DNA of 64,000 bases from Patellaria atrata CBS 101060 (lineage: Eukaryota > Ascomycota > Dothideomycetes > Patellariales > Patellariaceae). Under the pieces are notes generated by a model. That model was not told the origin of the DNA. It did no database searches and saw nothing but the letters and a program-made list of their open reading frames with translations. Numbering within the stretch: position 1 is the stretch's first letter; each line of letters begins with the position of its first letter. Shown here piece by piece: positions 1 through 64,000 of the stretch. The stretch spans positions 924,849 through 988,848 of the forward strand of contig MU006093.1 in assembly GCA_010093705.1 (NCBI GenBank), given 5' to 3'. A program made the translations under genes and the position numbers.

Positions 1-669
1 CACGGGGGGGGGGGACCTAGGGTTGGTGGTGCCGAAGGAGGGGGCAGAAAATGGGAAACCGCGACCCCCCCAACTCTTTCACCGCACGGGATAAAGCCGA
101 CGCCATCAGCGTTCTCTCGCAGGCCTTTGTTGGAGTTTGGTGTCGCCCGTAAACAAAGGACGGGATTCTGAAGAAGGTTGGGATCAAAGACAACGAGAAG
201 ATCAAGAAAGAGTAGAGAGCCGAAGGTATACAGGAAGGAGTAGCTACTGTACCTTAGCACTCTTCCCGACGCAGTTGCACATACATCAAAAGTTACTAAC
301 TAAAAGTGACGAAAGCAGATTAATTACCACAACCTAATAATGCAGTGTCAGAGTGTGTGACTACTTTGTAAACTTGATCCCACCTTTGTCGTGGTGCAGA
401 AAGCGGAGCCGATCATTGCAACCTTGGAGCCGGATACAGTACAGCAGGCCAGTATCAGAGTATCACAATACTTTATACATACAGTACATGAAATATATTT
501 AATAACGTCCCACCTCAACTGAGCTGCTTCCAATCCCTCCCCGCCTACGTTGCACTCCAAAGAGATACATATATATTTTGGTATAAATCACCTCGCACAG
601 CCAAGCACTTCCGCCGTCTTGGACACTTTCAAACTTTTCTTATGTCGCATTGTCTCTGATTGCCAAGTC
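1..669. other. Left edge, no gene recognised
   Basis: The window opens with a short G-run at bases 5-14. I see no convincing coding exon here; the short open frames lack splice context and resemblance to any family. Two copies of a TACAGTAC word lie near 434-445 and 478-490 and belong to the scattered palindrome set reported in the findings. Confidence 0.5.
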
Positions 670-1150
670 ATGTTTGAAGTAACACATGATCCTCTCCGCT
701 GAAGTCTTTGTAGGGGAATTATCTGTGCTGATTATGAGGACATAGGGAAGACGTGCTGCGGACCGTTATCGCCTACGACTACACAGAGCGCGGTCGGTAG
801 TTCTTACTGAGTCCGAATTGGTGGAGATACGTGCTGCACAGAGGACCTTCGAGGGAGCATACCTTAGAACAGCTCTTGGCCAATTCTCCTTTGCCCTTGT
901 GGTGTTGAAGATTTTTACTTCGGAATTCTACTCCATCGGTGCGCTCTTCGCGGTGTACGGCGCAGGGGTACTCTTCACCAGTTTGTTTCGGAGACAACAG
1001 GGCAATAAGCAATTCTTTTCAGAGATTGGAGAAGACGGATTGAGCAGGAAGAAATTCAGGACGTCGGGCAATGTCGTCACCGTACTGACTGCATTGAGCA
1101 TGGCTGCGTACATCTGTTTATTGGTCTTGACGTTTAAACTGGATACATGA
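670..1150 (+). CDS. DUF202 (YidH-like) small membrane protein
   Basis: This is a small integral membrane protein of the DUF202 type; its biochemical role is unknown. The reading frame is open from 746 to 1150 and contains three hydrophobic segments, around AAs LGQFSFALVVLKIF, IGALFAVYGAGVLF and VVTVLTALSMAAYICLLVL. The motif EIRAAQRTFEGAYLRTALG just before the first segment corresponds to the family's conserved ERTFLAWLRT-like stretch. No ATG exists in the open frame before the conserved part, so a 5' exon is required. A possible one is ATG TTT GAA at 670-678, followed by a 67-bp intron (679-745), which joins in frame and gives about 137 aa. That first exon is an inference and its donor (GTAACA) is weak. 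The family assignment is more certain than the start. Confidence 0.6.
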
Positions 1151-2838
1151 ACTGGAATGAGGCGAACCGCGATCTTCGCTGCTACAATATATCCGACTGA
1201 CGTAGAGATCGTATTCGGTTTATATCCTAAATATCAGAAGAGTTGCAAACTTGACACAGGCAGGGAGGAATAATAGGTCTCATCGAGCCTCCTTACCCGT
1301 AGGCAAGGGCAGCGAGCCGACCGGAACTAGAGGCTGAGTGAGATGCGGCAAAAAAGGAGTATTTAGGTCAGTGAGTTTCCGGCATCGGGCGATAGCTTCT
1401 ACGGGAATATCAAGAAATTCGAACATGTTTACTCCGTAGATGGTATGATTACATACTGCTTTGCTTGGTGGCTTTTCTTTACGCCTAAATGCGAAAGAAG
1501 AAAAGAGAAGTTAAAAGTTCGGACTCACGAGTGGTCATAGACATGGTTGATTGGCAGGATTTTGCTTGTTAAGTCCCCCAGCAGCCAGGCCCGTGGGGGA
1601 AGCCTTGCAGGCGTTCGTGGCAGCCAAAATGTGCAATTCGGCCTTCGGGCCTTGCTTTTGAACACTTTGCCTGCTGGAGGAAGTGTCGGGTTGCTACAAC
1701 ACCGCAGGACAGGCCAGAGCTGGACGTCCTCCTCCTCTCCACCATGATTCTCCTTCTGGATTTACCATCGACGCCTATCTCGGATATCACTTGGCAATGT
1801 GACAGGAATAGTGTACCTTAGCTGTAGTAAATTGAGTATTTGACGGGCATTAGCTCGACGGCACCCATTGTTGGATTTTTGACTATAACTATTATTGCTC
1901 TCGGTCAATAGTAAAAAGCTGGCTTGATACCCGAGTGACTCTCTATCAGCATCTTACACCACCTTCAGCAAAATTCACCAGCATCCCCCTCCTCTCCAGC
2001 TGAGTTATTGTTCGTCAGAATAACTCATTATTGCTTCTTCCAAATCTGCCCATACTCTTTGCATTATCTATCCGCCTACCTACTAATAATACGTACCGCG
2101 CACGTTACGAGATAGCTTCACTATCAACAACTGTTCAACACCACCAACACGGTTCCCCAGGTTCACCATACTTACGTGCAAACGCCCGACGTTGAACGCG
2201 TAATCTTCATTTGTTCATTTCCATTCATCCTCTGCGGATCGGCTTCATCAGCTTCCTCGTGAACAGCTCATTTGGCCGACGAGTTGTCGAAACAGCATCA
2301 AACTTCCAAAGCGGGCGTCCCCCATCCAAGGTCTCCATGAGAGTCTGACTATCAGAACAAACCATCCACTCAGCACGCAGTATTTGTTGAGTCGACTGCT
2401 GCTTTTTACGGGAATAGCTGTCCAGCCCATCGAGGACTCAAATCCCCAAGACCCCGCACTTTTTCAAAGATTCATTCAGTTTCATCGAACGCTTCATTCG
2501 ACTTCATTTAACTCCTTATTTAGAGTACAAGTGTGAGGGTATATCTTTGAATCTGGTTAACTAGCACGCCTAGACAGTTTTCGCTGCACAATCAAGCTCT
2601 TTGGGGCTACCCGGGCCTACCTGGGGCCTACCACAGCTACCAACTACGCCCAACCAGCGTTCCCTAGCCGAGAAATCCAAGGGGGGCCGACGGGTACCAA
2701 GCCTTAGTACCAGCCCTTAAACGAACCTGCACAACCCACCGTGTGCACCTATCGCGCGGCCAATTTAGCACGACGTGGTTCAGGGCATTCAGGCACCTCT
2801 AGGCTCTAGCCCTGGCTGCTGCTATCGCTTCTGTCAAT
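1151..2838. other. Intergenic; long pyrimidine-rich leader region
   Basis: No supported coding exon. From about 1950 to 2830 the + strand is rich in C and T with many CTTC/CATC words, which looks like the promoter and long 5' leader of the downstream phosphofructo-2-kinase gene. Short frames inside (1547-1747 +, 2248-2430 -) have no family resemblance. Confidence 0.5.
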
Positions 2839-5198
2839 ATGCCTTTAATCCAAGACTGTGCTATCGACCAGTCTGACGACACCGCCTCACAAACTTCCGA
2901 CTGCTCAACGAGCTCCGAACCTATCCCAATTCCGGGGCGCTCTTCACCTCCTTCAAACCCCGTCAAAACCGTTCGTAGACAAAGTCAACATTCGGTTTTC
3001 GCAAGATCTGTACTTATGAGCAAACTCCCGCCGCTTGGCACTGACGGCTCCCTTTACGCAAACTCGGAGAGAGGCATCGCCCTCGGTGAAAACCATGCTT
3101 CCGTTCGAGATCACCCTACAGAAGGCCCTCCAGCCTCTGACGTTCTGAAGCAGGCACAAGGAGAGCTGAAGCCACGACCGAGAATGAACTCCACACCGAG
3201 CGGTCATCTTGGACAGCCGCAAACCAACAGAGATGGTGTAGGAGCTGCATTGAGCGACACACCACTTCCGTCTGCACCAAATAGTCCCCGGATGTATGAT
3301 TTTCCAATTCCGTACTTCCCCCCCTTACAAGCTTACTACTAACACGTTGCAGTACTGTGAAGAGAACAAACTCTACCGCATCTACGCCTCGGATACGACC
3401 CACTACACTTGATATCCCCGGCCTGACCAAGTCCAAGGTCTCTCCCGATGGACGTATTGCCCAACGTGATGTTGGCTCGAAGCTACTTATATGCATGGTC
3501 GGTTTACCGGCCAGGGGAAAGAGTTATATCACAAAGAAGTTGGCCAGATATTTAAACTGGCTACAACATAGCACGGAGATCTTCAACGTCGGAGAGAGGC
3601 GTAGAATTGCTGCTGGAAGCGGTGGCGTTCACCATCCTCCACACTTCAATATGCAACCGGCTGAGACTTTGCGCCGAGAGAGCGTTACGAGCGCCGGAGC
3701 CAACGGAATTATAAACAATATATCGCCATTGCACGGAATACAAGCCGCCGCGAAGATACTGGTTAACGGCGAGGTTCCAATTGAGCCTCTTAGCCCTTTG
3801 ACACTTCCCGCTGCTACTCAGGATATGGTAAACGGTATAAGCACGCTTGATGCCCACCATGCCCATCTTGAAGCACAGTTTGGGGAGATACATCGACCGT
3901 CCACACCCGAAGAGCTCCCAGATACCGAAGCTATGGATCAGTCTGCGAGTTTCTTTGATCCCTCGAATCGCAAGGCAGCATTGATCCGTGAGCAGGTCGC
4001 CATGGAGACCCTAGACGAAGCACTGGAATTTTTATTGGTCAAAAATGGTTCTGTGAGCATTCTAGATGCAACAAATAGCACAATGGAGCGAAGAAAACTC
4101 CTCATGAAGAGGATCCGAGAGAAAGCCGGACCAGAACTGAACGTTCTCTTTGTGGAGAGTCTATGTCTCGATGAGCATCTTCTCGAGTCGAATATGCGAC
4201 TAAAGCTTTCCGGACCAGATTATAAAGACAAAGATCCTATTGAGGCGCTCGAGGACTTTAAGAAGCGTGTGGCTATATACCAAAAGAACTATGTCCCTCT
4301 CGGAGAATATGAGGAGAAGAACAACATGCCTTACGTCCAAATGATTGATGTTGGTCGTAAGGTTATCTCTCATCAGATTCACGGCTTCCTATCTAGTCAA
4401 GTTGTATACTACCTGTTGAACTTCAACCTCGCTCCGCGACAGATCTGGATCACCCGTCACGGCGAGTCGCTCGACAATCTGCACGGCAAAATTGGTGGTG
4501 ACTCAGATCTCAGCGAAAATGGTCGTCGGTACGCACAGGCCATGACCAAGTTCATTGACAGCGAACGCCGAATCTGGGAAATGCGTCAAGTCGATAAAGC
4601 GAATCATACACACTTTCCCCCGCATCCAGGCGATCATACCCCTCCAAATCCGCATTACTATTGCCAGGATGGCGAAGACGTTCCTACCAAGAACTTCTGC
4701 GTCTGGACTTCAATGCTTAAACGAAGCATCCAATCTGCGGAATACTTCGACGACGAAGATTATGAGGTTAAGCAGATGAAGATGCTTGACGAACTTTATG
4801 CTGGCGCCATGGAGGGAATGACTTATGACGAGATTCGTAATAAGCATGCCGATGAATTCGAACTCCGCAAGACAGACAAGCTTGCTTATCGCTATCCCGG
4901 CCCTGGCGGAGAAGGATATCTGGATGTTGTCAATCGCCTCCGTCCTGTTATCATCGAACTTGAGAGGATGACCGATCACGTCCTACTCATCACACATCGC
5001 TCCGTTGCAAGGATTTTACTGGCGTACTTTCAGGGTCTGCGGCGCGACCAAGTTGCAGATCTCGACTGCCCTCTCGGTATGCTCTATTCCTTAGAGCCGA
5101 AGCCTTACGGAGTTGAGTTTCGTGCTTACCGCTATAATTCGGAGACGGCATGGTTTGATAATCTACCAGACTTCCAACTCAAAAGAGAAGGGCATTAG
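2839..5198 (+). CDS. 6-phosphofructo-2-kinase / fructose-2,6-bisphosphatase
   Basis: Bifunctional enzyme that makes and breaks fructose-2,6-bisphosphate, the allosteric switch between glycolysis and gluconeogenesis in the cytosol. Two exons: 2839-3293 and 3353-5198, with a 59-bp intron whose branch site CTACTAAC lies at 3336-3343; this gives 766 aa. Residues 1 to about 165 are a Ser/Pro-rich regulatory-looking tail. The kinase follows, with Walker A GLPARGKS at residues 202-209. An insertion of about 110 residues lies between NVGERRR and the next kinase block (ASFFDPSN), as in other filamentous fungal homologues. The phosphatase domain has RHGES with His about 521, a second catalytic ITHRSV His about 700, and the acidic EGMTYDEI motif. 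The RHG histidine is kept, unlike the budding-yeast kinase-only Pfk26, so I infer phosphatase activity. The ATG at 2839 is the first in frame. Confidence 0.95.
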
Positions 5199-6387
5199 GA
5201 CATGTCGCCCCTTTTAGCAGCCGTCTATTCCGGCGCCACTTTCTCCCCTCCCGCTTTACGACTTATGAGTTTTTTTTTTCTGATGGATAGTTGAGCGATA
5301 CTGCTTTAATCCAATTCGTCTTCCTCGGCCTTCTCCACTCAGTCGTTTGACAGTAACAGCATTCGGGCGGCGTCCTAGCGTGTTTTTGATCCTTATAGTA
5401 TGGGTTTGCTGTCGTTCCTTACGTATGTCAACGGTCAGGGCTTTTATTCTCGGCGAGTTTCGAGAGGTAATGATGAGGCCTGCACAATAGCGTATCAAGA
5501 CATCTTAGCGTTATGTTTACAGTATATTTCGGGTTCAGCTTGAGTGGTCTTCGGATTAGGTTGTGTCTAGCTTGCTGCGGTTTTCTTGAGGACTATTGGG
5601 CGTTGCTGCCGTCGCCGGTTTTTTAAAGTCTTAGTCTTATGATGGTGGCATTTTCATTCATGGCGTAGTCTCTTGCGTTTGTACTTTTGCGATGGGGAGT
5701 ACTTAAGGGATCAAATTCTTGCTGATGGCCTTCATTGTGTTGACTGGTGCCGGTTGGGACAGAGGAAGAGTCCCATGGGCATTCGACGAGAGCCACTTCT
5801 TTACAAGCCGCTTTATGTATACCATTATCGACTACCTTTAATGCTCAATTGAGGTAGTCTAATCGAACCCAATGGGTAATATAGTGACTTTGCAATGCGA
5901 AAGGTGATTTTATATTCATTTTCATCATGGTCAGTAAGAAACTACAGCTACCCTTGTACCTAGGATGTAGCACTTGACATACTGAATGAGCACCAACCAA
6001 TGATACATATAACGGAAGTAGGTAGCTCTCTTCTCGGTCCCGAGCGACTGATGGTAATATATCGTACATGATGCTGATGCATGACGACGCGTGGCATACT
6101 TATCTATAATTGCTTTAAACGGAAGGAACATAGCGGATCGTTTCCCAATCCAACATTCTTACCTTACCACACCAAGTCGTACCTGCGTGTTCGGGACTTT
6201 GCATACATAGTCGATCGAAACTACCGTAATCATGAGCCTGTCTGCCTAAGGTATAGATAGTACTTTCAACTTTCTCGTTCATCCAAACCTCAACCAAGCA
6301 TAACAAACAACATAGTTATCCTCGAAAACTTGTAGTCTCTCATTGCATTTACTTATTTTATAACGCTCGTCCTTACCATTCAGCAAC
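5199..6387. other. Intergenic between PFK2 and DUF3074 genes
   Basis: Holds the 3' end of the kinase transcript unit, with T-runs at 5271-5279, and the promoter of the next gene. No coding exon or RNA gene recognised. Confidence 0.5.
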
Positions 6388-7656
6388 ATGTCATCTGACC
6401 AAATATACACCCGATTGGAGCGTCTCCAAATGGAAGAGATACCACGGCATTCCTCGCTGAGAACGTGGCAGAGAATCAATGCGTGCGAATTCGATACACC
6501 GGCCGAGTTTGCATGTGCAATACTAAAGGAAGGACAAAAATTCATCACTCAATATCTCAGAGATGCCACTGGAACAACAAAGAGGAAAACACCAGCTAGT
6601 GATGGTATTATCACCATTAGGTCCAAGCTTTATAAATCCTCGGATCTCCCAGCTCGTCGGGACGGACACACACGACAAGACGAACGCTGGACTTCTAGAT
6701 CCAGCACACATGAGGACAAGAGTGCGTTTAGAACAGCAAGTTGGGATGAATTTAACGCCGTCTTGTTTACCGATCGAAACCGTAACGAGGGAAGATATAC
6801 ACCGGATATCCTCGAAGTTACAGAGGTGTGCAATTGGAATGATAAGATGCCGCAACTCGAAGATGGCTTGACAGACATTTCTTTAAGCTGTAAGTAAACA
6901 TCATCATCTTCTTTCCCTTAACCTTGCTTCTTATGAAAGTCTATTCCAGCAAATTTCATACTAGAATCATCTCTTCTATTGTCACAAATTTCACTCCTTA
7001 GATGCTGTGCGCATGCTCCACCCTCGCTAGAGGACACCCAAGCATATATTTTGATATGTTTCCAAGGTAGGAAAATTGTATGTTTCACACGGTTTATGGC
7101 CATCTGTACGGTTTGATTTCTGGCGTACAGTGGAGTCAAATGTCATTCTAAGACCAATGGCAAGCGCACAGCAACCTAGAAGTGTCATGACAAGGGAAAG
7201 AAAACGATTTGACATGACCTAACTTTTCATGGGCCTCTGCAAATCTTGTGGAAATCTTGTGGAAATCTTGTGGAAATCTTGTGGAAATCTTGTGGGCTAA
7301 TATTCCTTCTAGTATGGGCTATGTATCACAAGATGCCGACGTTCTTGAGCAATCGTCGTTTCATGGTTATTGTCGCCACAGCGCGCTTCTCAGACAACAT
7401 GTTCCTTACCGTGAAAGTTCCTGTCGAACCTGTGCACAATTCAACGCGGCCTTGTATTGATGGACAGTACGTTAGTATTGAAAAGGTCGAACGTTTTCCA
7501 GACTCGAGGGAAATCCAATGGGACATGGCAACGGCAAGTGATGCTGGTGGTATGCTACCTTTGTGGGTTCAGAGACCTGGAATTGGACCCGCCATTGCAA
7601 AAGATGTTGGTCTGGTTATGAAGTATCTACACTCTTTCCGTGTAGACAGTGATTGA
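6388..7656 (+). CDS. DUF3074 (START-like lipid-binding fold) protein
   Basis: Fungal DUF3074 protein; the domain is related to START lipid-binding folds, but no substrate is known. Two exons: 6388-6889 and 7313-7656, 281 aa. The N-terminal exon carries the typical SSTHEDKSAFRTASWDEF and RNEGRYTPDI stretches. The second exon continues with MYHKMPTFLSNRRF and ends with DMATASDAGGMLPLWVQ and AIAKDVGLVMKYL, which are hallmark words of the family. The splice from ISLS into LWAMYHKM restores the family alignment and the frame (502 + 344 nt). The intron is 423 bp, many times longer than its neighbours, and its last part is five perfect 11-bp repeats. Both the donor (GTAAGT at 6890) and the acceptor (TTCTAG ending at 7312) are good. 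An alternative with extra small exons inside the intron is possible but not needed. Confidence 0.85.
7241..7295. repeat. Five perfect tandem copies of an 11-bp unit in an intron
   Basis: The unit AAATCTTGTGG occurs five times without mismatch at 7241, 7252, 7263, 7274 and 7285. The array ends 17 bp before the inferred 3' splice site of the DUF3074 gene. It is purely intronic in the model given. Confidence 0.97.
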
Positions 7657-8729
7657 AATTTTGTAAGTAAAGAGACCCCTAACTGAATTTATGTGTGCGA
7701 TGTGCTTATAAGGGCTATTCTAGACGTGAATGAAGTAATTCCAAAGATTCGGTTAGCAGCCGTTACGACTTACCTTAATTAAACCACATTGGTGGGAAAA
7801 CTTGGGTGTTACAGACACCGATGACGATTTTGGTATGTGTCAGGTCTAGTCAGAAAATAATCTTGCTAATACCTCTTTGATAGGCTTTTACGTTTCTCAC
7901 GGCAGGTTAGTGATAAACTGCCGTGCAAGGAACCTAGACTTTGAGATACCATTTAACTACGATCTCCTTTACATCAGGAGGATGCTGACATGTTTCTAGG
8001 ATCCAGTCTTAGTCATGGTCATAATAGGCCAACAGATACCCACACTTCGTTTTCTTCCTAGTGATTTCTAGTCTAGGCTGGATCTGAATTCTCATTTGGT
8101 ATATAAGGGTTCATGTCCCTTTCCCAGCCAGAAAGTCAAGTATGGAAGGATGAGATGTTTTCTATGTGGTTTACTCGCTTGTACTTATTACTCTCTTTAG
8201 ATACCACTATGGTAATCTTTACTTTCACCACTGACGTAGGGTTCATGTTGGGTTCTGTGACTGATACTGAAACTCATGTAGGCGAACACTGACATCTCCA
8301 CTTAAGTCTTCTACCCTACCTTATTCTTGATGATAAGGGGTGGACTAACAATTGGTATTGCGGTTCATAGACGCGAGAATTTGTACAGACAATCATTTTG
8401 CATATGCGGACACCTTTGGGAACAATTGAATGGCGTACTATACTGCACTGGAATGTACAAAGGAGCTTCATCCAAAGGGAGTCAAGAAGAGTAAAGATTG
8501 AATGCCGTATGAAAACATCCAACTTGTCCTATGCACAGGTGAGTGGAGGTGAACCTAAATTCCGATGTCACTAGTTGTGGCTGGTGACCTTGGGCGCCAC
8601 AGACCCTTGAACTACCTTAAGGGACGCGCCCCGCGACGACACATCCGCTTAGGTTGACCTCGAAATATTGGCATAGAATTGCTGATAGAATATAGGACGC
8701 TCGCCATATGGATTTTTGGGAACAGGACC
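7657..8729. other. Intergenic, no gene recognised
   Basis: About 1.1 kb of moderately AT-rich DNA between two genes on the same strand. No frame longer than 70 codons has a plausible start and no RNA gene was recognised. Confidence 0.5.
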
Positions 8730-11573
8730 ATGGCTTCTCATCCTTCGCGATCAGCATCAACAGCTGAGCGTCGCACAACTTCCGCCTCCACATATGCAGC
8801 CGGCTCGCGACCCCGCGTTCCTTCCTCCAACGATACTTCAGACCGAAAACAGCGAGGTGAAAGAGGTGAAAGAAATGGCAATGAGCAGGTTAGTACTTCA
8901 AGAAGGGGAGCAATGGCGACCAACGTTTCAGAACGGCGAACGGAGAAAAAAAACACCATCACCCGGGAAACGGTGTCAGTTCGGACGCGAAGCCCATTGA
9001 AGCATACAAGTGAAAGTCGCGTCAACGCGAGAAAAGGGAAGGAGAGTGACAAACCCTTGAGGGCAAGCGCGACCACCTCAGCCCCGGGACCGAAGAAGAC
9101 CGAGGAAAAACGTGAGTGCACTTTCAACTCTGAAAATGGAACGATACCTTGCGTGGAAGAAGTCGAGATTAACAGCGTATCATATAGCACCATGGAATCC
9201 GCAAGCCTCACTTATACCGCACACATCTGCCCCATTATCGTCGCGGATATCGGTTCCTCCACTTGCTTCGTCGGCGCCGCAATCACTAGAAGCCCAACCT
9301 CTCAGTGAGCTTTCGCTAGAGTCGCAGGAGGTCTCGATTATTGAGGATCTATTGTTCGTATTTATGGGCTTTGAAGGATCATATATACGCTATGCGGACT
9401 CTTACAACCCTAAGGAAGAAAAGGATCGATTGATGGGACCTTCGTTCTGTATACTCCCTGGACTGGATCCGAGTTTGCGGGACCTCACAGAATCTATGCT
9501 AAAGATGGCAACACAGTACTCGGCATTGGAAGCATTTATAGAGGTCCAGAGCAGAGAAGAGTTCGGTGCCGTGAACCATGCTCTATGTGCTGCTGTACGG
9601 AAACTGTTGAAAGATTACCTGATACTCATGGCCCAATTGGAACATCAGATGCTGACTAACACATCATTTACGCTACATGTCCTAAACTTACATACCAAAC
9701 CGACAAGTCATATGCTTTTCCAATTGTATAGTTTAGGATTGGAGTTGCTGAAAGCTAACAATATCCTCGAGGACGAACTTGATGATTCACTGGACGAAAC
9801 TGACGGTAATATCGAGGATATATTAGAGTCATTGAGAGAGGGTGGAGGTCAAGGAGCGACCGGTAAGAAGATGTGTAAAGGTGGGAGTACCTTAGGTCTG
9901 ATCACAAAGAGATTGGCATCCTTGTCAGGAGATCCGGCCGCGCGAACACTACTTACAACACTTCTGCGAGAAGCAAGTCGGCCATATATGGCCATGCTAA
10001 ACGAGTGGCTACATCATGGCGGGATCAAAGATCCTCATGCTGAGTTCCTGATAAAGGAACAAAAGAGCATCAAACGTGAGAGACTCGATCACGATTACAC
10101 GGATGAATACTGGGAAAAGAGATATACCATTCGTGATAACCTCGTTCCACCTCAATTGGCCGCTGTTAAAGATAAGGTTCTTCTCGCTGGGAAGTATCTG
10201 AATGTTGTCAGAGAGTGCGGAGGTGTTGATGTCAGCAAGACATTGCAAGATGTACCCACAACTTTCGACGACCCAAGCTTCCTGGATAATGTGAATAGTG
10301 CTTACGCTTATGCCAACTCCTCACTACTCGAACTACTACTCACAACGCACGCGCTACCAGCACGTCTTCGTTCTCTCAAACATTACTTCTTCCTCGACAG
10401 ATCTGACTTCTTTACCTACTTCCTCGAGCTCTCAACTTCAGAGTTGAAAAAGCCCGCAAAACACGTCAATATCGGAAAGCTCCAATCACTGCTGGATATC
10501 GTGCTCCGGCAACCAGGAAGTGTGGCCGCAGAAGATCCATTCAAAGATGATGTAAAAGTGCAGATGAACGAGACTGGACTGACAAACTGGCTTATCAAAA
10601 TCGTCAACGTCACCGGTCTCGATCAAGACGCAGCGCCAGGAACAATATCAAACTATTTCACCCCCGCCGCACAACCGAATGCGGCAGACGATAAAGACAT
10701 CATCGGATTCGACGCATTGGTGTTAGACTATTCCATGCCATTCCCCCTTTCTCTCGTCGTCAGCAGAGTCACGTTGACGAGATACCAAGTCCTATTCCGC
10801 TACCTCCTTTCTCTCCGACATCTAGAAACCCTACTCGTCGGCAGCTGGATGAACCACAGCAAAGGTGTAAGCTGGAAACACCGCAGCTCGAACCCGAAAA
10901 TCGAGCTGTGGAAACGCAAAGCCTGGACTTTAAGGGCGCGCATGCTATGCTTTGTACAACAGCTTCTGTACTACTGTACGGCCGAGGTCATCGAGCCGAA
11001 CTGGCAGTCGCTGATGTCGAGACTCGACGCACAGAATGAGGACACGAAAGCCGGTGAAGGCGACAGTAAGGCGAAGAGGACGGTTGACGAGCTGATGCAG
11101 GACCATGTGGACTTCTTGGCGACGTGTTTGAAAGAGTGCATGTTGACGAATTCGAAGTTGTTGAGGGTACGTTTACCTCCCCCTTTCCATCACCCCCATA
11201 CTAGACTGGAGAAATAACACCATACCTAACACCCATCCCACAGATCAACTCCAAAATCCTCGCCACCTGCACCTGGTTCGCAAACTACACCGCGTCCTTC
11301 TCCCGCTACCTCGCCGCCGCCGACTCCCAGCTCTCCGCAAACAACCTTTCCAAGACCGCCGCGTCTCAGCAACAGTACGATCCCGCCAAGCTCGATACCC
11401 TCATCGATCTGCTGGGGAAGTATGAGGATAACTTTACGAGGCATTTGAAGGTGCTGCTGGATGCGCTGAATTATCTCGCGGCGACGGAGACGGTGGTGTT
11501 TTTGAGTCTTTGCTCGAGGTTAAGTACGGCGAGTGAGGGCCTGCCGGGGGTGGGGGTGCCTAGTTTTGGTTGA
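8730..11573 (+). CDS. SPC97: Gamma-tubulin complex component 2 (GCP2 / Spc97)
   Basis: Core subunit of the gamma-tubulin small complex, which nucleates microtubules at the spindle pole body. Three exons: 8730-9111, 9176-11166 and 11244-11573 (introns 64 and 77 bp), 900 aa. The first about 125 residues are basic and Ser/Thr-rich. After the first splice the text KPYHIAPWNP matches the GCP2 linker before the first grip motif. Then come IIEDLLFVFMGFEGSYI (about residue 180), EFGAVNHALCAAVRKLLKDY, AQLEHQ, and the KDKVLLAGKYLNVVREC block that joins grip1 and grip2. The C-terminal exon carries ATCTWFANYTASFSRYL, typical of the gamma-tubulin-binding end of the family. Length matches fungal Spc97. The gene is convergent with the next, and its last exon lies in an unusually GC-rich stretch. 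Confidence 0.93.
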
Positions 11574-11898
11574 TTCATCTTGTCTTTGTCGCGTGCGAAA
11601 GGGTTTTCATTATTTGTGTTCGTGTTACGCTTGATGTGGGAAATGCTGGGTGTCTGGTCTCGGGTTGTGGGAGGAGGATTTCGGCGTTACGATTGTGCTT
11701 GTAAGGGTGAAAGGTGATGGGAAAAGTGCCCAGCTTGAGAGTTGAGTCTTAGATGAAACGAAAACGAAACGAAATGAGGATATCGATCGATTTGGGTATA
11801 TTACTACAAATTACCAAATATACACTCCCACCCCTTCCCGCTCTACATACACCCACCACCCCAAGATAACTAACCCCCCACCCTCGCCCTCACCCAAC
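11574..11898. other. Convergent intergenic spacer
   Basis: A 325-bp spacer between the 3' ends of the Spc97 gene (+) and the low-complexity protein gene (-). It contains an ACGAAA-type short repeat near 11755-11775 and C-rich text, and no gene. Confidence 0.5.
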
Positions 11899-12981
11899 CT
11901 ACCGCTTAGCCAACCGCGGATCCCTCGCGCGATCATACCTCCTCTCGATCCCGGAACCCGCCGTCAAAGGCGTAACAGGCGAAGCAGGACTAGCATCGCT
12001 ATCCCTCTCCCTCTCCCTCTCCCTCCCGCCTAGACTTCCCCGCCGATCTAACCATATATCACCGCCATCCTCTTTATTCCGCGCACGTATCACACCGATG
12101 CTGCCTCTTCGGTCTGTCCATACGCCGGTCAAGGGGAGTCCTTTTTCTTTTTCGGTCGAGGTGGCGTGGTGGGGTTCTGGTCGCGGGTCACGGGGGGAGA
12201 CGGTGCTGCGGATGGGGCCGCGGTGTGTTGATGGCGAGGCGGGGGAAGTGCGGGATTTGGGACCTGCGGGGGCAGCGGTGGTGTTGTAGCTCGGCCACGC
12301 CGGGGGTCGAGGGGGTGCTTGAGGGGGTGGTGGAGGAGGTGGTGGTTCACTCTCCTCCTCCTCCTCCTCCTCCTCCGGAGGTAAACCGGCCTCTCTCACC
12401 GCCACCCCGTCCTCGACGCTGAAATGTCGTTCCACGTCCTCCTTCTTCCATACGCGCGCGGGCTTCGTGCGCGCATCGTACGCTTCCAGCTCGTCGAAAG
12501 TGCGTTTAGCGAGCAGGAGCAGCGGGAGGGCTGGCGTGGTGTTTGTGTTCAGTGGAGGGGGATAGCTGCGCGGGATCGGCGGGATGGAGTGCCCGGGTTT
12601 GATCCGCGGGTCTGTTTCGCCTTTTGAGGTGAGAAGGGCGTGGAGCTGGTCGTGGGAGAGGCCTTTTTCCTTCGGGCGCGTGGGATCGGGGCCTGGGGTT
12701 TGGGTGCGGAGGGTCTCGGCTTCGTGGAGGGCGGCGGCGAGGATGTTCTGTTTCACCGCGAGCGCGTGGGCGGTTTTGTTGGTTTGGAAGGCGGAGGGGT
12801 TGCTGGTGGGGAGGGGTGTGAGGGGTGGATGGGGGAGGAAGATGGAAGGGAGGATTCTGGATTTCTGCGTGGTGGCGGGGAGTTAGGACTTGTAAGGGGG
12901 GATTGAGGAGTGGATTTTGGTGGGACTTACGATTTTAGGATCTTCTAGGGCGTGGATGCCAGGTGACTTTGTGCCCGCCAT
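11899..12981 (-). CDS. Hypothetical low-complexity, Arg/Pro/Glu-rich protein
   Basis: Two exons on the minus strand, 12981-12931 and 12864-11899, joined across a 66-bp intron (GTAAGT donor, CACGCAG acceptor), giving 338 aa. The start MAGTKSPGIHALEDPKI is the first exon. A conserved-looking helical segment NKTAHALAVKQNILAAALHE follows near residues 46-65. The rest is disordered: Glu run (about eight, from TCC repeats near 12350-12376), Pro run, and an alternating Arg-Glu stretch from CCCTCT-type repeats near 12000-12030. I do not recognise a family. The well-ordered N-terminus and clean splice sites argue for a real gene. It is probably nuclear or regulatory, which is only a guess. The whole gene lies in a GC-rich patch. 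Confidence 0.65.
11998..12031. repeat. CCCTCT hexanucleotide repeat in coding sequence
   Basis: About four near-perfect hexamer copies on the + strand encode an alternating Arg-Glu run on the minus strand of the low-complexity protein gene. Confidence 0.8.
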
Positions 12982-13517
12982 TTGGTGTTTGGTTACACCG
13001 CTGGGTTGTCGTGAGAGTCGTTGGATTTTAGGTCGCGGTGTGGATAAGGAGCACCCTGCTAGCCCACTTGTAGTTCTACGCTACTACTTTCTTATCAAAA
13101 CTACGGTATCTCTAACCTTATGGTACGGGAACATATAGATGTACGGTAATTCTCATTTGTACAAACAACCTATTCATGTTGGTTCAGGTGCTGTACAGTA
13201 CAGTACAATACCTTCAGTCGTCTAAAAAAGATCTCTAACTCTACCGTACAGGAATGCCGAAGCCGTGCGGAGCCCTCCTAGCTGGATGTACGATTGACAG
13301 TGTTGAAAGTGAAATCTTTCCGAACTTCGAACTCAACAGTGTGCCAGTCGTTTAGCAAGAGTAGCAGAAATCGCAGAATCCTCACGGTGAGAGGAGGGTA
13401 CATACACAAGCACAAGAAAAGCGTATGAGATTCGTAATGCGTTCGCTACATAAACTCGTATCTAAATGATCATTTACAACTACTTATACTCGTCCGGCTC
13501 CAGCCTCTGTCTCTACT
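12982..13517. other. Intergenic with GTACAGTAC palindromic repeat
   Basis: A promoter-size gap upstream of the minus-strand low-complexity gene. It carries an overlapping palindromic word, TGTACAGTACAGTACA at 13192-13207. No gene seen. Confidence 0.6.
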
Positions 13518-14676
13518 TCACAGTCCCTTCTCCTTCTCATATACTTTTGCTGGCTGGCCCGGACCTTGTTCCCCTGTTTGTGCCATATGAAGAACATACG
13601 GCTCATTTGTTTGGGCCGGTTGTTCAACACGCGCTTCGTCTGTCTGTACCGCCCGAGCCCTTACCGGTACTTCGGTTCGTGCTGCTCTTGTAGCCTTCTG
13701 TTGCATGCTCAAAGCCGTTGGGGTTGGCTTACCTGGTGTCTCGATCGGTGCCTTGGTAACGATCGGTTCGGAGGGATACTTCCCAAATTGTTTCTCGAAA
13801 TACCGGGACAAGACATAGAGTGCAAGATTTTCCGAGCTCCTCGAGGTGTAGTAGCCCGTGTTGGGATTGTGAGGGCACTCTTCGAAATTCGCTAATATCT
13901 TAGCCCTTGTCGGACCGTATGTACCTCCAGTCTCGTTCTTCCCGTTCGTTCTCCAGGTCATTTGTACGTCCCTGACGAAAAGCTCGTCCCTTGTACGACC
14001 GTCAGTCCGCCACACTTTTTCCATGTGGAAGAATTCGTGAGCAACAGTTTTCACTACAAGATCGGTAGCATTATTGTCGGCATAGCAACGCTCGGCAGCG
14101 ATGTCACGAGTATGACGTACCTTTGTTCCATGCTAACTTCTCCATATCTCCTCTTGCGTCCTTATCCCTCTTACCTAGCTGAATCTTTTCCTCGAGCGTG
14201 TCTGCGCTAAACCAAGGTTTACAGAAAGTGACGGTATCACCAGGAATCGAAACATACGCGTTTGCGGAGCAACCCATATCACACTTAATCTCCAGTGGAG
14301 ACGGTGTGCCTTGATTCAAATTGGCCCACTTGGTGAGCAAACCTATACAAAATCAGCAATGGTCTCAATATCGATTCGGAATCGAGTCTGGTAACTTACG
14401 TTGTATGCGAGCGGCTCTCTTCCCGACATTCTTCCCTAGATAGTCAACTGCAGCAGGGTGCGTCCAGTTTATAGGGGGGGACTTACGTACAAATTCTAGG
14501 ACGTTTGATGTTGCTCCAAGCGCGGTTAGAATCGCTTCTTGTTGTTCCGAGCTGCATGTTTCGTTTCCAGCATCCAAAAAGCGGACGTTGTACTGATTCG
14601 CAATACTAGGGATCACTGCAGAGATGACTGGGAGAGAAAAGGAGAGGACTGGTAGTACTAAGGCCGTCCAATACAT
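13518..14676 (-). CDS. Secreted HEXXH metalloprotease-like protein (M35-like)
   Basis: Probable extracellular zinc metallopeptidase-like protein, 327 aa. Four exons on the minus strand: 14676-14487, 14435-14400, 14342-14121 and 14053-13518; introns are 51, 57 and 67 bp. The N-terminus MYWTALVLPVLSFSLPVISA is a clear signal peptide. The zinc motif HEFFH (residues 155-159) is created right after the last splice. It is followed by GGTYGPTRAKILA and a SENLALYVLSRYFEK stretch that resemble the YG..LA...NAD.YA..A pattern of deuterolysin-like (aspzincin) proteins. The aspzincin third-ligand motif GTxxDxxYG is not clearly present, so catalysis is uncertain. The last about 80 residues are a Thr/Pro/Gln-rich tail. 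It is divergent from the SDR gene at 15175. Confidence 0.75.
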
Positions 14677-15174
14677 TATACCTTGGTTGTGAATTAATAT
14701 AAAATATGTGAAAAGTTTTCGTTATACAGATATATGAACAAAAATTTGAAAATAAGACTGAAAAGGAAATATGAGAATACATCTATCGTGCATAGCGGAG
14801 AGGCCATGTTATCCCATAGATATATGCTGGATAATTTTAAACAAAGCTCTTTGACTATTTATATAGTAACTCAAAGAGGAACTTGAGGAGTTCTTTTACG
14901 GATTCATGGTCAAAGCTATGAGAGCTAGGACGACAAAGGAAACAAAGAATAGAAGTTAGCCAAGCAAGGAATGAACGTGACATCTTGTGAGCTAAAATCA
15001 GATTATATATATACGAACTTTAAGATACATGTGTTCACCTAAAACTAGCCAATCAGGGTTGTTTGATCTGAATGTTTGACATCACGACTTAGTCTATAAT
15101 GTCATCTCACTCAGTTGTGTTAAATGGAAGCTTTTGTAATTGTATATAAGATTGAAAGGAGACATTGACGTGCA
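14677..15174. promoter_or_regulatory. Divergent promoter region, protease-like / SDR
   Basis: A 498-bp AT-rich spacer shared by two divergent genes. A TATATAA word at 15143-15149 sits about 25-30 bp before the SDR start codon and may be its TATA element. Confidence 0.45.
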
Positions 15175-16275
15175 ATGTTGAATATGAGTTCTACTTTCGT
15201 CCTAAAACACAGATTACACTCATGCAGAAGAGTTATAGCGAGAATGGAAGCCTTAAAGAATACACTCGCAGAGAACTGGACAGGGACTCACAACCTCGTT
15301 TCGAAGGGGCATCAATTCGATCTCTCTTCTGTACCTGATCTCAAAGGTAAAGTAGCCGTGGTGACGGGAGGTTCGGAAGGTATCGGTTACGGGTGCACAC
15401 ATACACTCTTGACACACAACATTTCCAAACTCTTTATCCTTTCCATGTCTAAAGCAGTTGTCGACGGTGCAACCGATGCAATCAGGTCCGAACTTGGGGA
15501 TGCAGCGGCACAAAAAGTACGCTGGCTGCAGTGCGACCTGTCCGACTGGAAAGCGACAGCAGAGACCGCCTGGAAAATATCCAAAGAGACCGACCGCCTC
15601 GATATCTTGATCAACAATGCCGGAAGAGGGATCATGACACGGCAACTCGCATCGTCCAACGGTATGGATCTTCATATGGCCACCAATCATTTTGGTCATG
15701 TCGTTTTGACCTCACATTTGCTTCCTCTTCTGAAAAAGACTGCGGATCAAGGTTCCAAAGTACGAATTGTAAATGCCGGGTCAAATGCACATCAAAACGC
15801 TCCAAAGGAGGTAAAGTTCGAGTCTGTAGAGGAGTTGAATAAGAACTATGGGCCCAATGAGCAGTATGGCCGGTCCAAATTAGCAGCGATTCTATATTCC
15901 CGCTATCTCGCTCGCCACCTGAAGATTTCACATCCGAACATTCTCGTCAATGTATATCATCCTGGAGTGGTCGAGACGCGGCAAAGTAGCGAACACATCC
16001 TCGAGCCATATCCACTCGCTGGATATGCGATGAAGATAGGTTTGGCGCCATTCAAGAAGGGCCAGTTTGAAGGAGCTGTGAGCGCAATGTTTGCGGCAAC
16101 GGTAACCGAGAAGTCTGGCCAATATATTTGCCCTCCGGCAATACCCGAGGATGGGAGCGAGCAGTCGCAGAACAAGGAGTTAGGGGAGGCATTGATGAAG
16201 TTGACTGGAGACGTGGTACAGAGTAAAACTGCAGAACTGAGTTCAGCAAAGGGATGTCCCTTCCGCGACCATTAA
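15175..16275 (+). CDS. Short-chain dehydrogenase/reductase, retinol-dehydrogenase-like
   Basis: NAD(P)-dependent oxidoreductase of the classical SDR superfamily; substrate unknown. Single exon, up to 366 aa from the first ATG. The Rossmann glycine motif TGGSEGIG is at residues 64-71, NNAG at 147-150, and the catalytic pair is YGRSK with Tyr231 and Lys235. The C-terminal part (YHPGVVETR, then a region on membrane-proximal fold) resembles the WW-domain oxidoreductase / retinol dehydrogenase branch that includes fungal SDRs of about 330 aa. The N-terminal about 23 residues before MEALKNTLAENW may not be translated; a start at 15244 would give a protein of typical length. Divergent from the secreted protease-like gene and convergent with the acyl-CoA-binding protein gene. 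Confidence 0.88.
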   Translation: MLNMSSTFVLKHRLHSCRRVIARMEALKNTLAENWTGTHNLVSKGHQFDLSSVPDLKGKVAVVTGGSEGIGYGCTHTLLTHNISKLFILSMSKAVVDGATDAIRSELGDAAAQKVRWLQCDLSDWKATAETAWKISKETDRLDILINNAGRGIMTRQLASSNGMDLHMATNHFGHVVLTSHLLPLLKKTADQGSKVRIVNAGSNAHQNAPKEVKFESVEELNKNYGPNEQYGRSKLAAILYSRYLARHLKISHPNILVNVYHPGVVETRQSSEHILEPYPLAGYAMKIGLAPFKKGQFEGAVSAMFAATVTEKSGQYICPPAIPEDGSEQSQNKELGEALMKLTGDVVQSKTAELSSAKGCPFRDH

Positions 16276-16491
16276 TGATAGATACCGTAATCCAAAGTAC
16301 TATTTAATGGATTCTCACTGCTGAATCGATACAGCAGTATAATAGATAGATGGCTGAAATTCTTCCAACCCTTGTATTCCCAATATAGATGGCACAGTGC
16401 GTCGTGATATCGTTTCCAATTCAGGGGAATATGTACTAAGGATATATGGTGTATATTGTTCAACTTCGCATAGTCCTTCCGCATCTGTACT

Positions 16492-17746
16492 TCAAGGACC
16501 CCGTGACTTTTTGGTCGCTAACTTCGGAAGCTGTATCTTTCCTATCGATACTTTTGCTCCTCTGACCTTTTGAACTTGCGCAACGGCATCACCGGAAAGG
16601 AATCTCATCGCGCTTTCCAAACGCTTATCCTTTCTTTTCCGCATCCAGAGCAAAATAAAGACCAGTAGGACAAAATCAATGGCGATGTGCTTGACTGCAG
16701 ACCATAAAAACCACCACATCCAACTAATTATTGATTGTCGCCTCCGATAGCTGAATAATCGTCTGGATTCTAATTGCTCCCTTAGAGCGGCGACCTCTGT
16801 GGTCATTTTGGTGAGGGCTTGTTCAACTCGTCGCCGCCATTTCTGATCCTCGGGATTTGTCGCAGGTTGAACAAAGCCTTGTGCTTTATTGTCGTGAGCT
16901 GAAGGCGACTCTGAACCTGAAGAGAGGTGGCGGTCTTCCGGGGAGTCATCATCATTATACTGAGAATCTGGCGCATCCACAAACTCTTCGCCATTATCTT
17001 CTAGATCATCCTCTTCTTGCGACTGCGAAAGTGGGCTCAGTACTCTAAGAGGTTGCTCAATCGACCGATCTGTTGAGCGAAATTGTCTCTGCTGAGGCGG
17101 GTCGACAGTGGTAGAGTAGCTCGGTGTGGGCCGGAAGTTTGCGGGGACGGACCCGATAGTTTGAAGTGGAGAAGACGACGATGAAGATGGTACATTTGAC
17201 TTAACCTGATCCCACACAAACTCTAGCTCTGCTACGAGTTCGCGTGTATCCGGGCTGGGAGACGCGTACTTGTGCATTGTTTCTAGAAGTGTACAGATAT
17301 AGCGGCGTTTAGCCTCAGTGCGCGAAATGCAATTCTGTTCTTTCCATGCGTCCCTACATAGAGACATGTCAATTCGGTATCCGGCTGATGAAGAGTCAGA
17401 CTCGTATAAACCATTTATCGCGCGCTCTCTGCGCGTCTTCACTATCTCCAGAAGGCCGGTCCATTATTCCATCAACATCACCCTCTGCAAGGCGTCAGTA
17501 GATGTCTCAAAGCAAAACGAAGATTCTAGATCGTATCGCACCCATGCTCTGTTTGTATAGACCGTATAGCTTCAGTCGAGTGGACGAAGGAGGCTTTTCA
17601 GATCCAGTCTGGATCTTGTTGACGGTATTGAGCGCATGGCTGAACACCCTATCTAAATAACAGGATCATTAGCAATGTTCCATAAGAACTTATGATTATT
17701 ATGTATCGCTTTCAATAAAATGCGACCTACCAACCGAGTCTGACAT
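16492..17746 (-). CDS. Membrane-anchored acyl-CoA-binding protein
   Basis: Binds long-chain acyl-CoA through an N-terminal ACBP domain and is anchored by a C-terminal membrane segment. Four exons on the minus strand: 17746-17731, 17652-17542, 17484-17412 and 17353-16492 (introns 78, 57 and 58 bp), 353 aa. The first exon codes only MSDSV plus one base. Residues 1 to about 105 carry the ACBP signature: RVFSHALNTVNKI, STRLKLYGLYKQ, then GDVDGIMDRPSG and SRTEAKRRYICTLLETMHKY. A long acidic Ser-rich linker follows, then a coiled-coil-like stretch (EQALTKMTTEVAALREQLE) and a hydrophobic segment near residues 273-303 (HIAIDFVLLVFILLW). This layout matches ACBD5/Atg37-type peroxisomal membrane proteins, so a peroxisome or pexophagy role is a reasonable inference. 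Confidence 0.92.
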
Positions 17747-18487
17747 ACTGAAATTCGCTGGATGGGAACAGTGACAATCCGTCAGGTGGTCATCCGTTCA
17801 GTAAGCGGTGATAGTATTTTATATACGATTGAAACGTTGACTCCGAGCTAGGAGCACGCGTAGTCTGTAGAAAATCAATGTTGTTCATGGTTTATACGTG
17901 ATGCTTATGTATATCTACAAGTCCCTCCATTGACCTTTGCCTCGGTCAAGAGTTATGCCAAGAGCCGCCGTCCCGTGCTTACTTATTTGATAACGGCGAA
18001 TTCTGAGCAGAACTGGAGAGCCCATATATTGTCATATGGATAGCTTAGGGCACGGTAAGTATGGGGTAATCGTAATTGGATAACTTAAGACCCTAATAAT
18101 TAGTATGTTAACGGCGGATGCTCTATTGTGGGGAATAGAATGGGTTTGTCGACGCGAATATCAGGTCGGATGGGAAAAACGGTAACCAGGTACGAACAAA
18201 CAAATTGATGCTCTCAATATAATTCATTCTTGCACGAAAGCCGGGAGCGGACAGTGAACTTGGTATTGCCTTTGTTTTCTGTACAATCGGGGGCAACGTC
18301 TAATCTACAGTCGACACAGCAGAAATGAGCAAACCGAAGGAACCCAGTAACAACAAGTGTAAGTGATTCTTGAGTACTTGCTGAAAGGATGGGGGCTTGC
18401 CGTGTTCCCCATCCCACAAATAAACTTAAAGAAATATTCATCGGTACTAGTAGTTGGAAATGGGGTGGTCTCTGTTATAGCTTTGCT
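17747..18487. other. Intergenic, no gene recognised
   Basis: 741 bp between two minus-strand genes, COX5 3' end and the acyl-CoA-binding protein promoter. Nothing coding or repetitive recognised. Confidence 0.5.
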
Positions 18488-19266
18488 CTATTCTTCGTCT
18501 TCATCGTCCTGAACACCTGATTGTGCTTTTAGGGGACTTTGAACCATCATGCCCTTGTATCCGGTAATCGGCTCCATCTTGTTTTCCTGTTATTCAATAG
18601 TAAGCCACTGCCTTCTAAAAGCTAGGACACATGGATCCCTTAGACCGCAACATACCCTCATGTATTCTTCTGTAGCCTCCTGCCATTCCTTCGTCATTGA
18701 CCTAGGAGGAGGTCCAGCGAAATGTCTTGTAGTTGCGAAGACGATGAAAGAGACAAATACACCGGCAAAAGTATAGAGAATGACTTTTCTCGTCTCCCCC
18801 GGCGGCGCCTCCGCGCGGGGTCCATGTGGACCAAATGCAATCCAGTAAGCTAAAGGTAGTGTCAGCAAGCGGTTTTTTCAAGAAATAATGCGTACGCAGT
18901 GAAGAGAATCGTAACGGTACAGCTCAGAAGGTATCATCTATGAGCTGGAATCTCGATGCGCTAAACGACGGTAGCTTCTATGCCGGAAATAGCACACATA
19001 CCCGCTTTCTTCTCGGCCAAGGTAAGTTCATGCCAGTCAGCCTTCATTCGATCCCTCAACTGCATCCACAAGTCTGCCTGTTCCTGAGGAGGCATCCCCT
19101 CCCACCTCTTCTCGATATTGGCCAGAGTCGGGTTAGAGATTGCATGGGCTGCTCGGGTTTGTTGTTGGATGCATAGAGCTGGCGAAGCTTTCACAGCGCC
19201 ACGAGACGCGGTGGAGGAAAGGAAGGAGGTCGAGCTTCCCGCTCTCAGGAGAGAAGTCCGAAGCAT
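18488..19266 (-). CDS. COX5: Cytochrome c oxidase subunit V (COX IV family), mitochondrial
   Basis: Nuclear-encoded inner-membrane subunit of respiratory complex IV. Three exons on the minus strand: 19266-19002, 18849-18656 and 18586-18488, with introns of 152 and 69 bp; 185 aa. Residues 1 to about 40 form a basic, Ser-rich presequence ending in TRAAHAISNPTL. The mature part has NIEKRWEGMPPQEQADLW, the LTLAEKKAAYWIAFGPHGPR block formed across the first splice, and one membrane segment (VILYTFAGVFVSFIVFATT). The C-terminus is acidic (QDDEDEE). Length and order match fungal Cox5/COX IV. The first intron is the longest and could hide an alternative acceptor, but the splice used restores the family sequence. 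Confidence 0.94.
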
Positions 19267-20940
19267 GCCAGGCAGAGTGGAGAGGAACCAAGGAGGAAGG
19301 AAATGAACTAAAAAGAGAAATTACCAAGCCAGGCTCCCCGTGGAGATCCAATTGATGGGTTGAAGAGCGCAACTGTTGATGTGGTGCGGAGCTGGATGAC
19401 GAGGAGGTTGTTGTTTGAGGTGGTGAGACTTGGTGGAAGCGAAAATCATTCGAGCAACCCAAGCGTGTTCTTTGTCCCGTCAGACCAATCAAATGGCTTA
19501 GTTTACTACCTAGGTAGAGCTACCTTAACTTTGAAGTGTCTCCTTCCCGTCTACCTTACCTTTCTCTGTACCCTAAAAGAACACAATGTCCATTGCCCTC
19601 GTCAGAATATATAGAAGCCATATTCACGACGAAGTCTCCAGCGCACAGTACAGTACAGTACAACTCACTTTAGCACAACAATTAGGAATAAGGGCACCTT
19701 GAAATTCGATCTAGGGTTTGAAAGCAGTCGTTCTCACGAACATCGACCCTATCCTGTACGGAGGTACATCTAATCTTTTTTTTTTAATTTCTATAAGCTC
19801 TTCCATCTTCCTATTATATTAGTCGGGCTAAAAACTACATTGGATTACACAGCGGGAATCGCCCATGTATCCTATATTTTCAAACATATACAGTATGCGT
19901 GACTGACCAGTTATTAAAATCAAAAGAAACAAAACACTCTTCATTCCGGATCAGTCGGGATTACAGTAAGAAAAAGCAATTTGGTCTTCATGTTGCGTCA
20001 CATGTCAGCTAAAATGCGTAATATTCTCACACAGAGAAAAATAGAACCATCCTTCTTTTGGCCTTAACATGACTGACAAATAGACAACGAAGAGTCATAC
20101 CATAGTCACAAGGTCTTGGTTTTGTCACCCTACCTTATTCTTGATTTCCACCGTCCTTCTCCGCTCGCCGTCTGCATATCGCTCAAACGGGCCCTAATAT
20201 TACAGAACGCATCAGAGTCTTAGAACTACCTTAGCCTTCCAAATTTAATGTACGCAGGTACGACCCCTAGAAATCAACGAGTGCTCCAAAGATATCTCGG
20301 GAATACACGGGATATTGGCACGGAGCCACGATCAAGGAAGCAGAACTCGAGACTCTGGATTTTCTTTCATAGTCGAACAACAGTTTGAGGTAACTCCCAA
20401 GTCCCGGAGTGAACCGGAGGCTGGGCGAGTGGTAGAAAGGAAGAGCGCAGATGTTTTCCGAGGTCCGACATAGAGAATGGTAATTCGGATAACAGAAGAA
20501 AAGCTGTGCTGTACTGTACATCCAGGCATCGTATCCGAGTTCTCGTGGCGAAGAGGGATTTACAACCGCGTACGGTATCCTCGTGATAGCTGCCTTGAGC
20601 TTAAGTGCTTGACAAACATTCCAGATGGAGGAGGGGGAGGTGTCTGTGGTGTAGATGTCCGTGGCTTCGGATGTGCCCATCATGATTGGTCTCTCTTGTG
20701 TGACGTTGTACCCCTCCATCAAAATAAAATGCTCTGCCCCGCTGCCTTTCTTCGGCCTCAACAACTCATCACTTTTCTTCCCTTAATTCTTCTCACTTCA
20801 TTGAGAATCTCCAATTCATTAAGAGAGCCCTGAACAACTTTTATCAAACTCAATTGTCCGTCGTGAGACCCAATCCTTACAACTTAACAGGAACAAGCAC
20901 CTTACTAACTAACATTCGATACCTTTAGTCTTCACCCAAC
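19267..20940. promoter_or_regulatory. Divergent COX5 / gpd intergenic region
   Basis: 1.67 kb between two divergent, probably highly expressed genes. The last about 180 bp before the gpd ATG (20760-20940) are strongly pyrimidine-rich on the + strand, as is usual at fungal gpd promoters. Two palindromic repeats lie here, ACAGTACAGTACAGTACA at 19645-19662 and CTGTACTGTACA at 20509-20520. A 165-codon minus frame at 20267-20764 has no family resemblance and is taken as chance. Confidence 0.6.
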
Positions 20941-22387
<1,447 letters not shown>

Positions 22388-23475
22388 GAAATGGGACAAT
22401 GCGAGCTCCAACTGAGTAAGCTATGAGATTGTCCGTTAAATTTCACTGGAATAGCTCAATCGCTTGCGAGCGTTAGAAGATATTCTTGCTGGTTGCTCAA
22501 GTGAACGTAGAAAAAGGTTACAATGTGTATAGAAATGAATTAGATTCCTCATATGTCGACCCAAACTCAAAATTTCCGATTCCAAACAGGAATCTGTATG
22601 CAGACAACAGATGATTTGCAATGTTTTGTGATGTAAAGCACTCGAGTGACTCGACGTTAGAACTGATTAGAGAGCTTTTGTTGGTTATAATGTCACCCCA
22701 TGAAACTGGCCGCTAGCGGGGTTTAGTTCTGACTTCTAGCGAAACCCGGCCGATTCCAGCTTTCACTAATCGCTTCCATTACGACCGTACTCCGTAGTTC
22801 TACCTTACCTCGGGACGCCTAGAAACTATTCGCGACGGGAACCTACCTACTTCCTACCTTCAGCTCCTTACCTTGCAGAGACCTTCAGTATCACCTTGCT
22901 CTTATTCGTCCCTAATCACTTACACCTCTTAAGTACATCCTCAGCCACGCTTATGATTATTGGACTGACCTTTGATTCGTTATCCCTAATTCAAAGAAGT
23001 CCAAGCCAAAGGGATTAGAATCCGTACAAAAAGCACTCTAAGTTTTTGAAGAACGTGTACAGTACCGTACGTGCTTTAGAACTAGCTGTACATAGTCAAA
23101 ACCGGTATTTATTACATGAGTAAGTCACTCGGGTCTTGCCCATCTCGTATTATCAGCCAGCTCTACTTCTACTTTGATACTGTTTCAGCTGTTGTTTCTA
23201 TTTCTTTCAGTTGCTTTCAGTCATTTTCTAATCCCTTTTCCCGAACCCGGATCTATCTCTCTGGTATACATTCCTTGATCTATCCACTATTCAACTTCTA
23301 AAGATCAAAGTACGACGATAATGACGTTCTGATTATTGAACTCCCTTCTTTCGAAGACTGACCTAAACCTATGCTGCAGTAATTACTGAGTAAAGAATCA
23401 AACAGGGAGATGAGCCGGTGACGTTAAAGAAGCGTTTGCCAGCTTCTAAATCATCTGAGGGAAAGCTGAGATATT
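22388..23475. other. Intergenic gpd / HDA1
   Basis: Holds the gpd 3' end and the HDA1 promoter. A palindromic GTACAGTACCGTAC lies at 23057-23070. The small frame 23116-23301 is not supported. Confidence 0.5.
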
Positions 23476-26344
23476 ATGGACGTCGACACGTTGTTCATGG
23501 GTGACGGCTCAGTCTTGAATACGACAGAGACCAATGGCGCTCCTACTACTGTCGACCCTGCTTTCCTTGATGCAAACCTGGCTGCGGGGATAATTCGCAG
23601 TTCAAAGTCCTCGAACACTTTCTCAGATACTTCAATGAAGTCTTCTTCTTCTGATAGCGAAGAGGAACACGAGGTCCTCGATTATGTTCGGCAACCAAGT
23701 CCAGAAGTCGTGATTCCAACGTCACGATCAGTAAAACTCCCTTACACCTCTTCAAGGTCCGGTCTAGTCTACGATGTACGGATGAGATTTCACGCAGAGA
23801 TAGTTAGCGAATACGCTGATGCTACGGACGTACATCCTGAAGATCCCCGGCGAATCTTGGAGATATATGAAGAACTACTACACGCCGGTCTCATCGAGGA
23901 AGACCCCGCGGAACCGGGGACGGCTCATGAATATACCCTCAAGAGACTTCAAGCGCGGGAAGCTACGGGTGCAGAGATTTGCCTGGTCCATAGCAAACGA
24001 CACTTCAAATGGGTCCGTGATCTAGAAAGTAGGTTATGTATCTCTTACATAGAAAGGGCTTGGTTAAACTTTTACCAGGCATGACACGAGACGAGCTTGT
24101 TGATCTGGGCAATCAGATGGATTCTCTTTATCTCCATGGCTCCACCTTTTTTTGTGCTCGCCTCTCAGCTGGTGGTGCTATTGAAGCATGTCGGGCAGTG
24201 GTAACAGGGCACGTCAAGAACTCGATCGCAGTTATTAGACCACCTGGACATCACGCAGAACCAAAGAAGCCAGGCGGTTTCTGCCTCTTCAACAATGTTA
24301 GCATCGCTGCAAGGGTGTGTCAAGCGGACTACCCTGACCTATGCCGAAAAGTCCTAATCCTAGACTGGGACGTTCATCACGGGAATGGTGTCCAGGAAGC
24401 ATTTTATGATGATCCCAATGTCCTTTATATCTCCTTACATGTCCATAAGGATGGGACATTCTATCCAACCGGACCGACGGGAAATCACACTTACTGTGGT
24501 GGGCCGTCAGCAATAGGGAAGAATGTCAATATCCCATGGAGTCGTCACGGAATGGGGGATGGAGATTATATGCTCGCTTTTCAAACTATCATTATGCCAG
24601 TAGCTATGGAGTTCGACCCAGACCTCGTGATAATCTCTGCAGGCTTTGACGCTGCGGAAGGAGACACTCTTGGTGGATGCCATGTATCACCGGCTTGCTA
24701 TGCACATATGACCCATATGCTCATGTCTCTAGCTCATGGGAAGGTCGCCGTATGCTTAGAAGGAGGTTATAATCTCCGTTCTATTGCCAAATCTGCGCTC
24801 GCAGTAACACGGACGTTGATGGGGGAACCTCCTGACCGACTAGAGAATCTCATAGCTACAGATTCCGGTGCAGAAGTCATTGATCTCGTAATAAAGCAGC
24901 AGTCGCGCTTCTGGAAATGTCTATATCCAAAAACAGAATCCCGCGCTGTTGTGAAAGGCAACCCCATCCACGATATACTCCGTGAGTGGCAGTCGATGCT
25001 CTTGGGCTCTGAATACAATATGTCAGAGTTGTTCATACTTCGAGAGGAGATCTCTCCTTCATTTTCAAAGCAGGTTCTAGCAACGTATGTGCACTAATAT
25101 TATAGAATTGGTCCTCTTCTTGACACCTTCGGCAGAGAAAACTACGCCCACAGCGGTCCTCTCTTAGTAATCGTCCATGATCCACCACAAGCTAATGGAC
25201 AAGCACACCATCGAACTGGCCTTTTGGATCTTCACAACACTCATCTGGTACGTGACAAGTGCAGAGATGTACTGACTGTCCGCTGACGTTTGACAACAAG
25301 GCTGATGAGACTAAGACCTATATTGACTGGGCCTGCACACACGGGTTTGCCGTAATAGACGTCAATATACCAAAGCAGATAACTGGCCTTGAGGTAAGAG
25401 TCTATTATACGAAGTTTGCCCTAAACTCAACGCTGTATAGGACCCCTCGGTGTCTGAAGAAAGTGCGGAAAAGCACACTCAACTATCTAGGGATTTGCTC
25501 CAATACATCTGGGAGAATTATATTGAGTAAGTATCAAAACTGAGTTTGAAATATTATACTAAATGTGCTCTAGGATCAATGACTCTCAACAGATCTTCAT
25601 GATGGGTGTTGGCGCGGCCGGTGCACATGTCCTTCACCTACTTAGCTCGAATGGTATGAAGCACTGCTAAACCTTTGTTGTTTGCAATATTAACGAAATC
25701 TAATCCTATTGTTTGGTAGAGGAGATAATGGATCGAGTAGCACATGTGATAAACTTTGTAGCGGATAATGCTCTCCTCGCCGTACGTCGACAGACAGACG
25801 ATGCGAGCGCTTGGTACTGGAGGGTAAGTGCAGTTCTCGCCTTTCTTGGACCGTTCCGTCTTTCCCAATTCATTACATCTCTAACTTCATTCTCGTTGGA
25901 AGGTCATGATCTTATGCCGTATAGACTATATCCGATACCTTGCTGACGTACTCGTAGAACTCTCATGTTTTTGTCGCTAACAGCCATTTGGCCTGGGACC
26001 CAGAGCGAAAGAAGCGCAAGAAGTACGGAAACATCATTAAATCTCCGTATGATGGTATAAACGATATGTTGTATGCGCATAGGCATGATGTGACTACGTT
26101 CCTAGACCAGTCAACCCAAGAGTGGCAAAAGGGACAGACCGAACAGCAGAGACGTAAACGTAAAGAGTTGAACAGCAACTTGCTTAATGCTTCTACTCAT
26201 CTCCAAGAAATCACTTCTACCAGCGACGAAAGAAGTGGGCTGAGAAGCCCAGGTGGTCCACCCATTGGAATGTTCGGAGTCTCAGCCGGTCCGTTTGGAG
26301 GAGTCCGCCAGCAAGGCCTGGGTGGTGGTAGGGAGATCAAGTAG
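23476..26344 (+). CDS. HDA1: Class II histone deacetylase Hda1 with Arb2 C-terminal domain
   Basis: Zinc-dependent lysine deacetylase acting on histone tails in the nucleus. Eight exons: 23476-24028, 24079-25084, 25136-25247, 25301-25393, 25441-25526, 25574-25653, 25720-25823 and 25958-26344; 806 aa. Residues 1 to about 100 are acidic and disordered. The catalytic domain has RPPGHHAEPKKPGGFC (His pair 242-243), DWDVHHGNGVQ (near 281-291, zinc Asp/His) and ISAGFDAAEGD (zinc Asp). After it comes the Arb2-like domain, built from the small exons: VLATYRENYAHSGPLLVI, WACTHGFAVIDVNIPK, FMMGVGAAG, VNFVADNALLAV and NSHVFVANSHLAWDPERKK. Those words match the fungal Hda1 tail in order. All eight exons keep frame. 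The 134-bp seventh intron is the least certain. Confidence 0.93.
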
Positions 26345-26738
26345 AGGAAAGGGTGGGACTTGAATACTTTAATAACGTAGGCATGAGTAAAAGTCAAGCG
26401 ATTGTCCGGCCTGGTCATTTGGATAGGACATCTCAATGGGTTGGGGTGCAGATAAGGATTACTGTTTAACAGAGGTGTTGCCGCGTGGACTCCACAATAG
26501 TCAGTTTGAGCTCCCCTTATCGCAGGTCATCAGCACAAAAAATTTATTCTACAAACGACAACCCTGTCTTCTATTGTCTCCTGTGTTCTTATAAAGCTCG
26601 TAGACATTCCCCAACGCATCTCAAGTCTCTTACTACCTTTCAGGCCTCCTAATAAACGAGGCCTATTGAGATTGTCAACGGCTGTCTCATTCTTGAACAA
26701 AGCTGTTTGACCCTTCATCAATATCTGTCCTTTACAAT
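26345..26738. other. Short intergenic spacer
   Basis: 394 bp between HDA1 and the next + strand gene. No gene or repeat recognised. Confidence 0.5.
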
Positions 26739-28109
26739 ATGGCGAAAGAATCCCGCCGCGGTTCTACTTCCGCTTGGTCTGGGTTTCCAGTTGACTTCGA
26801 GGTCTCGCCCGAGCGTCATCGCACCCGCGCTTCTCGCCGCCAATCTGCTGTTCCGTTCTTACCACAACCTCAAAGCAACAACGTCTTGGCCTATCAAACC
26901 ATGGACAAGAACGTCAATGCTGAAATGGAACATACCGTCTGTGGATCTTCAGTTCATCGTGCAGGTACTCCATTAGAACACGGAATGATGCATCTCCCAT
27001 CGAACCTCCTCTCCACACACGACCCTACCGACAACTTTGACAACCATCTCGATAAGCGTTTTGAGCGTTTGTCTATGGATTCGAGCTTTGAGCAACGTCA
27101 TGCTGATGAAAACGGAGGAGTCAAGCTCCAACAAGGTGCCGCCGCTCCTATTCCTGCCCACGAGTTGATGAAATTCTCCAACAACTCCATACTTGATACA
27201 CCCGTTCCTGAGGATTTGAGGGATGTGCCGATGAAGAAGACCTCCCGCTCTAACTCCATGGAAAATACTGTGGCAGGTGCAGTAGGACCTTCTGGCTGTG
27301 CATCTTCTCCCTCTTCCCTAGATATGGTCTTGAACCGCGTTCGTGCTAGTACCGGTGGCTCCATCGTCCTTCAAAGCTCCTCACCTAGTAGTCACGACTC
27401 ACTCCAGGCTCCAATTGCCACTGTGGTGAACTGCATCTTCGTATATCATATTCATGATCCTCAGCAGCGTTACCACATGATTCCAGTGGGAGTTCTCAAC
27501 CAACCTGGAGTAAGCAGCTCTTCAATTCTAACTATGTTTCAGTTACTAATCGTAACCTAGGGTCTCGAATTTTTGATTAACTCTCTCTATGGAACCGAGG
27601 GCCCTGTTCACATATATCTATCCAGTGAACCTCTACCACACCCATGTGTCGATTCCCGCGAAACGGTTGGCATGCTCAGGCCATATTATCTTTACCCGGT
27701 ATTGACCGCCACGTATCCTTTCATCGAGATCACTGTCGTTCCCCGCTACAAAGAGTTCTCTCAATTTCGCTTCGTCATCAAACTTCCTGCTAACGCTGGC
27801 GTCTGGGAACTCCGCAACCTGGCCATGACTGAGATACGTAAGCTGACAAAGAACGGACCCGATTTCAAGATGCTGGTTCTTATCGAGACCGTCGGGAACA
27901 AGATCATGCGAGACTATGAGGAGATTGGTAACTACATCCTCAAGAAAGGTTTCTGCGAACACCGTAAAATGATGGTCTCCACGGCGTGGCAGAGTGCTCC
28001 CGGTTTCGCTATCATTCAGCAGCCAAAGTATACTTGGTTTGCTCCCAGCGACCGTGAAGACGTTTGTGCTATCATGGAAGGCGCACCATGGAACCGCTCG
28101 AATGTTTGA
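26739..28109 (+). CDS. Conserved-looking hypothetical protein, 439 aa
   Basis: Two exons, 26739-27509 and 27561-28109, joined by a 51-bp intron in phase 0. I do not recognise the family. Residues 1-225 are Ser/His/Asn-rich and look disordered. From about residue 228 the sequence becomes ordered and hydrophobic-patterned: NCIFVYHIHDPQQRYHMIPV, then FLINSLYGTEGPVHIYLS, TYPFIEITVVPRYKEFSQF and ELRNLAMTEIRKL. There is no signal peptide, membrane span or evident catalytic motif. Balanced codon use, the good splice sites and the ordered C-terminal half support a real gene. The C-terminal half probably forms one alpha/beta domain of about 210 residues. Confidence 0.75.
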
Positions 28110-29078
28110 GACTCGAACATAGGACAGGCTGTCGCCGTTGAAATTCACTAGGATGTATGCGGTAACAGTTACCTGAATCACTTGGGCTTCAGCTGAGAGA
28201 ACACCTTGATAAGAGATATTGAAGCATCAGAGCGTCTAAGTTTATATATTGGAGATCACATATTACATATCGCTGAGAGACGTTGGCTATTGAGCGTTGA
28301 GTTGGACTTTGGACGGCTAAAACCCTTATTGGACCTCGTCTGCCATTGGTTGTAAATGACGAATTTTCCCTTATGTGATTCTAAAGGCCCCGGTTTATGA
28401 AATTTCTTTGTCTTCTGGGATGTTGGGCATGCAACCTTACACTATCAAACCAAACACAACAATTTGTCGCTCGCTCTCCGGTCTGGTGCTCTCAACAGTG
28501 CTAGATCCTCTTATTACGATACTGTAGCTAGCTTCAAATCAAATTCGTTGCACAAATTGATGCTCTTGTGGTTTCTTGTGATCTATTGCAAGAACTGAAT
28601 GGTAGATGTGAATTTCTTGGAACATAAAATTATCCAGGTTCAACCTCAATTTGACAAACTGACTAGGAAAAATTTCAATATTAAGCACTCGACCCAGTAG
28701 CTTTTGAACGAATGATTGCCGTGGATTCTTACTTACCACACTCTTATACTCACAACTATTTTAGACTCTGCAATACAAACGAGCATAATCTTTCAAGGAA
28801 CTACGCTTGCATAGGCCAAGGAGTTCAAACCACGACAAGAGAAGATATGGAAAATGTAAAGATAAAACAGATACTAGCGAAAGAAGATTGCACGTCACGT
28901 GTCGAAGCCCGTGGCGTCGTCATTTACATCATCTCTTTGAAAGGTCTCCCAGTGGCACATCTGCTTCTTTGTCGGCCATCAATTTCTTTCACGAGCTCTC
29001 CACGTTTATCTGCCTGCCTCGTCCCATGGCAACCCTCTCGCAGTTTCAAGTTCAGCGGTACCGAATTTACGGGTCAAT
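28110..29078. other. Intergenic, no gene recognised
   Basis: 969 bp. The overlapping short + frames at 28712-29148 look like the untranslated leader of the cupredoxin-like gene rather than coding sequence. Confidence 0.5.
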
Positions 29079-30407
29079 ATGGTTAGAACAACGGCGGGTA
29101 CACCGCGCATATCATCTATCTACGTTCTTATTGCTCTCATTTACCTAGCGATAGCAGTATACGCGGAGGAGAATTTAACTGCAACGAACTCCGTACAGTC
29201 GGCGGCGACGAAGGTCAAAAGGGCTGCTACGACATACACGGTTACAGTAGGCAAAACTTCGCACCAATTTGGCCCCGAAATTACCAAAGCGAATGTCGGA
29301 GACGTTCTCGAGTTCGAGTTCTTTTCTGCGAATCACTCGGTAGTGAGAGCGGACTTTAAACATCCATGTGTTCCGTATGAGCTTTTCAGAGAGGGAAAGG
29401 GTTTCTACTCAGGATTCAGACCCGTAGAAAAGAACAAAAATAATGTAAGTGGAGAAGACCAGCAACCGAAGACGTTGTGGGAAATGTTCTAATGCGTTCA
29501 TAGCGACCAACCTGGCATCTCACGATCAACGATACTATGCCTATCTTCTATTACTGCAGCGCACCTAGCAGTTGTACTCAGCATGGAATGATTGGGGTAA
29601 TAAATCCCGTAAGTCAAGTTTTACCCGGCCACCAGGAACGATGTTAACTGAGACATGTTTAGGAGCGTAACGGTGATTTAGAGATCCAACGCTCGCTCGC
29701 ACTGAATTCGACGATCGAGCTTCAACCTGGGGATCCAGTTCCTTCCGAATTTGCGTCTGGTTCTACTTCTGCTACACCTGAAGCTACGTCACCAGGCGCT
29801 GGAGGCCATCAAAAGCTCTCCATCGGCGCCATCGTTGGCATAGTCATAGCCGTCTTAGTAGTAGTATTGATATCTGCCATCGTATGTTTCATGGTTGGAA
29901 AAAATAAAGCAAGAGCACAGAAGGAATCGAATAGTCTAATGCTTCCAGGTGGGACAAGCGTACATGGATTCTTAGGCGAGATGGTTAACGGTGAAGAGAA
30001 GGGATATAATAGCGGAAGTACAACCTCGGGGGATGAGATGACACTTGTGGGGAGTGATATTGTGCCAAAGAGCCTACTGATGGAGAGAGGAGTGCCATCC
30101 CATATACCCGGCGTCGTCCACAGTCGCTCTCCCTCAGAACCAGGCTACAGGAGACCTAGTATGCCGACGGAATTGTGAGTTTATAATATACTCGTCATTT
30201 CCAGGGATGAAGCCGTACTGATGACGCATATTTAGGCCATCGCAATATGTTCACGACAATATCAGTCATCCCAGACGGATCTCTGAGTCCGGTGAGGTCT
30301 TCGAACTATGGGCAGCTCCACCTAATAAGACTGTTCCAGAGGTCGTTGTTACCGGCCCTATAGCTCCCCCGAGACGACCACTCCCCAAGTTGCCGAGTGA
30401 CATTTGA
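29079..30407 (+). CDS. Cupredoxin-like extracellular Ser-rich membrane protein
   Basis: Type I membrane protein with an extracellular copper-type beta barrel; fungal proteins of this class are cell-surface proteins of unknown role. Four exons: 29079-29444, 29504-29608, 29663-30174 and 30236-30407 (introns 59, 54 and 61 bp), 384 aa. A signal peptide spans about residues 1-30 (YVLIALIYLAIAVYA). The cupredoxin domain at about 45-165 shows NHSVVRADFKHPCVPY and, after the first splice, FYYCSAPSSCTQHGMIGVINP-like text with a Cys-His-Met set that could bind copper. A membrane segment follows (IGAIVGIVIAVLVVVLISAI), then a cytoplasmic Ser/Pro-rich tail ending in RRPLPKLPSDI. The His-Cys-His-Met ligands are a pattern reading, not tested. 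Confidence 0.87.
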
Positions 30408-31046
30408 GTTTGTTCCTTTTTCTGCTTATTTTTCATGGCTCTTTTTTGGTATACTGTCTTGTTTCCTTCCTGGTGTGAACGAGACTTTTCATTGAGAAGA
30501 GGCGGGGGAAGTGTCGTGTATCGTAGTGTTTATGCGCGCATAGTCTTGTAGATAGCTTAGTATCCATACAGTAGTCGATGTAAGAATATTCAATACCATG
30601 GAAAGGATCAGTAATATGCAATATGGTTGTCATCGGAGTATGAAGTAGTATGAAGTGATCTGGTTGGAGCAGACGAGCACGGGGTGTGATTGAGAGGTTA
30701 TTGTTGGTCGATGATATTTTTCGTTACTTACTGTAGCCATCTTGAAGGATCTGAGCGCACTCATTATTCTGACAGAATTAATACACTGGCTATCCCTTCT
30801 TTTGCACTGGTTCTAATAGAAAACTGCATCTGCGAATAAATCTTCTCCTCAAATGTCGCGAACATTTATGATTGATTTTTTTCATTGTCCAAAGTCGATT
30901 TCGTACATGGGATGAGATGATACTTTAAACTCATCGATTGCGGCCTAACAATACCTTACGTTACCCTTAGTTCCAAAGTACATAAGCGGGACCCGAAACG
31001 AAGAAACCTCCTCCAGGACTTTCGTACCCTTGCCCGCTTTTGAGAG
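30408..31046. other. Intergenic, no gene recognised
   Basis: 639 bp between two + strand genes; T-rich stretches, nothing else recognised. Confidence 0.5.
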
Positions 31047-32334
31047 ATGCTCACATCGTCGCCATCACCGACATTTTCTCCCTCCTCTTCACCATCAGGA
31101 CATTTCCAAGCACGTGGCTACAGTAATGCCTCCTCCTACCGCCGTCCCTCTTCACAAAGTTCCCCTCGCTTCCCCACTCCGCAACCTCCGCAAACGAGCG
31201 CTGCTACTTCCACCCAACACTGCCGTTTGGATGCCTCAACCACCCCGACTTCACACCCGCTCAATTCTTCTTCACTTAGTCACAGCTCTCAAACATCCTT
31301 GAATTCGAATCTACAAAACTCGTTACCTAGAACCACGGCGGACGCAGGTACGCAGTACACACCGCCCGACTTTCCACCTACCTATCGTAGACCAAACCCC
31401 ACCACCGACGCGCCCAGCTTACCTGACGCGCTCGCGGTGGACATTTCTTCTACAAATAAAAGCCAAGGGAAGCGCAGAGAGTCATCAGCTTCTTCGTCCA
31501 CCATCGACACGGAATCCGACACTACGGAAATACCAGTAGAGCCTGACCTCCGGGTGGAACCACCGCGACCTTTACCCTCGCCTATCGATTCGATCAAAAT
31601 GAGCATCGGAAGTTCTTCGAAATCTGTGAGCTCTGAGCCTTCAAACCAGAGCGGCTCCGGACCATCGGGCTCAAAGAGGGCGAGAGTTGACTCCACGATC
31701 AAAATCTTACCATATAGGTATGAAGACTGCGATGTGAAGGATCTTGGATCTCTCGTCGCCGACTTGCTCCTAGAGCTTATCAAGTATAATGACGACCCAT
31801 TACTCAAGCTTCGCGACGCTCAATTGACGCGCTTCCACTCGAGGTGAGAAATAAATATAGCCCGCAACGATCCCTTCATCCTTGCAATCTTCACCGTAAA
31901 TAAAGGGGCTGTACAAGTTAACTAACCTGATCCCTTCTTCCTGCAGGGCGCCGCCAGGTATATCTGTCAGAGAATACCTCATGCGCATCATTATCCACGC
32001 GGGACTTCCCACTCCAATTGTGCTTTGCATGGTCTACTATATCGATACGCTCTGCTCACATTACCCGGCCTTTACCATTTCCTCACTGACAGTCCACCGT
32101 TTTCTAATCACTGCGGCAACCGTCGCCTCCAAGGGGCTTTCCGACAGCTTCTGGACGAACCCATTCTACGCCCGTGTCGGCGGTGTGAGCGCCAGGGAAT
32201 TGGCCCTCCTGGAGTTGGAATTCTTGATTCGTGTTGATTGGACAATCGTTCCGCAGGCTGAGACCCTGCGCGACTACTACACGAATCTTGTTAACCGATG
32301 CGACGGGTACGAAATTGCCAGGCGTCCTACTTGA
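31047..32334 (+). CDS. PHO80/PREG-like cyclin
   Basis: Cyclin partner of a Pho85-type kinase, in yeast and Neurospora part of phosphate-response control; here inferred from similarity. Two exons, 31047-31843 and 31947-32334, with a 103-bp intron; 394 aa. The first about 215 residues are very rich in Ser, Pro and Thr. The cyclin box starts near residue 235 with DLGSLVADLLLELIKYND and continues across the splice: FHSRAPPGISVREYLMRI, then MVYYIDTLCSHYP, FTISSLTVHRFLITAATVAS, KGLSDSFWTNPFYARVGGVS and LLELEFLIRVDWTI. Those words are characteristic of the Pho80 cyclin group. An assembly gap follows 270 bp after the stop. Confidence 0.9.
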
Positions 32335-33967
32335 ACAACGAACAGAAAGAGGTGAGCCACTGGTCGCAGTGCAAATTATGGACAAATACACTCCGAATGC
32401 GTCATTGGCTTTCTCATGATTGAGAGTCTCCCTCTCTCTTTCGTTTTGAGCCTTCGAAACAACTAAAGACGAATGGGATGACTTTTGTTTTGTTTTGTTT
32501 TTTTTTTTTACATACAGTAATATCTGATCGAGGGTCTCTATCAGGAACTCAAATGAAGGAGTCAAGACGACCATGTCGCATGTAGAACTGTTCCCGGGGA
32601 GGANNNNNNNNNNNNNNNNNNNNNNNNNNNNNNNNNNNNNNNNNNNNNNNNNNNNNNNNNNNNNNNNNNNNNNNNNNNNNNNNNNNNNNNNNNNNNNNNN
32701 NNNTCCACGATCGAGACACCGCCTTTCCTTTTTCCCTTTTTCGAGCAGTTGGCGTCAGCAAGAATTATGTTGTGCATGACTCAATTTGATGTATCCACAA
32801 TCCAGGCCGCTGGATATTTTATTTTCATGTCAAAGCATGGCATGGCGTTTCATCGAGGAGGGGCGTAATATGGGCATCCGGAGCATGTAAGCGATTGCAG
32901 GAAATTCTTTTCGTGATGGGACTTTTCTCGGGCTTTTGTCAACTCTTCTACTACACTGGTCGGCTGTGTCTGTTTTTCTTGATCTCATCTCTGTAACCCC
33001 CCACTGCTTAGGGTAATGCTTGCTATTTGGCTTCTGATCTGTTCAGGGATATGCCACTGATTTCGGGGTTGATTCCTGTTTCCTGCCCTACATCTTGTTC
33101 ATATGATGAACCCCGTGCTCTCCGTTCATATACTTAGCTGAGGGCTGAGGGTTAGTCTACTAGAATACTATTGAAAATGTGGCACTGTTTCGGGCTTTTG
33201 CTGTGCTGACTAACACACCTTTTTAACTTTAAACATCAACAGCAGCGCAGGAACCAAAATATCCGGCAGTATTTACTTGTGCTAAAGGTTTGTAGAGTAC
33301 GGTACAGCCCTGTAAAATCGCATGTTTCAACCACTTCTTCAGTAAGCTAGAAGGGTAAAGTTCTGTAACAATGGGGTTCGAGCATTCTATAATGGTAATG
33401 CCGGCGGCTACAGTGCTGGATCACTCGGACCTCGTGGTCCCTGATGATGGTACTAACTATAAGCTATCGGATGGGTCGATTTCCCATGTTATATGCTCTC
33501 CTCGCCTTCACGATAGGATAGGGACGTTGGACACTGCTACGACGAAGATGGGCATTCGACGGGATATCTCGCGCAACATAAGGTATGCGTTATTCGAAAT
33601 ATCAAGCCCCTGCTTCATGAAAGAGAGCCCGATAAATGGCCTCGTAAACACAGATGAAAACGGGGAACAACAATTCACAAATCAGCCAAGAACAGTAAGA
33701 GAACATAAATTCATTTGTTATTCTCAAAGACGTGTCTCCAAAATTATGGATTTGAGTCAGCAAAATTTGCGTTTGATGATCTATCTTCTAGTTCCAACGA
33801 GCGGTTCGGTAATATGATAATGGGTTTGCGGGTCCGGTATCATCCCTGTGTAGGCTCTTCCACGTCTGTTACTCTGAAGTTAGTTTTGCTGATAAAAGCG
33901 TGTCTCTTCCCGGTAGGATAGAGTTGGAAAATATTTGAAGATCAAGCGTATAGCAGCGCATCTGGAG
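32335..33967. other. Intergenic with assembly gap; one doubtful small frame
   Basis: Contains a T-rich tract (about 32488-32512), the 100-base gap, and no clear gene. A 148-codon frame starts at an ATG at 33371 and ends at 33817; a second frame (33715-33921) overlaps it. They may be exons of a small gene, but I recognise nothing and give it low weight. Confidence 0.4.
32604..32703. other. Assembly gap of 100 N
   Basis: Exactly 100 undetermined bases, the usual placeholder for a scaffold join of unknown true size. Flanks are unique-looking sequence. Anything repetitive at this spot is invisible. Confidence 0.99.
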
Positions 33968-35140
33968 TCACATACCTTTATACTTGAAAAGAATGTTCAT
34001 GTTCCCACAGACAGACATCCATATGTTTATCTCCTTAATGCATTTTATCCCAAGCCGCTCCTTATGATTTATTGCAAGCCAGCACGGACCGGATCCCAAT
34101 TCTGTCCCCAAAACTGCATAGAACTCATCCGAAGCTGCTGCGGTCTCTACGTTCGCTGCGCCGGCATGTTCGAGATAGATACCGGGCCAATCGGGGGCAT
34201 CGTCCAGCCCCATCCCCCTATTCCTAAGTATTCGCTTGATGATCCTTTTCGTGCATTTATTCATGATCCCGTGCGTGAGGACATATTTCAGCTGGTTAAG
34301 TGGCATTCCCGCTTCCTTTGCTAACTGTTCGTACGTAGTGAACGTGATATCCGACCAATGATGCAGGAGCGGAGGGAGTGGAATAGTCACAGGTTGGGTC
34401 CCGGCTAGAACTACACTTTGAGGGCTTTTCAGATCCAGAGCGTAGATTGCACCTTGTCTAACGTTGTAAACGTTATAAAAATAACCCTCGGTGGCCTAGA
34501 AGTTTTGAAATTAGTGAAAAAACATGGACGGATTACAGCTCGAAGAGCCAATGGAATGTCAACATACATGATATTTCTGATTATCGTGCTCTGTGGTACG
34601 ATTGTGTTCCCAGACCATTGCTCTGTTGTATTGCGTTGTAGGATCATCTCTGGGATCCTCCGTGCTCAGTCCTAACGAACTTACAGCACGCTCGATCCCC
34701 TTATCCTTGAATTGATCTTCGGGGTCATGAATAAACCCTTCGTAATTCACCGAATTGTAGCCCCATTTTTCAATGTCCGAGTATGCGAAGTAAACTTGGG
34801 GGGATAAACCGCAACCGGAGTGGCTCTGATATGCATCCCCTAGTTGTTTCATAGTATATGCCATCCCATGATGGAGGGAACGCCCCTTCTCAATAGCAAA
34901 AGTCCACTCTGGTTCTTCGGATGGCTCATTTGGATCGATTAAATATTTGTTGAAATTTACTCTGCGAACATCAGAGCCAGTTGATGCAGAGCTTTGCCCT
35001 CCTGAAGATTCGCTGTCAGACTGCGGGTTGGTTATACGAGAAGAAGTGGTAAATGGGCCCAGGTTGTGCGGCATCGTTCGACAGGATTTGAATGTCAAGT
35101 AATCGTAAGCTTGAGGAAATTTTACAATATAGTGGTGCAA
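33968..35140 (-). CDS. Hypothetical fungal protein, at least two exons
   Basis: Minus-strand gene with exons from about 35140 to 34568 and 34495 to 33968, separated by a 72-bp intron (donor GTATGT, acceptor ACTTCTAG) in phase 0. After the splice the text ATEGYFYNVYNVRQGAIYAL continues, followed by TIPLPPLLHHWSDI, DDAPDWPGIYLE and LGTELGSGPCWLAINHKERL. These words recur, to my memory, in a family of uncharacterised fungal proteins; no function can be named. The frame has no ATG at its upstream end (35140 is a TTG). Either translation starts at the internal ATG at 35074, giving about 344 aa, or an upstream exon with a possible signal peptide is missing. Confidence 0.65.
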
Positions 35141-36616
35141 TGGGAAGTCTGCTGAATGATAGTTAAATTCCCCATTGACTGTAAGAAGCCCTGTGCTACG
35201 AGTATAGGGGATAGGGAAGCTTAGAATGTTTGTATGGAAGTGGGAGATGAAGGCCTTTTCGCTGAACGTACATATTTGAAGTAACGACAGGTCTGGTTAA
35301 GAAGTCTTATGTGGTTAGACTATACAAAATGCTAGTAATCGAATAAAGGATTGAGATCGAAAACCGGTCAGTAGTGAGCGGTTAGTACAAAATTGATGCT
35401 GTCTGTGATGATAACAAAAGATAAATCGAAACTCTTTCACCACGCCAGCGTGGAAACTGTATTCAGAGGGTTTCAGTAGGGAAGGAGAGTCTGAGGAGCA
35501 AGCGACAAGATGTATACATAAAAGTGAGTCAATAACGATTAAGTTGATAAGGTTGCTGAAAAGGAAACAGCATCCTGCACGTTGTAAACACCCGCAGATA
35601 CTAATTGGGGGAGACATAGTAACTCAAGGTTTGAGAATCTCAGATTAGAGATGTTGTAGTTTCAAGTTGAACTGGAACTTGAGTTTGGAAAGATATATAG
35701 GAAATGCAGTATCATGAATAACAGTAATAGAAAAAGTACAAGTCAAGCTCATATATATGTAATAGATATCTGTAATAGATAAATCTCGCAGGATGGTTCG
35801 CAAGATATGTAAAAGATAAGATACGAGGACTTAAGATTAGTGCTAAGGGATCAATAAGTGATATGAGCATTTGCTTCAGCAACATGATTAGTTCTACGCT
35901 GAGGCTTCGAGTCTCTATGCCCTAGCACTATGCTAGCTCTCATCTTAGGAGTCTGTTAGAGGTTTTAATAGAACGCTCAAGAATCGACTGCAATAAGGAA
36001 CGATTTAGAACGGCCGAAATAGCTTCGGAGAAGACATGAAGTTGGAAAGTAGACTGGACGGAAGTAAGCTTTTCCCATCCGAGACAGGCGCCATTGTGCA
36101 AGGTTGGTGCCTCAGGCGAGAAGCTTAATTTTACGCTGAACAACGATACAGCGCCTTGGTCTTTCAGTTCTCCCAAAACATCAGGAGTGACTCGAAGAAA
36201 AATTTGGCCTCTCAGGTCGGAGACCTTAATGTCTGCATCATTTGTTGGGGCGCTGTAAAGGCTACGCATTTTTCAAATCGTTGGATCAATAGAACTAAGA
36301 TCATTCCATTGAACCATTGCACAAGTTTCACTGCAATAATTTAAAGATAATCTGAAGATCCATAAGTCTATAATACAGCTGCCTATCGTGCACTGCACCT
36401 TCCTAAGCATAAAAACTATAACCCCCCAAAAAACGTACCCAGATCTGAGCCGTGATTTCCTTCCAAATGAATATAGAAGAAAGGAAAAGAAAAACATGAA
36501 GATATACACCAACACTCGTAATGCAATCATGCGAAACCCGCTCGAAATTTCTGTACAGAACAGCATCCACATACAACGTGTGCCACTTAATCCCCAAAAC
36601 CAGCATTCATAACTAC
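35141..36616. other. Intergenic; one doubtful 109-codon frame
   Basis: AT-rich DNA. A minus-strand ATG frame at 36269-35940 (109 aa) reads smoothly (SDLRGQIFLRVTPDVLGELK) but has no recognised family or splice partners, so I do not call it a gene. An upstream exon of the neighbouring hypothetical gene may lie in 35140-35620. Confidence 0.4.
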
Positions 36617-37789
36617 CTAATGAGTGTGTGGTCTCAAGAGCCATCCCCTCCTCTTTAAGTGGAGGGCCCGGTGAGCGAATCTCTTGACAATCTGACCGTT
36701 AGAGCATTGCGTGCCCTCGGCGACAGCCTGCCAGATAACCCTACCATGGTTGCAAAGACCGAATTGAGACGTACCATTGCACATTAAGGCGCCGTCCTCA
36801 GAGCAGGTTGTTCCTCCACTAGTTGAAGGTGTAGTAGCGGAAGGTGCCAGCACAATGGAAGAGCCAGGCGCAGTACCAGTTCCGATTGGAGCAGCACTTG
36901 TTGGTACCGCAGTGACCGTGATAAGTGTAGTCTCAATAGAAGTGGATGCACCTTCAGAGGATGGGACCGCACTAGAAGCACCTGGTGCAAGGATACCGCC
37001 AGTGTTAGTTGGTGCAGGTGCTACAGATACAGATGCAGGTGCTGATGAAGATGCTAGTATTGAGGTTGCTGATGGAGATGGCGAAGGTGCTACGGTTTCG
37101 GAATCCGAGTCAGGAGGAGGTGCATCTCCAACGGACGAGGAGCCACAATTGCCCTTAGGGGCCACAGTCTCACCGTCAGTCCTAACATCTTGACCCGGAT
37201 TTGGAAATTTGACATCTGCGCTATCCACAGTGCTGCATCCGGTCCCTATGTCGGCTATGAACATGTCGGGTAGTTGGTCGAAGCGGGAGGTATCAGATGC
37301 CCCACCGGTAACTGAAATTGGTGCACAATTCATGTACATCTCTCGTCTTCCACTAAGACGTGCGAACCAAGTCCAGGCAAATGTAGCATTCCCTTCAGGG
37401 ATGCTATCAGGAAGAGTGTAGGTATAGGTGTTTGGTCCGTTTACGCCCGGACAGCCGCCCTCAATGCTTTTAATGACTTTGAATTTGGAATTCTTCGTTG
37501 GTGGTACATCAGTTGTGACACTGAGCTGACAGCTTCCACCTCCATGAACAGCTGTGCCCGAGAAGGCCAGTTGTTGCTCTTGACCCACCGGAATGACGTT
37601 GAAGTCAGATATTTCGAACCCAAGATTAGTCTTGCAGGGGTAGTTGGAACCAGATTGGTCTAATGGACCATTGTCCTGCATTCCTTTATCTGCGGAGTAT
37701 GGAACAGGTTTCGCTAGAAGCATATGTGCGGTAGCAGAAGATGTGAACGAGAGGACCGTTAAAGCTTGGAGGGGATATAGTTGAACCAT
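36617..37789 (-). CDS. AA11 lytic polysaccharide monooxygenase with Cys-rich C-terminal module
   Basis: Secreted copper enzyme of the AA11 type; characterised members oxidatively cleave chitin. Single exon, 390 aa. The signal peptide ends at Ala21, so mature His1 is His22 (HMLLAKPVP), the N-terminal half of the copper histidine brace. The second brace His is His82 in TAVHGGGSCQ (mature position 61, matching the family). The FAWTWF and REMYMNCAPI blocks, the latter with the likely axial Tyr, are typical of AA11. A Ser/Thr/Pro/Ala-rich linker of about 110 residues follows. The C-terminal module has TCSEDGALMCNGTSQFGLC and GTQCSNGQIV, resembling the X278-type tail found on fungal AA11 proteins. 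A role in own-wall or foreign chitin remodelling is inferred. Confidence 0.93.
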   Translation of the reverse strand: MVQLYPLQALTVLSFTSSATAHMLLAKPVPYSADKGMQDNGPLDQSGSNYPCKTNLGFEISDFNVIPVGQEQQLAFSGTAVHGGGSCQLSVTTDVPPTKNSKFKVIKSIEGGCPGVNGPNTYTYTLPDSIPEGNATFAWTWFARLSGRREMYMNCAPISVTGGASDTSRFDQLPDMFIADIGTGCSTVDSADVKFPNPGQDVRTDGETVAPKGNCGSSSVGDAPPPDSDSETVAPSPSPSATSILASSSAPASVSVAPAPTNTGGILAPGASSAVPSSEGASTSIETTLITVTAVPTSAAPIGTGTAPGSSIVLAPSATTPSTSGGTTCSEDGALMCNGTSQFGLCNHGRVIWQAVAEGTQCSNGQIVKRFAHRALHLKRRGWLLRPHTH

Positions 37790-39266
37790 GGTGATATACA
37801 GTCAGGGAACTGATATTGTCGAAATGAGTGTGGCTGTAAAGAATAGAGACTAGACCAGCTAGTAATTGGAATGAAACAAAAAGAATAGAATGAACAGAAG
37901 GTGCAACTGCACTGAAAGGACTGTCTGAATTCAGAGACTGTGATCTGTGGGGAATAAAAGTGAGTATGCTGAAGTCTGGAGCGCGTCTATATATTCTGCC
38001 GACATGATGATGATCGCCATAAAAGACAGGAAACCCTTGAATACTTACCCCATAATTTTCGTTTTGTTTCTTGGAACTACGCATAAAGTTCTTCAATCTA
38101 ATTCGTGTTGTTCTAACGAGTTAGCAAGGCGAAACAGTGGAGCCTCAACTCTTCCAGTGTAACCGCCAGACAAGAGTGTCTCCCTTAAACCAAGTGATGC
38201 AAATACATTAAACGCGTCTTGATTTTTGCACACGCGTACGTATCGAAATCATTGTTGAAAGTAGGAGGAAGTCGTCTGAATGGTGCGCACAAATGGTGTT
38301 TCAAACGAAGGTTTAGGCGGGGCAAAACAGCCTATCGCAGGTCTGACTCCAGCCAGCGGGAAAGTCCGAATGTTTCGAAAACGTCCACCTTTTACACTTG
38401 ATCCTAGATACGTACTATTATTGGTCGTTCAGACTTCAGAAATGCTTCTTGCCGTGTTTGACCGACGCTGCTTGGTCTGGATAGCGGAGGTTTATAGATA
38501 CTTTGTAGAATGGACAGGTTCTTTCGTTAGGATTGGGGAGGTGGTTGCGTGCGTGTGCTTACTCTGCACTGTTTTACTCCGTATGAAAGCGGCAATAGTG
38601 ATGACTATCCGGCGGGTTGAGAGTGATCAATATGCGGCATGTTGGATCATGCAATCGAGGACTTTGTTGTTTTTAAAAATCGATGATTCGGGTTCAGGGT
38701 GAGCCCTTTGGATAGAAGTACTCCCGTATTCTGGACTGCCTACCACTAAACCCGGCAGAAAACAGGGCCCCTGAAGTCCAGAATGCCCAGTTCCGGCGCC
38801 TTGTCTACCACCACCTCTGAGAACCATTTGCAGTACAGGTAATAACGCATAACACATACGCGCTCTCTTTAAATTATTGAACCGAACACATGATCTCACA
38901 TTAGGAAGACGTGTTTGTCAAACAGTGGAACGCTACTCAAGAAGGGTTCCCTTTCAGGAAAGTTAGTCCGTTTTACCTTCATGCAAAACTCCACGCCCAA
39001 CTTAACCCACCATGTTAGATAACATTTCTAGTAGTCAAGGTGCTTACCACGTTGAATGTCATACGGCTCTCAATCGTGTTTCGAGAATACACATCTATGA
39101 GTTCGAGAAGCTACCTGGCGTGACGTATTCCAGTAGAAGAGAACTGAACACATTCATTTACAGTAGTTTCCAAGAACAGAATATTAAAATCAGTTCATCA
39201 ATTCATTTGCTTCCTAAGGCTTCTCGATTCGATCAAGACCACCACAAGAACTAACGGACTACCATC
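37790..39266. other. Intergenic, no gene recognised
   Basis: 1.48 kb. A 140-codon + frame at 38280-38702 contains hydrophobic stretches but no recognisable family, splice support or start context, so it is left uncalled. Confidence 0.45.
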
Positions 39267-41325
39267 TCAGAACCTTCCGCGATGTAGGAATTTATTAGGC
39301 ATATCAATCCACTTACTCCTCAAATACTCGCATACGTTTTTACCCAAGGTGTCGTAAGTGCTGGTGGAATTGAATCCTCTGTCCAGGTGATCTCTCAGTA
39401 GGAAATGTACTGCTCTGATACCTGGGATTTCAAATCGCTCAATCCTTCCCCCTTTGTATTCTTCGTCCAGCAAATATTTGATCTTGTCAATAGTAAGTAT
39501 GGAACGAAGCCAGTCCCATTCGTCGTCGTGTCGAACGTAGAATCCTACGTTAGCATCTGAGGCCTTATCTCCAGAACGGCCGCCAACTATCCAGCCCATT
39601 GGACCTCTAGTGGTGGGTCCATAATTCTTTAGATCAACTGGGTCTCTAGTCTCATAGCTCGGCTGGTCTCTGGGATATTCCTTTGTGACAGCGCAAACTG
39701 GTATGTTAATCGTCTTCTCTAACCAAGGAAGAATAACTCTATGGATCACCTCGGACTGTGGCAAGAGGGTGACATAGTATTCGTAATAAATCTTCCCTTC
39801 CGACTGTCTCTGATCGTTCCCTAGTGTCCATCCAGGACAGCCTTGGAGGCCATTGTCCATACACCACCGATTGAATCCGGGTACGTCTAGAGTTGCTTTG
39901 GACACTAATTTCTTGTTCTTGGTTTGGACAAATATTCGGAAATCTACAGTTGCGACATCCTGGTTCCGTGGGTTGTCTGGACAGTATCCGTTGAGACTGA
40001 ATTTAAAGCAGGACAACTCCTTCGCTGCGTCCCCTGCGGAGTATCGGATTTGCCGTTCCACCCATTCAGCCTTTGCTTCTAGATCAATGCCACAGAGATA
40101 CACGTGGAACTCCGCTTGATATCCACCAACTGCCGTTAATCCCACCTTGGTCGTGGATGGTGGAGGAAGGCCGCGAACTCCAGTAACGCGAACACGATCT
40201 TTTCCTTCCTCTTTCATTAAAACCCCTTCGATGTTTGCCGTAACATCAGATCCATAGTATAAAGGTCCTTGAATCTCGTACAATAATTGTGAAGCCACTG
40301 TACCGACGGAGACCTTTGATTTGTTAATGGCAAGAAAAGGGTGAAGAAGTTCAATCAACCGACTCACCTCTCCTCCTGTATTTGGCTCCTTTTCAATGAC
40401 GCATGACCCATCAGCCTCGATGGAGGCAATCGGAAATCCCAAGTTCTCACATCTCTCCATCAGTCTCTTGAAACCTGAGAAGTAACCGCCACACACATAT
40501 GCAGCGCATTCAATTAAATGACCACAAATCAAAGACCCAGCAATCTCATCAAAATGTTTGTTACGATCCCACCCGTGCCACCACATTGCGACACCCACTG
40601 TTGTGGCTGCATCTGCGACTCGACCTAGAATAGGAAACAGTTAGGATTAAAGTGATTCGGTAATACTGTACATTCTCACCGCAAATGACTATATCCGCTC
40701 CATTGTTCAAAGCTTCTGCTACACCTGCTCCACCGAGATAGCACCTTCGACCGTGGTCAGCATTGTTTCATACAAAAACAGATTTCATCCATACATACTG
40801 GGCGTATATTGGAGTGTAGCCCCAATCCTTAAGGTCCAAGCCCGTCATCAAGCTTGGGAAGCGTTCCCCTTTCTTAATAAGCTTATTAACGGCATCTGTA
40901 ACCTCGTCTCCTTCGAGATAGGCAACTTTAAGATCCAGTCCTTGTTTCTTCACCTCCTCTGTGACAAGGGTCGCGAGGAGTACAGTATCGCAAGCTCCTG
41001 CATTGACTGCTACCTTGATTCCCTTACCTGCGATATCTGCCAGAGCGGGTGATAGGTTATCCATAAATGTAGGATCGAAAAGGCCTACGCGCTCTTCCAT
41101 CAACTTCCCCTCTGCTCTGAGCGTCTCATTGTTGACCTTCTCCGCACCGTGCAGAGTCATCGTGCACTCTGATAACCAGTCACCAATAAGTGCGTCGATA
41201 TCAAGCTTAGCCAGGGATGATATCGCACGCTGCCGATCAGAGAATCCACCAGATGCACCCGCAATACGTACCGCCCTCTTAGAAGCTCCGTTGGTATGGC
41301 CGTTAGCTCCATTGATGGTAGCCAT
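39267..41325 (-). CDS. DUF1446 / AtuA-like acyclic terpene utilisation family protein
   Basis: Large protein of the AtuA (DUF1446) family; bacterial AtuA belongs to acyclic terpene (citronellol/geranyl) catabolism, while the fungal role is unknown. Three exons on the minus strand: 41325-40799, 40744-40680 and 40624-39267 (introns 54 and 55 bp), 649 aa. The N-terminal domain starts with VRIAGASGGFSDRQ and shows IGDWLSE, VNAGACD and, across both splices, GGAGVAEALNNGADIVICGR then VADAATTVG, all family hallmarks. The C-terminal part (about 545-640) has GWIVGGRSGDKASDANVGFY, the usual second AtuA domain of full-length proteins. It is divergent from an SDR gene with 769 bp between start codons. 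Confidence 0.92.
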
Positions 41326-42094
41326 TTTGGTAGAACCCTGAAATGGTCCAAATCTTTAAGATAAGAGGAACCAAATATGATCTATAATTTCAGAATCTTG
41401 AGAATAAAGACTACGCGATGATTTTAATTTTTGAATAGTAGGCCCACCTAAATACTTAAATAATTACGGTACTAATTCACTCAGGGACATTAAGGGATCG
41501 CTCGGCTGATAGATAGGACAGGACTCCAACCCTTTGATTGTCCATATGACCAGAAATACCTCGTTAGATATAGCATGGCCATATGCACAAAGATATTTAC
41601 AGGGTAACATCGGATGATTGACAGCTAAAAGTTACAGAGCTGAGGAGAAGAGCAGCGCTATTGAATGAGGTGTCGTCCGGATATAGAAATCCTCCAGATC
41701 AGCCACAAGAGTAAAGCCACAGGGTTCCGACACTCCGCGATCAGACCCACCCCCATCTCACTAACGTTCCCCAGACACCATCATTGACAACACTTCGTGT
41801 TCCTATGACTTCTAAAGTGCTACCAAATACGATCTGTGCTGGGACCGTCTGCAGTCTAGGGAATTTCCTATGGAAAGATATCGGCTATCAGAATGGGGAT
41901 GAAGCGGTCCGCTTTCATCATCACCCGTAATGATGAGCTTTTAAAAGCATACTGTACGCATAGCTAACCGGACGAAATTGCTTGTTACTACCGATTTCCT
42001 TACTTTCACGACGATTGAAACATCCAGATCTCAAGGAAGAATATAAGGATTCCACAGACCACCAACCAATTCGAACACTACAGCATCTTGGACC
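41326..42094. promoter_or_regulatory. Divergent promoter, DUF1446 / SDR genes
   Basis: 769 bp between divergent start codons, suitable for shared control. I see no clear single motif that marks it. Confidence 0.4.
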
Positions 42095-42908
42095 ATGTCA
42101 TCCGACTCTCTTGTAGACAAGGTGGTTGTGATAACCGGTGCAGCTTCTGGTATGGGACTAGAAACATCGAAACTTCTTGCTTCCAAAGGTGTCAAAGTAT
42201 CTATGGCTGATATCCAAGAGGGACCATTGAACGAAGCTGCGGCAGCGATTAGAAAGGAGGGAGGCAAAGTCATAGCTACCGTTGTAGACGTTAGAGACCG
42301 CAACCAGTGTGAAGAGTGGATTTCCACGACCGTGGAGAAGTTTGGCAAGCTAGATGGAGCGGCAAACCTCGCTGGAGTCATCGGAAAGAACATCAACGTT
42401 AAGTATATACAAGATATAGACGATGATGACTGGGACTTCCTTTTTGCCGTCAACACCAAGGGCGTAATGAACTGTCTCCGTGCTCAGATCCCCCACTTCA
42501 ACGATAATGGCTCCATCGTCAATGCAGCTAGCGTAGCTGGTCTCATCGGGTTCCCGCGAAATTCGGCTTATGTAGCTTCCAAACATGCAGTAGTCGGTCT
42601 CACGAAGGCTGCTGCGAAAGAACTTGGCCCTCGACAGATTCGCGTAAACTGCTTCGCCCCGTAAGTCAACCACTTGCCCACTCCACAATTTCTTATGGCT
42701 TACGACTTATGCTAGTGGTCCCATTGAAACACCAATGTTTCGTCAATCAGCCTCGATTCGAGGCAACGAAATGAGTCTAGACCATATTGCACTAAGGAGA
42801 AAGGGGAGACCCATTGAGGTTGCGTATCTCATCGAGTGGTTACTATCTCCTGGCTCGTCTTTCATCACAGGGACCGTTCAGACTATTGATGGTGGTTGGG
42901 TATGTTGA
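42095..42908 (+). CDS. Short-chain dehydrogenase/reductase (classical SDR)
   Basis: NAD(P)-dependent oxidoreductase, 252 aa. Two exons, 42095-42660 and 42716-42908, with a 55-bp intron splitting a proline codon. The cofactor motif TGAASGMG is at residues 14-21; NLAG replaces the usual NNAG; the active-site stretch is [12 protein letters not shown] with [10 protein letters not shown]. The C-terminal GPIETPMFR and [13 protein letters not shown] complete a classical SDR of the 3-oxoacyl-reductase / levodione-reductase kind. The end is short and complete. Substrate unknown. Its divergent pairing with DUF1446 suggests a shared catabolic task. Confidence 0.92.
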
Positions 42909-43369
42909 TATGGTTACAGGACTGACTGATGTATGATCTCACACATATCCCAATTCAATATCAGTCTCTGAACTGGCTTTTTTTAAGGTGCTACAACTCT
43001 AAAGTAGTCTATCTTCTACACTAGAAGGATTATGTTATTCTTTTCTGCATGTGCACAGAGAACCGCGATATATGTGATCGTCACTTCTTTCTACCCCTAA
43101 TCTTAATCGTCTATCATCGAGCAGTTGGCAAGCGTGAGGAACCTATCCCATATTACCATTACCTCTCAATGCCACAATATACTTCAATCATGTTAGTATA
43201 TGTTATCGAAGAGCGTTTAAAGACATTCCTTCTCTCAAGGTTCCATTACAGGCTATTAGAGATGTTTATGTGTGATATCGTTCATCAATTGTGGTTATAT
43301 GGAGTTTTGTTTGCTACCAATCATCCATCTTCTCATATCCATCCTTCCTCTCCTCCACAGTCCATTTTT
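42909..43369. other. Convergent spacer, no gene
   Basis: 461 bp between the SDR and EthD gene 3' ends. The 231-codon + frame that begins at 43049 is antisense to the EthD gene in its second half and is rejected. Confidence 0.5.
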
Positions 43370-43846
43370 CTAATACTTAAAGTCTCTTACATGCTCCCTA
43401 ACCATCTTCCCCTCATCAATAACAATATATTCCACCCCAATAGTAACCCTAATAGTATCCATATCAATAAGCTTAAGTTCATCCGGCCGTATCTTATCCT
43501 GATACTCCTGGTCCAAAAATGCAGACTCAAAGTCCTCATACTTCTGCACATAGAAATCAGCCGCACCGTCGAATTCCAACGCCTCTCGACCGGTTGCATC
43601 GAGCATCTTTTTACCGAGAGCTTTATGTTCGGAGGTAGTATGATACTACGTTTGGTGAACGTGAGATCGTGGGGATCAGTCGGTGGGGCGACGTACCTGC
43701 GTGTACTTAATGATGCCGCATCTTCTCAGCCATTCTGTTGCTAGAGGACCGTGCTCGTGTGCCCAGTAACGGTTGAACTCTTCTTCTGATAGACCTTCTC
43801 TGCGGTTCACGAAGACTTGAACGCGGATGTATTGCTCTGTCGACAT
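43370..43846 (-). CDS. EthD-domain protein (dimeric alpha-beta barrel)
   Basis: Small protein with the EthD / dimeric alpha-beta-barrel fold; relatives include accessory or catalytic proteins of ether and aromatic catabolism and polyketide tailoring. Two exons on the minus strand: 43846-43697 and 43645-43370, intron 51 bp, phase 0; 141 aa. The N-terminus VQVFVNRREGLSEEEFNRYW and AHEHGPLATEW contain the conserved HxxxH-like region of the family. The splice creates KYTQYHTTSEHKALG, and the C-terminal half has FDGAADFYVQKYEDFESAF, the usual second beta-alpha unit. A downstream AG would break the frame, so the CGTAG acceptor at 43646 is preferred. Confidence 0.88.
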
Positions 43847-46800
43847 GATGAAGTTCTCTTGTGAAAGTTTTAGGTGAAATCAGTCTGGGTAGGGTGGTGC
43901 TTGTTCAAAGGGTAGCTTGCTTTGGTAGATTCGCTGTGTTGAAATCGATGTTCAATATCTTCAACTGTGCGTAACAATTCAAACCTTCCTATAATCTCTC
44001 CAAGGCGCAGGCAACTCGGAGGAAATGTCGGGATCTGGGGTAAGTATAGGCATCTCAGAACTCTCTTTGTAATGGTGTTTGTACGAGAGTTTCTTAGCCT
44101 GCGAAATACTGATATATCTAGCCTTGGTAAGCGGAGAATGTCTTCCAATACGTAGTTATAAAAAAACCGAGGGGATACCGTGCTTATAGGACAGCTCAAG
44201 CAACATGTGGTAGACCGTGTATCTCTCCCTCTACGCTAAGGCCCTCGTATCCTTACGTCTAACTTCCCCACATTAACACTCCGGATACTAACTGCAGATC
44301 GAAAAGATAGTTTGCCCTAGGGAATTAGCTGCATCGACTAGACTCGGAAACAAGCTCATTGCAAGCTCATTGCAAGCTCCTTGAAGCCGATGATCAGTAC
44401 ACCACGCGCATAGTTTGAGCGTTTGGGCATGTAGTGTTATTATTTCATTCAAGAAAGTCTACGTTCTGTAGTCTACGGTTCGGCCCAAGGGTACTACAAA
44501 ATCGCCCTCTGTAATTGTCAAGCGAGCTGGCGAGCTGGAAGGGAGTTGGATAGGAATCAGTTTCCTCTTGTACTCTCCAAGGTCATGGTATCTATCTAGT
44601 GAATGTTCCCTTCCAGTGAGCCCAACATGACAAGATACTAAGGATATGAACTTGTGGTTTCCTTCACCTAATGAGATTTTAGCGTTTGGATTCCCGATGC
44701 ATGATGTCTCTCGCCCCTCTCGCTCCAAGTCCAAATTGAACATCCCTAGTAAGAGGAAAGCAATGACTGCATGGACTTTAGGAAGCACAGGGAATTATGT
44801 TAGAAATTGTATACAGGTATGAGTCCAAAGGCCAGAACCTGCGTCTGGCTTGATAGAATTTGAGAATCACACATCTTGTAGACGGTTTAAGAAATGGCTC
44901 CGATGCCAGTGCTTCGACGGGTTTTGAAGTTGGTGAGCACTGAGACTACTATCAAAAGATGATTTGGAAAACAAGCTCGACAAAATAAACATTATATCTT
45001 GACCTATTGGTGTTATGTCGAAGCGCCACCCAAATAAATTAAGGGTCGGAGTTAGCGCTCCAGATAGCAGAAACAACTGCGGAGAAAGACAGAGACATAG
45101 TATGGAGTTCCCTGTTATGTACCTGCGCGAAAACAGAATGCACCTAGAAATTAAAGCATAAAGTAGAGCTCTAGTTGCTTACTTGGTGACATATTTTCCC
45201 ATCGAGAAGGAATAACCTTGCTATCAGTTTATATTTTTCGAAAAAGAGTAACAGAGCATTCAGAGAAAGTAATTCAAGATCAGAACGGCGAGATCTTTCG
45301 CTACCAAAAGTACTGGAACAAACAAACCATCTGGACAAATGTTAGCCACCAAATCCGCAAAACGGTGCTTCGTAGTGGCTGTTTAAGTATAGGAAATCAT
45401 CAAGCTCTGGAACAGTTGCGAACCTGAAGACCGGGCCATGTGTCACATAGGACAGATCCACAGAATCAGGGGGATGCATATTCTGAGGGAGTTAGTAAGA
45501 GGCACCAGAGTTACACTGCGGTCAATCTGCATAACGGAACAACTTGGGTGTGATCTCAACGTCAATGATTGTAGTCCGCTGCTGCTCCAGTGGCTTATTG
45601 ATACTAGTATCCTGATCTAGACAGTTGTGCGTTGTGGAAGTGCGAGTACGACTCTTGATCATTACGGTATGACCATGACGGCCTCTTAAACCGAGGACAA
45701 GTCTTAGCCACAGTATCTCGAAAGTGAAATCATAACAGAAGGATTATTGTAGTGGGAGCATATGTTTGCCGATTATGGTGCCTCTTCTTTTCCCTCTGTA
45801 GTAAATATTCCGTGGATCCTCGCAGTAGCTCCGAGACATGCACATTGCATGCCGTACGACGTAGAGATCTTCCTGGAGTCGTCCTCAATTTCCATGAACC
45901 AAATCGCATCATGTTCCAAATGTAAGGACACGACCTTGAGACCTTCAAAGCTCGGGCACCTAAGAGCGATGACTGGTCGTGCTGGTCAATAGACGCCCTG
46001 ATATCATGCTCACGTGAATGATTCTAGAAGCCGATAGATAGTAACAGTCAATCCATTTTCCTGATTGTAACCATCACTCTACAGTGAAGGAAGGAGGTTA
46101 TGGTGATTAAATATAGACATGTGTGGATTTGATAATGCGAAACCTTAATGAAAGACAATGACACAAAGCCACATAGCTACCATGAATGGAATTCTATGCA
46201 GGAATTTGATGAAGTGGATGGTCTGCTGACAAAGAGCCTTTGTTTCTTCGTTAGGCTTTGAAGCACACGGGAGCTTACATGTACAAAATTAATGGAGTCC
46301 TGTGAATGTTGTATCCTGAAACGCAAGCTGTAAGCTCACATGAACGCGCATATCCTGCAAATTTAATTAGTCAAGTGATTTATGTCGAGGACCTGCCCTG
46401 TGCTAGCCACAGCCATTTAAGCTACTTTTCTCTTGCTCCGCTGCTTCTTCTTTCTCCTCACTCTTTACACACCACACTCCTTTGATATCGAGTCCACGTC
46501 TTTCGCTCCGCTGCAACTTAATTCCAAAACAGCTCACACACTCTTTTCCATACACCCGCGCTCATTTTGTCCCACGGCGTACGCTTAGATCGTACGACCT
46601 ACTCTCTCTTTAAACCTTCCTAGAAGGACTCACGCGTAAGTTCCCCAAAATCAGGATCGCAATGCGCATAGACCAACCACTCGATATTGACGTCCTTTAA
46701 ATCTTGTATTATTTCCTCACCCCAACGTCCCTAGTCTAGGCATCGCGCATCTTACTAGTCCTTCGATTCATTCTTTTAACCTATACACTAGCTCTTTCAA

Positions 46801-46851
46801 CGAAAGGAATCGCATAGACCGACTTATCGAAATCCTCGGTAATCTCCCAAA
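43847..46851. other. Gene-poor 3-kb stretch
   Basis: No supported coding exon in about 3 kb. Candidate frames (for example 44459-44788 on the minus strand) lack an ATG or recognisable sequence. It holds an 11-bp tandem repeat at 44351-44383. From about 46430 to 46850 the + strand becomes pyrimidine-rich, which looks like the leader of the CAP protein gene. Confidence 0.5.
44351..44383. repeat. Three tandem copies of an 11-bp unit
   Basis: The unit CAAGCTCATTG occurs twice perfectly and a third time with one mismatch (CTCC for CTCA). It is intergenic. Confidence 0.9.
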
Positions 46852-47776
46852 ATGCGTTCCGCAACTGTTCTTGCGATCCTGCTCGCTGTCGGGGCCATCG
46901 CCGTTCCTCTCGTAGAGCGCGCCTATCTTACTCAATACGAATATGTCACGGTCACGAAAGTTGTAACTGCTGGGGTTGAGCCAACTGAAGTTCCTTCTAA
47001 TCCCTATGGTGGTGTCGACAACCTCATCGGAGGTGTCAACCCTCGTCCTCGACCTTCATCCAGCCGTCGTGTTCAAACTCCACATGCGCAGCCAACCACT
47101 TCGAGCTACACTCCTGCTCTACCCTCGAGCACACCACCCAGTGCCATTTCCAACTCTCCATCCTCTGGAGGTACTACTGGGTCCGTATCTTATCCAACCG
47201 GTAACGACTATAAGAGCAAATGTCTCCGTCATCACAACGTCCATCGCACCAATCACTCTGCTCCAGCTTTGCAATGGGATGATCGTCTTGCTTCAATCGC
47301 TAATCAGCAAGCGTCCAAGTGCGTTTATAAACATGAAACTGAGACAGGTGGAGGCGGTTACGGTCAAAACATGGCAGCTGGCGTGGAAGATGCTGATGTT
47401 GGTATCATCATTTCGGACCTGTTCTATAACGGTGAAATCGGCAAGTTCGGCGACTCCTATGGTCAAGCCAATCCCAGTGGTGACTTTCATGGTTGGGGCC
47501 ATTTCACCCAGATCGTCTGGAAGGAGACCTCCAAGTTCGGATGCGCTACGGTTAAGTGTTCCAAGATCATAGACGGTGAATCAGGCCAACCTTTCACCAA
47601 CGTTTCTCCATGGTTAACGTTCTGTAACTATGAGACACCTGGTTAGTGATTACCCTTCCTTGAGTTGTGCCTATTTGCTGACACTATGTATAGGAAACTG
47701 GGGCGGTCAGTACGCAGAGAACGTCTTGCGACCATTGGGCCATCCGACCGTTAAGGGTGATTGGTCTGGTAGGTAA
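46852..47776 (+). CDS. Secreted CAP / PR-1-like (SCP) protein
   Basis: Extracellular protein of the CAP superfamily (PR-1, Pry); fungal members bind sterols or fatty acids or act in host interaction. Two exons, 46852-47641 and 47694-47776, with a 52-bp intron; 290 aa. Signal peptide of about 17 residues (MRSATVLAILLAVGAIA). A Ser/Thr/Pro-rich linker spans about residues 60-120. The CAP domain starts with CLRHHNVHRTNHSAPALQW and includes YGQNMAAG, then the signature GWGHFTQIVWKETSKFGC. The last exon completes NWGGQYAENV. The conserved His/Glu/His cavity residues appear present. Confidence 0.94.
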
Positions 47777-49112
47777 AACGGTGTTCTCATCGACCACGCT
47801 CAAATCATATCGATCGGTGCGTCTTTCAAGGACTCCAGCGATATTCGATGAGGAGATTATCTTAGAACTTGATCACATCATTCATGGCGCTCATTCCCAG
47901 CCCAGCTCTCTTCTTATTGTGCGATGTCAGGCTTTGGACCTACGATGAGTTCCGGCAGCAACAGTGTTCTCTATTCTGTGTTTATAGTTTCTCTCAAAGC
48001 TCTTAAGTCCAGATAAGGGTGCAATTGGACAAAATACAATTTTCTTCTAAATGAAACACAATTGATTCGTTGACAAGATGTTTTACTGTGCAAAATGAAT
48101 AAAGAAAGTACTACATTCTAATAACTGCGAGGTATTAGTAACAGTGAGATGTTGTCGACTAACTGGCTACAAGGTCTTGAATTACGAATAACATATCTGT
48201 CTAGCATAGAATGAAGAAAGGGTAGAAGAGATGATGAGGTGGAGTCGTGTAACGACTGCAGCGGGTCTGGATAAAGTTTGATCTCCTAACCATCTAACCG
48301 AACTTTAGCGTTGAATTTCTGGTCTCTCACGTGGGAACAAACAGCTCTGGTTCTACGTAACTCAAAGGAAGACTCACTCGAAAATACTAAACTACGAGTA
48401 GACTCTACAAAGAACGGCCAAGAGAAATGATATGCTTTCAATCAAGTGTTGAAACTTGATCAGACAAGTAGGAAGATTATTTTCAGACTGTCACGTGAAG
48501 TTAGTGGGAAGCTGACATAATCAAAACTCCGAAAATTCCCCTTTACGGAATGTTCTCTTGCTACACGAGTCTATGATTACCATACTTAGATGAGTCGCGC
48601 CGGATACTTAGATCAATTTGAATGGCAAACCCTAGGCCCAAGACACCTAATATCACTTTCTATCTTACAATCAGTTCCTCAGTCTCCCCGGGGGAATACG
48701 AGCAGTGCTAGACAAAGTTATGGAGACCCATATTCGCTTATAGCATGCTGTACCGTATGTTTCGGAAAGCCTTGACACTTCTTTGTACCAGTGTCCTCAC
48801 TATTTGTGCCTCATGATGCTGCAACTGTAACGTAAATAATGCTAACGTAAGAGTATTTTCCCCGTTCTAAACCAATCATGTGTAATATACCCCACCTTCC
48901 GTGTTAAGGTTGGCCGAGAGCGTTACCGATACCAAAGTTCGGATCTAACATCCAGCGTCATTTTGCTTAGTGCCTACTATCATAGAAACATCATATTTGT
49001 CATTCCCAATTCGTTCGATCATGACTATTTCTTCCATACAATATTGCCCCTGTAATCCATTATCACCTCTTCTCAAGGCGTTGGGTTTCTCCGATAGACC
49101 GTCACTTATTTG
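47777..49112. other. Intergenic, no gene recognised
   Basis: 1.3 kb, no supported exon or repeat. A GCTGTACCGTATG word lies near 48748-48760. Confidence 0.5.
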
Positions 49113-51727
49113 ATGTATTTCTCCCGCCTTCCAGTTCGCCCTCTTAAAGTTCCCCGCTCATTGCCTCTCTCTAGTCTTCAGCACACATTCCGAGCTTCAC
49201 GATATACCTCGGTGGCGCCCTCTTTGTCGAGACGAGTTGCCCTAGTTAGGGCGCGCAAAGAGTTCCTCAGAATGGAAACGCAAGCCTTCTCGACGAGCGC
49301 TACGAGCGCGCAGGACGACTTGAAGCTCACCAATAGACTCTCTGAGAGTAGAAGTCCGTACGTAAGTACTAAGACCATTTACTTTTGGAACTAAGCTTAT
49401 ATATATTTCGCAAAAGGTACGACAACACATGAACAACCCTGTAGCATGGCAGATGTGGACTCCTGAGACTCTGGCGCTTGCGAAGAAACATAATAGATTG
49501 GTTTTCCTAAGTGTTGGATATTCGGCATGTCATTGTTAGTCTCTCTTCCGCGGTTCCGTTAGCCTTTACTGACTAGAGGAAAAGGGTGCCATGTCATGGA
49601 ACGTGAATCATTCGAGAACCAAGAGGTCGCGAATATACTTAATAATCATTTCGTCCCCATAAAGATCGATCGAGAAGAACGCCCGGATGTTGACCGAATA
49701 TATATGAACTTTGTGCAAGTTACCACTGGTTCAGGAGGCTGGCCACTCAATGTCTTCCTAACACCAGATCTAGAGCCCATATTTGGTGGCACATATTGGC
49801 CAGGCCCAACATCAGCGACTGCTCATGCTGATCATATTGGATTTGTTGACATTCTTCAGAAGATTCAAAGTGCATGGAAGACACAAGCTCAGAAATGTAA
49901 AGAGGACGCGAAAGGGATTACTGAAACAATGAAAGCATTTGCTGCAGACGGAACAATAAGTCGTTTGGGAGATAGCGATGGGGAAACCCAAGGCCTAGAA
50001 ATAGAGCTTCTAGAAGATGCATACGAACATTACGCAAGGAAATTCGATACGAAACATGCAGGCTTCGGTGCTGCACCTAAATTTCCTACACCGGTTAACT
50101 TATCGTTCCTTCTTCGGCTTGCCCAGTATCCAAATGCGGTAGAACATGTTGTCGGGGAGCAGGAATGCAAGAGAGCAAAGGAAATGGTACTCAGAACTCT
50201 TAAAGCAATGGCTAGGGGTGGTATCCATGATCAAATTGGAAATGGTTTCTCTAGATATTCAGTAACACGAGATTGGAGCCTGCCACACTTCGAGAAGATG
50301 CTCTACGACCAGGTGCAACTTCTACCCGTCTACTTAGATGCTTATCTCATCACCAAAGATGAGGAGTTTTTAGATGTTGTTCATGATATCGCAACATATT
50401 TAACGACTCCACCACTGCATTCCCCTACTGGAGGATTCTTCTCCGCAGAAGATGCAGACTCTCTGTATAGACCTAATGATACGGAGAAACGGGAGGGAGC
50501 ATTCTATGTTTGGACACTTAAAGAGTTCCGGTCCATTCTTGGTGATATCAACGGGGATATATGCGCGAAATATTATGACGTGCAAGAGAACGGGAATGTC
50601 AGTCCTGAACACGATGCTCACGATGAACTACTTAATCAGAATGTACTGCACATTAGAAGCACACCAGAAACGCTTGCTAAGGAATTTGGACTCAAGGAAG
50701 AAGAAGTTGTGAATATTCTTAAGGAAAGTAGAATTAAGTTGCTGGAGCATCGAAATAAAGAGCGTCCACGTCCTGCGCTAGATGACAAGATCGTAGTTGC
50801 ATGGAATGGCCTTGCTCTAGGTGCCCTCGCTCGAACAAGTACCGTGATTGAATCTATCGATCTAGAAAAGTCCAAAGAGTACAAGAAAGCAGCCGAAGAT
50901 GCAGCTAGTTTTATCAAGAAAGAACTCTATAACTCGCAAGACGGGACTCTAAAACGTGTCTACCGCGAAGGCCCCGGCGACGCCCCTGGTTTCGCAGACG
51001 ACTACGCCTTCCTAATTTCCGGTCTCATCGACCTCTACGAAGCTATATTCGACGACTCCTATCTCGAATGGGCCGAGAAGTTACAAAGTACGCATCCCCT
51101 ACTTTCCCCCCCCCTTAAAACCCTTACACACTTCCCCACTTCACTCACAAAAGCTAACCCCTCACACCAGAAACCCAAAACGAGCTCTTCTGGGACTCAG
51201 AATCCGGCGGCTTCTTCTCCACCGTCCCCTCTCCAGATCTGATCCTCCGCCTCAAAGACGGCATGGACGACTCCGAACCCTCCGCCAATGGCGTCAGCGC
51301 GCAGAACTTACACCGCCTCGCTGCCCTCTTCGACGACGCAACATACACGGATCGGGCGCAGAAGACGGCCCTCTCGTTCGAGGCGGAGATCATGCAGCAC
51401 CCCTACCTCTTCTCCAGCATGATGGGGAGCGTCGTCGCAGGCCGCTTAGGGGTCAGGAGCGTGGTTGTCTGCGGCGAGGGCGAGAGGGTCGAAAAGGCGG
51501 TGCGGGAGATCAGGGAGAGAGTCGTGCCGAATGGGGTCGTGGCGAGGTTGGGCGCGGGCGCGAAGAGCGATGGTTGGTTAAGGGCGAGAAACGAGCTGTT
51601 CAAGCATTTCGATGCCAATAAGCCCAGGGTCCAGGTTTGCGAGGATGGAGTCTGCAGGGAGGAGTTGGAGGTCGAGGAGGTGGCGAGGGCGATTAAGGAG
51701 GAGAGGCATGATGAGGTGGTGCAGTAG
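49113..51727 (+). CDS. DUF255 / thioredoxin-like SPATA20 (YyaL) family protein
   Basis: Protein with an N-terminal thioredoxin-like DUF255 domain and an alpha/alpha-barrel (six-hairpin) C-terminal half; the function is unsettled, and similarity to N-acylglucosamine-epimerase folds is known. Four exons: 49113-49361, 49417-49534, 49585-51087 and 51171-51727; 808 aa. The first about 60 residues are Arg/Ser-rich with no acidic cluster, fitting a mitochondrial presequence. The redox-like CHWCH motif is rebuilt across the second splice (YSACHWCHVMERESF). Then come DREERPDVDRIYM, GGWPLNVFLTPD, GGTYWPG, FEKMLYDQVQLL, FFSAEDADS, DDKIVVAWNGLALGAL and EPSANGVSAQNLHRLA. The base composition shifts to GC-rich from about 50960 onward within the same gene. 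It is convergent with the fusion hydrolase gene, only 100 bp away. Confidence 0.94.
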
Positions 51728-51827
51728 AGTGAAACGGGGGTTCTAGACACGGGTGTAATGTTCATGATACACGACAAATCAGACAAAGCAGCAAAAAAAA
51801 TTCTAATATCAACCATACATCCCCAAA

Positions 51828-53579
51828 TCATCCCCTCCCCCCTTCCTCCAACTCTTCCAGAAAACTCCCCACGCGCTCCGCAACCTCTTCCCCCCGCTCA
51901 ACCATAGGCAAATGCCCGGCCCCCCGCACAACCCACGCCTCCGCCCTCCCACCCCCCTTCTTCCCAAACTCCCCCGCCATCTCCCCCATAGTCTTGGGCA
52001 GAACCCCGTCCTCCCCTCCAACAATGAATAAACCCCGCCCCCTCGCCGCCGCGAGCGCATCCCGCAAATCGTACGCGAACAGTGCGCGCACCGCGCGCTT
52101 GAAGCCCGGTAGAGAGTTCGAGCGAACCATTTCGCGGACGGTCTCTATACGGGGTATTAGGGAGGGGGAGGAGAGGGAGGTGCGGGGGAACCAGCGCTCT
52201 ACCGTCTGGGCGGCTAATTCTGCTCCGACCGGTCTATCACCGTCACTGGGGTTTGTAGAGGAAGAGGAAGAGGAAGAGGAAGAGGAAGAGGAAGAGGAAG
52301 AGGAAGAGGAAGAAGAGGACTCAGCAACACGCACACGCGCTGTCCAAGCTTCGGGATTCGAGGCGGGAGCCACGGGATTAGTATCGCACGCCACGAACGC
52401 CAAGATACGAGAGGGATAGGTCAGCGCGGCGTGCAGGGCCGTTGCGGCGCCGAGGGATACGCCTGCCACGACGGCGGTCGGGAGGCGGAGGGCGTCGAGG
52501 AGGAATGTGAGATCCGCGGATAGGGTGGCCAGGGTAATGGGGTCGAGTGTGCCGGTGGAGGCGGTGCGGCCTCGGGTGTTGTAGCGGAGGATGCGGTAGT
52601 TGGAGCCGGTGGGGGAGGCGAGAAAGGCGCGCACGAAGGTGGACCAGATTTCGTGGGTTGTGAGGATCGCGTTGGAGAGGGTTAGGACCGGGGCGGTGGG
52701 GGAGGGGTTGCCTTCGAGGCGGTAGGGAAGGATTGCGCCGTCGGGGGTTGTGAGGGAGCAGGTTATGGCTCGATGGGGGGAGGAGGGGGAGGAGGGAGGC
52801 GTGGTGGTTTGGATGCCTAGGTAGGAGAATGTTGTTTTGCGGGTGGAGATGGAGGAGAGGTCGCGGGGCCCGGGGCCGAAGATGTAGTGGAGGGTGTAGT
52901 TGCGGATGGTTATGCTCTTGACGATTGTGGAGTTGATTCGTTGGCTCCACTCTGTTGTGAGCATGGTCATCCACTCTGGGCCCCCGATGCCGTTCTCGGG
53001 TGCAAACTCGTGGAGAGCGACCCACTCTTTCTCCGTGCGCTCATCGAGAGAACTGGTGACGCAGAGTCGCGTTCTTCTCCAGCCTGGGATTTTCATCATC
53101 ATGGGCATGTGCTCGCCGTTGTACCATTCAAGCAACTTCTCGTCATCCGCTGGATCAACAACCGCAGCCACAGTAATAAGAAGGTTAGTCGGGTCTTCCC
53201 CTTGCATTTCCCTAACGTCGGGACCTTGAAACCCTTCAGAAGTCCATTCCTTGTCGTCTTTGAGGATATGTCTGTTGACCTTGATCTGTGAGATTACCTC
53301 TTTTTCTCTGTCACTCCGTTGAGACCTTAGGTTTTTATACGTTTCGGTTGTCAGTTCTTTGAGGTCTGTGGTGTCATATATTGCGAGCCATTCCGGGTTC
53401 TCATCCGTTCCTTCTTCACCATTGAGATCTGTTGCTCTGTAGCGGAATCCATTGGAGAAGAATGGCAGTCTGAGACGTGTAGGCCCATGCTCGTTGTTAT
53501 ACCAATCATGGAACTCATTGGGTGCTAGTGAGGATGAGGGTTGCATCGTCACGAACAGTATGCCTGAGGATGAATCCAT
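51828..53579 (-). CDS. EthD-EthD-alpha/beta-hydrolase fusion (enol-lactonase-like)
   Basis: Single-exon, 583-aa fusion. The true start is the ATG at 53579 (MDSSSGILFV); the frame extends upstream without an ATG. Residues 1 to about 235 contain two tandem EthD-like alpha-beta units with paired motifs WYNNEHGP (26-33) and WYNGEHMP (152-159). From about 265 to the end is an alpha/beta hydrolase like 3-oxoadipate enol-lactonase: oxyanion/strand region, nucleophile GVSLG with Ser375, Asp524 in GGEDGVLP and His556 in GAGHLPM, so the triad is complete. A poly-Ser run of about 20 residues interrupts the cap region near residue 421-441 before QTVERWFPR. Its neighbours are a carboxymuconate cyclase and an intradiol dioxygenase, so hydrolysis of a muconolactone or enol-lactone is the likely job. 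The hydrolase half lies in a GC-rich patch; the EthD half does not. Confidence 0.88.
   Translation of the reverse strand: MDSSSGILFVTMQPSSSLAPNEFHDWYNNEHGPTRLRLPFFSNGFRYRATDLNGEEGTDENPEWLAIYDTTDLKELTTETYKNLRSQRSDREKEVISQIKVNRHILKDDKEWTSEGFQGPDVREMQGEDPTNLLITVAAVVDPADDEKLLEWYNGEHMPMMMKIPGWRRTRLCVTSSLDERTEKEWVALHEFAPENGIGGPEWMTMLTTEWSQRINSTIVKSITIRNYTLHYIFGPGPRDLSSISTRKTTFSYLGIQTTTPPSSPSSPHRAITCSLTTPDGAILPYRLEGNPSPTAPVLTLSNAILTTHEIWSTFVRAFLASPTGSNYRILRYNTRGRTASTGTLDPITLATLSADLTFLLDALRLPTAVVAGVSLGAATALHAALTYPSRILAFVACDTNPVAPASNPEAWTARVRVAESSSSSSSSSSSSSSSSSSSSSTNPSDGDRPVGAELAAQTVERWFPRTSLSSPSLIPRIETVREMVRSNSLPGFKRAVRALFAYDLRDALAAARGRGLFIVGGEDGVLPKTMGEMAGEFGKKGGGRAEAWVVRGAGHLPMVERGEEVAERVGSFLEELEEGGRG
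52256..52318. repeat. GAAGAG hexanucleotide microsatellite encoding poly-Ser
   Basis: About ten copies of a GAAGAG-type unit on the + strand, nearly perfect, in frame with the minus-strand hydrolase gene, where they encode Ser. The antisense frame encodes poly-Glu. Confidence 0.95.
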
Positions 53580-54323
53580 CTTGAATAGTACTGAAGTCGA
53601 ATAGCTTGAACGGACAATTGAAAAATAGGAGGATATCAACCAAAGTAGCGCTAAATTCCAGAGAACGAGGAGCTCTTCTTTCTTTGCTCTTTCTTAATGA
53701 TATAGTGGAACATTACTGAAGAGCAATATAATCGAAATCAAAAGAAATCGAATCTACCGAAAGTAATAATTTTGGTACTTTCTAATGCTCTAAATACTAA
53801 ATTTTTGAAATTTGCAGCGGTGATAAATGGTCTGAATAGGTATCTGTTGGCGATCCTGAAGGAATAACTAGATGGCACGCCTAAATCATGCTATAGTCTC
53901 TTAATTGTTTGGGTTATTGTAAAGGAATCGGGTTGCTAGTCTTTGCTGTTGGAGTTGGATCAGTTCGTATATTGCACGTGTATCAACTGCATTGAGACCG
54001 TTGATGTTGTTGATTTTAGGATTGAGAAAAGCGTCGTGAAGGCAGAGCTCTATCTGGGGTGACCTTGGTACAAGTAGAATTGGTCAATTTAATAAGAGCT
54101 AAACTTACCGAGCCCCTCTGCCGATCCAAAAGTAGGCCAGGTCTCTATAACTCACAATTGCCGAATTGACTCTGCTAGATATATACATGCAACACTGCTT
54201 AGCACGGAGGTTTGTTAACACAAGAGAGAAGATACACAAGAGAGAAGATCGAGTAGGTCATATTCACCTTGATAAGCTCCCTTGGTCTTGATCTAATCCA
54301 CCTTAACTCAGGACATACAAATC
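53580..54323. other. Intergenic, no gene recognised
   Basis: 744 bp of AT-rich DNA upstream of the fusion hydrolase and downstream of the cyclase, both minus strand. A duplicated ACACAAGAGAGAAGAT word occurs near 54218-54248. Confidence 0.5.
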
Positions 54324-55580
54324 TTAGTCATACCAGATCGCGTTCATGCAGAATCCCGGCTCCTTGACGTCTAAATGAGCTACTCTCGCCAGATACTCGT
54401 CCTTGAATCTATACATCTCAATCCATCCTTTCTCATCATCACATAAAGCAACCCACTCGTCACTCCAGTGGCATGGACTTACAGCGTTAGAGTGACCTCC
54501 GCTTGTAGGCGTGGGATTAATAAAGAGCTGCTTCTCAATATTGCCCACAGGACCTAAACGGAAAGCGGAAATATATCCGGTCACATTAGGGGAGTTGGAC
54601 CGACACGTTGCAAAGAGATATTTGCCGCTTTGCGTCAGGAAGCAAACGTCTGAACGATACATCTTCAAAGGACCATGGCCTATACTTCGTCAGACCGATT
54701 CGCTAATTGCGTCGGAAATCAGTTACCTGGTGGGATGAGAGGGTATATCATATGAGTGAAAACAGGAGTGTGAGATCTCTCATCTATCACGTAGACACCC
54801 AGACGATTTCCAGCTTCCATCAACACATACAAGTATTTCCCGCTTGGATGTATAGCCACCCAGCGGGGATGATCTCCCGAACCAGGAGCTTCCAAGCTGT
54901 CGACCAAGATAACTTTTCCAGTTAAGCTATCTTTCTTGTGCGTCCATATCTTGTTTGCCCACATATCCGCTGAATAGAGGTAAGTTTCAGTTGGATCGAA
55001 GACCATGCCGTGCACTGCAGTTTCAGGGGAGTACTCAAAATTCTGAATGCTCTCCCGCATAGCGCCGGTACTGTCCACCCCAAAGGCGTTGCCGTAACCG
55101 GCGTAGTTGTAGAAAGGGTTCCCATACACACAATATGGCGACTTCTGCGCGGCAAGAATGAATATCGCCCTGGTGTTGGAGTCCGGACTGCTCGCTTGTG
55201 CTGGAGGATGGATCAGACTCTTACCACCCAGTAGCAGATGCGAATTCACATACGATGGCCTCCGATAGCAAATGACGCGTGATGGACAATGTCCGTGGGA
55301 CTTTGGACACTGTAACTGGAGAAAGTTTTCATAGATGCACCGTATATGTTTTTCTTAGCATGCTGTGATTAAGAGAGGTTAGTTATCAGATCCCAGGGGA
55401 AAGATCTTGCCTCTCTTGTGGATAGATGGATTTTACATCAAATGTCATCCATGATATAGGTTCAGCATGCGGTATCTCCGTTCTCTTGATTAATTTCAAA
55501 GTCAATTTCTCGTCGTCGAACTCAATTGTGAAAATGGCTCCTGGAGGTGTCCATGTTCCAACCATAAGATGATGCCGCAT
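54324..55580 (-). CDS. 3-carboxy-cis,cis-muconate cyclase (CMLE), fungal type
   Basis: Seven-bladed beta-propeller enzyme that closes 3-carboxy-cis,cis-muconate to a muconolactone in the protocatechuate branch of the beta-ketoadipate pathway. Four exons on the minus strand: 55580-55437, 55362-55254, 55200-54727 and 54679-54324 (introns 74, 53 and 47 bp), 360 aa. The sequence follows the Neurospora CMLE closely as I recall it: HHLMVGTWTPPGAIF, EPISWMTFDHAKKNIYGA, IGGHPQASSPDSNTRAIF (made by splicing), AVHGMVFDPTETYLYSAD, GDHPRWVAIHPSGKYLY, PTPTSGGHSNAVSPCHWSDE and the end GFCMNAIWYD. The start MRHHLMVG is chosen because the frame upstream does not match the family. It is divergent from the dioxygenase gene and on the same strand as the fusion hydrolase. 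Confidence 0.94.
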
Positions 55581-56281
55581 CGTGAAAGTTAGAGGATGGT
55601 AGGGTAGAAGCTTTCGCTGGCCGTGGTACAAGGAAAAACCTTCGGTTTATATAGGTGCCACAATATGTCTAACCGAATGAAGGCAATTGTAAGTGCAACA
55701 ACATTGCTCATGAAAACCCTACTTTGGGTTGACCTCGGCAAAGTCGACGGTTTCATCAGCCCTACAAACTTAATAGTCGGTATAAAAGACGTCCAGACGA
55801 CGAGCAAGCTCCATTCTGATAGATCGCAGGGATATTGTCAATGATGTGGAGTGTGGAGGAATGGAGGGGTTGAATGTAGAACTACCGGGAAGTAATTATG
55901 AAATTCGATGGGCGCGCCTCGCCCCGCAGCAACGGTAGATGGCAATTGATGGCATTGCCTGTGAGCTTCTAAATCAAGCTGTAGTAATGCGGAGGATGCT
56001 ACTCGCACATTTCATACCGAAGCCGATATATTTGCCGTAGCAAGTCCTTGGAAACCCTGCGAGTGAATGATTTTATAAGACCTCCATGATGCGGGCCCAG
56101 CAAGCGCTACTGATCTCCAAAACATGCAAACTGTGAAATAGAAAGACACCTCATGACCTAGTCGTCTTTGTTTTTCTCTTAACAATCAAACGCAGAGCTT
56201 TTTAGGTCCTCCTTCCTCCTCGAATTTTGATCTTCTTCCCCCTACCACGCGTAAGGATTGAACACACCTTCATCAACAACA
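55581..56281. promoter_or_regulatory. Divergent promoter, CMLE / intradiol dioxygenase
   Basis: 701 bp between divergent start codons of two functionally linked genes, a natural place for shared control by an aromatic-responsive factor. No specific site is claimed. Confidence 0.5.
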
Positions 56282-57228
56282 ATGGCTGCCTCGCAATCGC
56301 GGTTCGACCCAAAGTTTACAGAGCATGTCCTGTCAATAATAGGTCCGAATACTCCGCCACGAACTAGAACCGTCATGTCTGCTTTGATACGACATATCCA
56401 CGACTTTGCCCGCGAAGTTGAACTCACAACCGAAGAATGGATGATGGGTGTACACTTCATAAACAGTCTTGGGCAAATTAGTGACTCGAAACGTAACGAG
56501 ACACACAGAATCTGCGATGTGATTGGCCTGGAATCGTGAGTATGGCAAAATCCACAAAACCTTGCCGGCTGTTGATTTGGCAAAGGTTGGTCGATGAAAT
56601 TGCGCACAAGCACGCGCTCGAAACAGAAGAAGTACCTACATCTTCTTCAATCCTAGGTCCCTTTTGGAGCCCCAACGCGCCTTGGAGGAACTTGGGTGAC
56701 AGCATCATCCAAGATCCTCATCAAGGGCAAGTGTCCCTGTTCAGGGGCAAAGTTCTGGATTTGGTGACGGGGAAGGGTATATCGAACGCGGTAGTTGACA
56801 TCTGGCAAGCATCCTCCAACGGAAAATATGATTTCCAGGACCCCGAAAATCAGACAGACAACAACCTGAGAGGAAAATTCAAGACAGACGAAGATGGGAA
56901 TTACTGGTTCTACTGCTTGAAGCCAACGGCTTATTCTCTTCCCACAGACGGTCCGGCCGGTGTACTCCTGAATCTCTTGGATAGACATGCATGGCGACCG
57001 GCGCACATACATATGATGATCAGTCATGGGGATTATAAACCAGTTACTACCCAGCTATATCCAGATGATGACCCGAATTTGGAGACAGATACCGTCTTCG
57101 CGGTCAAAGACGATTTGATTATCCACTTCGATCCTCTTGAAGGCGATTCCAACGCAGAATTGAAGTTGGAATATAACTTCAAGCTGGCACCAAAGGGAAA
57201 GCCTCCAGTCGAGCGAGCGCAGTTGTAA
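56282..57228 (+). CDS. Intradiol ring-cleavage dioxygenase (catechol/hydroxyquinol type)
   Basis: Non-haem Fe(III) enzyme opening catechol-like rings between the hydroxyls to give cis,cis-muconates or maleylacetate. Two exons, 56282-56535 and 56586-57228, intron 50 bp; 298 aa. The N-terminal helical dioxygenase_N domain ([25 protein letters not shown]) is the type found in catechol 1,2- and hydroxyquinol 1,2-dioxygenases rather than in bacterial protocatechuate enzymes. The iron ligands are all present: Tyr166 (SSNGKYDF), Tyr201 ([12 protein letters not shown]), His225 and His227 (RPAHIHM), a spacing almost identical to bacterial Cat[10 protein letters not shown] and [20 protein letters not shown] are typical. 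It is divergent from the CMLE gene. Exact ring substrate cannot be read from sequence. Confidence 0.94.
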
Positions 57229-58166
57229 GCGTTTGAGGAGATGGCGAAAGAAAACGCCTGAGTACCTGTTGAGGCATTGCGTGCTGGGTATAGCTATTTG
57301 ATTGTTGGCTTTGGCGATATCGTCGAGCTGGAGAATAGGACTGTATATACTATTTGATCCTGAGAATCGATTGTGTAAAATCTTTGGATGGGTGTAGAAA
57401 AGGTTGTATGATGTTAAGGTTAGATGGAAGGACGAGGAGTGACCGAGTGAATACGCGTTCTAGCGCCAACGTTCGTGGCATCAAATCGATCACCAAGATC
57501 TCGCCTCAACCTTCCCATCAGTTCACCACGTTTTCCAGTCTCCAACCTCCTCTTCGTCTGCAGATGCTAATTTCCCGAACGAGTAATGTTGTATGAATTG
57601 CATCACAGTACGGAGTAGTTAACCGATATCCAAAGAGGAGTACACAGACCGTACATCGCGGGAAAGTCATCCACATCGCTGGGATGATGTGTGCGTTCTG
57701 CCTTGATAGTTGGCAGCAAACCCCTGTTCGGCTTGCCGCAAACCACATCCACTGTCGTCATATCCGAGGGTTGCAGACATGTCAGTTCAAGGTTGCACAC
57801 CAGCCTCTGACCAAGTTTATATCTGCGCCTCTTCGCTGTGTGCCACACTTCTTTCCTTTGATCCTCTTTCTCCTGTTTTTATGGTAATTGTTCAAATTTC
57901 CGAATTATCCCATTCGTCTTGATTAGAACTGCTACTCCTGAATTGTGGGGCTGGTAGTTTACATTACGGATATCTTCACGCTTTTGCTTCTCCATGCTAT
58001 ACCAATTCTTCTGCGTGAAGAGAAAGGAAAGAGAGTTCGTCGAGAAGAGCCACTAGAAACCAATCTGTCCTCTGATCCTGTTGTTGAACGAAAGGATAAA
58101 AGAAGTATCGCTTCAATTGCTTTGAACATATATCCGAGAGATTAGGAAAACGAGCAATCACCTCCA
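57229..58166. other. Intergenic, no gene recognised
   Basis: 938 bp between the dioxygenase and BTB genes on the same strand. Short frames only; the last 100 bp form the leader of the BTB gene. Confidence 0.5.
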
Positions 58167-59142
58167 ATGTCTGCATCGCCGTCACCCAAAATGGCGCAAT
58201 CAGAGAAGTCGAAGCCGAGACCTAAAGCTCTCCATGAGTATGTTTGCCCCCGACCCTTCGATTCCTTACCCCATCCTCCCTGTCTCTTATCCCATCCTCC
58301 ATCCTCAAGGGGGTCGAACTTCGTTCTCTTCTAACGGCTCTCTCACTAGGCTTCTCACCCATTCCATGGTAGACCTCTACGTCGGCCCCGAAAACACCCG
58401 CTACATACTGCACGAACGACTTCTATGCTACCATTCGCCTTTCTTCCGCAAGGTTTTCTACTCACCCTCGCGCAAAGCGACTGACAGCAAAGCATTCGGC
58501 TTACCCGACGAGGATGAGACCCCATTTAAGATTTTCGTCGGATGGCTCTATAGCGATAGCATCCGCTCACCAAAGGCTGAGAAAGATCTTGGCGATCTTT
58601 TCGACCTGTACTTAATGGCCGAGAAATGGGGTATCGAAAACCTAATTAGGGACGTGCTACGTATCATCCGTGACTTCTACCGGGAGACGAAGACGTACCC
58701 GGGCTTGCGCCGCGTCCAGTATATCTACGCCAATACCGATGATAGTAGTCCAATGCGTCATCTTCTGGTGAGCAGCATAGCGCGTATGATGACCATTGGG
58801 GAGGGTATCCCGATGCACTGGGATAAAGCACTCAAAAAGAATGGTCAACTCGCCGTGGACATTATCAGGGCTATTCAGGGATGGCGGCTAGAGGAGGAGA
58901 CCGTACCGGACGCGAGAGAAGAGGAACTGGAGGAGATTGAGGTAGATGACCGGAAAAAGAAGCATGTGGAGAGAGAAGCGGAGAAAGAAATAAAGAAGAA
59001 CGAAGAGAACCCGGGGCTGGTGAATGGCGGCAATGAAGAAGAGATGGACCAAGCAGAGCAACAGGAACAGGAACAGGACGACGATGATGAAGACGAGAAA
59101 ACGATGGTTGCATCTGCGTCCACGCACACTTCATCCAACTGA
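58167..59142 (+). CDS. BTB/POZ-domain protein
   Basis: Protein with a BTB/POZ protein-interaction domain, as in many fungal adaptor or nuclear proteins. Two exons, 58167-58237 and 58350-59142, intron 112 bp; 287 aa. The first exon codes a short basic tail (SEKSKPRPKALHE). The BTB fold starts directly after: VDLYVGPENTRYILHERLLC, YHSPFFRKVF, FKIFVGWLYSDSI and LYLMAEKWGIENLIRDVLR. The C-terminus is a long Lys/Glu-rich helix followed by an acidic Gln/Asp/Glu tail. A longer frame starting inside the intron at an ATG at 58240 is open but would replace the good splice site and the domain start, so it is not preferred. Confidence 0.87.
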
Positions 59143-62100
59143 GCGTTTCTTGTTTATTACTTTCTCCGTTGATGATTAGGAAAACCATTAGGCGTTATGA
59201 TCGTGGTTTTGAGCATCTTGCGTTGGGTTTTTGCGTCTTAGCATCATTTGGCGAAAATTGTACCTTTCTTCATCTGGATATCGTCTTTTCTGTAATGTAT
59301 TATCTAACGAACGTCTTATGAATTGTCTCACCTACCTGCCACATCAATAATGAGGGATAATCAACGTGATCGGGGTTCTAGAGATAGCTTTCGCGGTCTA
59401 CTTTGACACATCATGGCCCTCTCGACTCTTAACTTGTGAGTTTCGGATGAAGGGTTGAAAGGACTGTACCTAGGATCAATGTTGTACAGGATGAAACGCG
59501 CGCGCCGCGCGAGAAGTGATCTTAGAGCATAACCCTTGAGTACTCAATATCATGGCACTCGGTGGATAGGGCGTTCACAATGTGTATCGTGTCCTACTTC
59601 TAGCTGGACGTGTAACGTGCAGCTGGTGGCATATCGACATCATATATCTCCTCTACAGCCTCCTGGCGTACAGCCAGCTCTTTGTGGTACGCGGACCTGG
59701 ACATTCAATGCTAACATGTGATTATGTTTGCTGGATCGGAGTATTTGTCAGTACACTAGGATAACCGTTCATGTCATAGATGAGTTCCCAACCCCACGAG
59801 CTCGTTTAGTGAATTGTTCAATCCCTTGTAAGATAGCTCCGTAGTACAAGGAATGTGAAGTAAATGTACGATTGTCAACCAAGGTGGCTTACCGTTCATG
59901 CCCAAAGCTTTCAAGATGAGTTCGAATCTATCGTCGTCTGCGGGCTGTAACATGCCACACAGATATCAGCATCTACCAAATTGACAGCTCTTTTTGTCCA
60001 TAAGCTCTCCAGATCCCCGGGCGCACAAGGGCTTGCAATCCGCTAGACCACCTGCTGGTGAGAACCAAGCACTTATCAGGTCCTGCTGAGGCACGGGTGG
60101 AGCAAATTGGTCCCTGTTGCGACTTATGAGCAACCGAATACGACCGTAATATAGATGCTTGCCTTGAGGAGTTTCACGTGAGATCTTGTCCCTCAGGCAT
60201 GGTCCGTCCGTGGGGGAGCGTATGTTGTTGAACTGCGGTGTGAGGATTAGACCAGCTATGCAGTCACCTAATCTTTGTGAAGTTCCTGAATCATCAACTC
60301 GCATCTCTAGAGTCGAGTTTGAATGTATTAACCAAGGGTTGTGAATGGCCAATAACTGCAGTAAGCTGCTGCGTAGCTATTGTGTAGTGGAGTACTTGAG
60401 TAGAGGCCCCCGACCTTTTTAGCTGTCTGTGCATGCTAGATTGTCTGCTGGAACTGCGTTATACATGTTTACCTACCTTTGCAGTATTTTGCTTTCTACA
60501 ATACAAGTAAGTGCTTGTAGCGTATGGACCTGTTCCGGAACCAGGATCTGAATCTGTGAATTGATCTGGATCGAGACTCATGCACCATCCGCAACGTTTA
60601 TAGGTTTTGTAATGCACTGGACTCTTTTCCACAACGCACCTCTCACATCTACGGCGATACAGTAGAACAGCGTAAATCTTCTATGCGAAGCTTTTAAGCA
60701 AGCTGCAGGGCAGTCGAAAGAGGCTTGCATGACATTAAGTGCCTGCACAAGCTGGTGATCAGGTAGGATGATTGGCCAACAAGATGCTGACGACGAAGGT
60801 GAGAAACAGGCGGAGAGATATGGCTTTAGCCTGTCCCAATAAATGGAGAGGCGAAAGAGGGTCGCTTGGTTGCATCTTACCAGAACCCTTGAATGTCTCG
60901 CTAAAAGAGTTCAGGATCGCGCGTCGGGGAACACGCCAATTCGAGGCAATAGAAAATCCCGTCTTGTTAATTCTGAATTCGAGACTGTAAAAAGAAATTG
61001 AACTTTCGAGATGGAATCTTGGAAAGTCATATATAATTGTGCTGTCATTGCTGTAGCTTATCGATCGAATCTGCAAAAGAACGGGCCGAGTTCATCTATT
61101 TCACGCGTTGTGACTCTATTAAAAGTAGCCGAGATTTAATATCAGTTAACATAAGACGACTTAAGTGAGAGATTTCCGGGATGAGGAATATCGAAATATA
61201 ACGACGTCTGATCTGGATGAAAAAAGAGAATAGAGACGTTTAGGATTGAAGAGTGACTTGGAGACCCAATTGAGAAATGTTCCGAGTTGATAACTTCATC
61301 GAAAGCATTTGTTGGTGTTTCGGACGACTCTCTTCAAAAGTTTGTGGATCGTCAAGAGGTGACCAAGGGTAAGAAACATTTGTGCTGTACTGTACATGTA
61401 CGGCACCTCACGTTATCATATGACGTTTGAACGACGGTTCACCTTTGACAAGATGGATAAAAAGGATGGATTCAATGTTGCGCAACATAGACGAGACGGG
61501 ATGCCGTGTTGTAGGATTCTCATATGAGCATGACCTGGCGGTGATGAGTTGATGAAGTTGGATGAAGCCGTAAAGAAGATCAATTAATCTACAGCATGCC
61601 GAGGCCAGAAAAGAGAGTTAAACCCTGTGCCGATCGACAGACAGCGTCCCTTGGTCCCAGGTCGCGGGAAAAGCGATTGTCGTTGATTTACGGTCGAGGC
61701 TCGAGCAGTTTGATTCTATCCGGGAGATCTAAAAGCTCTTCGCTGCCTCTAATCTCCATTATTATCCGCGGTAAAAGCGGAGTGGGCGAGTACGACAGTT
61801 CAAGGTTGCAATTTTAACGGCGCTTCACAGATCCAGAGGGGGATAGAGAATTGAGAAACACAACAGTGGCAAAAGAATAAAGGGGAATGCAGTTGGAGAA
61901 GAAGAAGCGTCGATAAAGAAGTTCAAACAGTTGTTGTTTGGCGGTGATTTTTAATGCGACAACGGACAAATCAGCTTTGATGTCGCCTGTTTTGGGCGTT
62001 TCATAGCATATACGATTGGTTGAGCGGTGGGATCATCAGCACATAATAGTATCCATCCGGGATTTGGTGAGGAGGATGAGTAAAAGGGTTGGGCGGCTTC

Positions 62101-63538
62101 TGTGTCACTCCCTGTGCATTAGTTTTGCAGCGGAAGAAGTAGTCCTATCGAATTGTCTGCTTATTTAGGGAAAAAAAAAAAAGAAGTGGATGCGGAGCTT
62201 TACTTGATGACTGTGTATACATCTTGTGGGTTATGTGGAACAAGCCGTGAGCGGCATTGAAGGTGCTACAGAGGTACCTACTATAGTTCTACTGCAGGGT
62301 GTTTGTTGTCTAGAAGAATGGGAGATGCGAACTCTTTCTCGCTTGACTTCAAGCAAAAAACATGTTCCATATCTATATCCTGTGATCTTCCTCCGCACAT
62401 CACAGTGGTCCTTTCATTAACGTTTTTAAGGTATATCAATCTGCTCGTCATATTCGCCCCTGCCGTTCTGGTTACGTGCATGAAAAGAGGAAAGAGCGAA
62501 AAACGAGATGGGATGAAAGAGGATGGTGCAACTCAGCGTGTTCGTGTCGGAAAGAACTTGTGAAACGCGCCATTTGACGGATTGTTCCACGAGGGATTGA
62601 GGGGTGATGATTGGTCAACGGGACTGCCACCGGTTCCAGTTCAAGCAAGCACAGACTGTGCCTTCACTCCCTTGGGCTTGAAGAGACGGCACCAGAAGGG
62701 ACCAAAGACCGGCAAAGGGCAACCTGGAAGGCAAGCAAAGCAAGCAACCCTCGCTCCTTCCAAGACCCAAGGCAAGCAACTACGATCTCGCTCACCCATC
62801 ACCGCTGAACAAGCCATAACCCCCCCAAGGACCCCAGCACCCCAGCGCTCACACACGAACAGATCCCCTCCCCATGTCTGCACCTGTCTCAGACTATCGA
62901 AGTCTCAAAGTGTATCAACTGAACTTTCCTCCCATAACCCAGGCTACCCAGCAACCTACCGGCCCTATCTGTTAGGCGTATCCCTCTTCCCATCTCCTCT
63001 CATTTCTTCACTCTTACGCCTCTTCTCCCCCTCATAAAAAACATCAGCACTATCCCCCCAGACTCTGTCCTCCCGTGTGTCTCTCTCTTGATCAGACAAA
63101 GCCTTGCTGTGAGCCATCGTAAACCCTGAGCGCCGCACCAAGCACGCTCCTGGTTTGTCAATAATCAGCCCGATCCTCACTGCTTCAGGTGCTGAGTCCG
63201 TGCCTCATTTATCGCGTCCTGTCCCTCCGTCTCCAGCTTTCTTCCTCCTCCCACCGTCGACACCAGTCACTATTGTTTCGACGCGCACCTCTGTTAAGGA
63301 AACAGTACGCTCATTCTGCGCTATCAACCATCCTAGCGGTGTTGCACAATCGGTCAGGCAGTTCGTTCTGCTGGCTACTAACGCTCCTTTCAACGTCCAG
63401 GCGATAACTGCCTTTCCGTCTCAACTTTTCCATTCCTACGCACGATCTATACACGGAACAACTCAAGTCTCCTACGACATTCTGGGACTACCGTTTACAT
63501 AAACAGTCCACCCTGTCAGTAGAATAATATCATACATC
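59143..63538. other. Largest gene-free stretch, 4.4 kb
   Basis: No exon I can support. Candidate frames at 59966-60352 (minus) and 62582-63037 (+) lack proper starts or family resemblance. CTGTACTGTACATGTAC lies at 61385-61401. An A-run lies at 62169-62182. From about 62640 to 63530 the + strand is C/T-rich with many CCTC/CTTC words, probably the promoter and long leader of the gene starting at 63539. Confidence 0.5.
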
Positions 63539-64000
63539 ATGAGTACCGCTGTTGCTGCTCCACCGGTCTCCGCGCCGCTTGGTCCCCCGCCCATGGATAG
63601 TAATTCCAGAACATATGCCACTATCGCCCCCTCAACGAACCATCAAAATAAGAACGGAAGAACTGGTAGTAATCATTCTTCACCATCTTCCAGTGATAGT
63701 GTCGGGCAAAGGCAATCATCGGACGGTAAACGTTCGCCCAATTCGTAAGCTACCCCATGCTCTTTCTAGGACATTGATACCTTCCCACCCTCTCTATGAA
63801 TTGTCGGCTAATTCATTCTAGAACCAGAACTTCTCATGCACCAAAGATCATTGTGAAAAAAGAACCAACTTCACCAGAACTCCCCACTGCTCGTCACCGA
63901 CCCCGCAAGTTAGATCTATCCGGGAACATGTCCACGAGTCAAGCTACTCTTACTGCCCGACCCTCAGCCCCTCTTACAGGAAAGGAAAGTGCAGGTCTCG
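63539..64000 (+). CDS. 5' part of an unrecognised gene, cut by window edge
   Basis: Two partial exons, 63539-63744 and 63822 to the window edge, with a 77-bp intron that keeps frame. The 128 residues visible are disordered: an Ala/Pro/Ser start (MSTAVAAPPVSAPLGPPP), Ser/Asn-rich text, then a basic stretch HAPKIIVKKEPTSPELP and ARHRPRKLDLSG. Such N-termini are common in fungal kinases and regulators, but no domain has been reached, so no function is given. A very long pyrimidine-rich leader precedes it. Confidence 0.65.

Follow-up and report, generated by a model that had tools for sequence, protein, structure and literature searches.

A gene of the fungus Patellaria atrata CBS 101060 very probably encodes an enzyme of the ChdA type, which in the fungal protocatechuate branch would convert 3-carboxymuconolactone into beta-ketoadipate within a single polypeptide chain. 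The coding sequence (51828..53579, minus strand; 583 amino acids) lies in a window of 64,000 nucleotides of contig MU006093.1, the whole stretch of DNA that was analysed, and its putative hydrolase/decarboxylase product joins two EthD-like units to an alpha/beta hydrolase. The protocatechuate branch is a main fungal route for aromatic plant carbon. Its step leading to beta-ketoadipate was assigned to chdA in 2023, with the N-terminal half of the enzyme left uncharacterised in the published account (PMC10406623), and the function is thus very probably established in kind through ChdA and not new. This article adds a predicted fold for the N-terminal half, a probable gene triplet and a testable form of the question whether isomerisation or decarboxylation comes first.

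The closest known enzyme is ChdA of Aspergillus niger (NRRL3_01409, GenBank OR137153), which was deleted and expressed by Sgro et al. (2023; PMC10406623); as described there, the purified recombinant protein converts 3-carboxymuconolactone into beta-ketoadipate in vitro, as seen by UV and NMR. Its C-terminal half is reported to share 28% identity with PcaD and to give a model closest to 2XUA, and its N-terminal half carries a BRO-N annotation (IPR003497) and is called a "previously uncharacterized structure" with decarboxylase activity, a function proposed from domain content (PMC10406623). The same account states that the chdA deletion strain keeps a weak growth, that NRRL3_00837, another protein, is essential as well and that neither A. 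niger mutant showed a detectable build-up of 3-carboxymuconolactone (PMC10406623). By published description, ChdA and AN10520 of Aspergillus nidulans are of the same size class as the P. atrata protein and share with it the PcaD-like C-terminal half and the extra N-terminal half, and ChdA acts at the step after the cyclase, as proposed for the P. atrata protein.

With a separate N-terminal domain in the model, a mass of 63.8 kDa (about 61 kDa for ChdA; 60.6 and 61.1 kDa for two homologues) and a PcaD-like C-terminal hydrolase with a Ser-Asp-His triad, the P. atrata protein agrees with this description. Architecture, size, the presence of one full-length copy in the genome and the gene neighbours allow the strong inference that it is the orthologue of ChdA. 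No entry named NRRL3_01409 or AN10520 stands among the 120 matches listed in either of two homologue listings. Contrary to the assignment, the IPR003497 annotation of ChdA is not reproduced in the P. atrata protein, and BRO-N did not appear among the Pfam matches either of this protein or of the nine homologues that were scanned.

The fusion gene and its homologues

The frame runs on the minus strand from an ATG at 53579 to a stop codon that ends at 51828 and contains no in-frame stop; an in-frame TTG 60 bases 5' of the ATG would give an alternative product of 603 amino acids. The absence of introns would fit the homologue alignments. Long overlapping frames inside the gene, at 52378-53025 (minus strand) and 51994-52419 (plus strand), are probably a by-product of base composition, and the region 51000-58000 has no Rfam match at the gathering threshold.

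At least 719 homologues were found at E<=0.001 among 7994 scored candidates, many more than chance would give. The best 120 of these, which were listed, share 44-50% identity with the query and cover 94-99% of it, and all of the listed records with an organism name belong to ascomycete fungi. A preliminary description of this gene, made from the sequence alone, had suggested looking for the same domain order in other fungi; judged from these alignments, the order and its presence in a single chain are common to many ascomycetes and not peculiar to P. atrata.

Conservation was assessed over 211 homologues of 520-620 amino acids, out of 213 listed. Forty columns are fully invariant, and arginine fills ten of them, five per half, a distribution in keeping with polycarboxylate binding by both halves; the conserved arginines, Arg338 included, may also serve other uses than carboxyl binding, conserved arginine being common to many families. 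Twelve of the invariant columns fall in the N-terminal half (His31, Glu92 and the five arginines among them), and His157 is kept in 206 of the 211 sequences.

A run of 21 serines (residues 421-441; 52257..52319, minus strand) interrupts the hydrolase domain, in contrast to ChdA as published. Most of it is encoded by an AGAGGA hexamer repeat, perfect over 9.5 copies at 52257-52313 (TRF). The run overlaps a segment with pLDDT below 50 in the full AlphaFold2 model (residues 436-445), and 14 of the 211 homologues have a loop of 9-25 residues at this position. Since the longest serine run in the homologues is of five residues, its length may differ between strains.

The N-terminal half

Unit 1 (residues 1-113; 53241..53579, minus strand), delimited from AlphaFold2 secondary structure and conservation, and unit 2 (residues 133-234; 52878..53183, minus strand), delimited from AlphaFold2, hhalign and Pfam, are EthD-like units of ferredoxin fold. 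Translation places the motif WYNNEHGP at residues 26-33 of the former (53481-53504) and WYNGEHMP at residues 152-159 of the latter (53103-53126), as had been described before; a DUF4286 match (Pfam) covers residues 136-193 of unit 2. When aligned to each other by hhalign the units gave a probability of 86% (P=5.1e-6, 93 aligned columns, 15% identity), whereas the control alignment of unit 1 with the hydrolase half gave 0.1% (P=0.69). Together with the single open frame, this likeness bears out the earlier view of one gene that joins two EthD-like units to a hydrolase.

In the AlphaFold2 prediction the N-terminal half consists of two beta-alpha-beta-beta-alpha-beta units. It was also modelled alone, because hydrolases took up the matches when the full model was used for the fold search; this second model, built from seven rows, some of them partial, reached a pLDDT of 84.8, and its consistency with the full model was assessed solely from secondary structure. 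Over nearly its whole length it matches single-chain alpha+beta barrels, including PenE (9kdp), the anthrone-oxidase-like 5f9p, sulfur oxygenase reductases, 2pgc and 3mcs (5-14% identity in the listed rows), with coproheme decarboxylases among the further matches. The predicted structure thus has the feature of the dimeric alpha+beta barrel superfamily, in which two ferredoxin-like units form a barrel. The preliminary description had proposed tandem barrels: the EthD-like units are indeed repeated, but in the models each is a half-barrel and both together make up one single-chain barrel. EthD proteins and other single-chain barrels (PF07110) likewise form one barrel of two such units in one chain; the fusion to a hydrolase is a feature of the P. 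atrata protein.

At the level of sequence profiles this relationship is faint. The EthD family PF07110 scores 16.7 bits with the whole protein and 19.1 bits with its N-terminal half, below the cut-off of 22, which is exceeded by six of the nine homologues scanned. A profile of the N-terminal half found 2ftr (E=0.37) as its sole match among PDB sequences. Muconolactone isomerase would be a barrel of the same superfamily; its family PF02426 is absent from the 14 Pfam families listed for the fusion protein up to E=10, and its structures are absent from the 50 listed rows of the N-half fold searches, an absence which does not argue against the fold.

A non-catalytic role for this half, as a barrel for substrate binding or oligomerisation that leaves all the chemistry to the hydrolase and the loss of CO2 to a spontaneous reaction, appears improbable. 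The only recognised catalytic triad does sit in the C-terminal half, and many EthD-like proteins are, to our knowledge, of unknown function; however, the twelve columns that are invariant in 211 of 211 sequences are more suggestive of an active site than of a scaffold.

The N-terminal half shares 45% identity with that of a Paecilomyces variotii homologue, and one homologue record, from Lasallia pustulata (P0083), is already named "Dimeric alpha-beta barrel", a hint at the same fold. A search for free-standing relatives with residues 1-265 gave 14 hits and no firm evidence for a standalone barrel: two bear the label partial, the contigs of at least eight are no longer than about 3 kb, and some continue into a hydrolase. 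P0218 and P0219 lie on longer contigs, and the latter looks in the alignment like a truncated model. A contig scan for bacterial relatives with the N-half alignment (two short patterns) matched 51 stretches, none of which was confirmed. Some 8 kb away from the fusion gene the window contains a distinct, canonical EthD gene that an intron appears to divide (43460-43801, minus strand; PF07110, 67.7 bits, E=3.6e-17), and a further EthD match occurs on the same contig (C5:1013185-1013466).

The hydrolase half and the order of steps

The C-terminal half (residues 273-581; 51837..52763, minus strand) is a PcaD-like alpha/beta hydrolase, recognised by Pfam (Abhydrolase_1) and by its likeness in sequence and fold to the PcaD enol-lactonase 2xua and to 3om8, annotated as "probable hydrolase". 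Structure prediction of both halves, a check proposed at the outset, gave an EthD-like alpha+beta barrel followed by a PcaD-like hydrolase. The triad is complete at exactly the residues first described, Ser375 (codon 52455-52457), Asp524 (52008-52010) and His556 (51912-51914), each kept in all 211 homologues. Bacterial PcaD (2xua) differs in lacking the fused N-terminal barrel and in one motif: the RGH of 2xua and 3om8 is replaced by RGR, and the second arginine, invariant among the homologues, may hold a carboxyl group that the substrate of PcaD does not have.

Bacterial proteins in which lactonase and carboxymuconolactone decarboxylase are likewise fused (PcaDC, NF051488; PcaCD, NF051487) carry as partner a 4-carboxymuconolactone decarboxylase (PcaC), the fold of which differs from that of the P. 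atrata N-terminal half. PcaC has a fold of the AhpD type, and its family PF02627 has no Pfam match in the fusion protein. Although NF051488 is the best NCBIfam match, through the hydrolase part, neither model comes near its cut-off (107.5 against 390 bits and 59.7 against 430 bits). The PcaD equivalog TIGR02427 scores 98.5 bits against a cut-off of 255.85, which would agree with a hydrolase that acts on a different lactone or ester and adjoins the cyclase gene by chance, as would the fact that ChdA was matched by published description and not by sequence alignment. Such a coincidence is nevertheless very unlikely in view of the matching architecture and size, the neighbouring genes for the preceding steps and the one full-length copy in the genome.

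In the product of the cyclase the extra carboxyl group is on C3, an sp2 carbon of an unsaturated lactone, where direct loss of CO2 would have no electron sink; in the bacterial isomer the carboxyl is on C4 and an electron sink is present. Because the substrate carboxyl is on such an alkene carbon, an order in which isomerisation comes first is favoured. The N-terminal barrel, probably through its conserved His, Glu and Arg, would take the proton from C4 and return one at C2 to give the 3-carboxy enol-lactone. The Ser-Asp-His hydrolase would then open this lactone, as PcaD does, to 3-carboxy-4-oxoadipate, from which CO2 would be lost, whether or not the barrel assists. The first two steps have known counterparts in the double-bond shift of muconolactone isomerase and the enol-lactone opening of PcaD, and 3-carboxy-4-oxoadipate, as a beta-keto acid, should undergo facile decarboxylation. 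On these chemical grounds we infer both the share of each half and the sequence of isomerisation, ring opening and CO2 loss, the latter with about even confidence. The more specific proposal, put forward at just short of even confidence, is that the N-terminal half is not a decarboxylase: it would be a double-bond isomerase similar to muconolactone isomerase, with the architecture of a single-chain EthD-type barrel, and the "decarboxylase" activity of ChdA would consist in CO2 leaving the beta-keto acid once the hydrolase half has opened the isomerised lactone.

In a somewhat less probable scheme, though one to be taken seriously, decarboxylation comes first: the N-terminal half would remove CO2 from 3-carboxymuconolactone, perhaps after its own tautomerisation, and the resulting beta-ketoadipate enol-lactone would be hydrolysed by the C-terminal half, which resembles PcaD. 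This division of labour was proposed for ChdA from domain content (PMC10406623) and also in the preliminary description. Consistent with it, coproheme decarboxylases occur among the fold matches, EthD proteins of fungal polyketide clusters have been labelled putative decarboxylases (PMC4591646), and experimental evidence for the decarboxylases MdpH1, TpcK and ClaH is given in a review (PMC9890505), their tie to EthD being our reading by way of PMC4591646. What stands against it is general chemistry, the carboxyl being on an alkene carbon that, unlike that of bacterial 4-carboxymuconolactone, has no electron sink, so that a double-bond shift would be needed even here. The earlier idea of a decarboxylase plus hydrolase acting after the cyclase therefore holds very probably as to the pathway step, in view of ChdA (PMC10406623), but an isomerase is at least as likely on chemical grounds for the N-terminal half. 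If the isomerase reading is true, it would explain how one protein replaces two or three bacterial activities, and the fungal route would mirror the catechol branch (isomerase, then enol-lactonase) and not the bacterial protocatechuate branch. Once this half is recognised as an EthD-like barrel formed by a single chain, the choice between isomerase and decarboxylase becomes directly testable.

Gene neighbourhood

Upstream of the fusion gene and on the same strand lies a cyclase gene (54324..55631, minus strand; PF10282), the central exon of which matches the Neurospora crassa cyclase 1jof with E=1.3e-68. Beyond it and in divergent orientation follows an intradiol ring-cleavage dioxygenase gene of apparently two exons (56282..57228, plus strand; PF04444 and PF00775); a search of the 28.3 Mb genome that ignores introns found no other PF00775 match. 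Contrary to a protocatechuate context, this dioxygenase obtains 134.6 to 123.3 bits with models for chlorocatechol and catechol enzymes, more than the 65.6 and 34.4 bits with bacterial protocatechuate models, none of these models reaching its cut-off, and its closest solved structures are, by name, enzymes for hydroxyquinol-type or chlorocatechol substrates. Its position beside a 3-carboxymuconate cyclase gene makes a protocatechuate dioxygenase the simplest reading, and the three genes probably form a triplet for three successive steps. PcaC (PF02627) and muconolactone isomerase (PF02426) had no match in the genome, introns being ignored.

This arrangement differs from that in A. niger, where by its published locus numbers cmcA (NRRL3_02586) is far from prcA and chdA (01405 and 01409). 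An account that follows the older A. nidulans hydrolase assignment reports that the protocatechuate genes of Scedosporium and A. nidulans do not form a cluster (PMC8283699), and for Ceratocystidaceae a cyclase gene is reported upstream of a catechol-dioxygenase gene (PMC8896014). In P. atrata a second cyclase-like locus, on another contig (G000 C8:1426866-1427357), has 41% identity to the cyclase exon of the window. The genes that flank the triplet region, at 49596-51242 (PF03190) and 58234-59142 (BTB), look unrelated to the pathway.
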